Shown: piece after piece, positions 1 to 48,414 of the stretch
How positions within the stretch are numbered: position 1 is the first letter of the stretch
Layout: the number at the start of each line of letters is the position of its first letter
Assembly (NCBI GenBank): GCA_938028465.1
Contig: CALJAA010000130.1
Location: 1 to 48,414, forward strand
Origin: an uncultured Granulosicoccaceae bacterium
GTDB taxonomy: Bacteria; Pseudomonadota; Gammaproteobacteria; Granulosicoccales; Granulosicoccaceae
DNA length: 48,414 bases
Reading direction: 5' to 3'
Program-made: the position numbers and the translations under genes
The notes under the pieces: generated by a model
The model's database searches: none
The model's input: only the letters and a program-made list of their open reading frames with translations
What the model was told of the DNA's origin: nothing

Positions 1-60
1 TGGCTATTGTCAAGATCGATATGTGCTATTTTTTCACTAAATATATTATTAAATATCAAT

Positions 61-89
61 TAGTTACAAAGTATTCGAAGATTTACAAT
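61..89 (+). promoter_or_regulatory. possible rsd promoter
   Basis: The first ~200 bases are AT-rich and hold no gene. TACAAT at 84-89 is a good -10 match, with a weak TAGTTA hexamer 17 bases upstream at 61-66. It lies about 115 bases before the chosen rsd start. The call rests on sequence match only; the AT-rich stretch at 40-75 could act as an UP-like element. Confidence 0.2.
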
Positions 90-204
90 TAACTGTTGTG
101 TCAATGCCTAGCTTGTGGTTATATTACGACATCAGCTGGCAGCATCCTTGCTTTGTAATAGGTGCTCCAACGTTATTTTGATTTGTGAAACGAAGGTCCC
201 AATC

Positions 205-696
205 ATGTCCCCATCTAGTGCAGAAGCGAAAATTACAGACGGCAGCAGCGGTGTAGAGCGTCGCGAGCGGCTAACGCATACGATCAACTCACTGATCAAA
301 TTGCGCCAAAATGTTGTTGTTGCTTATTGCAAATTATCCGGCGTTAGCTCGTTCGAAAGCCGTGAAGCGGAATCCCACTCAGTGGATCCCGATCAGCTAC
401 GCACCTTTTGCCAGATCATGGTTGATTACACGGCAATGGGGCACTTTGAAGTATACCAACGCATCATAGAAGGCAAAGAGCGCCGGAAGGCGGTTAAGGA
501 AGTAGCCAGAGAAGTTTATCCAGCGATTGCTGAAACGACGGACTACTTAGTGGATTTCAACGACAAGTACGACGCTTTTGAAAGTACTGCAGACGAAGTG
601 CAGCAACTACAGGGCGATCTTGCCAAATTAGGTCAGATCATCTCGATCCGTGGTGAGTTAGAAGATCAGATCCTCGCAGCGCTCGAGCAAAAGTAA
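205..696 (+). CDS. rsd: Rsd/AlgQ-family anti-sigma-70 regulator
   Basis: A 163-residue helical protein, close to E. coli Rsd (158 residues). Two family blocks are visible: RQNVVVAYCKL (about residues 34-44) and a segment ending GHFEVYQRII (about 68-88). Known members bind sigma-70 region 4 and hold it off core RNA polymerase in stationary phase; E. coli Rsd also stimulates SpoT. I chose the ATG at 205 because GAAGG at 192-196 sits 8 bases upstream and the resulting length fits the family. The frame is open from 115, but the extra 30 residues do not resemble the family. It stands alone, followed by a 191-base gap before rlmI. The family is secure; the physiological role is inferred. Confidence 0.88.
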   Translation: MSPSSAEAKITDGSSGVERRERLTHTINSLIKLRQNVVVAYCKLSGVSSFESREAESHSVDPDQLRTFCQIMVDYTAMGHFEVYQRIIEGKERRKAVKEVAREVYPAIAETTDYLVDFNDKYDAFESTADEVQQLQGDLAKLGQIISIRGELEDQILAALEQK

Positions 697-887
697 GTAC
701 TAAGCACAAAGTAGGAATAACACGGCGCACACCTGACGCGCCGCGACAGTACCCGCACGAGGGTCGATCTGTTCGGCCAAGCACGTTTAAAATCTCCTTA
801 CATTCCGCAGCTTTTCTGCACTCATTTCCTCACTACCTGCCGCTTCTCGCGTAACCTTGCGGTATCACCAAACCGTAGAATTTCTCT

Positions 888-2069
888 GTGACTACCTTGC
901 GTTTAAAAAAAGGCTCCGATGCGCGTCTGTCTAATAGCCATTTGTGGGTCTTCTCAAATGAAATCGATACTGCGGTTACGCCACTAAAAGGCATTGAGCC
1001 AGGCGAGCCAGTCAAGGTTGAGCGGGCTAATGGTCAGTTTCTTGGGTTTGGTTATGCCAATCCTCATTCTCTCATTTCCGCTCGTATTCTTAGTCATCAA
1101 TCCAATAAGCCTTGGGATGCGGCTTTGTTATCTGAGCGCCTAGCCACAGCGCTTGCTTTGCGCGAGGGGATGCATGCAAAGCCCTATTATCGTTGGGTGC
1201 ATGGTGAGGGTGATTTATTGCCAGGCTTGGTGGTTGATCGTTACAACGATTTAGTGGTTGTGCAAATCAATACAGCAGGCATGGAACGTTTTAAAGACGA
1301 AATCGTTAAGGCACTTGGTAAGCACGACAATGTAAATCATATTGTTTTGCGAAACGATAATGCGATTCGTGAACTCGAACAATTACCCTTATACCGCGAA
1401 ACCGCATTGGGTAATCCACCGGAGTCACTGGTGATAGTCGAAAATGATATCGAGTTTAAAGTGCCAGCTGAGCTTGGTCAAAAAACCGGTTGGTTTTATG
1501 ATCACCGCGATAGCCGTTTGGCGTTACGTAAATGGGTTAAAGGTAAACGTGTACTTGATCTTTACACCTACCTTGGAGCGTTTGGTTTAAACGCTGCAAA
1601 GGCGGGCGCTGCATCGGTTTTAGCCATCGACTCATCAGAGGTTGCGGTCAATGCTGCCAATGAGAATGCTAAAGACAACGGTTTATCTGATGTGTTTACC
1701 GCTAAGCAAGATGATGCAGTCGAGGCGATGCGTGCATTATTTGCGGATGGAGAATTATTTGATGTAGTGGTACTTGATCCGCCTGCGTTTATTAAAAAGC
1801 GTAAAGATAGAGATGCGGGTATGCGGCATTACCAGCTCAATAATCGCTTAGCGATGAAATTACTAAAGCCGGGTGGATTGTTGCTCAGCGCTTCGTGTTC
1901 GCAAGCGTTGGACATGCAGGCTTTGCAAAAAGCGATTCAAGAATCAAAGCCAAAGCAAAGCCCAGGTATACAGATTCTTGAGCACCATTTTCAAGCGGCT
2001 GATCATCCTGCTCACTTGTCTATGCCCGAAAGTCTTTACTTAAAAGGTTTATTAGTAAAAGTGCTTTAA
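888..2069 (+). CDS. rlmI: 23S rRNA m5C1962 methyltransferase RlmI
   Basis: A 393-residue protein (E. coli RlmI is 396). It has an N-terminal PUA domain (about residues 2-75), a linker domain and a C-terminal Rossmann methyltransferase. Visible motifs are KTGWFYDHRDSR (199-210), the SAM-loop region RVLDLYTYLGAFG (221-233), DPPAF (297-301) and SCS with the likely catalytic Cys337. The C-terminal block with AADHP and ESLYLKG is typical of RlmI. It methylates C5 of C1962 in 23S rRNA using SAM. The start is GTG at 888; an in-frame stop at 876-878 leaves no upstream ATG, GTG or TTG. There is no strong Shine-Dalgarno. A monocistronic arrangement is likely. Confidence 0.88.
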   Translation: MTTLRLKKGSDARLSNSHLWVFSNEIDTAVTPLKGIEPGEPVKVERANGQFLGFGYANPHSLISARILSHQSNKPWDAALLSERLATALALREGMHAKPYYRWVHGEGDLLPGLVVDRYNDLVVVQINTAGMERFKDEIVKALGKHDNVNHIVLRNDNAIRELEQLPLYRETALGNPPESLVIVENDIEFKVPAELGQKTGWFYDHRDSRLALRKWVKGKRVLDLYTYLGAFGLNAAKAGAASVLAIDSSEVAVNAANENAKDNGLSDVFTAKQDDAVEAMRALFADGELFDVVVLDPPAFIKKRKDRDAGMRHYQLNNRLAMKLLKPGGLLLSASCSQALDMQALQKAIQESKPKQSPGIQILEHHFQAADHPAHLSMPESLYLKGLLVKVL

Positions 2070-2111
2070 CGGATGCGTCGTTTTTTTTAAATACTAGAGG
2101 GGTCACCTGCT

Positions 2112-2960
2112 ATGGATCAACAAGGTATTGTATCTACCGATTGGTTGGCTAACGCCTTGCAAAAAGAGAGTTCGTCCATTCGCTTGTTTGATGCGACGTT
2201 TCATCTCATTGATAAAACTCGCGATGCTAATCAAGAGTGCAAGGATGAGCATATTAGTGGCGCGCAGTTTTTTGATATCACGCGCATTGCTGATACAACA
2301 TCTGCATTGCCTAACACCGTGCCGTCAGCAGACACCTTTGAGGAAGCTGTGCGCAGCCTCGGTGTTAACGCCGATCACACTATCATCGCTTATGATCGCT
2401 ACGGTTTAATGTCGGCAGCGCGCGTTTGGTGGCTGTTCCGATATTTTGGGCATAACAACGTAGCCATACTGGATGGTGGTTTACCCAAATGGTTAGCTGA
2501 AGGTAGGTCTGTTGATGATGACAAGGTTGAATACCCCAAAGGGAACTTCACCGCCAATGTTCAGTCCGAGCTACTGTATTCGGCTGTACAGGTGCATGAC
2601 ATCGTAACTGGTTCTGGCCCAATAATCGTGGATGCCAGAGGTGCTGGCCGATTTGCAGGTCATTCGCCTGAACCGCGTGAGGGTTTGCGGGCAGGGCACA
2701 TTCCGGGATCAGTTAATTTGCCCTACAACCAGTTGCTAAATAATGATCACACCTTTAAGAGTGCCGAACAAATAAAGGTCGCCTTTAACGATGCCGGTGT
2801 TAACCCGCATGAGCCTATTGTCACGAGCTGTGGTTCAGGTGTCACGGCCTGCATACTGGCTTTAGGGCTGGCACAGCTAGGAGAGCATCAAACCCCTATA
2901 TTTGATGGTTCTTGGACTGAGTGGGGCTTGAATGAGAGTTTGCCGATAGCCACGTTATAG
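2112..2960 (+). CDS. sseA: 3-mercaptopyruvate sulfurtransferase
   Basis: A 282-residue protein with two tandem rhodanese domains (about 5-130 and 160-280). The active-site loop CGSGVT begins at Cys240. CGSGVT is the mercaptopyruvate-sulfurtransferase-type loop, unlike the CRxGxR/T loop of thiosulfate sulfurtransferases. The C-terminal pattern DGSWTEWG is also SseA-like. It transfers sulfur from 3-mercaptopyruvate to thiophilic acceptors in the cytoplasm. The start is supported by AGAGGGG at 2096-2102, nine bases upstream. It lies 42 bases after rlmI, with an eight-T run between them, so co-transcription is uncertain. Substrate preference is inferred from the loop only. Confidence 0.85.
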   Translation: MDQQGIVSTDWLANALQKESSSIRLFDATFHLIDKTRDANQECKDEHISGAQFFDITRIADTTSALPNTVPSADTFEEAVRSLGVNADHTIIAYDRYGLMSAARVWWLFRYFGHNNVAILDGGLPKWLAEGRSVDDDKVEYPKGNFTANVQSELLYSAVQVHDIVTGSGPIIVDARGAGRFAGHSPEPREGLRAGHIPGSVNLPYNQLLNNDHTFKSAEQIKVAFNDAGVNPHEPIVTSCGSGVTACILALGLAQLGEHQTPIFDGSWTEWGLNESLPIATL

Positions 2961-2976
2961 AGCGCTTGCTCGGCGC

Positions 2977-3004
2977 TTAATGCCTATCAATTTGCGCGTA
3001 TAAT
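2977..3004 (+). promoter_or_regulatory. possible lgt-thyA-folA promoter
   Basis: A perfect TATAAT lies at 2999-3004, in the gap between sseA and lgt. A weak -35 (TTAATG, 2977-2982) is 16 bases upstream. Transcription would begin near 3011, which fits translation from the ATG at 3039 rather than the one at 3003. Confidence 0.4.
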
Positions 3005-3038
3005 GTCGCTGGTAAAGCGTCTGGAAACCTTTAACATA

Positions 3039-3827
3039 ATGCTGCAATACCCAGAAATCGATCCGGTTGCCGTCAGCCTAGGTCCGTTAACCATTCATTG
3101 GTATGGCGTTACTTATCTGGTCGCATTTTTAGCAGGTTGGTGGTTGGCTAAATACCGCGCCCGCCAACCTAATTCGGGTTGGCAGCCTGATGAAATAGGC
3201 GATATCGTTTTTTATATCGTATTGGGTGTTATCGCTGGCGGTAAAATCGGCTCGGTACTTTTCTATCAGTGGGATGCCTTTACCGCCAATCCACTTATCC
3301 TATTTAAGCTAACCGAAGGTGGCATGTCATTTCATGGTGGCTTCCTTGGCGTGTTAGCTGCATTTTGGTTCTACGCACGTAGCACGAAGCGTACGTTTTT
3401 TGAAGTGGCTGATTTTATTGCACCGGCATTTCCGATTGGTTTAGGTGCTGGCCGTATTGGTAATTTTATTAATGGCGAGTTGTGGGGCAGAGTCACTGAT
3501 GTGCCTTGGGGTATGGTGTTTCCGCATGTTGATGAACAAGTGCGTCATCCTAATCAACTTTATCAATTTTTCTTCGAAGGCATCGTGCTGTTTACCCTTG
3601 TTTGGTGGTTTTCGAGTAAGCCGCGGCCACGCATGGCGGTGTCGGGTATGTTTGTACTGCTGTATGGCCTCTATCGTTTTGCGATTGAGTTTGTTCGCGA
3701 GCCTGATCGCCACCTGGGTTTTGTGGCATTAGATTGGTTGACGATGGGGCAAATATTGTCGTTACCCATGATTTTAATTGGTGCAGCCTTATTGGTACTG
3801 GCCTACACCCGCAACAACAAGGCGTAA
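3039..3827 (+). CDS. lgt: prolipoprotein diacylglyceryl transferase Lgt
   Basis: A 262-residue polytopic inner-membrane enzyme that moves a diacylglyceryl group from phosphatidylglycerol to the lipobox cysteine of prolipoproteins, the first step of lipoprotein maturation. The sequence shows about seven hydrophobic segments, the HGGF motif (99-102) and the Lgt signature GRIGNFINGELWG (138-150). I start at the second ATG (3039) because the family N-terminus aligns there and the putative -10 box overlaps the first ATG at 3003. Only three bases separate it from thyA, so the two are co-transcribed. Lipoprotein substrates in this window include LolB, the BON protein and probably RlpA. Confidence 0.92.
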   Translation: MLQYPEIDPVAVSLGPLTIHWYGVTYLVAFLAGWWLAKYRARQPNSGWQPDEIGDIVFYIVLGVIAGGKIGSVLFYQWDAFTANPLILFKLTEGGMSFHGGFLGVLAAFWFYARSTKRTFFEVADFIAPAFPIGLGAGRIGNFINGELWGRVTDVPWGMVFPHVDEQVRHPNQLYQFFFEGIVLFTLVWWFSSKPRPRMAVSGMFVLLYGLYRFAIEFVREPDRHLGFVALDWLTMGQILSLPMILIGAALLVLAYTRNNKA

Positions 3828-3830
3828 GCG

Positions 3831-4625
3831 ATGCAGCAATATCTTGATCTGTTGCAACATATTCTGGATAAGGGTACTGACAAAGGTGACCGCACCGGCA
3901 CTGGCACCCGCTCCGTGTTTGGTTATCAAATGCGGTTTGATTTAGCCGATGGGTTTCCGCTGCTAACCACCAAAAAACTGCATACCAAATCCATCATCCA
4001 TGAATTGCTGTGGTTTATTGCGGGCGACACCAACATCAAGTATTTAAAAGATAATGGTGTCTCTATCTGGGATGAGTGGGCCGATGAGAATGGCGACCTA
4101 GGCCCAGTGTATGGCAAGCAATGGCGAAATTGGCCAGCCCCTGATGGTAAAACCATCGATCAGCTAAGCGAACTAATAGAGCAGATAAAAACTAACCCGA
4201 ACTCACGTCGCCTAATGCTGAGTGCTTGGAACGTTGCAGAAATTGGCGGCATGGCGTTGCCACCTTGCCATTGCCTATTCCAATTTTATGTAGCAGACAA
4301 CAAATTAAGCTGCCAGTTATACCAACGCAGTGCAGATGTGTTTTTAGGTGTTCCCTTCAACATTGCATCCTACGCCCTACTCACACAAATGATGTCGCAA
4401 GTCACTGGCTTAGCAGTAGGTGAGTTTGTTCATACACTTGGCGATGCGCATTTGTATAGCAATCATTTCGATCAGGTTAACGAGCAACTCACTCGCACAC
4501 CACGTGCCTTACCCACGCTTAAATTAAACCCTGATGTAAACGATTTATTTGCGTTTAAGTTTGATGATATTGCAATCGAAAACTACGATGCTGACCCAAC
4601 TATCAAAGCGCCTATTGCGGTTTAA
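3831..4625 (+). CDS. thyA: thymidylate synthase
   Basis: 264 residues, the same length as E. coli ThyA. The nucleophile Cys146 sits in LPPCHC. The dUMP-phosphate-binding block [12 protein letters not shown] (20-31) and the [10 protein letters not shown] and FNIASYA motifs are intact. It converts dUMP and methylenetetrahydrofolate to dTMP and dihydrofolate. folA, which recycles the dihydrofolate, starts 20 bases downstream, so the two form the folate cycle in one transcript. The lgt-thyA pairing is common in gammaproteobacteria. Confidence 0.96.
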
Positions 4626-4645
4626 GTCATCGGGAATACATATAA

Positions 4646-5176
4646 ATGACAAATGACGCAGTTAAAGTGTGCGTAATCCTGGCAATGGATCGCAACAAGC
4701 TAATCGGCAAAGAGGGTGGCATGCCTTGGCACATCCCCGGTGAGCTGGCGTATTTTAAATCGGTAACCATGGGCCACCCTGTCATCATGGGGCGCAAAAC
4801 CTTTGATTCCATCGGTAAGCCCTTACCCGGCAGGCTAAACGTTGTGGTAACGCGCAATAAGCAATGGCAAGCAGAAGGTGCAGTTGCAGTCACATCACTT
4901 GCTGACGCCATGGCGGTGAGCAAAGCAACAGTTACGGATAAGCCCAATCCACAAATTATGATTATCGGCGGCGCAGCCTTGTGTCGTGATGCCATGCCAT
5001 TTACCGACAGGCTTTATTTAACCTTTATTGATCACGAGTATGAAGGCGATACTTGGTTTGATAGTTACAACGCCGACGAGTGGCAAGAAGTGTCGAGGCG
5101 TGATGTTGATCCGACGGAAACTAATAATATTCCGATTTCATATCGAGTTTTGGAACGCATAAACAACAGTGACTAG
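4646..5176 (+). CDS. folA: dihydrofolate reductase
   Basis: A 176-residue DHFR that reduces dihydrofolate to tetrahydrofolate with NADPH. Visible motifs are the Met20-loop region GGMPWHIPGELAYFK, GRKTFDSIGKPLPGR for NADPH, and IIGGAA. The catalytic acid that is Asp27 in E. coli is glutamate here (Glu33). Glu is also used in vertebrate DHFRs, so activity is expected. It lies downstream of thyA. Its TAG stop overlaps the stop of the minus-strand gene next to it through a shared CTAG (5173-5176). Confidence 0.94.
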   Translation: MTNDAVKVCVILAMDRNKLIGKEGGMPWHIPGELAYFKSVTMGHPVIMGRKTFDSIGKPLPGRLNVVVTRNKQWQAEGAVAVTSLADAMAVSKATVTDKPNPQIMIIGGAALCRDAMPFTDRLYLTFIDHEYEGDTWFDSYNADEWQEVSRRDVDPTETNNIPISYRVLERINNSD

Positions 5177-5508
5177 ATTTCTACTTCACGCCATTTAGAA
5201 ATCCCTGCTGATAAATCGCCTGTTAACCATTGCCAATCAAGTTGCATTTCAATCGCATCTGCGCGGCCTTTGCTTAAATAAACAGTCGCTTTACCTGCAG
5301 ACAATTCGCCAGTTTTGTCTATGGCATGATAGAGCATGGTTAATTTTCCATCTACGTTGGAGACTATTGCATGCCCATACTCTATGTTTGGGCCGGAGTA
5401 AATTGCCTTGTATGGGGAGTCTGAGTCGTCAAACACCATGATGGTTTCGTCTGATGCCAAGCCTTCTTTGTTTTCAATAAGTTTTAAGCGGGTATTTTTT
5501 AAATCCAC
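5173..5508 (-). CDS. unrecognised small protein at the end of the lptD-apaH operon
   Basis: A 111-residue cytoplasmic-looking protein with no signal peptide, membrane segment or cysteine. I do not recognise the family. It is acidic and rich in alternating beta-type residues, with three aromatic-containing strands near the C-terminus (QLDWQWL, SKWREVEI), so a small beta fold is plausible. The start is GTG at 5508 with GGAAG four bases upstream. It begins 14 bases after apaH stops, so it reads as the last gene of the minus-strand lptD-to-apaH operon. Its stop overlaps that of folA in a 4-base tail-to-tail junction. It appears to be a real gene because of its spacing, Shine-Dalgarno and coding-like composition. 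Confidence 0.6.
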   Translation of the reverse strand: MDLKNTRLKLIENKEGLASDETIMVFDDSDSPYKAIYSGPNIEYGHAIVSNVDGKLTMLYHAIDKTGELSAGKATVYLSKGRADAIEMQLDWQWLTGDLSAGISKWREVEI

Positions 5509-5522
5509 ATCACTTCCGATTG

Positions 5523-6326
5523 TTAGGCGGGTTCAGCGATACAGCACCGCTTATCCAAATCAAACGCCGCCAAGTGCCCACCCCAAACACATCCACGATC
5601 CAAGGGCATTAACCAGGGCGCGGCAATAGCTGGATGCGCCGACCAGTGCCCGAATATTAAAATATCATCTCGCCATGCTGGGCTAAGCAGTTGATGCCAA
5701 GGTAATAGGGTAACGGGTGCTCGTGCGGGCGGGCCGTTATAATCAAAATCAAGCTGACCATCCACTTGGCAAAAACGCATACGAGTAAATACATTGGCTG
5801 CAAAGCGTAGCCTGTCGTATCCGCTATGGGTGATAGACCAAGTATTGGGCTTGTTGCTGTACATGTTATTCAAAAAATCCACGTAGTGTTCGCTACGTAG
5901 TACGGATTCAAGCTCGCGTGCTAGTGTGGTAGCGGTTGCTTGATCCCAATCCGGGTGAATGCCAGCATGCACCAAAATATAGGGCTGATTGGCTTCAGCA
6001 TGTAGCACAGGGCGATGCCTTAACCAATCCAGTAGTTCATCACAATCCGATGCCTTGAGAATGGAGTCGAATGTATCTTTTTTTGACGGCTTGCGAACGC
6101 CATGGCGCACCGCAAGTAAGTGCAGGTCATGATTGCCCAGCACGGTAATGCAGTTGTCACCCAGTGCTTTAACGAAGCGCAGCGTATCGAGTGAATCAGG
6201 GCCACGATTGATTAAATCCCCAGTAAGCCATAAGGTGTCGCGTTTTTTATCAAACTGCAATCGATCCAGTAAGCGCTTAAAGGGTTCGAGGCAACCGTGG
6301 AGATCGCCTATCGCGTAGTTTGCCAT
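5523..6326 (-). CDS. apaH: diadenosine tetraphosphatase (symmetrical), ApaH
   Basis: A 267-residue metallophosphatase that splits Ap4A into two ADP and in E. coli also removes Np4 caps from RNA. Metal-binding motifs are GDLHG (7-11), GDLINRG (36-42) and GNHD (64-67), with later histidines in LVHAGIHPDW and FGHWSAH. The length matches the family (about 270-280). It follows apaG by 42 bases in the conserved order rsmA-apaG-apaH. Confidence 0.94.
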   Translation of the reverse strand: MANYAIGDLHGCLEPFKRLLDRLQFDKKRDTLWLTGDLINRGPDSLDTLRFVKALGDNCITVLGNHDLHLLAVRHGVRKPSKKDTFDSILKASDCDELLDWLRHRPVLHAEANQPYILVHAGIHPDWDQATATTLARELESVLRSEHYVDFLNNMYSNKPNTWSITHSGYDRLRFAANVFTRMRFCQVDGQLDFDYNGPPARAPVTLLPWHQLLSPAWRDDILIFGHWSAHPAIAAPWLMPLDRGCVWGGHLAAFDLDKRCCIAEPA

Positions 6327-6368
6327 GACTTATTAATTTAAGACTTTTTGATACAAGGCCTGCGTTGC

Positions 6369-6752
6369 TTAGTGCAAGGTGCGAGGCGTGGTGAGTAGAA
6401 AATCCGCAATTGGGGCGGTGAATTCTGCACCTTCATCCGTCACCATTAAATAGCTGCCACCCATTGTGCCCATTGAGGTTTCTAGCATGGTGCCGCTGGT
6501 GTACTGAAACCCTTCGCCGGGTTTGAGGTGGGGTTGCTCACCAACTACACCTTCACCTTGAACCTCTTGCACCTTGCCATTGGCATCGCGTATAACCCAG
6601 TGACGGGTAAGCAGGCGCGCAGCGATATCACCCACATTTCGAATAGTAATGGTGTACGCGAATACGAAACGGTTTTCATCCGGATCGGATTCAGAATCGA
6701 TATAGAGCGTTTCAACGTCTACGTTGATGCCGTCACTGAATTCGCCTTGCAT
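6369..6752 (-). CDS. apaG: ApaG-domain protein
   Basis: A 127-residue single-domain beta-sandwich (E. coli ApaG is 125). Conserved family patterns are visible: FAYTITIRNVG, LLTRHWVIRDANG, VVGEQPHLKPGEGFQYTSG and the MGGSY motif. The fold is fibronectin-type-III-like. The biochemical role is unsettled; mutants in enterobacteria show altered Co/Mg efflux. It sits 55 bases after rsmA in the operon and precedes apaH. Confidence 0.93.
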   Translation of the reverse strand: MQGEFSDGINVDVETLYIDSESDPDENRFVFAYTITIRNVGDIAARLLTRHWVIRDANGKVQEVQGEGVVGEQPHLKPGEGFQYTSGTMLETSMGTMGGSYLMVTDEGAEFTAPIADFLLTTPRTLH

Positions 6753-6807
6753 GGGTTTCTTCTCGTCAGCTGGTGCTTAATGGTAGCACCGAGGGCATCA
6801 CAGGTCA

Positions 6808-7596
6808 CTATTGAGAGGGGGTAGTATTGCCTTTGTATAGAAGTTTTGCCAATGCAAAAAATTGTGGCAGGCCAAGTGTTTCGGCCCTCGCGCCCGGGTC
6901 GATGCCGAGTTCGACAAACTGCTCGTCGCTAATGTGCTTCTTGAGATTGTTGCGTAAGGTCTTGCGCTTATTGGCGAAGGCTAAGCGTGCGATAGCTTCC
7001 AATGAGGCAAGCTCGCCCGTTGTGGGCTGCTCTGCATGCGGCACCATACGAATCACAGCCGATTGAACCTTGGGTGGCGGATCAAACGCTTCAGGTGGCA
7101 CCTCAATTAAGGTACGAACCTCAAAACAGGCCTGGATCATCACACTCAGGCGACCAAATGAACGCGTACCGGTTTGGGCTGTAATCCTATCGACCACTTC
7201 TTTTTGCAACATGGCGTGAACGTCAACTAACACGTTAGCCTGCTGTGCAAGCTTGAGCAGTAACGGCGTACCGATGTTGTAAGGCAGGTTGCCGACTAAT
7301 CTTAAGCGCCTGTCAGCGGCAAGTTCTTCCCAATTTATTTGAAGGGCATCAGCTTCAATTATGGTAAGCCCCGGTGTTTCTTTTGCTTGCAGGCGTGCAA
7401 CCAGATCACGATCAATCTCGATTACAGTAAGCTTTGCTACGCGTGCCAGCAGGGGTTGGGTGAGTGCACCAAGGCCTGGACCAATTTCTATTAATGGGTC
7501 ATCGTTCTGCGGATTGATGCAGGCGATGATTTCGCTGATCAGCTGCTGATCTTGGAGAAAGTTTTGGCCAAATCGTTTACGGGCTTGATGTCTCAC
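6808..7596 (-). CDS. rsmA: 16S rRNA m6,2A1518/A1519 dimethyltransferase
   Basis: A 262-residue KsgA/RsmA enzyme that dimethylates two adjacent adenines in helix 45 of 16S rRNA, late in small-subunit assembly. The SAM motif EIGPGLGALT (37-46), the acidic IEID block (59-62) and the catalytic NLPY (103-106) are all present. The start is GTG at 7596, overlapping the TGA of pdxA as GTGA, which suggests translational coupling. The gene order pdxA-rsmA-apaG-apaH is classical for gammaproteobacteria. Confidence 0.95.
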   Translation of the reverse strand: MRHQARKRFGQNFLQDQQLISEIIACINPQNDDPLIEIGPGLGALTQPLLARVAKLTVIEIDRDLVARLQAKETPGLTIIEADALQINWEELAADRRLRLVGNLPYNIGTPLLLKLAQQANVLVDVHAMLQKEVVDRITAQTGTRSFGRLSVMIQACFEVRTLIEVPPEAFDPPPKVQSAVIRMVPHAEQPTTGELASLEAIARLAFANKRKTLRNNLKKHISDEQFVELGIDPGARAETLGLPQFFALAKLLYKGNTTPSQ

Positions 7597-8585
7597 GCGG
7601 TTGTCGTTAACTCAGCTTCTGCCATGTCGATGGCTAAGCCTAAGGCTGCATGCAAACTTCCTTCGTCGATCGCGCCGGTAGCCGCTTTGTCTAGTGCTGT
7701 GCCGTGATCAACAGAGGTACGAATAATGGGTAGGCCTAACGTAACATTAATCGCTTTACCGAAGCCTGCATATTTAAGTACCGGTAAGCCTTGGTCATGA
7801 AACATGGCCAGCACCGCATCTGCCTTATCGAGATGCTGAGGAGTAAACAAGGTATCAGCCGGTAGTGGGCCGATAAGGTTCATACCTTGTTGACGCAGCG
7901 TGTCGAGTGTGGGTTCAATGATGTTGATTTCTTCCATACCCAAATGGCCACCTTCACCCGCATGAGGATTAAGGCCACATACTAGAATTCGCGGTGCTTC
8001 AATGGCGAATCGTGAGTGTAGTTCGGTGTGTAATATGGTTAATACTTTTGTGATGGTTTCACTTGTGATGGCTGATGCAACCTTGCTTAGTGGCAAGTGC
8101 GTGGTGGCTAAGGCTACCCGTAGCGTGTCAGCGGTAAGCATCATGACAGGGTAGGCGTCAGTTTTATCTGCCAAGTATTCGGTATGGCCGGTGAAGGCGA
8201 TGTTAGCGTCATTGATAATGCCCTTGTGGATCGGGCCAGTCACCATAGCTGCGTAGTTGCCGGATAGACATCCTGCAATCGCCTTGTCTAAGCATTGCAG
8301 CACATAGGGCGCATTGCTAACGTTAAGCTCACCGGGTGTTGTAGGCGTTGCTAAGGCGATATCAGCAACACACAAACTGCCGGCAGCATCACCTAGTGGT
8401 GTGGCATTGCTGTCAAACGTACGGATCGCCAGCGGTAGCTTTAGAGCAGCTGCACGCTCAGCGAGCATTGCAGCATTGGCAATCACAACGATCTCGTGAT
8501 TACGTACCGATTGCGCCAGCATTAGCGCAAGGTCAGGGCCAATGCCAGCTGGCTCTCCTGGCGTTAAGGCAATTCGAAGTGTCAC
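7593..8585 (-). CDS. pdxA: 4-hydroxythreonine-4-phosphate dehydrogenase
   Basis: A 330-residue homodimeric metal-dependent dehydrogenase of the DXP-dependent PLP pathway. It oxidises 4-phosphohydroxy-L-threonine with NAD. The three metal-binding histidines fall at His163 (THLPLS), His208 (GLNPHAGEGG) and His263 (FHDQG), in line with E. coli His166/211/266. The start is GTG at 8585, overlapping the surA TGA by four bases. The later PLP enzyme PdxH is encoded at 20.7-21.4 kb. Confidence 0.95.
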   Translation of the reverse strand: MTLRIALTPGEPAGIGPDLALMLAQSVRNHEIVVIANAAMLAERAAALKLPLAIRTFDSNATPLGDAAGSLCVADIALATPTTPGELNVSNAPYVLQCLDKAIAGCLSGNYAAMVTGPIHKGIINDANIAFTGHTEYLADKTDAYPVMMLTADTLRVALATTHLPLSKVASAITSETITKVLTILHTELHSRFAIEAPRILVCGLNPHAGEGGHLGMEEINIIEPTLDTLRQQGMNLIGPLPADTLFTPQHLDKADAVLAMFHDQGLPVLKYAGFGKAINVTLGLPIIRTSVDHGTALDKAATGAIDEGSLHAALGLAIDMAEAELTTTA

Positions 8586-9874
8586 ACACGCATCTCGATG
8601 AATGACTCATCGCGTAGCTGTCGAATCCAACGCTCGGTTTCTTGTTCCGTTTTTTGGCGGCGTATAACGGATTCAGCTTGTTGGCGAATCACGTCATCGT
8701 CGATGGTGCTAGTGCGTCTATCCAACACTTCAAGCACATGCCAGCCAAATTGCGTTTTGAATACACGGCTAAGCTGGCCCTTTTCTAGCGCGTTTGCTGT
8801 TGACTCGATTTCACTGGGCATTTGGCCAGCGACAAACCAGGGTAGCTCACCACCTTTTTTAGCGCTGTTAGGGTCTTCACTTACCTCTTCAGCAACGGCT
8901 GCAAATGATTCACCGTTGACAAGCCGTTGGCGAATACTTTGCATTTTTGCTTCTGGGTTATTGCCATCTTGGCTATTGGCTAAGTAAATATGTCGCACCA
9001 ATGTTTCAGCCTGTTCGGCTTGGCTGCCGCTGCGTATGTCTTTTAATCGCACGATGTGTAAACCATTAGCGCTACGCAGTGGGTCACTGATGTCACCCTT
9101 GTTCATGTTGACCACAGCTGCTGCAAGAAAATCAGGCATTTCCTGTAGGCTGCGCCAACCAAGGTCGCCACCTTCTAGCGCTCTTGCACCATCAGAACTA
9201 GCGATGGCTGTTTGAGAAAAGTCAGCACCTTCGCGTAGCTTGACTAGTATTGCATCGGCTTTTGCCTTGGTTTTGTCAAATTCAGTGGCATTTGCCGTTG
9301 GTGGTACGGCTAGTAAGATATGTTGAATTTGGTAGCTCTTATTATCTTCACTATTGTTAGCATCAATGAAGTCGTCTATCTCTTGGCCACTCACCTTAAT
9401 GCGTGATTGCACGTCGCGTTGTAGCAACCTTCCAAACAACAACTCTTGCTCAACGTTTATGCGAAAGCGGTTGTAATCAATACCTTCGGTTTTCATTGAT
9501 TGTCTTAGTTGGGTGGTATCCATATTGTTGTTGCCAGCAATTTGTTCGATGGCTCGATTAACGCTACCTGGGTCAACACTGATGCCTAACTTGGCAGCAT
9601 GTTGGCGCTGTACTTCATTGTCTATTAGCCGCTCGATAACACGTTTTTCAAACACGTCATCAGCGGGTAGGGATTGCCCGTTACCTTTGGCTTGCAGTTT
9701 AAGGTAAGCGGTTTCAGCATTGACTTCGCTGGCTAGCACAACGCCATCATTAACTATGGCAATAATCTTGTTTAAAACAACATCGCCCTCGGCCGCTAGC
9801 GAGGGCGTAATCATCGTCATAACCAAGGCTGCACTAGCTAAAAGCTGTGCAAACAGTGTATTCAGTTTGTTCAT
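8582..9874 (-). CDS. surA: periplasmic chaperone / peptidyl-prolyl isomerase SurA
   Basis: A 430-residue secreted protein with a Sec signal peptide (hydrophobic stretch about residues 10-27, AxA-type end near Ala28). An N-terminal SurA chaperone domain (about 30-170) is followed by two parvulin domains (about 175-275 and 285-390) and a short C-terminal helix. It carries unfolded outer-membrane proteins across the periplasm to the Bam complex; LptD, encoded just upstream, is a known client in E. coli. The ATG overlaps the lptD stop as TAATG. Confidence 0.94.
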   Translation of the reverse strand: MNKLNTLFAQLLASAALVMTMITPSLAAEGDVVLNKIIAIVNDGVVLASEVNAETAYLKLQAKGNGQSLPADDVFEKRVIERLIDNEVQRQHAAKLGISVDPGSVNRAIEQIAGNNNMDTTQLRQSMKTEGIDYNRFRINVEQELLFGRLLQRDVQSRIKVSGQEIDDFIDANNSEDNKSYQIQHILLAVPPTANATEFDKTKAKADAILVKLREGADFSQTAIASSDGARALEGGDLGWRSLQEMPDFLAAAVVNMNKGDISDPLRSANGLHIVRLKDIRSGSQAEQAETLVRHIYLANSQDGNNPEAKMQSIRQRLVNGESFAAVAEEVSEDPNSAKKGGELPWFVAGQMPSEIESTANALEKGQLSRVFKTQFGWHVLEVLDRRTSTIDDDVIRQQAESVIRRQKTEQETERWIRQLRDESFIEMRV

Positions 9875-12114
9875 TATTTGTATTCGTCCCGGTAGCCCAA
9901 TATGGCGGTTTCGAGCAAGCCACCGTAATCTTGCCCAAGTGGCGCTAGGCCCTTTAATACTAACTCTAGATAGAGGCTGGTGTCGTGATCCATACCGTCA
10001 TCGGTAACAAAGCGTCGTGCGGCAAAGCGCGCAGCCCAGCAACAGCTGTCGTACTGCAATCCTAGCAAAGTCTCAATACTCTGATTCTCTTTTAGTGAAT
10101 AGTTCCAGCGGCCGGCTACCACCCAATTGTTTTTCACGGGCCACAACACGGAAAAGTCGAGCTGTTCCGTTTCGGCATTTCGGCCTGTATTAACAATACG
10201 ATGGCCAAAGTTTACGATCTTATTAGGAGCAGGGCGATAGCTTACTAACATCGACCCACGCACCGTGTCTCGGTCGTCAGGGTTCCATTGCATCTTGCCA
10301 CTCACGCCCCAATCGTTGGATAAGTCCGCAGCTAGCTCGCCTACAACATCCGAGGTATCTCGGGTGTCAGTCGTCTCTTCTTCAGTCAGGGTTACGCGTC
10401 GGTCATCAAAATAGAAGATTTGGCCCACACTGGCTCGAAAGTCCTCGCTACCGTCTACGCCGTCCACAATGCGCGTGGTGAGTGCAAGGGATACCTGATT
10501 AGCATCAGCAACACGGTCTGAACCTGAAAATCTATTTTCACGAAACAGCTGGGAGATACTGAAATCGAACTCATTACTATCAAATAGTGGAATGCCTTGG
10601 TGATCTTGATAGGGAACGCGAAGATAGAAAAAGCGTGGCTCTAGTGTTTGCACTGAACCTTTAAGATCTATCGAGCGGTCGAAGTACACACCACTATCAA
10701 CCGATAAGGTACCTAGGTTACGACTGATTCGGCTGTCTTCTGTATCTTCTTCGTTGTTAAGCGCAAAATGCGTAAAACGATAGGCTAGCGTAGGTTTAAA
10801 AAACCATGCGTCTCTGACTATCGGTACAGTTAACCGAGGGTGTAAATCCAGTCGTGAACCCGTAACAGAAGCATCGCGATCAAAATAAACCAGCTCAGCG
10901 TCTAGCTTTGCGCGTATGCCGTATTGATCCCGGTCGGGTTCCCAATTAAACAAAAACTGCGGTAAGCGTTTGTACGGTTTGAACTCATCCGGTATTTCAT
11001 CGTCGACGGTTTGGTATGTTTGCAGACGACTAACAAACTGATAGGGGCCGCGCTTAAACGTTAGGTCGGCTCGACGCTCAAGGTGCGTAATACTGGCTAC
11101 TTGTACACTATCGCCCAGGTCTTTAAAGTAATCACCATCGCTAACCCGGCTAGCCAAAATATTACTAGACCAATCGCTATTAAAACGCCCTGTGTGTTGT
11201 ATTTGCGTGAAGACACGGCGCTCGTTGCTGCGTTCTTTATCATTTATATATTCGTTATCAAGCTGCCATTCGCCTTGCTTGTTTAGGTAACGAAACTCGC
11301 TTTGTAGTTGCGCGCCGCGTTTCGTTGTGAGCCTAGGTACAAAGGTGGCGTCTAGATTGGGGCGGATGTTCCAATACCAAGGTATGTGTAACTCTAAACC
11401 GGTGTTTTCGCGGCGGGCAATAACAGGTGCCAGAAAACCCGTTTTACGCTTTGGCGATATCGGAAAGCTAAAACGAGGTATCGGTATTAACGGCACACCC
11501 TTAAAATTTAGCGTAATGTTTTTGGCGGTACCAATGCCTTCATCAGGAAACAGGTGGAGTTCTTTTGCTTCTATAAACCAACTTTTATCACCGGGTGGGC
11601 AAGTAGAGTAGGTACCGTTTTTCATGATGTACTCACCTTTGTCGTTGCGCTCCATTTTCGAAGCGCCGCCGGTGGCACGTTTTCCGTTTAGATCAATTTC
11701 ATACACCGATTCACCCGTGCTGAAAAGATTGTCATCCATATCAATCTTGGCATCGTTGCTTTCCAGCCTGATGCCTTTAGATAGAAAGCTGACTTCGCCA
11801 TCGATTAACACTTCGCCAGTCTCAGGAATGTACTTGGCGTTTTCAGCATTCAGGCTTCGATCTTTAAAACCGATGTTTGTATTGCCTTCCAGCGATACCA
11901 CGCCGTTTTCACTGATGACATTGTCCGCCTCGGCATTGATGCGTGGCACGTCGTCATTTTGAGTGTCGCCCTCGACTGTCACTTCAGCTGCGTTTAGGTA
12001 CGCTGGCGCAGGGCACAGCTCATCCCCGTCTGCCGATGCGGGCAGCGAAATTGTGCTCAATAGGGTCAATGCGACCAAAAATTGAGCAATATATGAGTGA
12101 GCGGGATTAATCAC
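9874..12114 (-). CDS. lptD: LPS-assembly outer-membrane protein LptD
   Basis: A 746-residue protein (E. coli 784) with a signal peptide (about 1-28), a periplasmic LptA-like beta-jellyroll domain (about 60-200) and a large C-terminal beta-barrel. It inserts LPS into the outer leaflet with LptE. The four cysteines of the two inter-domain disulfides are all present: Cys34, Cys172 (STCPPGDKSW) and the CysCys pair at 691-692. The start is GTG at 12114. It is the first gene of the operon, head to head with ung across 70 bases. I saw no convincing sigma-E promoter (GAACTT / TCTGA type) in that gap. Confidence 0.94.
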   Translation of the reverse strand: MINPAHSYIAQFLVALTLLSTISLPASADGDELCPAPAYLNAAEVTVEGDTQNDDVPRINAEADNVISENGVVSLEGNTNIGFKDRSLNAENAKYIPETGEVLIDGEVSFLSKGIRLESNDAKIDMDDNLFSTGESVYEIDLNGKRATGGASKMERNDKGEYIMKNGTYSTCPPGDKSWFIEAKELHLFPDEGIGTAKNITLNFKGVPLIPIPRFSFPISPKRKTGFLAPVIARRENTGLELHIPWYWNIRPNLDATFVPRLTTKRGAQLQSEFRYLNKQGEWQLDNEYINDKERSNERRVFTQIQHTGRFNSDWSSNILASRVSDGDYFKDLGDSVQVASITHLERRADLTFKRGPYQFVSRLQTYQTVDDEIPDEFKPYKRLPQFLFNWEPDRDQYGIRAKLDAELVYFDRDASVTGSRLDLHPRLTVPIVRDAWFFKPTLAYRFTHFALNNEEDTEDSRISRNLGTLSVDSGVYFDRSIDLKGSVQTLEPRFFYLRVPYQDHQGIPLFDSNEFDFSISQLFRENRFSGSDRVADANQVSLALTTRIVDGVDGSEDFRASVGQIFYFDDRRVTLTEEETTDTRDTSDVVGELAADLSNDWGVSGKMQWNPDDRDTVRGSMLVSYRPAPNKIVNFGHRIVNTGRNAETEQLDFSVLWPVKNNWVVAGRWNYSLKENQSIETLLGLQYDSCCWAARFAARRFVTDDGMDHDTSLYLELVLKGLAPLGQDYGGLLETAILGYRDEYK

Positions 12115-12184
12115 GTCTCGAAATAATAGACGGCTTTTGAATTAAACTAAAGGCGATGCGTACGCGCGCCTAACATTATCGCCT

Positions 12185-12889
12185 GTGTCTGAAAAAACTG
12201 CTGCTGTTTCAATCGACCCAAGTTGGCGCGAACTCATGGATAGTGAGTTCGAAAAGCCCTATATGGCTGAGCTAAAAGCTTACCTGAGCGAGCGCAAGAA
12301 ACAGCGTGCGGTGGTGTACCCGCATTCTAGCCTGTGGTTTAACGCATTTGCGCTCACACCTGTGGATTCAGTCAAAGTCGTCATTTTGGGGCAGGACCCG
12401 TACCACGGCCCGGGTCAGGCTCATGGGCTGAGCTTCTCGGTACCCGAAGGCGTACGCACACCGCCGTCGTTACTTAATATCTGTAAAGAAATCGATAGTG
12501 ACCTCGGTTTGGAGGTCTCGCTAGCTGCCAAGCGTTTAGGTTGCTTAGAGGCGTGGGCACGCCAAGGGGTATTTCTGCTCAACAGTGTGTTGACGGTTGA
12601 GCAAGGTATGGCCGCAGCTCATCAAGGGCGGGGTTGGGAAGAATTCACTGATGCCGTTATTAGCCACCTCAGTAATGAACGTGACGATCTGGTGTTTATG
12701 TTGTGGGGAAGTTATGCACAAAAGAAAGGTCAGGTGATTGATGCTAACAAGCACTGTATATTGAAGGCACCGCACCCATCTCCTTTGTCGGCACATCGGG
12801 GGTTTCTAGGTTGCAAGCATTTTTCACAAGCCAACAGTTGGTTGGCAGACAAGCAGCTCGACCCAATTGATTGGACAAAAGTAAGCTGA
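12185..12889 (+). CDS. ung: uracil-DNA glycosylase, family 1
   Basis: A 234-residue enzyme that excises uracil from DNA. The water-activating motif GQDPYHGPGQAHG carries Asp71. The minor-groove loop HPSPLSAHRGF carries His197, and LLNSVLTVE is intact. The start is GTG at 12185; the N-terminal WRELM...EKPYM region aligns with other Ung proteins, which rules out the internal ATG near 12236. It is divergent from lptD and 10 bases ahead of mltB, so the two may share a transcript. Confidence 0.95.
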   Translation: MSEKTAAVSIDPSWRELMDSEFEKPYMAELKAYLSERKKQRAVVYPHSSLWFNAFALTPVDSVKVVILGQDPYHGPGQAHGLSFSVPEGVRTPPSLLNICKEIDSDLGLEVSLAAKRLGCLEAWARQGVFLLNSVLTVEQGMAAAHQGRGWEEFTDAVISHLSNERDDLVFMLWGSYAQKKGQVIDANKHCILKAPHPSPLSAHRGFLGCKHFSQANSWLADKQLDPIDWTKVS

Positions 12890-12899
12890 GTAACTACAT

Positions 12900-13883
12900 A
12901 TGATAAATACTTTGAAACGCCTGACAGCGACTGTACTGGTTACTTTACTTGCGGTTATATTAAACACAGCGGCTTATGCCGCACCGTTTGGCGAGCGCAA
13001 AGACGTGCAGCAATATCTAGATCAAATCGCCGATGAACATGGCCTCCCTAGGCAAAAGCTACAACAGGCATTTGACCAGATAGAGCCCTTACAACAAGTC
13101 CTGGATGCCATTTCACGCCCGGCGGAAAAAACCTTGACTTGGGCCGAGTATCGCCCGATCTTTATCAAGGCAAAGCGTATTGAACAGGGTAAGCAATTCA
13201 TGGTAGATCATGCCGATACCTTAGCGCGCGCTGAAGAAGCACACGGTGTACCTGCAAGCGTGATAACCGCGATAATTGGTGTTGAAACTTTTTATGGGCG
13301 AATAACCGGTAAGTACAGCGTGCTCGAATCTGTTGCAACTTTGGCATTTGACTATCCGCCACGCAGTAAATTCTTTAAACAGGAACTCACCGAGTTTCTA
13401 ATATTAAGCAACACAGAAGGCTGGGACATGGGCCAAATAAAAGGCAGCTATGCGGGCGCAATGGGTTGGCCACAATTTATCTCGAGTAGCTACCGCAACT
13501 ATGCAGTTGATTTTGATGGCGATGGTAAACGGGATCTGCTCAATAGCGCTGAGGATGCAATTGGCTCAGTTGCTAATTACCTCAGTGTTCATGGTTGGAA
13601 GAGGGGTGCTTTGGTTGCGGAGCCGTGGACGGTTTCGTCTAGTCAGGCTGCCAGTGCATCAAAACTGGTTACGGAATCATTAAAGCCATCGGTTTCTCCT
13701 CAAGCACTTAAAAAAATGGGCTTTAATGCAGACACCGACAAGGATGTGAGCGTCATGCAGTTTGCTGGCAAAAATGGGCAGGAAACGTGGGTGGGGTACC
13801 CTAATTTTTACGTTATTACGCGTTACAACCACAGCCGAATGTACGCATTGGCGGTCCATCAGCTGAGCCAAGCCGTTCAATAG
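12900..13883 (+). CDS. mltB: membrane-bound/periplasmic lytic murein transglycosylase B
   Basis: A 327-residue SLT-family-3 lytic transglycosylase that cleaves the MurNAc-GlcNAc bond to give 1,6-anhydro ends. The catalytic glutamate is Glu129 in IIGVETFYGR. An EF-hand-like loop (DFDGDGKRDL) resembles the calcium site of E. coli MltB. The N-terminus is a Sec signal (hydrophobic 8-27) ending in an Ala-rich site, with no lipobox cysteine, so this copy is probably soluble rather than a lipoprotein. It sits in the conserved mltB-rlpA-dacA-ybeD-lipB-lipA order. Confidence 0.92.
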   Translation: MINTLKRLTATVLVTLLAVILNTAAYAAPFGERKDVQQYLDQIADEHGLPRQKLQQAFDQIEPLQQVLDAISRPAEKTLTWAEYRPIFIKAKRIEQGKQFMVDHADTLARAEEAHGVPASVITAIIGVETFYGRITGKYSVLESVATLAFDYPPRSKFFKQELTEFLILSNTEGWDMGQIKGSYAGAMGWPQFISSSYRNYAVDFDGDGKRDLLNSAEDAIGSVANYLSVHGWKRGALVAEPWTVSSSQAASASKLVTESLKPSVSPQALKKMGFNADTDKDVSVMQFAGKNGQETWVGYPNFYVITRYNHSRMYALAVHQLSQAVQ

Positions 13884-13937
13884 AGACGCTCGCTGCAATT
13901 TGTACAAAAATCGCCGTGCAGCCCCTGATCGCTCGCC

Positions 13938-13943
13938 TATAAT
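13938..13943 (+). promoter_or_regulatory. possible -10 box upstream of rlpA
   Basis: A perfect TATAAT in the 101-base gap between mltB and rlpA, about 40 bases before the rlpA GTG. No good -35 hexamer lies 16-18 bases upstream (CGTGCA at 17), so this is tentative. Confidence 0.3.
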
Positions 13944-13984
13944 TTACTCTGATTCGATCCCGATCAGCTTAATCTCTAGCGCCT

Positions 13985-14872
13985 GTGACCCTGAAAAACA
14001 CCTTACAAAGCGTCGTATTTCTGCCTCTGCATAAATTGGCCTTTTTGAGCCTGGCTTGCCTAGCCATGTCCTCTTGTGCTGCGCCTCATGGAGGCTCCAA
14101 AGATGGCCCGGGTGCGTTCTATGCACTGGGCAAGACTCCCAGCCCAGAGGTTCAAAATTTGCCGCGCTCGCGTTCTGGCAACGCTTCGGTTTACACTGTT
14201 TTTGGTAAACAATATTCAGTGTTAGATAGCGCAGAGGGCTTTACACAGCGTGGCGTAGCCTCGTGGTACGGCAGCAAGTTTCATGGCCGCGATACGGCTA
14301 GTGGTGAAAAATACAACATGTACGCCATGACCGCTGCGCACAAAAACCTACCTTTGCCCGTTTATGTGCAAGTTACCAATCTGGATAACGGCCGGGAATT
14401 GGTCGTAAAGGTGAACGATCGTGGACCGTTTATCGAAGGTCGGATAATCGATCTGTCGTTTGCCGCTGCTCGAGAATTGGGCATATACGATTCAGGCACG
14501 GCGAATGTAGAGATAAAAGCCCTGAGCGAGGCGGTGCGTGATGGGGGAGAGGAGGTGGTGCTGGCAACACCTGAACCTGCAGCTGCCCCAGCATCGATTA
14601 CTCAAGCCGAACCTGATCTGCCAAGCGAAGAAAAACGCTATGCGTGGGTAGTACAGCTGGGTGCTTTTAAGGAAGCGGCCAACGCAAGCGCCATGCTTCA
14701 ACAGCTGAACTCAAACCTAGCTGCTCGAAGTTCGATCAATCACGATGTTAATTCGCAACTTTATCGCGTGTTAGTGGGTCCGATGGCTTCAAATGATGAA
14801 GCCGACCAGCTCGTGAATACATTAGCCACGAACGGAATTGACGGCTATACCCTGAAAGCTCGATTTAAGTAA
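13985..14872 (+). CDS. rlpA: RlpA-family septal-ring lytic transglycosylase (DPBB + SPOR), probable lipoprotein
   Basis: A 295-residue protein with an N-terminal export signal ending at Cys31 (LAMSSC, an imperfect lipobox with Met at -3). A double-psi beta-barrel RlpA domain follows (about 85-180: GVASWYGSKFHGRDTASGE, VKVNDRGPF), and then a C-terminal SPOR domain (about 215-292). RlpA of Pseudomonas cleaves naked glycan strands at the septum; SPOR binds those strands. The start is GTG at 13985. The long signal and odd lipobox make lipidation likely but not certain. It is flanked by mltB and dacA, as usual. Confidence 0.9.
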   Translation: MTLKNTLQSVVFLPLHKLAFLSLACLAMSSCAAPHGGSKDGPGAFYALGKTPSPEVQNLPRSRSGNASVYTVFGKQYSVLDSAEGFTQRGVASWYGSKFHGRDTASGEKYNMYAMTAAHKNLPLPVYVQVTNLDNGRELVVKVNDRGPFIEGRIIDLSFAAARELGIYDSGTANVEIKALSEAVRDGGEEVVLATPEPAAAPASITQAEPDLPSEEKRYAWVVQLGAFKEAANASAMLQQLNSNLAARSSINHDVNSQLYRVLVGPMASNDEADQLVNTLATNGIDGYTLKARFK

Positions 14873-14948
14873 GGCGCCATCAAGCGTCAAATCATTTACA
14901 CTAACTGCGCGCAAGCGATGTTGTTGTCTCCAACCGGAACAATTGTTG

Positions 14949-16124
14949 ATGTTTTCTAGCACTATCCAGTTTCAAGTTCGATCAGTCATTCGATCAATAG
15001 GCTTTCTGTCTCTATTGTGTTCGCTCCAGCTTGTCGCGTTTGGCCTGCGAGCAGCGCCATTGCCCGCACCACCCCAGCTGTCAGCAGAAAGCTATTTGCT
15101 GATAGATTTTGTTAGTGGGGCTGTGCTGGCAGAAAAAAACCCTGATCAACGCATGGAGCCAGCCAGCCTAACTAAGATGATGACGGCTTACATCGTTGCT
15201 CAAGAATTGGGGCGCGGAAATATTAGAGGATCTGATCCGGTCATTATTAGCGATGCAGCTCAAGCCATGCCAGGCTCGCGCATGTTTGTGGAAGCGGGTA
15301 CGACTGCAACCATTAATGAGCTTTTAAGTGGGTTGATTATTCAGTCGGGTAATGATGCCAGCGTCGCTTTGGCTGAACATATTGGCGCAAGCGAGCAAGG
15401 TTTTGTTGACATCATGAATCGCGTCGCTGAAAAGTTGGGTATGAACCACACCAATTACATGAACGCGTCGGGCCTACCTGATGATAATCATTACACCACC
15501 GCATCAGATTTAGCGATCATAGCTCGAGCGATCATTCGTGATTTTCCAGAGCTTTATGCCATTTATTCTGAGCTCGAATATACCTATAACAACATTACAC
15601 AAAAAAATCGTAATTCGTTGCTTGGCCGGGATGCTTCGGTAGATGGTATGAAAACCGGGCATACGAATGCAGCAGGTTACTGCTTAGTAGCATCGGCAAA
15701 GCGCGACAACATGCGTTTAATTAGTATCATTCTAGGCACCAACAGTGATAAAACCCGTATTGCTGAAAGCCAACGGTTACTCAACTATGGTTTTCGTTTT
15801 TTCCGAACGGAACAAATTTACGCAGCTGGCGAACTTGTAAGCGAAGCACAAATATGGATGGGCAAACAAAATTCCATACCACTTGGCGTAGCTGAAGACC
15901 TATACGTCACGTTGCCGCGTGATGCATTCGAAACTTTACATAGTCAGATCGAAGTCAGTGATTACATCAAGGCACCGGCACGTTTGGGGCAAGAGCTTGG
16001 TCGTTCAGTATTAACTGCTGATAGTCGAGTGGTTGGTGAAGTGCCATTATTGGCATTGAAAAAAGTAGAAGAGGGCAATATCTTGGTTCGCATGAAACAT
16101 TCGATCATGCGATTTTTTAGATGA
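14949..16124 (+). CDS. dacA: D-alanyl-D-alanine carboxypeptidase (PBP5/6 type)
   Basis: A 391-residue low-molecular-weight penicillin-binding protein. It trims the terminal D-Ala from peptidoglycan stem pentapeptides in the periplasm. Active-site motifs are SLTK (Ser73, Lys76), SGN (133-135) and KTG (235-237). A signal peptide lies about 15-36, and the C-terminal amphipathic helix (VRMKHSIMRFFR) is the membrane anchor. I chose ATG 14949 over the two TTG codons just before it. It overlaps ybeD by four bases (ATGA). Confidence 0.93.
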   Translation: MFSSTIQFQVRSVIRSIGFLSLLCSLQLVAFGLRAAPLPAPPQLSAESYLLIDFVSGAVLAEKNPDQRMEPASLTKMMTAYIVAQELGRGNIRGSDPVIISDAAQAMPGSRMFVEAGTTATINELLSGLIIQSGNDASVALAEHIGASEQGFVDIMNRVAEKLGMNHTNYMNASGLPDDNHYTTASDLAIIARAIIRDFPELYAIYSELEYTYNNITQKNRNSLLGRDASVDGMKTGHTNAAGYCLVASAKRDNMRLISIILGTNSDKTRIAESQRLLNYGFRFFRTEQIYAAGELVSEAQIWMGKQNSIPLGVAEDLYVTLPRDAFETLHSQIEVSDYIKAPARLGQELGRSVLTADSRVVGEVPLLALKKVEEGNILVRMKHSIMRFFR

Positions 16125-16402
16125 GTGATAAGCAACGCCAAGAATTATCGGAGCTGATTAAGTATCCTGCGGTCAGGTCGATCAAAGCGATGGGCCTGAA
16201 CACCACTGATTTTGAATTCTCTGTGATTGGGTTGATATCACCGATTATCGCGCCACAAAAACCCACTAAAATCGATACCCGCGAAAGTAGTGGTGGTAAA
16301 TACCTATCGGTTACCGTGCATTTCAAAGCAAGCAACGCTGCGCAATACGATCTCGTTTATGACGCCTTGCGAGATGATGCGCGAGTGCTTTTCACACTCT
16401 GA
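16121..16402 (+). CDS. ybeD: YbeD family (DUF493) protein
   Basis: A 93-residue ferredoxin-like small protein with the family pattern LIKYPAVRSIKAMG, FEFSVIGLI and a C-terminal RDDARVLFTL. Function is unknown; in E. coli the gene is also between dacA and lipB. ATG 16121 overlaps the dacA TGA, and its own TGA (16400-16402) overlaps the likely start of lipB, so translation is probably coupled across all three genes. Confidence 0.92.
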   Translation: MSDKQRQELSELIKYPAVRSIKAMGLNTTDFEFSVIGLISPIIAPQKPTKIDTRESSGGKYLSVTVHFKASNAAQYDLVYDALRDDARVLFTL

Positions 16403-17010
16403 ACATTCAACACCTAGGGCTTGCTGAATACCAAGCCGTGTTTGCTGCCATGCGTGAGTTTACCTTGTCGCGGAACGCAGATACACCAGATGAACTCTGG
16501 TTTGTCGAACATCCACCGGTTTATACATTGGGGCAGGCAGGCAAGCGCGAACACATTTTAAATGCTAAGAATATCCCGATTGTTGAATCAGACCGTGGAG
16601 GGCAGGTGACCTACCATGGCCCAGGCCAACTTGTGGTTTACACGTTGCTCGATTTAAGGCGGGCAGGCTTAGGCGTTAGAGAAACCGTAATTCATCTCGA
16701 AAACGCGGTAATCGATTGCCTGCAACATTTTGGAATTAGTGCGGTGGGCAGACGAGATGCGCCTGGTGTGTACGTGAATAACGCAAAAATCGCAGCGCTT
16801 GGTTTACGGATTAGGCGGGGCCGTTGTTATCATGGCTTAGCGCTAAACGTCACACCTGACTTGCAGCCTTTTTTAGGTATTAACCCTTGTGGCTATGAGG
16901 GATTGGAGGTGACCAGTATGCAAAAGCTAGAAGCCACGGCCACGATGCCGCAAATCATGGACAGACTTTTGCAGGCTTTGTTACATCACATACCCAACGC
17001 CACAGCTTAA
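16399..17010 (+). CDS. lipB: octanoyl-[ACP]:protein N-octanoyltransferase LipB
   Basis: Transfers octanoate from acyl-carrier protein to lipoyl domains, feeding LipA encoded next. Signature blocks are intact: DRGGQVTYHGPGQ, GLRIRRGRCYHGLALNV and INPCGYEG (catalytic Cys and Lys in INPC and AKIAALGLR). The start is uncertain. Homologues begin with a LGL..Y strand, which is encoded here upstream of the first GTG (16438). Between the in-frame stop at 16375 and 16438 there is no ATG, GTG or TTG, only CTG at 16399 (overlapping the ybeD stop as CTGA) and ATT at 16405. I chose CTG 16399, giving 203 residues. A start at GTG 16438 would give 190 residues and drop that strand. Confidence 0.88.
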   Translation: MNIQHLGLAEYQAVFAAMREFTLSRNADTPDELWFVEHPPVYTLGQAGKREHILNAKNIPIVESDRGGQVTYHGPGQLVVYTLLDLRRAGLGVRETVIHLENAVIDCLQHFGISAVGRRDAPGVYVNNAKIAALGLRIRRGRCYHGLALNVTPDLQPFLGINPCGYEGLEVTSMQKLEATATMPQIMDRLLQALLHHIPNATA

Positions 17011-17066
17011 GCGCTTGTGTCACAATGACAAAGTACGGCCACTTTACACCAAACAGTTGAACAATC

Positions 17067-18041
17067 ATGGCTACTGATTACACAGCACCTTCTCGCAATG
17101 ACCCCAATGGGCATCAACGCGGTTCAACCAAGTTGTCTCGCATCCCTATCAAGGTTGCTACGCAAGAGGTTACTTTGCGTAAGCCAGAATGGATTCGAGC
17201 ACGGGTGCCAAACAACCCTCGAGTTATAGAAATCAAACGCATGATGCGTGAGCTAAAGTTGTCTTCTGTATGCGAAGAAGCCAGCTGCCCTAACTTAGGC
17301 GAGTGCTTTAGTCACGGCACGGCAACGTTCATGATCATGGGCGACATCTGTACCCGCCGGTGTCCTTTTTGCGATGTATCCCATGGTAAGCCTAACCCAT
17401 TAGATCCAGATGAGCCCACAAACCTTGCTAAAGCGATTAGCAAGCTGGATCTGAGTTACGTTGTCATTACCTCCGTTGATCGGGACGATTTACGAGATGG
17501 TGGCGCAGGGCATTTTGATGCCTGTATTAAAGCGGTACGTGAAGCGAGCCCAGGTATCCAGGTTGAAGTGTTAGTGCCTGACTATCGTGGCCGTGTGGAA
17601 AAAGCATTAGAGGCAATGGCAGGTAATCCACCGGATGTCTTTAATCACAACCTCGAAACAGTGCCTCGTTTATATAAACAATGCCGACCAGGTTCTGATT
17701 ACCAATATTCTTTATCTTTATTGGCTAGTCACAAAGAGCGTTTCCCTAACGTTCCAACCAAGTCTGGCTTAATGCTAGGCTTAGGTGAGTCGATCGATGA
17801 GGTGAAGCAAGTGATGCGTGATATGCGTGAACACAATATCGATATGCTTACGCTAGGGCAGTATTTACAACCCAGCAAGGCGCATTTGGCTGTTGAACGC
17901 TACGTGCATCCAGATGAATTTGATGAGCTAGCCGTGTATGGTGATGAGATTGGTTTTTCACACGTGGCGAGTGGGCCAATGGTACGTTCTTCGTATCACG
18001 CAGACAGGCAGGCTGCAGGTGTGACAGTCGCTAAAAGTTAG
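17067..18041 (+). CDS. lipA: lipoyl synthase LipA
   Basis: A 324-residue radical-SAM enzyme that inserts two sulfur atoms into octanoyl groups. The auxiliary cluster cysteines are Cys69, Cys74 and Cys80; the radical-SAM CxxxCxxC is Cys95, Cys99 and Cys102. The C-terminal RSSY motif, whose Ser ligates the auxiliary cluster, is present (VRSSYHAD). It lies 56 bases after lipB. Its stop codon is inside the first unit of a 14-base tandem repeat (18037-18069). Confidence 0.96.
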
Positions 18042-18069
18042 TCAAAAAAAGTTAGTCAAAAAAAGTTAG
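18037..18069 (+). repeat. 14-base tandem repeat spanning the lipA stop
   Basis: GTTAGTCAAAAAAA occurs twice in perfect tandem (18037-18050 and 18051-18064), followed by a partial third unit GTTAG (18065-18069). The first TAG (18039-18041) is the lipA stop, and TAG recurs in each later unit. This looks like replication slippage. The A-tracts make it a poor intrinsic terminator on the plus strand. Confidence 0.9.
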
Positions 18070-18073
18070 AAAT

Positions 18074-18122
18074 GTTCGGCCCTGCACGAACGGAGGCGGT
18101 TGGTCTGCTACCTGGGCCGAAC
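18074..18122. repeat. 9-base inverted repeat GTTCGGCCC / GGGCCGAAC
   Basis: Perfect arms at 18074-18082 and 18114-18122, separated by 31 bases. In RNA this could form a long-loop stem. There is no T-run after it, so it is not a standard terminator. Confidence 0.6.
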
Positions 18123-18150
18123 GCAACCACTTTGCGATAACTGCATCCAT

Positions 18151-18184
18151 AGAGCAACCCCGCAATGATCGCTTTGCGGGCTCT
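18151..18184. repeat. hairpin AGAG..CCCGCAA / TTGCGGG..CTCT
   Basis: Seven-base inner arms (18159-18165, 18174-18180) with an 8-base loop, extended by AGAG/CTCT (18151-18154, 18181-18184) across a 4-base one-sided bulge. It is followed by TTCC, not a T-run. It could be a Rho-independent-like stop for lipA with a weak tail, or part of a leader RNA. Confidence 0.5.
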
Positions 18185-18294
18185 TCCACGCTCCGACCAT
18201 CCACTTTCTCTTATTCCTAGAACCACTCCTGAAAATGCAGATTTCCCACTGAACGAATGCTGCAACGCCTAGATCTGTTGTGTATCAATCGTTC

Positions 18295-18413
18295 TAACGT
18301 TAAGAGTCTCGGGTGGTTAACACTCTGGGTTCTGTCAATATTTAACGAATTCGCAATGGAGAACTGGTTCACACTTTTTACTGTATCGAACACGTTGTTA
18401 ACCGATAACGTTA
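18295..18413. promoter_or_regulatory. palindrome cluster upstream of the hybrid kinase
   Basis: TAACGTTA at 18295-18302 and GTTAAC at 18316-18321 are mirrored by GTTAAC at 18397-18402 and TAACGTTA at 18406-18413. The order is therefore symmetric about a centre near 18355. The second pair ends 45 bases before the chosen kinase start. Operator function is inferred from symmetry and position only. Confidence 0.35.
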
Positions 18414-18457
18414 AACAGGCAACAAGTGCTCGACCGGCACAAAAAAATAATAAAATC

Positions 18458-20254
18458 ATGCATGACGCAACGACACAAATAAAGTCTGATGAACTAGACG
18501 GCGTGCTACTCGAGACGCATATGCGTCAGAGCAAAGGTACGCTTGCGATAAATGGGCTTGCGTTGATCATTGCCTATTTTTTGCTGCAGGGGTCTCTCGA
18601 TGCTCAACGCCTAAAAATCTGGTTTTTTGTGGGTGCTGCGATAGTGGCGGCCCGTGCTGTGTTCTCAGTTTTCATTGGTCGTGGTAAGCGCGCGCAGGAT
18701 TATTTAAACACTCAATACTTCCTTGTGTGCCTGTCGGGGATAACTTGGGGGTCGCTCTCCTTGTTTTGGTCGGCTGATTTAGGGTTGGCCAGTCAACTTA
18801 TCATTATCCTATTCCCGTTAGCATTGGCAGTAGGCTCCGTTTCGGCCAATGGTGCTTGGTTGCCCACCTTCTACTGCTTTGTGATTCCCGCCCAGTTACC
18901 GACAATAATGATGTTTCTAACATCTGGTAACAGCAGTATCATCAAAATCGCGCTCCCAGCGGTTGTATTTTTAGTGGTGCAAATTCTTTTGGCAAAAGCG
19001 TACAACTCTCAGTTGCGCGAAACCCTCGGTTTAAGACTATTAAACGACAGAATGGCTGAGAACTTGGTAAAGCACAACGCCGAGTTACACAAAGCTAACG
19101 ATCAAGCCAAGGCTGCCAATAATGCGAAGAGTGAATTTCTCGCTCGCATGAGCCATGAGATACGAACACCTATAAACGGTGTGTTGGGCATGGCGGAGAT
19201 GCTACGTAATACTGATCTCAATGTTGATCAATCCAGTGCGGTAAACAGTTTACGTGGCTCGGGCAAAGAGTTGCTTCACCTAATCAATGAGCTGTTAGAT
19301 GTATCAACACTAGAGTCGGGCAGTTATGAGCTTAATAATAGCGACTTCAATTTGCATCGCTTGCTAACGAACATCAAAAAGAAACAACATGGCACTATTC
19401 AAAGCGACAGGCTTGAATTAGCTCTTCAAGTAGACACAAACGTACCGGTGATGATTCACGGCGACGAGCATCGCTTAGAGCAAATATTGTCTAATCTCGT
19501 TGGTAATGCGATTAAGTTTTCAGAGCAAGGCATGGTCGAGCTTTCAGTGACAACAACGACAGACGATACTGCCTTACAGTTTTGTGTTACCGATAATGGC
19601 ATTGGTATAGATCATGAAAACCAACAATCGATATTTGAAGTATTTCAGCAAGGTGATGGTTCGATCACTCGGCAATTTGGTGGCAGTGGCTTAGGTTTAT
19701 CGATTGCTAAAAGTTTTACCGAACTGATGGGTGGCGAGATCAGCGTTGAAAGTGCTGTTGGTGAAGGTTCGACGTTCATTGTTGATATACCACTCACGGC
19801 CGCAGTGGTACAGCAGTCTTGTGTGTCGCAGGATGATGAGTCGGAAGACGAACAGGCCTTGGCAAGCTTACCGGCTAATGTGCTTGTAGCCGAAGATAAC
19901 CCGATCAATCAAGCTGTCATCACAGCGATGCTGGAAGGATTCGATTGTGAGGTGACGATGGTCGAAAACGGCGAAGAGGCGCTAGAAGCCTTAGCAACAA
20001 CCGAATACGATATTGTGTTTATGGATTGTCAAATGCCAGTGATGGATGGTTTAAGTGCAACTCAGATTGCTCGCGAACGAGGCGAAAAGACACCGATTGT
20101 TGCTGTTACAGCTAATGCCATGAAAGGCGATAGAGAGATCTGTTTGGCCGCAGGCATGAACGATTACGTTAGCAAACCGCTAGAGGCCGACAGGCTTCAC
20201 TTTATGTTGAGGCACTGGGCATTTGGCAGCGATAGGCCTGTAGTAGCTGCTTAA
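18458..20254 (+). CDS. membrane hybrid sensor histidine kinase with receiver domain
   Basis: A 598-residue protein. About six hydrophobic segments (about 27-180) form a membrane sensor unit with no large periplasmic loop. A coiled segment (195-225), HisKA with His233 (MSHEIRTP), a HATPase domain (N box NLVGNAIKF, DNGIGID, GGSGLGLSI; about 335-450) and a REC domain with phospho-acceptor Asp523 (FMDCQMPVMDG) follow. No Hpt domain or partner regulator is adjacent, so the output is unknown. I chose ATG 18458; the frame is open from 18257 and ATG 18356 is an alternative, but the residues before 18458 overlap the palindrome cluster. It ends with a 4-base convergent overlap with the DUF1499 gene. 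Confidence 0.85.
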   Translation: MHDATTQIKSDELDGVLLETHMRQSKGTLAINGLALIIAYFLLQGSLDAQRLKIWFFVGAAIVAARAVFSVFIGRGKRAQDYLNTQYFLVCLSGITWGSLSLFWSADLGLASQLIIILFPLALAVGSVSANGAWLPTFYCFVIPAQLPTIMMFLTSGNSSIIKIALPAVVFLVVQILLAKAYNSQLRETLGLRLLNDRMAENLVKHNAELHKANDQAKAANNAKSEFLARMSHEIRTPINGVLGMAEMLRNTDLNVDQSSAVNSLRGSGKELLHLINELLDVSTLESGSYELNNSDFNLHRLLTNIKKKQHGTIQSDRLELALQVDTNVPVMIHGDEHRLEQILSNLVGNAIKFSEQGMVELSVTTTTDDTALQFCVTDNGIGIDHENQQSIFEVFQQGDGSITRQFGGSGLGLSIAKSFTELMGGEISVESAVGEGSTFIVDIPLTAAVVQQSCVSQDDESEDEQALASLPANVLVAEDNPINQAVITAMLEGFDCEVTMVENGEEALEALATTEYDIVFMDCQMPVMDGLSATQIARERGEKTPIVAVTANAMKGDREICLAAGMNDYVSKPLEADRLHFMLRHWAFGSDRPVVAA

Positions 20255-20721
20255 AGTTTGCCAGTGAGTTGTTGGCGTATCCTATCTATTCGCTTTTTGT
20301 TGGCGCCTAAGTCACTTTTACCAAGGCGTGATGCGCTTCGTATATGCAGTTCATTTTTATCAGTATCAAGCAATAGTTCTACATCATCGGTATAGCCCAT
20401 TACAGGTGTTTTAAAGGTGGCGTGTAGGTAGTTTTGTTGTTGTAGCACAACCTTTCCACCTAGCTCGATGATCGCAGCGGTGGCCGTTGGCAGAGCTTTA
20501 TTAGCGTCAGATGTTATTGCTAAGGCATCCACTCTTTGATTAGCGCGACTCGATTGCGACCCCTGACAGTTTGGCTTTTTGAGGCAGTCGCCCAGCTGCT
20601 CGCTTCCGCTGCTAGTTTGAATGCCACCGGTTGCAGGTGTGCGCGATGCAAACGTGACGCCTACGCGGAGTAAAACGAATAGCCCCAAAAAAACAGCGAG
20701 CGCGGTAATTAACTTAGCCAT
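20251..20721 (-). CDS. DUF1499 family protein
   Basis: A 156-residue protein with one N-terminal hydrophobic segment (about 5-25) acting as anchor or signal. The DUF1499 pattern is clear: a Cys-rich start (DCLKKPNCQGSQ), YLHATFKTPVMGYTDDVELLLD, and the conserved end HIRSASRLGKSDLGANKKRI. Function is unknown. The stop overlaps the kinase stop tail to tail. It lies 16 bases after pdxH on the same strand, so the two are probably co-transcribed. Confidence 0.8.
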   Translation of the reverse strand: MAKLITALAVFLGLFVLLRVGVTFASRTPATGGIQTSSGSEQLGDCLKKPNCQGSQSSRANQRVDALAITSDANKALPTATAAIIELGGKVVLQQQNYLHATFKTPVMGYTDDVELLLDTDKNELHIRSASRLGKSDLGANKKRIDRIRQQLTGKL

Positions 20722-20737
20722 AGTGTTACGTTATCAG

Positions 20738-21382
20738 TTATGGCGAAAGCCGTTGAGTGTGCCAATCGTTATTCGATGCTGTGTAGATAAAACGATCATG
20801 AAGCCGGTCATCGCGGCCCTGCCAGAATTCGAAGCGAGTCGGCTTAAGCTGGTATCCACCCCAGCGATCGGGGCGTGGCACGTTTCCATCCGGGTGTTGC
20901 TCGTGTAATGCCTTTACTTGAGCCTCTAACTGCGCGCGGTTATCCACGGCTTGTGATTGATGGGAAGAAGCAGCGCTAAACCGGCTGCCTTCGGGGCGAG
21001 AGTTAAAGTAATGATCCGCTTCCCCACCGCTTAATTTTTGCACAGAACCCTCAATACGCACCTGACGTTCTAGCTCACGCCAATAAAAGAGCAAACAGGC
21101 GAGTGGGTTTTCTTGTAAGTCTTGGCCTTTTTGGCTCTGTTGATCGGTGTACCAACAAAAACCTGCTTCATCAAATGCTTTGAGTAATACCACTCGCGAT
21201 CGCGGTTGTGAATCTGCGCCAGTGGTGCTCAACACCATCGCGGTAGCATCAATTAGCTTGGCTTCACGGGCGTCAGCCAACCAATTTTCAAACTGTTGCA
21301 CTGGCGAATTATTAAGCTGTGAGGCACTAAGACTGTTACTTGAGTAGTCTCGACGTTGCTCGATGAGGTCTTTATCACTCAT
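20738..21382 (-). CDS. pdxH: pyridoxamine/pyridoxine 5'-phosphate oxidase
   Basis: A 214-residue FMN enzyme that oxidises PNP/PMP to PLP, completing the pathway that includes PdxA. FMN- and PLP-contacting blocks are visible: RVVLLKAFDEAGFCWYTD, LERQVRIEG, FNSRPEGSRFSAASSHQS, the segment with WGGYQLKP, and the C-terminus RLHDRFIYT...RLSP. I chose the second ATG (21382) because it gives the MSDxD start seen in E. coli; ATG 21400 would add six residues. Neither has a clear Shine-Dalgarno. It is divergent from yajQ. Confidence 0.92.
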   Translation of the reverse strand: MSDKDLIEQRRDYSSNSLSASQLNNSPVQQFENWLADAREAKLIDATAMVLSTTGADSQPRSRVVLLKAFDEAGFCWYTDQQSQKGQDLQENPLACLLFYWRELERQVRIEGSVQKLSGGEADHYFNSRPEGSRFSAASSHQSQAVDNRAQLEAQVKALHEQHPDGNVPRPDRWGGYQLKPTRFEFWQGRDDRLHDRFIYTASNNDWHTQRLSP

Positions 21383-21456
21383 ATGCTGTTGATGTTTCAT
21401 ATATCATTGATGCAGAATATTAACATAGCTATATCAGCACCCTTCACGGTAACAAT

Positions 21457-21461
21457 AGGAG
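21457..21461 (+). promoter_or_regulatory. ribosome binding site fixing the yajQ start
   Basis: AGGAG lies five bases before ATG 21467. It selects this codon over the in-frame ATG codons further upstream, from 21356 on, which would run into the divergent pdxH gene. Confidence 0.75.
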
Positions 21462-21466
21462 CATCC

Positions 21467-21949
21467 ATGCCTACATTTGATGTTGTTTCAGAAGTTGATC
21501 AGCACGAACTCACAAACGCTGTCGATCAAGCTCATAAAGAGATCAGCAATCGGTTTGACTTTAAAGGCACGAACGCTGAAATTAAGGCCGCTGATGGTGC
21601 TATTTCTCTACAAGCTGACAGTGATTTTCAGGTGCAGCAAATGCACCCAGTCATTTATCAAAAGCTCACTGCACGCAGCATTGACATAGCCTGTTTAGAT
21701 GCCGGCAAAATTACACCGTCAGGCAAGGGTGTTAAACAGATCATCAACGTGAAAGAAGGCATCGATAAAGAAACAGCCAAAAAGGCTGTGGGTGTGCTTA
21801 AAGGGTCAAAACTAAAAGTGCAGGCTCAAATTCAAGGCGAGCAACTACGCGTAACCGGTAAAAAGCGTGATGATCTGCAGCAAGCGATGGCCCTATTAAA
21901 AGAAGCCGAGCTTGGTGTGCCTTTACAATTTCAAAATTTCCGTGATTAA
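21467..21949 (+). CDS. yajQ: YajQ family nucleotide-binding protein
   Basis: 160 residues, two ferredoxin-like halves as in E. coli YajQ. The protein starts MPTFDVVSEVD and keeps NRFDFKGT, SKLKVQAQIQGEQLRVTGKKRDDLQ and the C-terminal FQNFRD. In Xanthomonas the homologue XC_3703 binds cyclic di-GMP and acts as a transcription co-regulator; other members bind tRNA or GTP. The role here is therefore open. It converges on rsmJ with a 4-base gap. Confidence 0.94.
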   Translation: MPTFDVVSEVDQHELTNAVDQAHKEISNRFDFKGTNAEIKAADGAISLQADSDFQVQQMHPVIYQKLTARSIDIACLDAGKITPSGKGVKQIINVKEGIDKETAKKAVGVLKGSKLKVQAQIQGEQLRVTGKKRDDLQQAMALLKEAELGVPLQFQNFRD

Positions 21950-21953
21950 CGGG

Positions 21954-22772
21954 TTATCCCGGCGATTGCCTAGCAGTATGATAGATATCAAACCGCGTAG
22001 CGTCTGTCTCCACGGTTGTTAGTTGCCCACGCCAATGTTCAGTACCGGCAATCACATCGGCACCGGAGGGGCGCTTTACCACAACGCGACTTGTCGCAGT
22101 ATCGAGTGCATGTTCTAGCAATCGATCGTTGTCTGTTTCAGGTAATAGCGCCTGCAAAAACTGCATGCCTTTCTTTACCTTGGCTTGCTTTTTTTTGGAT
22201 GGAAACATTGGGTCCAGATAAATAATATTCGGCCTTATCCGGCTGTCAGATTGTGTAAAGTAATCTTGGCTGCGTACATTAATCACCTCAACCTTATTGG
22301 CAATGCTGGCAAGAGCCGGCTGACGTGCAGCGTATTGAATTGCGTGTTGTAGCATCGAAGCTACCAGAGCTGACTGCTCGAGCAAGGTGGTTTTGCAGCC
22401 CTGGCAGGCGATAATCCAACCATCTTGCCCCAGCCCAGCCGTTGCATCGATTACATGGGTTGCATGCCTTTGAGCTTCGGTCAGTTTATGCAGGCCTAGA
22501 GCCCGTACTAAACTTTGATCCTTACTTGGCTGGGCTTGCCGTAGAGCCGCTTTGCCTTGAGTGAAGTCAATATTCATCTTAGCGCCGTCGGGGCGGATCA
22601 GAGTGCGCTGCTCAGAGGACACAAGCAAGCGCCATATGTCATCACCCGTCGATTTAGCCTCATCAAGGTGCAGGCCTAACTGTATAGCTAGATCATTAGC
22701 TATGGGCGTATCCGCCTCTGTATCAGCAACTACCCTTATGATGCTCAGATCTGCGTTACCATCGAAACTCAT
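21954..22772 (-). CDS. rsmJ: 16S rRNA m2G1516 methyltransferase RsmJ
   Basis: A 272-residue SAM-dependent methyltransferase. Motif I is DATAGLGQDGW and the target-binding motif is YLDPMFPSKKKQ, followed by KKGMQFLQ and RVVVKRPSGA, all typical of RsmJ (YhiQ). It adds a methyl group at N2 of G1516 in 16S rRNA. The family is restricted to gammaproteobacteria and relatives. ATG 22772 is only 19 bases from the ATG of the divergent Rieske-like gene. Confidence 0.92.
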   Translation of the reverse strand: MSFDGNADLSIIRVVADTEADTPIANDLAIQLGLHLDEAKSTGDDIWRLLVSSEQRTLIRPDGAKMNIDFTQGKAALRQAQPSKDQSLVRALGLHKLTEAQRHATHVIDATAGLGQDGWIIACQGCKTTLLEQSALVASMLQHAIQYAARQPALASIANKVEVINVRSQDYFTQSDSRIRPNIIYLDPMFPSKKKQAKVKKGMQFLQALLPETDNDRLLEHALDTATSRVVVKRPSGADVIAGTEHWRGQLTTVETDATRFDIYHTARQSPG

Positions 22773-22791
22773 CGTTAAACTCTAGTCGCTT

Positions 22792-23361
22792 ATGTCATTT
22801 GATTCCGGAACATCGCCAGAAAGCGGCCAAGATACCCACAAGCGGCAAATGCTTCGTGTGGCCACCAAGTTGATGGTCGCAGTTGGCGTACTCGCCTTTG
22901 TGGTTTTGCTACTATCGAGCATGTCTAGTTCTGACTCAGTTTCTGTTGATATCCCTTCAATGTTAGTTGATACCAGTGGCATAAAAGAGGGGCAGGTTGA
23001 GTATAAGCTCTGGCATGGCCGCCCGATATTGATATATAAGCGAACCGCTGCTGATCTAAAAGCGCTAAAGCAGAGCAGCCAAGGCCTAAACGATGCTGAT
23101 TCGGAACATTCCGCGCAACCCGAATTTGCCAAAACGCCGCTGAGATCCTTGTCACCAGAGTGGTTTGTTGCGTTTAGTAGTGGTACTGATCAGGGGTGTC
23201 CGATCAAATTACTACCAAACCGGTTTACTGATAGCTGCAGAGGGTCATCCTATGATCTGGCGGGACGGGTCTATGCTGACCAACCGGCTAAAAAGAATCT
23301 AGCGGTGCCACCCTATAAAATTAAGCCCAATGGCAACATATTGCTCGGCGCAGGTGGTTAG
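22792..23361 (+). CDS. membrane-anchored Rieske-fold protein lacking all cluster ligands
   Basis: 189 residues: a cytoplasmic N-terminus, one membrane anchor (about 27-44) and a periplasmic domain resembling the cytochrome bc1 Rieske subunit. Similarities are the entry strand (EGQVEYKLWHGRPILIYKRT, 66-85), PEWFVAF before loop 1, and SSYDLAGRVY...NLAVPPY after loop 2. Loop 1 reads G131-T-D133-Q-G-C136 where the family has C-T-H-L-G-C. Loop 2 reads D147-S-C149-R150-G-S where it has C-P-C-H-G-S. Both disulfide cysteines remain; the four Fe-S ligands are Gly, Asp, Asp and Arg. The twin-arginine motif is reduced to KRQML. It cannot bind a normal [2Fe-2S] cluster. Its function is unknown; no petB/petC genes are nearby. 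Confidence 0.75.
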   Translation: MSFDSGTSPESGQDTHKRQMLRVATKLMVAVGVLAFVVLLLSSMSSSDSVSVDIPSMLVDTSGIKEGQVEYKLWHGRPILIYKRTAADLKALKQSSQGLNDADSEHSAQPEFAKTPLRSLSPEWFVAFSSGTDQGCPIKLLPNRFTDSCRGSSYDLAGRVYADQPAKKNLAVPPYKIKPNGNILLGAGG

Positions 23362-23370
23362 GGTGCCAGC

Positions 23371-23601
23371 TTAATAATGAGGCGGCACCTCATCATCGAT
23401 GCTCGGCGTAGCCTGAGTCTCGCCAGATGAGTCGCCACCGGTTTGAGCTAGGCGCTTTTCAAGCTGAGCATAGGCGGCTTCCAATTGCTTGATTTCGCGG
23501 TATTGAGTGAGCACGACTTCATTTAGCTGATGCAGGGTCATTTCCATCTCCATAACCTTGAGTTCGACTTGTTGCAGTCGGTTTGGATCGGAATCAGTCA
23601 T
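23371..23601 (-). CDS. slyX: SlyX family protein
   Basis: A 76-residue protein: a coiled coil (about 8-53, heptads of Leu/Met/Val) and a short acidic tail ending PPHY, the SlyX hallmark. Function is unknown in all species studied. It lies 9 bases from the end of the Rieske-like gene on the opposite strand and is divergent from gatC. Confidence 0.85.
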   Translation of the reverse strand: MTDSDPNRLQQVELKVMEMEMTLHQLNEVVLTQYREIKQLEAAYAQLEKRLAQTGGDSSGETQATPSIDDEVPPHY

Positions 23602-23689
23602 AATAGAGAGCTACACAGCGGGGCAAGGTGCATTATGCTAAATTTTCGCCGTGTGGTGTATTAACGCAACAAAGAGGCTTGAGACGATA

Positions 23690-23977
23690 GTGGCTCTAAA
23701 AGAACAAGATATTAAAGACATCGCGCATTTAGCGCGCCTAGGGGTGGATGATTCTGCCTTAGCGCCTCTGGCAGCTGATTTGTCGACTGTGCTCAGCTTG
23801 GTTGAGCAAATGAACTCGGTTAATACCGAAGGCGTTGAACCGATGGCCCATCCCGGCAACGCAGTACTGAGGCTGCGTGAAGATACCGTTAGCGAGCCAA
23901 ACCAACGAGAAAAGTTACAACAAGCCGCACCCGCTACTGAAGATGGCTACTTCCTTGTCCCACGCGTAATTGAATGA
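23690..23977 (+). CDS. gatC: Asp/Glu-tRNA amidotransferase subunit C
   Basis: 95 residues, the usual GatC length. It wraps GatA and stabilises the GatAB complex. Family features are IKDIAHLARL, the central VEQMNSVNTEGVEPMAHP and the C-terminal YFLVPRVIE. The start is GTG 23690; an in-frame ATG at 23651 would add 13 unrelated residues. Three bases separate it from gatA. Confidence 0.93.
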   Translation: MALKEQDIKDIAHLARLGVDDSALAPLAADLSTVLSLVEQMNSVNTEGVEPMAHPGNAVLRLREDTVSEPNQREKLQQAAPATEDGYFLVPRVIE

Positions 23978-23980
23978 TCC

Positions 23981-25441
23981 ATGGATATCCATACTAAAAC
24001 GCTAGCCGAGCAGGCCGAATTACTAAAACAAAAGAAGGTGTCTAGCGTTGAGCTATGCCAACACTATCTTGATCGTATTGAACGTCTCGATAGTAAGTTT
24101 AATAGTTTGATTACAGTAGATGCGGAGCGTGCCTTAGCGGCCGCCAAGCTCTCTGATGAGAAGCTTGCCAAAGGTGAGGGCGAAGCACTAGAAGGTTTGC
24201 CCTTGATACACAAAGATATTTTTTGTACCGATGGCGTGCTGACGACTTGCGGGTCGCGTATGCTAGATAATTTCATTGCACCTTATGATGCAACTGTTGT
24301 GCAACGATTGCAAAATCAAGGCATGGTGATGTTAGCCAAAGCGAATATGGATGAGTTTGCAATGGGCTCATCCAATGAGAACAGCTACTTTGGCAATGTG
24401 GTAAACCCTTGGAAGGCTGGCACCGTACCAGGTGGTTCATCAGGTGGTAGTGCTGCCGCCGTGGCCGCTAGATTAGCGCCAGTGGCTACAGGTACTGATA
24501 CCGGCGGATCAATTAGGCAGCCTGCCGCTTTTTGTGGCCTGAGTGGTATCAAGCCCACTTATGGCCGTGTCTCGCGTTATGGCATGATTGCGTTTGCCTC
24601 CAGCCTTGATCAAGCCGGCCCGTTTGCAACTACCGCTAAAGATTGCGCGATGATGCTACAAGGTATGGCAGGTTTTGATGAGCGTGATAGCACGAGTAGT
24701 GATCAAGCAGTACCGAGCTATACCGATGGCCTCGATCAATCACTCGAAGGTTTAAAAATCGGTGTCCCTGCTGAGTATTTTGCAGATGGTTTAGATGCCT
24801 CTGTTGCACAAGCAGTAGAGCAAGCCATAGAAGAATTTAAAAAAGCTGGGGCGTCGATCAAGCCAATATCACTGCCTAACCAAGGCTTGTGTATACCAGC
24901 CTACTATGTTGTTGCACCGGCTGAGGCCTCTAGTAATTTGTCCCGCTTTGATGGCGTGCGTTTTGGTCATCGCTGTGATAACCCAGTGGATCTTGAAGAT
25001 CTATATAAGCGCTCTCGCGCTGAAGGCTTTGGCGATGAAGTTAAGCGCCGCATACTCATTGGTGCCTATACCTTGTCAGCAGGGTTTTACGATGCCTACT
25101 ACCTTAAAGCGTTGCAGGTAAGGCGCTTGATTAGTGATGATTTTCAAAAAGCATTTAATGATGTTGATGTGATTTTAGGGCCCACCACGCCAACACCGGC
25201 TTTTGCGATGGGTGATAAAACGGATGACCCTGTTGCGATGTATCTAAACGATCTCTACACCGTTTCTGCCAACCTCTCAGGCTTGCCTGCGATGTCGATC
25301 CCCTGCGGTTTTGCTGATGGCTTGCCGGTTGGTTTGCAGCTCGTTACCAATCATTTCGAGGAAGCTCGCTTGTTGCAAGTCGCGCATCAATATCAGCAAA
25401 TTACTGACTGGCACACGCGTGCGCCAGAAGGATTGGACTAA
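23981..25441 (+). CDS. gatA: Asp/Glu-tRNA amidotransferase subunit A
   Basis: A 486-residue amidase-signature enzyme that releases ammonia from glutamine for transamidation of Glu-tRNA-Gln or Asp-tRNA-Asn. The Ser-cisSer-Lys triad is Lys78 (LIHKDIF), Ser153 (GGSSGGS) and Ser177 ([10 protein letters not shown]). GatB, which takes the ammonia, starts four bases after the stop. The presence of gatCAB with a tRNA-Gln gene at 43.3 kb does not decide which tRNA is the substrate; that depends on whether glnS and asnS exist elsewhere. Confidence 0.96.
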
Positions 25442-25445
25442 GGTT

Positions 25446-26882
25446 ATGGCTTGGGAAACAGTAATCGGGCTTGAGATACATGCTCAATTGTCCACGAAAA
25501 CCAAGATTTTCTCTGGTGCCTCAACGGCGTTTGGTGCTGAACCCAATACGCAGGCCTGTGCAGTTGATTTAGGTTTACCGGGTGTATTGCCAGTGGTCAA
25601 TGCAGAAGTGGTGCGTTTAGCAGTACGCTTTGCGTTGGCTACCAATTCAAGCATTACCGAACGCTCGCAATTCGCGCGTAAAAACTATTTTTATCCTGAC
25701 TTACCGAAGGGCTACCAAATTTCGCAAATGGCGTTGCCAATAGTCGGGCCAGGTGAGATGACCATATTCGATGGTGAAGACAGGCAAAAAACGATTCGCA
25801 TAACACGTGCGCATCTAGAAGAAGATGCAGGCAAATCAGTCCACGATCTTTTTTCAGATCAAACGGGTATTGACTTAAATCGTGCAGGCACACCTCTACT
25901 AGAGATAGTCTCCGAGCCCGATTTAAACTCAGCTGTTGAAGCAGTCGCGTATGCCAAAAAGATGCACGCCCTCGTGCGTTACATTGATATTTGTGATGGC
26001 AACATGCAGGAAGGTTCTTTTCGTTGCGATGCCAATGTATCGATACGTGAAAAGGGCAGTGATGTACTGGGTACTCGATCAGAAATCAAAAACCTAAATT
26101 CATTCCGCTTTTTAGAACGCGCGATTGATTTTGAAGTGGAACGACAAATCGATGTGCTTGAAGGTGGTGGCGAGGTCGTGCAAGAGACACGTTTGTACGA
26201 TGCAGATCGAGATGAAACTCGATCAATGCGCAGTAAGGAAGAAGCATTCGATTACCGCTATTTTCCTGACCCGGATCTTCCACCACTATTGGTTGAGCAA
26301 AGTTTTATTGAGCAAGTGCGGGCAAACATGCCAGAGTTACCAACGGTACGCACGCAACGTTTTGTCACGGATTACGAATTGTCAGAAGCTGATGCGGTCA
26401 CATTGACCTCCGAGCGCCCAACTGCGGATTACTTTGAAGCGACCTTGGCAGCTCAGCATATTACTCCACGATTGGCGGCAACGTGGGTGATGGGAGAGGT
26501 ATTCTCCAGGCTTAATAATGATGGCCTGTCGCTTGAGCAATCACCTGTTAATGCCGAAGCACTGGCAGGTTTGCTAATCCGTATTCAAGACAACACTATC
26601 TCCGGGAAAATCGCTAAGTCAGTGTTGGATACCATGTGGGAATCAGGTGAACCAGCGGATAAGATTATTGCTGCTAAGGGCTTGCAGCAAATCACGGATA
26701 CGGGTGCGATTGAAGCGATGATTGATGAAGTGATCGCCAATAACCCAGAACAATTGGCCGAATATCGAGCAGGTAAGGATAAGCTTATTTCGTATTTTAT
26801 TGGAGCTGTAATGAAGGCATCCAAAGGTAAAGCCAACCCCGGAGAGCTGAACAAGCTACTTAAACCAAAGCTGGACGGTTGA
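25446..26882 (+). CDS. gatB: Asp/Glu-tRNA amidotransferase subunit B
   Basis: A 478-residue subunit that phosphorylates and amidates the mischarged tRNA. The N-terminus [21 protein letters not shown], the zinc/active-site [12 protein letters not shown] region, [18 protein letters not shown] and EEDAGKS are canonical. A C-terminal YqeY-like tail (about 330-478) binds tRNA. The start is ATG 25446, four bases after gatA; the frame extends back into gatA but that part is not GatB. Confidence 0.96.
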
Positions 26883-26905
26883 AAAACGTTAACAGGCGAC
26901 TGAGT

Positions 26906-26914
26906 GCTACACTT
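26906..26914 (+). promoter_or_regulatory. candidate sigma-S-type -10 element for the BON lipoprotein
   Basis: GCTACACTT fits the published E. coli sigma-S extended -10 pattern KCTAYRCTT, with TG just before (26905-26906). Transcription would start near 26920, about 20 bases before ATG 26940. No usable -35 is present (TTAACA at 26889-26894 is only 13 bases away), which is tolerated at sigma-S promoters. Confidence 0.35.
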
Positions 26915-26939
26915 GTATCAAAATCTGTGGAGAGAATCG

Positions 26940-27266
26940 ATGGCTTTAACCATTCAAAAATTTGTAGTGCGTAGCGTTTTAGTTGTTGCGCTAGCGCTAT
27001 CTTTGGCAGCGTGCGAGGCTGTTCCTGTTGATCAGCCTCTTTTCGGTGGCTCAGCAGATTCGGATACACCGCTAGTGGCCGAAGTCCTAAAAGCACTGGA
27101 AAATAATCCACAAACGTCGGGCTTAAGACTGAAGGTATCTGCTGACGAAGATGTCATCATATTACGTGGCACGGTCAATACGCCTGATCAGATTAATATT
27201 GCAGAGCAGGTTGCGGGCAGTGTGGCCGGCGTTAGAGTTGTTAGCAATCATCTTTATTCTTACTAG
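26940..27266 (+). CDS. BON-domain lipoprotein (OsmY-like)
   Basis: A 108-residue protein with a lipoprotein signal (lipobox LAAC, Cys25) and a single BON domain (about 45-105; KVSADEDVIILRGTV, AEQVAGSVAGVRVVSNHL). BON domains bind membranes or phospholipid and are common in envelope stress proteins such as OsmY and DolP. Those have two domains; this has one. The residue after Cys is Glu, not Asp, so outer-membrane sorting is expected. The start is ATG 26940 with GGAGAG upstream; a frame from 26904 is longer but breaks the signal peptide. It lies 57 bases after gatB. Confidence 0.82.
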   Translation: MALTIQKFVVRSVLVVALALSLAACEAVPVDQPLFGGSADSDTPLVAEVLKALENNPQTSGLRLKVSADEDVIILRGTVNTPDQINIAEQVAGSVAGVRVVSNHLYSY

Positions 27267-27278
27267 TTCATTACCAAC

Positions 27279-28193
27279 TTGCCTTTCCGTCAGCTAGGCA
27301 AGTATGGCAGGTGGGTCTTACCATTTGGTTTGATCCTTGGGTTTGCACTTCCAAGCGCTGCAATCTATCTGGCCAAGTGGATCCCCCATTTAATTGCGCT
27401 AATACTGTTAATCGCATGCCTACAAATTAGACAAGCCGTTGATCTACGCCACCTCTTTGCACAGGCAACAATAAAATGGATGCTGGCTTGCCAGCTGCTA
27501 TTGCCCGTCGTTGTATGGTTATTCCTCTCCTTGCTCTCCATTCCATCCCACTGGATTGCCCCCGCCGTTTTGGTTGCATCTGCAGCGCCCATTACCGGTG
27601 GCCCCAGCTTAGTAATTATGCTGAAAGGCGATGCTCGTCAGGCACTGGATTTTTTACTGATCGGCACCATGTTGTTACCGGTAACTTGCATACCGGGTTT
27701 GCTGCTCATCAATTCCAGCGGCAGTATTTATTTTGTGGCGCTAACCGCGCTAAAATTATTGCTATTGATTGGTGTGGTGTTGTTGCTAGCCGCTGTTATT
27801 CGGCGTTACTGGGCAACCTTAAGCCGCTATCGCGACGATCAAACATTGGATGGCGTAAGCGCTGTGCTGATGGCGTTGGTGGTGATGGGTTTGATGGCTG
27901 GGTTTCATGTTGGCGGTTTGCGCGCTAGCGACGTGTTGTTAACCTTGGTTTGGGCTGTTGTTATCAACTTTGCCTTTCAGCTATTGGGTTTTCTAGGCGG
28001 CAAGTTACATAAACTTAACCCGATTGCGACTGGCGTATCAGCTGGCAACCGAAATATAGCTTTGTTTCTTGCGGCATTGCCAAGTGAAGCAAGCGCGCCA
28101 TTGTTGTTGTTTATTGCCTGTTATCAAATACCGATGTACTTAACGCCACTGTTAGGCAGTGTGTTTTACCCAAAAAATGTTGAGCAATTTTAA
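27279..28193 (+). CDS. bile acid:sodium symporter (SBF/BASS)-like membrane transporter
   Basis: A 304-residue protein with nine or ten membrane helices. The crossover motifs resemble the SBF/BASS superfamily: SAAPITGGPSLVIMLKGDARQALDF in the first half and GVSAGNRNIALFLAALP in the second. The substrate cannot be told from sequence. The only usable start after the in-frame stop at 27264 is TTG 27279, with no Shine-Dalgarno. Its TAA is directly followed by the hslO ATG (TAAATG), so the two are coupled. Family assignment is moderate; it is a divergent member. Confidence 0.7.
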   Translation: MPFRQLGKYGRWVLPFGLILGFALPSAAIYLAKWIPHLIALILLIACLQIRQAVDLRHLFAQATIKWMLACQLLLPVVVWLFLSLLSIPSHWIAPAVLVASAAPITGGPSLVIMLKGDARQALDFLLIGTMLLPVTCIPGLLLINSSGSIYFVALTALKLLLLIGVVLLLAAVIRRYWATLSRYRDDQTLDGVSAVLMALVVMGLMAGFHVGGLRASDVLLTLVWAVVINFAFQLLGFLGGKLHKLNPIATGVSAGNRNIALFLAALPSEASAPLLLFIACYQIPMYLTPLLGSVFYPKNVEQF

Positions 28194-29081
28194 ATGCGCG
28201 AACTAGATAAGCAAAATCGATTTTTAATTGAATCGTGTGACGTTAATGGCCAAATTGTTCAGCTTGATCAATGCTGGAGAGACGCGCGTGCTCGAACCGA
28301 ATACCCGACATCAATCCAAACAGTATTAGGCGAAGCCTTTGTTGCAACGGTGCTCTTGGCGTCGATGTTAAAAATGGACGGTAAGTGCACATTACAGGTG
28401 CGCGGGCCAGGGCCAGTGCATCTACTAGTGGTGCAAGTAAACAGTGCCGGGGAATGCCGTGGCTTGGCACGTTGGAAAGAAGAACCAGTAGCCTCTGATG
28501 TTAAATCGGTCTTTGGAGATGACGCTACCATGACGATTGCCGTTGAGTCATCAGACTACGCTGAACCCTATCAAGGTATTGTGCCCTTAGAAGGCGATAC
28601 GCTAGCCGATGCAATGGGGTACTACCTCAGCAACAGCCAGCAACTGCATACGAAGCTCATCATGTCAGTCAATGCTAATACGGCCAGTGGTTTGCTTTTA
28701 CAAAAGTTGCCGAGCAGCCAAGCTCGCACCGAAGATGAAGATGGATGGTCGCGAGCAAAACAGCTTGCGTCGACGGTTACGGATCAAGAGCTTGCTGAAC
28801 TTAATGCCGAGGAGCTTCTTCGCCGATTATTCTTTGAAGAAGAAGTGAGGCTATATGATGCTACCGATGTGGTGTTTAAGTGCTCGTGCTCGCGTGAACG
28901 AACGGGCAATATGCTCATTGGATTGGGTGAGGCTGAGATGGATGAAATCCTTGCTGAGCGAGATGAAGTGGCTATTACTTGCGAATTTTGCGATGCCCAC
29001 TATAGCTACGATGCCGTGGATATTGCGGCTCTATTTGCGGGGGCTGCAGAAGATGCTGCTGCCTCCAATCAGATTCACTAA
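28194..29081 (+). CDS. hslO: redox-regulated chaperone Hsp33
   Basis: A 295-residue cytoplasmic holdase activated by oxidative unfolding. The C-terminal zinc switch is intact: a CxC (KCSCSRER) and a CxxC (ITCEFCDAHY). The N-terminal core has the family blocks SCDVNGQIVQL and RTEYPTSIQTVLGEA. It starts immediately after the transporter stop. HslO requires no partner and is controlled by its own cysteines. Confidence 0.94.
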   Translation: MRELDKQNRFLIESCDVNGQIVQLDQCWRDARARTEYPTSIQTVLGEAFVATVLLASMLKMDGKCTLQVRGPGPVHLLVVQVNSAGECRGLARWKEEPVASDVKSVFGDDATMTIAVESSDYAEPYQGIVPLEGDTLADAMGYYLSNSQQLHTKLIMSVNANTASGLLLQKLPSSQARTEDEDGWSRAKQLASTVTDQELAELNAEELLRRLFFEEEVRLYDATDVVFKCSCSRERTGNMLIGLGEAEMDEILAERDEVAITCEFCDAHYSYDAVDIAALFAGAAEDAAASNQIH

Positions 29082-29104
29082 TCAGTATTTCTCATATAAA
29101 CTAA

Positions 29105-29110
29105 TATAAT
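29105..29110 (+). promoter_or_regulatory. possible -10 box for the WbsX-GT4 gene
   Basis: TATAAT in an AT-rich stretch just after hslO. The region 16-18 bases upstream has no good -35. It lies about 95 bases before the GTG chosen as the start. Confidence 0.3.
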
Positions 29111-29203
29111 CAACGCTTTACGCGATTATTGCTGATTGTAGATTACCCGGCGTTTGCTCATCAATACGGCCTGTTTTGGCTGTTTTCTTGCAGTTTTAAC
29201 GAG

Positions 29204-31555
29204 GTGTCTAAAACTCTAAAAATCGCCCGTAAATGTGTCCGTGCTCCTCTCCGTGCTTATCGCGGAACTAGGAAGGTGCTTCGGCGCGCGCGCGCGGCTG
29301 TCAGTGCAGGTGCTAATGGTGCTCGCAATGCGGGTGCCTATTCTGAGCACATCAAACGTTTTGGAAACCCCGGTGAGCAGTTTGAAGATGCCGATGCATT
29401 GATAGGCCCGGCCAATGGTACCAAGCGTGCTAAAGCCATCGCCTTTTACTTGCCACAGTTTCATCGCTTTGCAGAAAACGATGAGTGGTGGGGTGCAGGT
29501 TTTTCGGAATGGCGTAATGTATCCAGAGCGGCCCCTCGTTTTCACGGCCATTACCAGCCTCGTATTCCTCGTGATTTGGGTTTCTATGATTTAAGTCATG
29601 AACAAACCATTAGAGAGCAGGCTACCTTGGCAAAATCTAATGGTATTGATGCGTTCTGCTTTTACTACTACCGATTTAATAACAAGCGCTTAATGGAAAA
29701 GCCGCTTGATCTATTTGTAAATTCTGACATTGATCAAGAATTTTGCATCATGTGGGCAAACGAAAACTGGACTCGTACTTGGGATGGCACTAACGATGTG
29801 CTGATCCAACAGGATTATTTAGAAGAAGACGAAGCTGCCTTTATCGAGGATACGGCCTCTTACATGAAAGACGAGCGTTACATCCGCTTAAACGGCAAGC
29901 CCGTTTTCATTTTATATCGTCCTGGTTTACTGCCGAACATGAAAGCAACTCTTGTGCGCTGGCGCAGTAAATGGACAGCCGTGCTCGGAGTCGAGCCGGT
30001 GGTTATGATGGTACAAGCCTTTGGTGACGAAGACCCACGTGAATATGGTTTTGATGCGGCAGTAGAGTTTCCGCCACATAAGATCTGTGATGCCATGCCG
30101 CTGGCTAATAGCGAATTTAAAATTTTTGATCCCAACTTCTCTGGCAAGATCCGCCATTACAAAGATGCGGTAAGCCAATCTCTGAGTGCAGCGAAGCCAG
30201 ATTATCCGTTAATTAAGGGTGTTACACCGAGTTGGGATAACGATGCCAGACGCCAAGGTGCGGGTAGCGTGCTTCATGGTTCTACTCCAGCGTTGTACGA
30301 GCAGTGGCTTAAGGGCGCGATTGATTTTGCTGAGCAAAACCCAGTTGAACAAGAATCACTGGTTTTTATTAATGCATGGAATGAATGGGCGGAAGGTGCT
30401 TACCTTGAGCCTGATGTTCATTTTGGTCACGCCTATCTAAACGCCAGCCGAAGAGCGGTTTTTGGAATAGAAAAAGCCAAGCCGGTATTATTAGTCGGGC
30501 ACGACGCTCATAAGCACGGTGCACAAATGTTATTACTTAACATCGCAACCGTCATGAAGAAAAAGCTCGGACAGGACGTTGTCGTATTATTAAAAGAAGG
30601 TGGTGCCTTAGTAGAAAATTATCGCAAGGTTGCGCCAACCTATGTGCTTAGCGAGCAGCCCAAAGGCTGGTTAGCTCAATTGATTGAAAACGGTAATTTC
30701 GATTACGCAGTAACCAACACAGCAGTAACGGGTGATCTCGTGCCTCAACTTAAAGCGTGTGGGCTTAAGGTCAGCAGCTTGGTTCACGAAATGCCAGACT
30801 TAATCGCTGATTATCAACTTGAAGAACACATCAAAGCGGTGGCGAATAATTCTGATTTTACTGTCTTTGCTGCCAAGCCAGTGCAAGCGGGTTTTAACAG
30901 CTTCATTGAAATGGCGGAGTCTCGCCAAATCATCAAGCCACAAGGCAGCTATCAGCCGGTTGTATATGACCAGCTGTCACGCGAGCGTTTGCGCAAAGAG
31001 CTCAATATAGGTGCGGATAAAAAAATAGTCATCAATGCTGGCTACGCAGATAAGCGGAAGGGCTTTGATTTATTTATACAAACAGCTGCGCGCATTAGCA
31101 TCACGCACCCTGAAGTTTTGTTTATGTGGGTGGGTTCTATTGAACCAGGCATGCTTCGTTGGTTAAACAAAAGCTATGCGACAAGCCACCCTGTGCATCA
31201 GTCGCTGCACTTGGTTGGCTTTACTGAGAATATCGCTCCGTACTATTCTGCTGCAGATGTATTCTTTTTAACCTCACGCGAGGATCCCTATCCAACTGTG
31301 GTGCTGGAAGCCATGAATGCGGGCTTACCCGTGGTGGTGCTAAGAGGCAACACCGGTTTTGATGATCTAATGCTAGATTATGGATACATCGCTAATCAAT
31401 CAGATACTAATCTAATTGATGATTGTCTATTTACTGCATTGGCTGAAGATAAAGAGGGTAAGTCATGCGAGCGCATAAATTACATCAGTGAGCATGCTCG
31501 TTTTGAAGACTACTGCGAATGGCTAGTTGATTTGCCTGCCAACGAAGCAGCTTAA
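29204..31555 (+). CDS. WbsX (GH99-like) domain fused to GT4 glycosyltransferase
   Basis: A 783-residue two-domain enzyme. A basic N-terminal 60 residues precede a WbsX domain (about 75-420: AIAFYLPQFH, WWGAGFSEWRNV, FHGHYQPR.P, FCFYYYRF, INAWNEWAEGAYLEPD). A GT4 glycosyltransferase follows (about 450-775: NAGYADKRKGFDLFIQ, LVGFTENIAPYYSAADVFFLTSREDPYPTVVLEAM), with the EX7E-like donor site. Such proteins build O-antigen or capsule glycans. No other glycan genes are nearby. The frame opens at TTG 29129, but the first 25 residues look untypical, so I chose GTG 29204; this is uncertain. Its stop overlaps the moeB stop by four bases. Confidence 0.8.
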   Translation: MSKTLKIARKCVRAPLRAYRGTRKVLRRARAAVSAGANGARNAGAYSEHIKRFGNPGEQFEDADALIGPANGTKRAKAIAFYLPQFHRFAENDEWWGAGFSEWRNVSRAAPRFHGHYQPRIPRDLGFYDLSHEQTIREQATLAKSNGIDAFCFYYYRFNNKRLMEKPLDLFVNSDIDQEFCIMWANENWTRTWDGTNDVLIQQDYLEEDEAAFIEDTASYMKDERYIRLNGKPVFILYRPGLLPNMKATLVRWRSKWTAVLGVEPVVMMVQAFGDEDPREYGFDAAVEFPPHKICDAMPLANSEFKIFDPNFSGKIRHYKDAVSQSLSAAKPDYPLIKGVTPSWDNDARRQGAGSVLHGSTPALYEQWLKGAIDFAEQNPVEQESLVFINAWNEWAEGAYLEPDVHFGHAYLNASRRAVFGIEKAKPVLLVGHDAHKHGAQMLLLNIATVMKKKLGQDVVVLLKEGGALVENYRKVAPTYVLSEQPKGWLAQLIENGNFDYAVTNTAVTGDLVPQLKACGLKVSSLVHEMPDLIADYQLEEHIKAVANNSDFTVFAAKPVQAGFNSFIEMAESRQIIKPQGSYQPVVYDQLSRERLRKELNIGADKKIVINAGYADKRKGFDLFIQTAARISITHPEVLFMWVGSIEPGMLRWLNKSYATSHPVHQSLHLVGFTENIAPYYSAADVFFLTSREDPYPTVVLEAMNAGLPVVVLRGNTGFDDLMLDYGYIANQSDTNLIDDCLFTALAEDKEGKSCERINYISEHARFEDYCEWLVDLPANEAA

Positions 31556-32310
31556 GTCGCGTTGGCGCTTGGCCCACAAACCGGGCAGCTAGGGCTTTTA
31601 CTTAAGCGGATTTCGTTCCACTCCATATTAAGGCCATCAAACAATACCAAGCGGCCGGTGAGTGTCTCACCAATATCACACAGCACCTTAAGTGCTTCGA
31701 TCGCTTGTGCACATCCGATCATGCCCACAACTGGGCCAAGCACACCTGCTTGCGCACAGGTTTCTGCAGCTTCCGTGTTGCTATCGTATAAGCAGCGGTA
31801 ACAAGGTGTGTCTGGTAGGTCGGGGCGGATAACGGTTAGCTGCCCATCAAAACGAATGGAGGCCCCTGACACTAAGGGCACCTTGTGCCGAACGCAGGCC
31901 TCATTTACTGCAAAGCGAGTAGGGAAGTTATCACTACAATCCAGCACAACATCGCAGCTGGGTAGAATGTCGTTGAGCTCATCAGCTTCAAGTGCAAAAT
32001 TGATCTCGTTAATCACGATATTCGGATTGATGGCTAGGCATTGCGCTTTGGCCGACGCTACTTTTAATTCGCCTACACGCTCGGTGGTGTGTGCGATCTG
32101 GCGTTGTAAGTTTGAAACTTCGACCGTATCGAAATCGGCAAAGGTCAGTTGGCCAACGCCCGCGCCGGCTAGGTACATTGCTACAGGTGAGCCTAAGCCA
32201 CCCATGCCAACGACTAATGCATGACTGCCAAGTAATTTTTCCTGCCCAGCCTCACCTATCATCGGTAACGTAAGGTGGCGGCTGTAACGATCTGTTTCTT
32301 CTGGGTTCAT
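31552..32310 (-). CDS. moeB: MoeB/ThiF-type adenylyltransferase
   Basis: A 252-residue E1-like enzyme. The ATP-binding GMGGLG loop, NLQRQIAHT, the DCSDNFPTR block and an active-site region ETCAQAGVLGP are visible. Two CxxC pairs (CYRC, CPVC) form the structural zinc site. It adenylates the C-terminal glycine of MoaD (molybdopterin) or possibly ThiS (thiazole). No moaD or thiS is in the window, so the partner is open. I chose ATG 32310; an ATG at 32367 adds 19 residues that overlap the acpH start. In relatives moeB often follows prmC, but here ppx, ppk1 and acpH lie between. Confidence 0.88.
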   Translation of the reverse strand: MNPEETDRYSRHLTLPMIGEAGQEKLLGSHALVVGMGGLGSPVAMYLAGAGVGQLTFADFDTVEVSNLQRQIAHTTERVGELKVASAKAQCLAINPNIVINEINFALEADELNDILPSCDVVLDCSDNFPTRFAVNEACVRHKVPLVSGASIRFDGQLTVIRPDLPDTPCYRCLYDSNTEAAETCAQAGVLGPVVGMIGCAQAIEALKVLCDIGETLTGRLVLFDGLNMEWNEIRLSKSPSCPVCGPSANAT

Positions 32311-32365
32311 GAGTACAGCATACCGGGTATAGTGGGATGGTAAAAGTCGCGAGCAATACAAATTC

Positions 32366-32950
32366 ATGAATTTTTTGGCCCACGCCTATTTTGCCGATGG
32401 CGATGCTGAACGCATTGTTGGCCAGTTTTGTGGTGATTTCGTTCGCGGCTCTGATCTATCCGCTTATAGCGCTGGTATTCAACGCGGTATTCGGATGCAT
32501 CGACAGATTGATGCATTCACTGATAAGCACGCGGCGGTGTTGGGTGTGCGGCCACTGTTTGTGCCACCTTTAAGGCGGCTAGCTGGCGTGGTAACTGATG
32601 TAGTTTACGATCATTGCTTGGCTATCGCGTGGGAGGACTATTCCAATCGTGATTTTAATCTCTATATTGAGCAGGTAAACGATGCACTCTTGGCGCATAA
32701 GCACGACATGCCAGTGCGAATGCAGGGGTTTATTGATTTTATGATTAAGCACCAGGTTTTAAAAGCGAATAGCGATTTCGCTGGCGTTGAAGTAACATTG
32801 CAGCGTTTGTCCGCTCGCAGTAAGGTGTTCGAGCCCTTGGCCCGTGGCGCAACGGTTGCTCAGGCTAATATGGAGGCCCTGCAGTCCAGCTTCGACGCGT
32901 TTTTCCCGGAGCTACGAGCCTATGTCAATGAATTAAATAAGGCACACTAA
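32366..32950 (+). CDS. acpH: acyl-carrier-protein phosphodiesterase
   Basis: A 194-residue HD-like hydrolase that removes 4'-phosphopantetheine from ACP. The N-terminus MNFLAHAYFA, GQFCGDFVRGSD, GIRMHRQIDAFTD and VVYDHCLA match E. coli AcpH (193 residues) and hold the metal His/Asp residues. ppk1 begins at the next base after its stop, so the two genes are coupled, although a functional link is not known. Confidence 0.9.
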   Translation: MNFLAHAYFADGDAERIVGQFCGDFVRGSDLSAYSAGIQRGIRMHRQIDAFTDKHAAVLGVRPLFVPPLRRLAGVVTDVVYDHCLAIAWEDYSNRDFNLYIEQVNDALLAHKHDMPVRMQGFIDFMIKHQVLKANSDFAGVEVTLQRLSARSKVFEPLARGATVAQANMEALQSSFDAFFPELRAYVNELNKAH

Positions 32951-35125
32951 ATGCAATCTGATCGTACTATGGATCGCAAACAGTCCAAGAAGTCAGCGGA
33001 GTCTGGGGACGCGCCAAAAAGCGCGACTGCACCCAAGCTTGCGGCTGCGCAAGATATCCATCTAGCCAATCGCGAACTCAGTTTTATTGCATTCAATAAA
33101 CGCGTTTTGGCATTAGCCAATGATGAATCGGTACCGTTGTTAGAGCGGCTTCGTTTTCTGTGTATATCCAGTAGCAACTTAGATGAATTTTTCGAAATTC
33201 GTGTTGCTGGCATAAAGCAAAAAATTGCAGGTGGGATAGACGCAGCTGGCCAAGATGGTTTATCCCCTCAACAAGAGCTCAGCGCAATCACACTTTCAGC
33301 TCATGCCTTTGTCGAATCGCAATACGAATTATTAAATGACACACTGCTGCCAGCATTAGCTGAGCAGGACATACAGTTTTTTAGCCGTCAAACCTGGGAT
33401 GAGGCGATGTCCGCCTGGGTAAAGGATTACTTTGATAACAATATTGCGCCTGTGCTGAGCCCGCTTGGGCTTGATCCTGCGCATCCGTTTCCAAGGCTAA
33501 CTAATAAAAGCCTAAACTTTATTGTTGATCTGCAGGGCGTTGATGCCTTTGGCCGTGATTCTGGTTTCGCTCTGGTTCGCGCACCAAGATCCCTGCCTCG
33601 TGTTATCCCAGTGCCGAAAGATATTTGCGCATCAGAGCATGGCTACGTGTTTTTATCGTCAATTGTTCATTCTCAAATGGGCTCTATGTTTAACGGCATG
33701 GACCCAGTAGGCGTGTACCAGTTTAAGGTAACGCGTAATAGTGATCTCTACGTTTCGGATGAGGAAGTCGCAAACTTGCGTCGAGCGCTAGAAAGCGAAC
33801 TGTTGCAACGCAATTTTGGGCAAGCAGTGCGTCTAGAGGTGGCTGCTAATTGTCCGCCGAGCATTATTAAGTATTTACAAAACCAATTTAAGCTAACCGA
33901 TATTGATGTGTACCGTGTTGACGGGCCAGTTAATCTCAATCGATTGGTGGATATACCCGATGAAATTGATCGCCCTGATCTTAAGTACAGCGCATTTACT
34001 CCCAGCATAGCGCCGGCGTTTAGTGCTAGTTTTGAGGGCGGCATGAACATCTTTGATTATGTCAGTCAGCGTTCACCTATTTTGCTTCATCACCCATACC
34101 AATCTTATGACCCGGTTATCGAGTTGGTGCGGCAGGCTGCCTCTGATCCAAATGTTTTGGCGATTAAGCAAACGCTGTATCGCACTGGCACACAATCGAT
34201 GTTTGTTAAATACTTAATGGAAGCATCGCGAGCGGGTAAAGATGTCACCGTTGTTATCGAGCTGCGTGCGCGCTTTGATGAACAAAACAATATCCACCTA
34301 GCAACGTTGTTGCAAGATGCTGGCATACAGGTGGTATACGGTGTAGTTGGTTTTAAAACTCACGCCAAAATGTTGATAGTAGTGCGGCGCGAAAAGAAAA
34401 AGCTTGTGAAGTATGTGCATATAGGCACAGGCAACTATCACTCGACTACGGCAAGGTTGTATACCGACCTTAGCGTGATTAGTACGCATAAAAAATTAGG
34501 CAATGATGTACAAAAGGTTTTTACCCAGCTAACAGGCTTGGGTAAAACGCGTCATCTAAAGCAGCTAGTGCAGGCTCCGTTCACGCTGCATCGGTTTATC
34601 ATCGAAAAGATAGAGCGGGAGATCGCTATCTGTAAAGATGGTGGAGACGGGCGTATCATTGCACGCATGAATTCCCTGGTAGATCCAACCGTTATCGAAG
34701 CACTTTATAAGGCATCTAGTCACGGTGTAAAGATCGATTTAATCGTTCGTGGCATTTGTGTATTGAAGCCTCAGGTGCCAGGTTTGTCTGAAAACATTCG
34801 TGTTGTTTCAGTGCTTGGGCGATTTTTAGAGCACTCCAGAGTGTTTTATTTTTACGGTGGTGGAGTTGAATCGCTGTACTTAAGCAGCGCAGATTGGATG
34901 CCACGCAATTTTTTTAATCGTGTAGAAATTGCTATACCGGTTGAAGGCGAAGCACTTAATCGTGTTAAGGATGAATGCCTTGATCGATACATCGCTGATA
35001 ATTGCTACAGCTGGGAGTTACAGGCCGATGGTAGGTATAAACGTCGCCAAGCCAAAAAAGATGATCAATTTAGTGCACAGCTATCGCTGATTGATCAATA
35101 TTCCTCTGTGTACAGCACAGAATAA
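32951..35125 (+). CDS. ppk1: polyphosphate kinase 1
   Basis: A 724-residue enzyme that makes polyphosphate from ATP. Domains are a basic, disordered first 35 residues, the N domain (ANRELSFIAFNKRV, SSNLDEFFEIRVAG), a head domain and two PLD-like catalytic domains. The phospho-acceptor histidine lies in GFKTHAKM and the second catalytic histidine in FLEHSRVF. Starts at ATG 32951 or ATG 32978 both fit; I kept the first, which abuts acpH. It converges with ppx across 19 bases. Confidence 0.95.
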   Translation: MQSDRTMDRKQSKKSAESGDAPKSATAPKLAAAQDIHLANRELSFIAFNKRVLALANDESVPLLERLRFLCISSSNLDEFFEIRVAGIKQKIAGGIDAAGQDGLSPQQELSAITLSAHAFVESQYELLNDTLLPALAEQDIQFFSRQTWDEAMSAWVKDYFDNNIAPVLSPLGLDPAHPFPRLTNKSLNFIVDLQGVDAFGRDSGFALVRAPRSLPRVIPVPKDICASEHGYVFLSSIVHSQMGSMFNGMDPVGVYQFKVTRNSDLYVSDEEVANLRRALESELLQRNFGQAVRLEVAANCPPSIIKYLQNQFKLTDIDVYRVDGPVNLNRLVDIPDEIDRPDLKYSAFTPSIAPAFSASFEGGMNIFDYVSQRSPILLHHPYQSYDPVIELVRQAASDPNVLAIKQTLYRTGTQSMFVKYLMEASRAGKDVTVVIELRARFDEQNNIHLATLLQDAGIQVVYGVVGFKTHAKMLIVVRREKKKLVKYVHIGTGNYHSTTARLYTDLSVISTHKKLGNDVQKVFTQLTGLGKTRHLKQLVQAPFTLHRFIIEKIEREIAICKDGGDGRIIARMNSLVDPTVIEALYKASSHGVKIDLIVRGICVLKPQVPGLSENIRVVSVLGRFLEHSRVFYFYGGGVESLYLSSADWMPRNFFNRVEIAIPVEGEALNRVKDECLDRYIADNCYSWELQADGRYKRRQAKKDDQFSAQLSLIDQYSSVYSTE

Positions 35126-35144
35126 TTAGCCTTAATCTCTTCGC

Positions 35145-36647
35145 TTAGGTTTTAACCTTCAAGGTAACACCGATTTCATCTAGGCGAGCAGCCTCGCTAA
35201 TCAAATTCGCTTCGGTAAGTGGATGCTCATCCATCCATTTTTGATCAGCGATAACGCTCAGCTGATTGTCTTTTACTTTAAATTTTAATTTGTCCGCGTC
35301 GCTATCATGCCTGCCACGGTGCAGTAATGCTGATAAACGGAGTAGGGATAACAATCGTCCAATACGATCCTGTTCAGTTTTACTTAAATTACTAAACGCA
35401 TCAACATCGAGTTTGCGCCGATGGTATCGAACTAAAAATGCCAATACCGTTTGCTCAGCAATTGAAAACCCAAGCAAGTCTGATTTTTCCAGAATGTAAG
35501 CGCCATGCTTATGAAACTGCGTATGCGATATGCCTAAGCCTACCTCGTGAAGTTGAGCTCCCCATTTAAGCTGCTGTAAATCAGTATCGGTATCCAGCGC
35601 CCAGCTTTCGGATACTAAATCAAACAAACGTTTGGCGGTGAGCTCAACGCGCTTTGCCTGCTCAAGGTCGATTGAATATCGATTAATTAAGCTCTCTATG
35701 GTTTGCAGTTGGGTATTGTGATGCTCTACCTGACCAATCATGTCAAAGATCAAGCCTTCACGAAGTGCTACTTGGCTGGTTTGCAGGGCATCAATATCCA
35801 ACGACTTCATTATCGCCTTTAAAACAGCGATACCACCCACTAGGACTTGTGTACGATCTTTACTGACCTGTTTTAATTCCAGCTTGGTGATATCGCCGGC
35901 CTTATATAATTTATCCAACAGCTTATTGATTCCATCAAGCGTTATCACGCCATCACTAATGCCCAACTCTAACAACAATCGAGAAACAGCTTTTATCGTT
36001 CCGCTGCACCCGATCGCCTCAACCCAGCCTTTTTTGCGATACTCTCGCTGCACTGGCTCAAGCTCTGATTGGGCAGCCAGCACCGCTTTTTTAAATTGAT
36101 CCTTTGTGATCTTGCCATCGTTAAAGTAACGCTTAGAAAAGCTTACGCAACCAATGTTGATGCTTTCCATTAAGCATGGCTTCAGTTTTTTACCAATAAC
36201 CAATTCAGTACTGCCACCGCCAATGTCGATAACTAAGCGCTTGCCACTCGTTTCGGGCAGGGCATGCGAGACCGCGGAATAGATCAGGCGAGCTTCTTCA
36301 CGGCCTGAGATAACTTCGATAGGCCTGCCGATCAGCTGTTCTGCTTTTGCCAAAAACTGCTTTCGATTTTTGGCTCGGCGTAGGGTATTGGTACCGACAG
36401 CGCGAATGCGTTTTTTGGGTACATCACGTAACCGCTGAGCAAACTGACTCAAGGTTTGCAGGCCACGCTCTTGGGTTTCATCGGTGATATTTTTTTGTTT
36501 GTCTAATCCTTCACCTAAACGCACCGGATGGCGCAGGCTATCAATGATGCGGATGGTATTGCCATCTTCCTGCGCTACGACCATATGAAAGCTGTTTGAT
36601 CCTAGATCAATTGCAGCAAACGTCTTATTGGTTTCGTCCGTTTTCAT
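35145..36647 (-). CDS. ppx: exopolyphosphatase (Ppx/GppA family)
   Basis: A 500-residue ASKHA-fold phosphatase that removes terminal phosphate from polyphosphate (or pppGpp in GppA). Motifs are DLGSNSFHMVV (14-24), GTNTLRRAKN and DIGGGSTELVIG, plus a C-terminal HD-like domain (about 320-500: QLHEVGLGISHTQFHKHGAY). Length fits Ppx. Ppx versus GppA cannot be settled by eye, but convergence with ppk1 favours Ppx. The ATG at 36647 overlaps prmC by 23 bases, tying ppx to the hemA-prfA-prmC operon. Confidence 0.92.
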   Translation of the reverse strand: MKTDETNKTFAAIDLGSNSFHMVVAQEDGNTIRIIDSLRHPVRLGEGLDKQKNITDETQERGLQTLSQFAQRLRDVPKKRIRAVGTNTLRRAKNRKQFLAKAEQLIGRPIEVISGREEARLIYSAVSHALPETSGKRLVIDIGGGSTELVIGKKLKPCLMESINIGCVSFSKRYFNDGKITKDQFKKAVLAAQSELEPVQREYRKKGWVEAIGCSGTIKAVSRLLLELGISDGVITLDGINKLLDKLYKAGDITKLELKQVSKDRTQVLVGGIAVLKAIMKSLDIDALQTSQVALREGLIFDMIGQVEHHNTQLQTIESLINRYSIDLEQAKRVELTAKRLFDLVSESWALDTDTDLQQLKWGAQLHEVGLGISHTQFHKHGAYILEKSDLLGFSIAEQTVLAFLVRYHRRKLDVDAFSNLSKTEQDRIGRLLSLLRLSALLHRGRHDSDADKLKFKVKDNQLSVIADQKWMDEHPLTEANLISEAARLDEIGVTLKVKT

Positions 36648-37512
36648 GAGTTGCGTTGCGTGACCCCAATTTGCCTACGGTAATCCGCTCGTGACCAGCC
36701 AGATCGTGTTTGCTCTCTATATAGTTATAGTCGCATTTTTGCATAAGCTCTCTAACTTGCCTGCCTTGATCGTAACCGTGTTCAAGTATTACCGTACAAT
36801 CAACCATACCAATACGTTGTGCATCAAGTAAGATCCGCTCAATATCGGCTAACCCATAATTAGCGCTAATCAACGCGCTCTGCGGTTCGTGCTTTAATTC
36901 AGGTGCAAGTAGGTGAGGGTCAGTAGGGTCGATGTAAGGTGGGTTACTGACGATCAGCTTAAAGCTGTTGTCGCCAAACGGTGCGCCCCAACTGCCCTGT
37001 ACAAACTTAACCAACCCTGGCACCAAACGTTCAGCATTGCTAGAGGCTACAAGCAAAGCAGGCTCACTAATATCACTAGCAGTGACAAGAGTTTGTAATT
37101 CTGAGGCAAGCGCAATTGCGATTGCACCTGACCCCGTGCCCATCTCTAATACTGGCCCACCAGCATCTTGATAAACCGCCAGAGCATGCTCCACTAACAC
37201 TTCAGTATCAGCGCGCGGTATCAACACATCAGGGGTAACATTAATCGGTAGAGACCAAAACTCTTTAACGCCAATAATATAAGCCAACGGCTTACCATCA
37301 ATACGCGTTGTTAAGTTTTCTTCAAGTGCATCCAAATGTGCAGCATCGATGACCCTGTCGGGCCAAGCATATAAGGCGGTACGCTCAATGCCCAGCGTGT
37401 GGCAAAGCAGTAGCTCTGCATCGAGCCGAGCGGAGCTGATCGTTGAAAGGCGAGCAGTGGCATCAGAGACCCAGCTTGCAAAGGTGTGAGGCACTGGGCT
37501 AGTCAGCGCCAA
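36625..37512 (-). CDS. prmC: release-factor glutamine methyltransferase PrmC
   Basis: A 295-residue SAM-dependent enzyme that methylates the GGQ glutamine of RF1 and RF2; RF1 (prfA) is the gene just upstream. The catalytic motif SNPPYIDP, the SAM loop [13 protein letters not shown] and the [11 protein letters not shown] block are present. The start is TTG 37512, overlapping prfA by 14 bases; GTG 37494 is a possible alternative. The 3' end overlaps ppx by 23 bases. Confidence 0.93.
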
Positions 37513-38584
37513 TCTCAGTTAATAACTGCGCTTGATGCTCTGCTATCAGTGGTTCGATAACTTCGCTTAAAGCGCCAGTCATGATTTCATCTAGTTTATA
37601 GAGCGTGAGATTGATGCGATGATCGGTTAGGCGACCTTGTGGGAAATTATAGGTGCGGATGCGCTCTGAACGATCGCCGCTGCCTACTTGTAAGCGCCGC
37701 GATTCAGATTCTTCTTCATGCTGCGCACTCGAGGCCACATCAAGCAAGCGCGCTTGCAGCAGCTTCATCGCTTTTGCTCTGTTTTTATGTTGCGATCGTT
37801 CGTCTTGGCATTCCACCACCATACCGCTGGGTGCGTGGGTGAGGCGAACAGCAGAATCAGTTTTGTTTACGTGCTGGCCACCAGCACCAGATGCACGAAA
37901 CGTATCGATACGAATATCAGCTGGGTTGATATCAATCTCTTCTATTTCTTCAGCTTCGGGCAATATGGCTACTGTGGCTGCTGAGGTATGTACGCGGCCT
38001 TGCGATTCAGTTTCTGGTACACGCTGTACCCGATGTGCACCTGATTCAAATTTAAGCCGCGAAAAAACAGATTTGCCACTTAGGCGGCAAATGACTTCTT
38101 TATAACCACCGTGATCACCGGGGCGCTCACTAATGATTTCTGATTGCCACTTATTGTTTTCTGCATAACGAAGGTACATGCGCAGTAGGTCGCCGGCAAA
38201 AATTGCCGCTTCATCTCCACCTGCGCCTGCGCGTATTTCAAGAAACGCGTTGTACTCATCTCTTGGGTCACGCGGCAATAGTAAGGTTTGAAGTTCTAGG
38301 TTGAGTCCCTCTATTTCGCTTTCGAGCCCAGGGATTTCTTCTTCGGCCATGGCGCGCATGTCGGCATCCGAATCCTTTGCCATTTCTTTTGCGCTTTCCA
38401 GTGAGGCTTGCGCAGTTTGGTAACGGTTAAACGCAGTAACTAACGGTTCGAGTTGTGAATACTCCTGCGACAATTCGCGAAACTGATTTTGATCGCTAAT
38501 GATGTCTGCTTCGCCAAGTAGAGCAGCGATTTCTTCGTGCCGTTCACTAACGGTTTCCAAACGTGCTTTTATCGAGCCTTTCAT
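37499..38584 (-). CDS. prfA: peptide chain release factor 1
   Basis: A 361-residue RF1. The GGQ motif is at 235-237 ([17 protein letters not shown]). The stop-codon-reading tripeptide is PET at 190-192 ([13 protein letters not shown]), in the RF1 PxT class for UAG/UAA. Its ATG overlaps the hemA TGA as ATGA. Its modifier PrmC follows. Confidence 0.96.
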
Positions 38585-39843
38585 GATGATCGGTGTCTGA
38601 TGTTGAGTAATCGCTCTGCTGCGCGCAGGAGTTCCTGATCGCTGTTTTCGGCAGCAATGCGCATTTGGGCGGTGGGCTCGTGCATCATTTTGTTTGTTAA
38701 GCTATGAGCAAAATGTTGCAATACGTCTTTTGGGTCTTGGCCGGCAGCCAGCTGGCTTTGAGCTTTGGCCAGCAGATCCGCTTGTAGAGCCGACACAGTT
38801 TCGCGATAAAGGCGGATCGAATCAGTCGCTGTTCGAGCACGAGCCTTACGCTGAAAGTGCTCCACTTCATTACGAATGATTTCTTCTGCTTGTTCTGCGG
38901 CGGCTTGCCTTGATTGCAGATTGGTTTCTATAACGCCTTGTAAGTCATCAACCGAATATAAAAACACACTATCTAAATCACCGACTTCTGGTTCAACGTC
39001 GCGAGGCACTGCGATGTCAACAATAAGCATCGGGCGGTAGCGCCTGGCTTTAAGCGCTTTTTCAATGGCGCCTTTACCAAGGATGGGTAAGCTTGACCCG
39101 GTTGCTGTAATGACAATATCGACCTTGGCCAAAGCATCGCCGATATCACTCAGTGCAAGTGATTGCCCACCGACTTCTTCAGCCAGCACTCTTGCACGTT
39201 CAACCGTGCGGTTTGCAATGTAGGTATCAGTAACGCCCTGAGCGACCAAATGTTGAGCAGCGAGGCGCATAGTATCGCCAGCGCCAATGAGCAAAGCGCC
39301 ATGTTTGGCTAAATCAGTAAAAATTTGTTTCGCCAAAGAGACAGCTGCGAAAGCGACGGATACCGGATTGCTGCCTATTTCGGTGTCGGTACGGACCAAT
39401 TTGGCGGCTGAGAAAGCAGATTGAAACAAGGGAGTCAGCTCAGAACCCACGGTTCCAGCAGCGCTGGCATTGCTGTAGGCTTGTTTCATCTGGCCTAGTA
39501 TCTGGGGCTCGCCAACGACTAGCGAATCCAAGCCACTGCACACTCGCATTAAATGATGAACCACGTCACGATCGGTGTGTCGGAAGAGGTAGTCGTTAAA
39601 TTGAGGCTGATTTAGGTCGAGATAGTGGTGTAGCCAGTGCAAAACCGGAGTTGAGTCATTTCCTTGCATGCCACAGTAAATTTCAGTGCGATTGCAAGTT
39701 GATACAATGGTCGCCTCATTGACGGCAGGCAGGTTTTGCAGAGCCAACAAGGCATTGGGCAATTGTTCATCGCCAATAGCCACGCGCTCCCGGATGTCGA
39801 CGGGCGCCGTGTGATGATTAAGACCTAACGCAAGCAGCGACAT
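38581..39843 (-). CDS. hemA: glutamyl-tRNA reductase
   Basis: A 420-residue enzyme (E. coli 418) that reduces Glu-tRNA to glutamate-1-semialdehyde, the first committed step of tetrapyrrole synthesis by the C5 route. The catalytic Cys50 is in STCNRTEIY. The NADPH-binding [15 protein letters not shown] and the C-terminal dimerisation helix are present. I chose ATG 39843 because the family N-terminus ([13 protein letters not shown]) begins there; the frame opens at 39870. Only 26 bases separate it from the divergent TPR gene. Confidence 0.95.
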
Positions 39844-39869
39844 AAGCTCGTCATAATACTGGAGAAACA

Positions 39870-41594
39870 ATGCGGATTGTTAGATCAAGCGAACAAATAG
39901 CCAAACCATTACGCGGCGGATTGCTCACTGGAGCTGTCAGTATTGTACTGGTTGTGTGCAGCTCCTTGATAGCCCCATCGCTCGCTGTGGCAGATAATCA
40001 TGTGGATACCCGCGGCCAGGTTATGTTTAACATCCTAATTGGCGAGCTGGCTGGTCGTCGTGGGCAGCTTAATGTGGCCACTGATGCCTATATGACTGCA
40101 GCCGAACTCACTGACGATTCACGTGTCGCTGAGCGTGCGACCCAGTTGGCTGTTTGGGGTCGACGTTGGGGTGACGCCGAGATGGTAGGCAATCGCTGGT
40201 TGTCCCTTGCGCCTGAAAATGCCGACGCTAACCAACTGTTAGCTCAAATTTACTTAGAAACCAACCAAACAAATCGAGCCACTGAGGCGCTCTCTAGGTT
40301 TATTACGCATAGCCCAGACAGTAAAACCGCTATCGATGAGGTGGTGCTAACGTTGATGCGCGAAGCAGATCGGGCTCGTTCATTGGCGATCATGGAAAAT
40401 CTTGCCAATAAACACTCAGACGAAATCGAAATCAAAGTGGCGCAAGCGCGTATGGCGCTGTCATTAGGCGAACGCGAGGAGGCGCTAAAACAGGCCAATG
40501 CTGCGTTAGTGCTCGACCCAAACAACGGCAGCGCCTTGCTGGTTAAGGCGCAAGCCTTGGGTGCGATGGGCAAACCCGAAGAGGGTATTGCTGCTATTCG
40601 CAAAGCGCTCGATGCCGATGAGCCTAATCTCGAATTGCGTTTGGGTTTTGCCCAATTACTAGTTGATGCAGGAAGGCATGACGATGCTAGTGAGCAACTT
40701 GAAGTTATCTACCAGCAAGCAGGCACCACTAACCCTGATTTACTGCTGAACATCGGTTTGTTAGCGCTTGAATCCAAGCGTAGTGATGCAGCGATTCGTT
40801 ATCTGGAAGCATTGCTTACAACGGGTGAGCACACTGACCAGGCACATTTTTATCTTGGCCGTATAAGCGATCAACAACAAGAATACGCAAACGCTATTCA
40901 GCATTACTCAGAAGTACGAGATGAAAACCTCTACATACCAGCGCAATTGCGCTCTGCAGAGCTTTTTGGAATCATCGGCGAACTGGACGAAGGCCGGAAG
41001 CGCATTCAATCTTTAAAAAACGTCATCAGTAATCAAGCGGTGCTGCCGCAAGTCATAACAACTGAAGCTCGTATGCTGCAAGACGCTGGTGATGGCCAGG
41101 AGGCCATCAATATACTGAGTGCAGGGCTAAAAGACTTTCCTGATTCAGGGGAGTTGTTGTACTCACGTGCATTAACTGCTGATGCAAATAACGATTCGGC
41201 CATGCTGCGTAGTGATCTGACTCGGCTGATCGAGATTGAGCCAGACAATGCACACGCGATGAATGCATTGGGATATCACCTAGCCGATAATGATATTGAA
41301 CTGGAACGCGCTGTTCAATTGATTGAACGTGCGCATCAGCTTATCCCTAACGATGCCGCCATTATCGATAGTATGGGATGGGTGCAATACAAAATAGGTG
41401 ATAACGACGCGGCATTAAAATATTTAAAGCAAGCATACGAATTGCTACCTGATCCTGAAATCGCTGCGCACCTAGGGGAAGTGATGTGGGTAACAGGTGC
41501 TCAAGACGAAGCCCGTGAGCTTTGGAACAAAGCGCTTGTAGAATCGCCAGAGCATGCCAAACTTAAGCAGGCCATGGAACGTTTCATTCAGTGA
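39870..41594 (+). CDS. periplasmic TPR-repeat protein upstream of lolB
   Basis: A 574-residue protein with an N-terminal signal peptide (hydrophobic about 18-40, AVA-type end near Ala41) and many TPR helices from about 50 to 570 (for example LAPENADANQLLAQIYLETN and NLLIN-type spacing). It corresponds by position to the TPR protein between hemA and lolB in pseudomonads, whose function is not established; a scaffold role in the envelope is likely. GGAG lies five bases before ATG 39870. Its TGA overlaps the lolB GTG. Confidence 0.85.
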   Translation: MRIVRSSEQIAKPLRGGLLTGAVSIVLVVCSSLIAPSLAVADNHVDTRGQVMFNILIGELAGRRGQLNVATDAYMTAAELTDDSRVAERATQLAVWGRRWGDAEMVGNRWLSLAPENADANQLLAQIYLETNQTNRATEALSRFITHSPDSKTAIDEVVLTLMREADRARSLAIMENLANKHSDEIEIKVAQARMALSLGEREEALKQANAALVLDPNNGSALLVKAQALGAMGKPEEGIAAIRKALDADEPNLELRLGFAQLLVDAGRHDDASEQLEVIYQQAGTTNPDLLLNIGLLALESKRSDAAIRYLEALLTTGEHTDQAHFYLGRISDQQQEYANAIQHYSEVRDENLYIPAQLRSAELFGIIGELDEGRKRIQSLKNVISNQAVLPQVITTEARMLQDAGDGQEAINILSAGLKDFPDSGELLYSRALTADANNDSAMLRSDLTRLIEIEPDNAHAMNALGYHLADNDIELERAVQLIERAHQLIPNDAAIIDSMGWVQYKIGDNDAALKYLKQAYELLPDPEIAAHLGEVMWVTGAQDEARELWNKALVESPEHAKLKQAMERFIQ

Positions 41595-42232
41595 GAAGCT
41601 TTTTAATTGTAGCGATGGTGTCGCTGTTAGTTTCATGCGTCAACACGCCCAAGATTTCGCAAAACCCGGTTAGCTCTGCTGCTCTTACGCATTTTGAGGT
41701 CAGTGGTGGCCTAGGTATTTGGACTGAAGAAGAAAACATCAGCACGCGAATGCTTTGGCAGCAACGTGCAGACGACTTCTCATTCGATCTCACCGCACCG
41801 TTGGGTGTAGCCTCGCTAAAAGTGGATCAACTAGATAATCACACTACAGTTACCCGTGGCAATGCCGTCGTGGGCAGCTCATCAAATCCCGGTATTGCTT
41901 TGCAGCAGGCCCTTGGCTTGAGTATCCCGGTGCCCGTATCGCAAATTGCCCAATGGCTGAAAGGTCAGCCGGGGAAAGCTGATTCAAGCAAGTTCGATGA
42001 GGCGGGGCTGCTGAAGTCAATGCGCTATACCGATCAATCGGGTATTCGATGGAATGCCGTCATTCGTAAACGTACGCTATTTCAAGATGCTCAGGTACCG
42101 GCGCTGATAACGGCGACCGGCGGGCCCTATAACGTTCGAATTGTGCTCAATCGCTGGAAGGCGTTGGAACCGACCCCTGCTGAGGTCACGCCAGCAAAAA
42201 TACCCGAGCGATTAGTCATTCCGACGCAATAG
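41591..42232 (+). CDS. lolB: outer-membrane lipoprotein receptor LolB
   Basis: A 213-residue lipoprotein that accepts other lipoproteins from LolA and inserts them in the outer membrane. The lipobox is LLVSC (Cys16). The LolB pattern is visible: FEVSGGLGIW, a block with LWQQRADDFSFDLTAPLG, and the C-terminal GGPYNVRIVLNRWK. The start is GTG 41591 overlapping the TPR stop (GTGA). The order hemA<>TPR-lolB-ispE is conserved. It acts downstream of Lgt, encoded at 3 kb. Confidence 0.9.
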   Translation: MRSFLIVAMVSLLVSCVNTPKISQNPVSSAALTHFEVSGGLGIWTEEENISTRMLWQQRADDFSFDLTAPLGVASLKVDQLDNHTTVTRGNAVVGSSSNPGIALQQALGLSIPVPVSQIAQWLKGQPGKADSSKFDEAGLLKSMRYTDQSGIRWNAVIRKRTLFQDAQVPALITATGGPYNVRIVLNRWKALEPTPAEVTPAKIPERLVIPTQ

Positions 42233-42272
42233 TTGCAAATCGCGACATTGTTGCCACATAAACCTAACAATT

Positions 42273-42350
42273 ATGACAGGCAAATCTTGTGATGTTGACG
42301 ATTGGCCACTATTAAAAGATGGCTTCTGGCGCTATCGGCCGGTAAACTAG
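42273..42350 (+). other. possible 25-residue small open frame between lolB and ispE
   Basis: ATG 42273 to TAG 42350 encodes 25 residues rich in Trp/Asp, ending WRYRPVN. It fills much of the 154-base gap. There is no Shine-Dalgarno, and a weak promoter-like pair (TTGTGA 42287-42292, TATTAA 42310-42315) lies inside it. I see nothing that makes it more than a chance frame, but it is recorded because the gap has no other explanation. Confidence 0.15.
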
Positions 42351-42386
42351 CACTATTATTGAACTAGAATCGGGTTACAAAACACC

Positions 42387-43229
42387 TTGACTACAAATTG
42401 GTTGGCACCAGCCAAAATAAATTTATTCCTGCATGTAACGGGGCGCCGAAGCGATGGTTATCACACCTTGCAAACGGTCTATCAGTTCGTCAACTTATGC
42501 GACGTGCTGCAGTTCGAGCTGCGTGAGGATAATGAAATCCACCTCAATAGCGACTTCGACGAAGTCCCGCCTGAAGATAACCTTGTAGTGCGGGCGGCAA
42601 GAGCGCTTCAATCACATGCTGGTGGTCGCTCTGGAATCAATATCACGCTGACAAAGCGCATACCTACGGGTGGCGGTTTGGGTGGGGGTAGCTCTGATGC
42701 CGCGACAACACTGGTAGCGTTAAACGAATTCTGGCGTATGGGCTTGAGTATTAAAGAGCTTGCTGAAATAGGCGTAACGGTGAGTGCCGATGTACCCGTA
42801 TTTGTATACGGCCAAGCCAGTTGGGCAGAGGGAATTGGCGATAAGCTTACGCCTGTTGCACCGATGGAGCCCTGGTACCTGATCGTAAACCCGGGTGTTC
42901 AAATTTCTACAGAAGCATTATTTAATGTTCCTGAATTGACACGCAACACGAGTCCGATCACAATACGCGACTTCATGGACGGGCGAAGCACCAACGTGTT
43001 CGAACCCATCGCAATGGCACGATATCCGCAAGTGCGTAAAGCGTTTGAATTTTTAGCTGTGAATAATCGAGAAAGACGAGCTAAAATGAGTGGAACAGGA
43101 AGTTGCGTGTATACGGCTTTTGAAACGGAAGAAAAAGCTCAAGCGTTGTTTGAAAAACTACCTAGTGATATGACGGGTTATGTTGTCCAAGGCAGAAACG
43201 CTTCACCTCTGTATGATTTCGCTGGATAA
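42387..43229 (+). CDS. ispE: 4-diphosphocytidyl-2-C-methyl-D-erythritol kinase
   Basis: A 280-residue GHMP-family kinase of the MEP isoprenoid pathway; it phosphorylates CDP-ME. Motifs are PAKINLFLHVTGRR with Lys10, the ATP loop PTGGGLGGGSSDAA (93-106) and MSGTGSCVY near the C-terminus. The start is TTG 42387; no ATG or GTG offers the conserved N-terminus. It precedes tRNA-Gln and prs, the order found in pseudomonads. Confidence 0.94.
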   Translation: MTTNWLAPAKINLFLHVTGRRSDGYHTLQTVYQFVNLCDVLQFELREDNEIHLNSDFDEVPPEDNLVVRAARALQSHAGGRSGINITLTKRIPTGGGLGGGSSDAATTLVALNEFWRMGLSIKELAEIGVTVSADVPVFVYGQASWAEGIGDKLTPVAPMEPWYLIVNPGVQISTEALFNVPELTRNTSPITIRDFMDGRSTNVFEPIAMARYPQVRKAFEFLAVNNRERRAKMSGTGSCVYTAFETEEKAQALFEKLPSDMTGYVVQGRNASPLYDFAG

Positions 43230-43263
43230 ATAATCCGGTTGTCGCTGCCGGATAATTACCCGG

Positions 43264-43292
43264 TAGTCGTAAGGTAGCGTACACTGTATGCT
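43264..43292 (+). promoter_or_regulatory. weak promoter candidate for tRNA-Gln
   Basis: TAGTCG (43264-43269) and TATGCT (43287-43292) are 17 bases apart, and transcription would start about four bases before the tRNA. Both hexamers are poor matches. A 6-base inverted repeat ATCCGG/CCGGAT (43233-43253) lies just after the ispE stop. Confidence 0.2.
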
Positions 43293-43302
43293 GCATTTCA
43301 AT

Positions 43303-43378
43303 TGGGCCGTCGCCAAGCGGTTAAGGCACCGGGTTTTGATCCCGGCATTCGGAGGTTCGAATCCTCCCGGCCCAGCCA
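43303..43378 (+). tRNA. glnX-type: tRNA-Gln (anticodon UUG)
   Basis: A complete 76-base cloverleaf. Acceptor arm TGGGCCG (43303-43309) pairs with CGGCCCA (43368-43374), discriminator G and encoded CCA (43376-43378). The anticodon loop TTTTGAT gives UUG, and the T-arm has GGTTCGAATCC. The U1-A72 first pair is typical of tRNA-Gln. It lies between ispE and prs as in pseudomonads. Confidence 0.96.
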
Positions 43379-43399
43379 TCAACTACAGATGCAGCAAAA

Positions 43400-44353
43400 A
43401 TGCCTGATCGTAAATTAATGATCTTTGGCGGCAACGCCAATCCGAAGCTTACGCAAAACATCGCTTCATACCTGCACACCCCCATAGGAAAAGCCTCTTT
43501 ATTCCGATTCAGCGACGGCGAAACAGCGGTTGAGATTCAGGAAAACGTACGCGGTGGTGATGTCTTCCTCATTCAACCAGTATGCGCGCCCACCAATGAT
43601 AATTTGATGGATCTGTTGGTTATGGTCGACGCCATGCGCCGCGCTTCTGCCGATCGCATCACTGCTGTTATTCCGTATTACGGCTACGCCCGCCAAGACA
43701 GGCGAGTGCGTTCTGCTCGTGTGCCTATTACCGCCAAGCTTGTCGCCAATATGCTCAGTGTAGCTGGGGTCGATAGGGTGCTAACAGTTGATGTGCATGC
43801 TGAACAAATTCAAGGCTTCTTCGATATCCCGGTGGATAACGTCTATGCCTCACCGTTATTACTGCTCGATATTTGGCGAGCCAAGTATTCTGATTTAATC
43901 GTTGTGTCCCCGGATGTTGGCGGCGTAGTGCGTGCACGTGCGGTAGCCAAGCAACTGGACGATAGCGACCTAGCCATTATCGATAAACGTCGCCCCCAAG
44001 CTAATGAGGCTCAAGTGATGCACATTATTGGCGATGTAAACAACCGAACCTGCGTCATCATCGACGATATGGTCGATACGGCGGGTACCTTGTGCAAAGC
44101 CGCAGAAGCCCTAAAACAGCACGGGGCTAAAAAAGTCGTCGCCTTGGCTACTCACCCGGTGCTATCGGGGCCGGCAATTGACAATATCAATGGTTCAGAG
44201 CTGGATGAGCTCGTGGTGACCGATACCATCCCGCTATCTAACGGTGGCGAGCAATGCGGCAAGATACGCCAATTGTCAGTGGCGGACCTCCTAGGCGAGA
44301 CTATTCGCCGTATTCATGAAGATGAGTCTGTTAGCTCCGTTTACATGGATTGA
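43400..44353 (+). CDS. prs: ribose-phosphate pyrophosphokinase
   Basis: A 317-residue PRPP synthetase that transfers pyrophosphate from ATP to ribose-5-phosphate, feeding purine, pyrimidine, His, Trp and NAD synthesis. Motifs: [42 protein letters not shown] and the PRPP loop [12 protein letters not shown]. Length equals other class I enzymes (about 315). It starts 21 bases after the tRNA CCA. Confidence 0.96.
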
Positions 44354-44362
44354 TGCTATAAT
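44354..44362 (+). promoter_or_regulatory. extended -10 promoter upstream of rplY
   Basis: TGCTATAAT: a perfect TATAAT (44357-44362) preceded by TG, one base removed. It directly follows the prs stop (44351-44353). No good -35 is present, which an extended -10 can compensate. It gives a leader of about 65 bases, including a CCGCG/CGCGG stem, before rplY. Confidence 0.45.
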
Positions 44363-44435
44363 TCCGCGGCTCAGCCTGGTCGCGGGTTGAGTGTGATTAC
44401 ACCAATTCAGGGGTAATTGTTCTACGGAGACTGAC

Positions 44436-45107
44436 ATGTCAGACGATATTAACGTTCTAGCCACGTCACGCAGCGAATTTGGTAAAGGTGCGAGCCGCCG
44501 ACTGCGTCGTGAAAATCTAGTTCCAGCCATACTTTATGGTGCGGACGAAGCCCCAGCATCTATTTCGCTGAAACACAACGAAGTGCTCAAGCACCTCAGC
44601 ACGGATGCGTTTTACTCGCAGCTGTTGATGCTGAGTGTCGATGGCGGTGAGCCAGGTCGAGTATTACTACGTGATGTTCAACGCCACCCATTTCGCCAGC
44701 AAATCCTACATATGGATTTCCAACGCGTTGTGGCAGGTGCCGAACTACAAGTTACAGTTTCGGTTCACTTCCTTAACGAAGACACTTGCCCGGGTGTTAA
44801 GCAAGAAAACGGCATGATCAGCCACAACGAATCTGAAGTTACGGTGGCGTGTTTGCCGCGTAACATTCCTGAGTTCCTTGAAATTGACATGGGTCAACTC
44901 AGCATTGGTGATTCGGTTCACCTGTCAGATATCGTTATGCCAGCTGATGTGCGCATAGTTGATTTGGTTGAGAAGGGTGACGATTCAGATCGCGCTATCG
45001 CGACCGTTATCGCACAACGTGTTGAAGTGATCGAAGACACAGCGCCTGAAGCGCCAAGTAATGAAGAAGATGATACGCCTGCAGAAGGCGAAGGCGACGC
45101 TGAGTAA
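44436..45107 (+). CDS. rplY: 50S ribosomal protein L25 / general stress protein Ctc
   Basis: A 223-residue two-domain L25: the 5S-rRNA-binding N domain (about 1-95; SEFGKGASRRLRRENLVPAILYG) and a C-terminal TL5-type domain (100-195), then an acidic tail of about 25 residues. E. coli L25 has only the first domain. GGAG lies upstream of ATG 44436, and the hairpin after its stop suggests a transcript end. Confidence 0.94.
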   Translation: MSDDINVLATSRSEFGKGASRRLRRENLVPAILYGADEAPASISLKHNEVLKHLSTDAFYSQLLMLSVDGGEPGRVLLRDVQRHPFRQQILHMDFQRVVAGAELQVTVSVHFLNEDTCPGVKQENGMISHNESEVTVACLPRNIPEFLEIDMGQLSIGDSVHLSDIVMPADVRIVDLVEKGDDSDRAIATVIAQRVEVIEDTAPEAPSNEEDDTPAEGEGDAE

Positions 45108-45118
45108 GCGATGCTTTC

Positions 45119-45148
45119 ACAATAGCCCGGCGTTTGCTGGGCTATTGT
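45119..45148 (+). terminator. strong hairpin after rplY
   Basis: ACAATAGCCC (45119-45128) pairs with GGGCTATTGT (45139-45148), extended inward by GGC/GCT around a GTTT loop, giving about 13 pairs. It is followed by TCCCCC, not a T-run. A terminator, or partial attenuator before pth, is inferred from position; both ends carry A/T-rich stem tips. Confidence 0.5.
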
Positions 45149-45181
45149 TCCCCCTCATAAACCTAACGCGGAATACACACT

Positions 45182-45790
45182 GTGCCGGGTGACTCCATCA
45201 AGTTCGAACTCATCGTTGGTTTGGGCAATCCTGATAGTGAATACGAGCAAACACGCCACAACGCTGGTTTTTGGTTTGTTGATCAACTCGCCTCGCAGTT
45301 GGGTGCTACGTTTAGCCCAGATAAAAAGTCACACTCGATGGTAGCCAAGGCCATGGTTGATGGCCGAGCGGTTTATTTGCTCAAGCCCTACAACTACATG
45401 AATAACAGCGGCCAAGGTTATGCCGCTATTAGTCGGTTTTACAAAATCGAACATGAAAAAATTCTCGTGGCGCATGATGAGCTGGATTTACCCCCGGGTT
45501 TAATCAAGATTAAAAAAGGCGGTGGTCACGGCGGGCACAACGGTCTGCGCGATATTTTTGCCAAAACAGGGCAACGTGATTTTTGGCGTTTGCGCATAGG
45601 CATTGGCCACCCCGGTAACAAAAATGCAGTATCAGGTTACGTACTTAAACGAGCCTCCAGTGACGACCAACGCTTAATAGATGAAGCATTGGATGTATCA
45701 CTGCGCGAAGCAAAAACAATTATTGATGGCGATATCAACGTTGCAACGAAAGCGTTACATAGCCACAAACCGAAGAATATCAGTGAGTAA
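45182..45790 (+). CDS. pth: peptidyl-tRNA hydrolase
   Basis: A 202-residue enzyme that recycles tRNA from drop-off peptidyl-tRNA. Catalytic His26 is in TRHNAGF, Asp99 in [11 protein letters not shown], and Asn16 in GLGNP. The start is GTG 45182. It lies between rplY and ychF in the standard order. Confidence 0.95.
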
Positions 45791-45795
45791 AACTA

Positions 45796-46887
45796 ATGGG
45801 TTTTAAATGTGCCATCGTTGGTATGCCTAATGTAGGCAAATCAACTCTGTTCAACGCCTTGACCAAAGCAGAAATTGCGGCGGAGAATTATCCGTTCTGC
45901 ACTATCGAGCCAAACGTGGGCATCGTGCCAGTGCCTGATCCACGCCTCGAAGCCTTAGCTGAAATCGTCAGCCCAGAACGCATTTTGCCAACCACCATGG
46001 AGTTTGTTGATATCGCCGGCTTAGTGGCCGGTGCATCAAAAGGTGAAGGCTTAGGTAATCAATTCTTAGCGAACATTCGCGAAACCGATGCGATTGCTCA
46101 CGTCGTACGTTGCTTTGCAAACGATGATGTTATTCACGTTAGTGGCAAGGTTGACCCCATCGATGATGCAGAGACGATCAACACTGAACTATTGCTTGCT
46201 GATATGGAAACCATGGACAAGGCAATCCAGCGTATTGCCAAGATGGCCAAATCTTCAAACAAAGAAGCCATTGCAGAAAAAGCCTTTATGGAAACATTGG
46301 CTGCGGCACTAGGAGAGGGCAAGCCTGCACGCACTATCGATCAAAACGAACAAGAGCAAGCGTGGTCAAAGCACTATCACTTGCTAACCATCAAGCCAAT
46401 GGTGTACATCGCGAACGTGGATGAAGAAGGTTTTGAAAATAACCCAATGCTCGATGACCTAATTGAAAAAGCCAAAGCCGAAGGTGCGCAAGTTGTACCT
46501 GTATGCGCAGCGATCGAAGCTGAAATAGTGCAGCTAGAAGACGACGAGAAGCAAGACTTCTTGTCCGAGATGAACCTAACTGAGCCGGGCCTTAATCGCG
46601 TTATCCGCGCTGGCTACACGCTCCTAGGTTTGCAAACGTTCTTCACCGCCGGTGAAAAAGAAGTACGCGCTTGGACAGTCCGCGAAGGCTCAACAGCACC
46701 ACAAGGTGCTGGGCGTATCCACACTGACTTTGAAAAAGGGTTTATCCGTGCTGAAGTGGTTGGCTACGACGACTACGTTGCCAACAAAGGCGAAAGTGGT
46801 GCCAAAGACGCAGGCAAATGGCGGTTGGAAGGAAAAGAGTACTTAATGCAAGAAGGCGATGTCGTGCATTTTCGCTTTAACGTTTAG
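45796..46887 (+). CDS. ychF: redox-regulated ATPase YchF
   Basis: A 363-residue Obg-related P-loop ATPase. The Walker A is [15 protein letters not shown]. The usual G4 NKxD is replaced by NVDE (YIANVDEEG), which gives ATP preference. A TGS domain is at the C-terminus (about 280-363). It binds the ribosome and is linked to oxidative stress in E. coli. It starts five bases after pth. Confidence 0.96.
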
Positions 46888-46896
46888 CATTATCGT

Positions 46897-47799
46897 TTAG
46901 GGGCGCTGATTCCCGCGCCTCGATAAGGCCACTCCAAACAGGATGAGCGCCAGTGCCACCCAGGCATTGGCGGATAAGCGCTCACCAAGAAACACCACAC
47001 CAAAACAGACCCCGATTACGGGTATTAAAAAGTTTATCTGCCCAAAGAATGACGCACCTTGGCGATCAATAATCACCAGTATCATTAACGTGCCCAATGC
47101 AGTAGGGCCAATAGCGAGTACGAGTAGCGATAAGTTTGCAGCTGTTGATGGTCGCATCGACCAAGGTTGTTCAATTAGTATTAAGGGTAAAAACAAAACC
47201 ACTGCAGCTAACATAAGCGCCGTCATTATCGACTTGCGTGGGTGGCCGAGCAGGTGTTTAGTAATGATGGCATTAATGGCATAGCAAATAGCAGCCATGA
47301 CAATCGCGAGTTGCCGTACTGTTTCGTCACCAATAGCGCTTAGTGCATCAATACCAATTAACACCATGACCCCAATCATGCCTAGCGCAACACCCAAAAG
47401 CTTATAACGGTTAAGCCTTTCGTCTTGCGTAAAAATCTGCGCTAGCAAAATAGTGGCTAAGGGCATAATGGCCATAAAGATCGCAGCCAATCCTGCTTCA
47501 ACTTTAATCTGCCCCCAACCGATTAATGAAAACGGCAGCACATTGCCAAATAAGGCAGAAGCAAACACAAAACCCCAGATTCGTTTACCTAGAGGAAGGC
47601 TTTGGTCATAGAATTTCATGACGAAATATAGGATAACCAATGCAATCGCTACCCGCATCGCCGCCAGCGTTATTGGCGGAATCTCTCGCACAGCAATGCT
47701 AGTAAAGGTAAAGCTAGAGCCGAACAGCAGCGCTAAGCCAATTAGCCAGGCATAGTCAGTGAGGGAGGGGGATTGCTTTGCGGTGGGATGTTGGTCCAT
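46897..47799 (-). CDS. EamA-family (DMT) membrane transporter
   Basis: A 300-residue protein with ten membrane helices in two EamA repeats (about 18-145 and 160-292). The first repeat has the typical FTSIAVREIPPITLAAMR. Members export amino acids or other metabolites; the substrate is not predictable. It converges on ychF with a 9-base gap and is divergent from the dehydratase gene, with 63 bases between. A role in exporting an amino acid made or degraded by the neighbour is only a guess. Confidence 0.82.
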   Translation of the reverse strand: MDQHPTAKQSPSLTDYAWLIGLALLFGSSFTFTSIAVREIPPITLAAMRVAIALVILYFVMKFYDQSLPLGKRIWGFVFASALFGNVLPFSLIGWGQIKVEAGLAAIFMAIMPLATILLAQIFTQDERLNRYKLLGVALGMIGVMVLIGIDALSAIGDETVRQLAIVMAAICYAINAIITKHLLGHPRKSIMTALMLAAVVLFLPLILIEQPWSMRPSTAANLSLLVLAIGPTALGTLMILVIIDRQGASFFGQINFLIPVIGVCFGVVFLGERLSANAWVALALILFGVALSRRGNQRP

Positions 47800-47862
47800 C
47801 AGTGGGGCTCAAAAGGGGCAAGGTGATTGTACCTTTGTTCGAGATGTAGCAGAATAAAGGTT

Positions 47863-48414
47863 ATGGATCCAGCACTACCCAATTTCGACGACGTCACCCA
47901 AGTACGAACCCGAATAGCCCCTTATGTGCACGTCACACCTGTGCACATGTCGGCGTATCTGTCTTCATTGTCTGGTTGCAAGCTTTTCTTTAAATGCGAA
48001 AACTTACAAAAAACCGGCGCATTCAAGGCGCGCGGTGCATGCAATGCTGTGTTCTCATTACCTGATGAACAACTGAGTAATGGGGTCATCACGCATTCTT
48101 CTGGCAACCACGCGATGGCGCTAAGTTATGCCGCGGCACAGCGTGGCACAACAGCAACGGTTATCATGCCTAGTGATTCACTTGAGTCTAAAAAGAATGC
48201 AGTCAGAGGCTATGGCGGCAATTTAATTGAATGCACGCCAACACTAGAAGCACGTGAAGCTACGATGCTGGCAGAGCAGGCAAAAAGCAACGCAACTTTT
48301 GTCCACCCGTATAACGATCCGTTAGTGATAGCAGGGCAAGCAACGTGTGCAGCAGAATTTCATGAGCAAACCCCAGAGCTGGACATACTCGTTACGCCGG
48401 TCGGTGGCGGTGGC
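47863..48414 (+). CDS. PLP-dependent threonine/serine dehydratase or serine racemase family (partial)
   Basis: The first 184 residues of a fold-type II PLP enzyme; the gene runs off the window end. The Schiff-base lysine is Lys55 (TGAFKARGA), the substrate/carboxylate loop is SSGNHA, and the window ends in the phosphate-binding PVGGGG. This fits catabolic threonine dehydratase, serine racemase or a related enzyme, and the C-terminal regulatory domain that would tell them apart is missing. AAAGG is two bases before ATG 47863, rather close. Confidence 0.85.
   Translation, partial: MDPALPNFDDVTQVRTRIAPYVHVTPVHMSAYLSSLSGCKLFFKCENLQKTGAFKARGACNAVFSLPDEQLSNGVITHSSGNHAMALSYAAAQRGTTATVIMPSDSLESKKNAVRGYGGNLIECTPTLEAREATMLAEQAKSNATFVHPYNDPLVIAGQATCAAEFHEQTPELDILVTPVGGGG

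Follow-up and report, generated by a model that had tools for sequence, protein, structure and literature searches.

A cluster-free paralogue of the bc1 Rieske protein, conserved in several gammaproteobacterial groups, seems to be an electron carrier turned into a redox-inert binding protein

What does a Rieske-type protein do when none of the residues that would hold its [2Fe-2S] cluster is left? This question is raised by a gene in a stretch of 48,414 nucleotides (in the following, the window) from an uncultured Granulosicoccaceae bacterium (assembly GCA_938028465.1, contig CALJAA010000130.1). An initial annotation, made from the letters alone, had read this gene as a paralogue of bc1 Rieske proteins which has lost all four cluster ligands and kept the disulfide. 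The gene, its parts and its neighbours are as follows.

20254-20721, minus strand: DUF1499 protein (PF07386), which shares its block with pdxH, yajQ and rsmJ
21467..21949, plus strand: yajQ, conserved neighbour (Pfam PF04461, DUF520)
21954..22772, minus strand: rsmJ, divergent neighbour (Pfam PF04445)
22792..23361, plus strand: gene of the cluster-free Rieske paralogue (189 aa), coordinates with the stop codon; ATG start; TIGR01416 and PDB matches
22825..22926, plus strand: membrane anchor, predicted as a helix over residues 12-45 (model m2560c2e18943); R22 and K26, close to the helix start, are conserved
22960..23358, plus strand: Rieske-fold head domain, residues 57-189
23182..23199, plus strand: loop 1, GTDQGC, residues 131-136; ligand Cys replaced by Gly131, ligand His by Asp133, disulfide Cys136 retained
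23230..23247, plus strand: loop 2, DSCRGS, residues 147-152; ligand Cys replaced by Asp147, ligand His by Arg150, disulfide Cys149 retained
23371..23601, minus strand: slyX, downstream neighbour (PF04102)

The residue numbers of the initial annotation are right, with G131, D133, D147 and R150 standing at the ligand positions and the disulfide partners C136 and C149 being the only two cysteines of the protein. Its ATG start is also kept in the aligned orthologue from genome G005. Scans around the gene gave one promoter site (1.4 expected) and no terminator (0.8 expected).

The 189-residue protein matches TIGR01416, the NCBIfam model for proteobacterial bc1 Rieske proteins, with 102.4 bits (cut-off 97.4, E 2.7e-29), and its best PDB match is 8smr_C, the bc1 Rieske protein of Pseudomonas aeruginosa (E 8.8e-21). 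Judged by these scores, its homology to bc1 Rieske proteins is far above chance. TIGR01416 was also matched by 32 of 32 family members at E 0.001 or better. The Rieske fold is present in two predicted structure models of the cluster-free protein, which together with the profile match bears out the fold that had been proposed by eye; as homology alone would lead the model to match Rieske proteins strongly, such matches are uninformative on function. The Pfam Rieske domain PF00355, on the other hand, was absent from the matches of the 189-residue protein up to E 10 and was found in none of the 32 family members at E 0.01. This is an annotation trap, since TIGR01416 scores the cluster-free protein above its cut-off as an iron-sulfur subunit, whereas the Pfam Rieske model misses it. 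The name of a working iron-sulfur subunit, suggested by the TIGR01416 score, fails on the cluster ligands, the defining feature that was tested.

The ligand positions were compared in 65 different cluster-free and 123 different canonical sequences, with identical sequences merged and aligned stretches of fewer than 150 residues left out (before merging there were 92 non-canonical and 109 canonical rows, 20 later-added loci not yet included). Not one of the 65 cluster-free sequences carries a cysteine or histidine at any ligand position, and both disulfide cysteines are present in all 65 of them as well as in all 123 canonical sequences; the predicted invariance of C136 and C149 next to ligand sites that are never C or H thus holds throughout the orthologues. 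The four sites read GDDR in 37 sequences, SDDR in 17 and other combinations in 11, and the fourth site is an arginine in 55 of the 65. By this pattern the replacement of the ligands is non-random. An acid and a base occur together among the four sites in 57 sequences, including two with R-D-S-D, in which the arginine stands at site 131 rather than 150, an arrangement compatible with a salt bridge; the remaining eight of the 65 lack this combination, which excludes a salt bridge as a feature of the whole family. Neither a third cysteine nor any histidine is conserved in the cluster-free family, which rules out a relocated cluster site.

One Rieske-like match, L245 (G379:C1:872308-872712), departs from the canonical site in another way: it reads CTFDGC and CPCCGS, with both ligand histidines replaced (by Phe and Cys) and the cysteines kept. 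Its genome, G379, has three Rieske matches.

A normal petABC operon, expected elsewhere in the genome by the initial annotation, was found on contig C28, where it encodes a PetA with CTHLGC and CACHGS, cytochrome b and a cytochrome c1 with CMGCH; genome G709 has the same operon. The cluster-free gene lies outside this operon, between rsmJ and slyX. Fold models, orthologues and the separate petABC together support the reading as a bc1 Rieske paralogue with its ligands lost. In both genomes petABC is adjoined by a gene which by eye resembles a DegP/HtrA-like serine protease (L234 3353-4459, L235 2000-3157). A Granulosicoccus genome (L226, G012:C45:3200-4400) was seen to contain a second PetA with canonical ligands besides the usual PetA and the cluster-free copy.

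Within the genus, a readable cluster-free paralogue was present in 21 of 24 genomes, the window's own included, and C136 and C149 are invariant in the alignment of these 21 sequences. Among the exceptions, G001 holds a fragment at a contig end, in G002 rsmJ extends as far as the end of its contig, and G008 has both rsmJ and yajQ with no cluster-free gene found nearby. A contig search with the single protein as query gave nothing, while the alignment as query gave matches. Outside the genus, the ligand read-out of 80 loci, out of 431 confirmed stretches, yielded 31 cluster-free and 49 canonical copies, the former including those of Thioalkalivibrio sulfidiphilus ALJ17 and T. denitrificans ALJD. 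A novelty of the genus alone is ruled out by the copies in Thioalkalivibrio and other families. Of the 47 genomes in the order of G344, 39 gave a match of 164 bits or more, the range of the cluster-free copies, with the following group setting in at 153; all 30 of these 39 that were read as sequence are cluster-free, and a further match, at scores typical of canonical copies, exists in 38 of the 39. A sample of 369 genomes from the same class, with 30 loci read, contained cluster-free copies in at least 10 genomes. The 30 loci read from a sample of 299 genomes of the phylum were 29 canonical ones and the window's own gene, all from its own class, so that they are uninformative on other classes. 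There, the best 30 loci were all canonical, and CTHLGC and C.CHGS were present as motifs in all of 12 hand-picked loci; read by alignment column, 11 of these 12 were canonical, the other one being shifted by the alignment. As weaker-scoring cluster-free copies could sit below the loci read, this spread is a lower bound. On the sequences compared, the cluster-free paralogue is an old, conserved family of several gammaproteobacterial groups, which occurs besides the normal Rieske protein in marine bacteria.

The locus is conserved as well. Of the 65 cluster-free genes, 60 have an rsmJ match in their locus and 62 have rsmJ or yajQ, compared with none of the 123 canonical loci, some of which were seen with flanks of only about 300 bases. 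The position of rsmJ, upstream in Granulosicoccaceae and downstream in most other cluster-free loci, differs between groups and thus indicates an old and rearranged neighbourhood. A comparison of neighbours between loci showed only yajQ and rsmJ to be widespread, and yajQ, rsmJ, slyX and gatCAB suggest no partner for the cluster-free protein. The cluster with DUF1499 recurs in eight of 21 loci compared. In three loci (L062, L065 and L108) a small ORF of 107-109 aa, which by eye resembles CyaY/frataxin, is located slightly upstream of yajQ and the cluster-free gene.

In a tree of all 65 cluster-free and 46 of the 123 canonical sequences, the cluster-free ones form one side of a single branch (SH-aLRT 99); the same split in a second tree of these sequences without the anchor and ligand columns has a support of only 83. 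A third tree, containing 46 canonical sequences, 12 rows from other classes and 35 of the 65 cluster-free sequences chosen by hand (long or odd rows such as L110, L129, L131, L028 and L032 were among those left out), recovered the cluster-free clade with 100/98. The outgroup row L262 fell next to this clade on a long branch, which makes the exact point of origin unsure. In all 13 of 13 close pairs dN/dS was between 0.07 and 0.34; the cluster-free gene is under purifying selection. It evolves faster than canonical PetA, with a path between the window's genome and G005 of 0.43 compared to 0.099. A single decayed copy is ruled out by the 65 orthologous sequences, the conserved locus and dN/dS, and ligand-retaining orthologues, which would have spoken against the initial annotation, did not appear.

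The anchor has changed together with the ligands. The protein of the window has KRQML at the start of its anchor, and this KR had been taken as a sign that export by Tat is not needed. Most of 21 aligned orthologues keep RR, so that KR itself is not typical, but the Tat argument is valid for the family on other grounds, namely the loss of the wider motif and of the weakly hydrophobic helix. The motif RRx[FLMVI]L is found in seven of 65 cluster-free but in 105 of 123 canonical sequences, and a stricter Tat motif in two of 65 and 82 of 123, respectively. The mean hydropathy of the best anchor window is 2.47 in the cluster-free and 1.83 in the canonical set, the former being far more hydrophobic.

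Position by position, both sets keep, among others, W74, R84, D101, S104, Q109, P110, R118, T132, C136, C149, D155, A157, G158, R159, V160, N169 and P173, residues which, as shared by both alignments, are taken as the fold core. Canonical residues with a weighted frequency below 0.3 in the cluster-free set are the four ligands, P138, P148, P46, S47, G54 and P56 of the hinge region, P39 of the anchor, and the Pro-loop prolines P165 and P167, of which the protein of the window still has the one at 165. Conserved in the cluster-free set only are R22, V23 and K26 near the anchor start (R22 0.96 and K26 0.97 weighted frequency, not so in the canonical set) as well as R77, Q164 and L185. Hinge and Pro-loop of the bc1 Rieske protein serve the docking and movement of the head. 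As both the residues related to this shuttling and the Tat motif are lost, the electron-carrying and the Tat-export parts were lost together.

It is probable that the protein is a cluster-free, non-shuttling binding protein derived from the bc1 Rieske protein. An old duplicate of proteobacterial petA would have lost its [2Fe-2S] ligands once and been retained as a redox-inert protein. Lacking a cofactor that would call for folding in the cytoplasm, it could be inserted by Sec/YidC; its head would then fold in the periplasm, where the C136-C149 disulfide would stabilise it and D133/D147 and R150 may connect the two loops at the former place of the cluster. Since a protein with neither cluster nor hinge does not shuttle electrons, its mode of action would most likely be static binding at the inner membrane. 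Points against parts of this picture are the Tat-like motif still present in seven of 65 sequences and the 11 of 65 that depart from G/S-D-D-R. By descent, the bc1 complex or its Rieske subunit would be the likeliest partner, in assembly, stability or occupancy, which can be named only tentatively; against it stand the position of the gene outside the pet operon and the loss of hinge, Pro-loop and canonical anchor, which makes classical docking on bc1 less likely.

What would be bound can be imagined in different ways. It is quite possible, if short of an even chance, that the protein is a periplasmic scaffold independent of bc1, using the Rieske fold only as a stable platform to which an envelope partner binds. 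The features of electron shuttling are lost while W74, R84, D101, Q109, P110, R118, D155, G158, R159, N169 and P173 stay, and the family has conserved residues (R22, K26, R77, Q164) and a kept locus of its own, although its widely common neighbours, yajQ and rsmJ, do not point to such a partner. Also possible, and held with some reserve, is a placeholder, stabiliser or regulator of bc1, which would sit at a Rieske-like position of cytochrome b/c1 while the complex is being assembled, or in a fraction of the dimers, and be replaced by, or compete with, holo-PetA. Descent from PetA-type proteins with a retained fold core agrees with this, as does the second, canonical-range match in 38 of 39 genomes of the G344 order (30 of the 39 read as sequence), but with canonical PetA so widespread among these bacteria co-occurrence says little, and the gene has its own locus while the hinge, Pro-loop and canonical anchor residues are mostly lost. 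A rather unlikely variant is a dedicated pseudo-Rieske subunit which takes one Rieske position in bc1 dimers, transiently or permanently; an inactive copy of the subunit that normally moves in complex III would then serve in assembling the complex or slow it down.

Unlikely is a thiol-disulfide active protein, in which C136-C149 would cycle between oxidised and reduced forms as a redox sensor. Both cysteines are invariant (65/65), but the same pair occurs in 123 of 123 canonical sequences, none of the 65 cluster-free sequences contains a CxxC, and there is no conserved third cysteine. In canonical Rieske proteins the cysteine pair is described as a structural bond (PMC12219900). A different metal site, formed by D133 and D147 in place of the cluster, is very unlikely: the weighted frequencies of D147 (0.89, with E at 0.06) and D133 (0.87) would suit it, but the arginine at the fourth site in 55 of 65 sequences disfavours a cation and no histidine is conserved. 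A decaying pseudogene or misassembled copy, to which the faster evolution (0.43 compared to 0.099) might point, can practically be dismissed in view of 65 different open sequences in one clade, a conserved locus and dN/dS well below 1.

On the preferred reading of a non-shuttling binding protein, a former electron carrier seems to have become redox-inert. The pair constitutes a natural experiment, as a single cell keeps one fold in two forms, one with an iron-sulfur cluster and one lacking it. Ligand loss coincides with the loss of the Tat motif and with a more Sec-like anchor, so that one can test directly whether folding around a cofactor is what forces Rieske proteins onto the Tat pathway. 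In the literature searched, a scope without subscription papers and preprints, no description of such a cluster-free paralogue was found.

Compared to canonical PetA (TIGR01416; PDB 8smr_C, 7yr9_A, 1rie), the cluster-free protein shares full-length homology, the N-terminal anchor, the Rieske fold, the disulfide cysteines and the AGRV and NLxVP motifs, but it lacks the ligands, rarely has a Tat motif, differs in its anchor, has lost the hinge and Pro-loop residues and is encoded outside petABC. NirD of Bacillus bataviensis is likewise a Rieske-type protein with substituted ligands; unlike the protein studied here it is a nitrite reductase subunit, and only two ligands are reported as changed (PMC3475470). 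The closest structural match by rmsd is the Zn-containing 'immature' Rieske protein of Thermochromatium tepidum (7yr9), the head of which is also built without an iron-sulfur cluster; however, that protein possesses the ligands and is able to receive the cluster (PMC10492824). The deranged Rieske proteins of Acidocella are reported to have also lost three or four ligands and kept the cysteine pair, and to belong to a degenerate bc1 complex whose cytochrome b is deranged as well (PMC10715153). The case presented here differs in being an extra paralogue, at its own locus, beside a petABC with normal PetA ligands.
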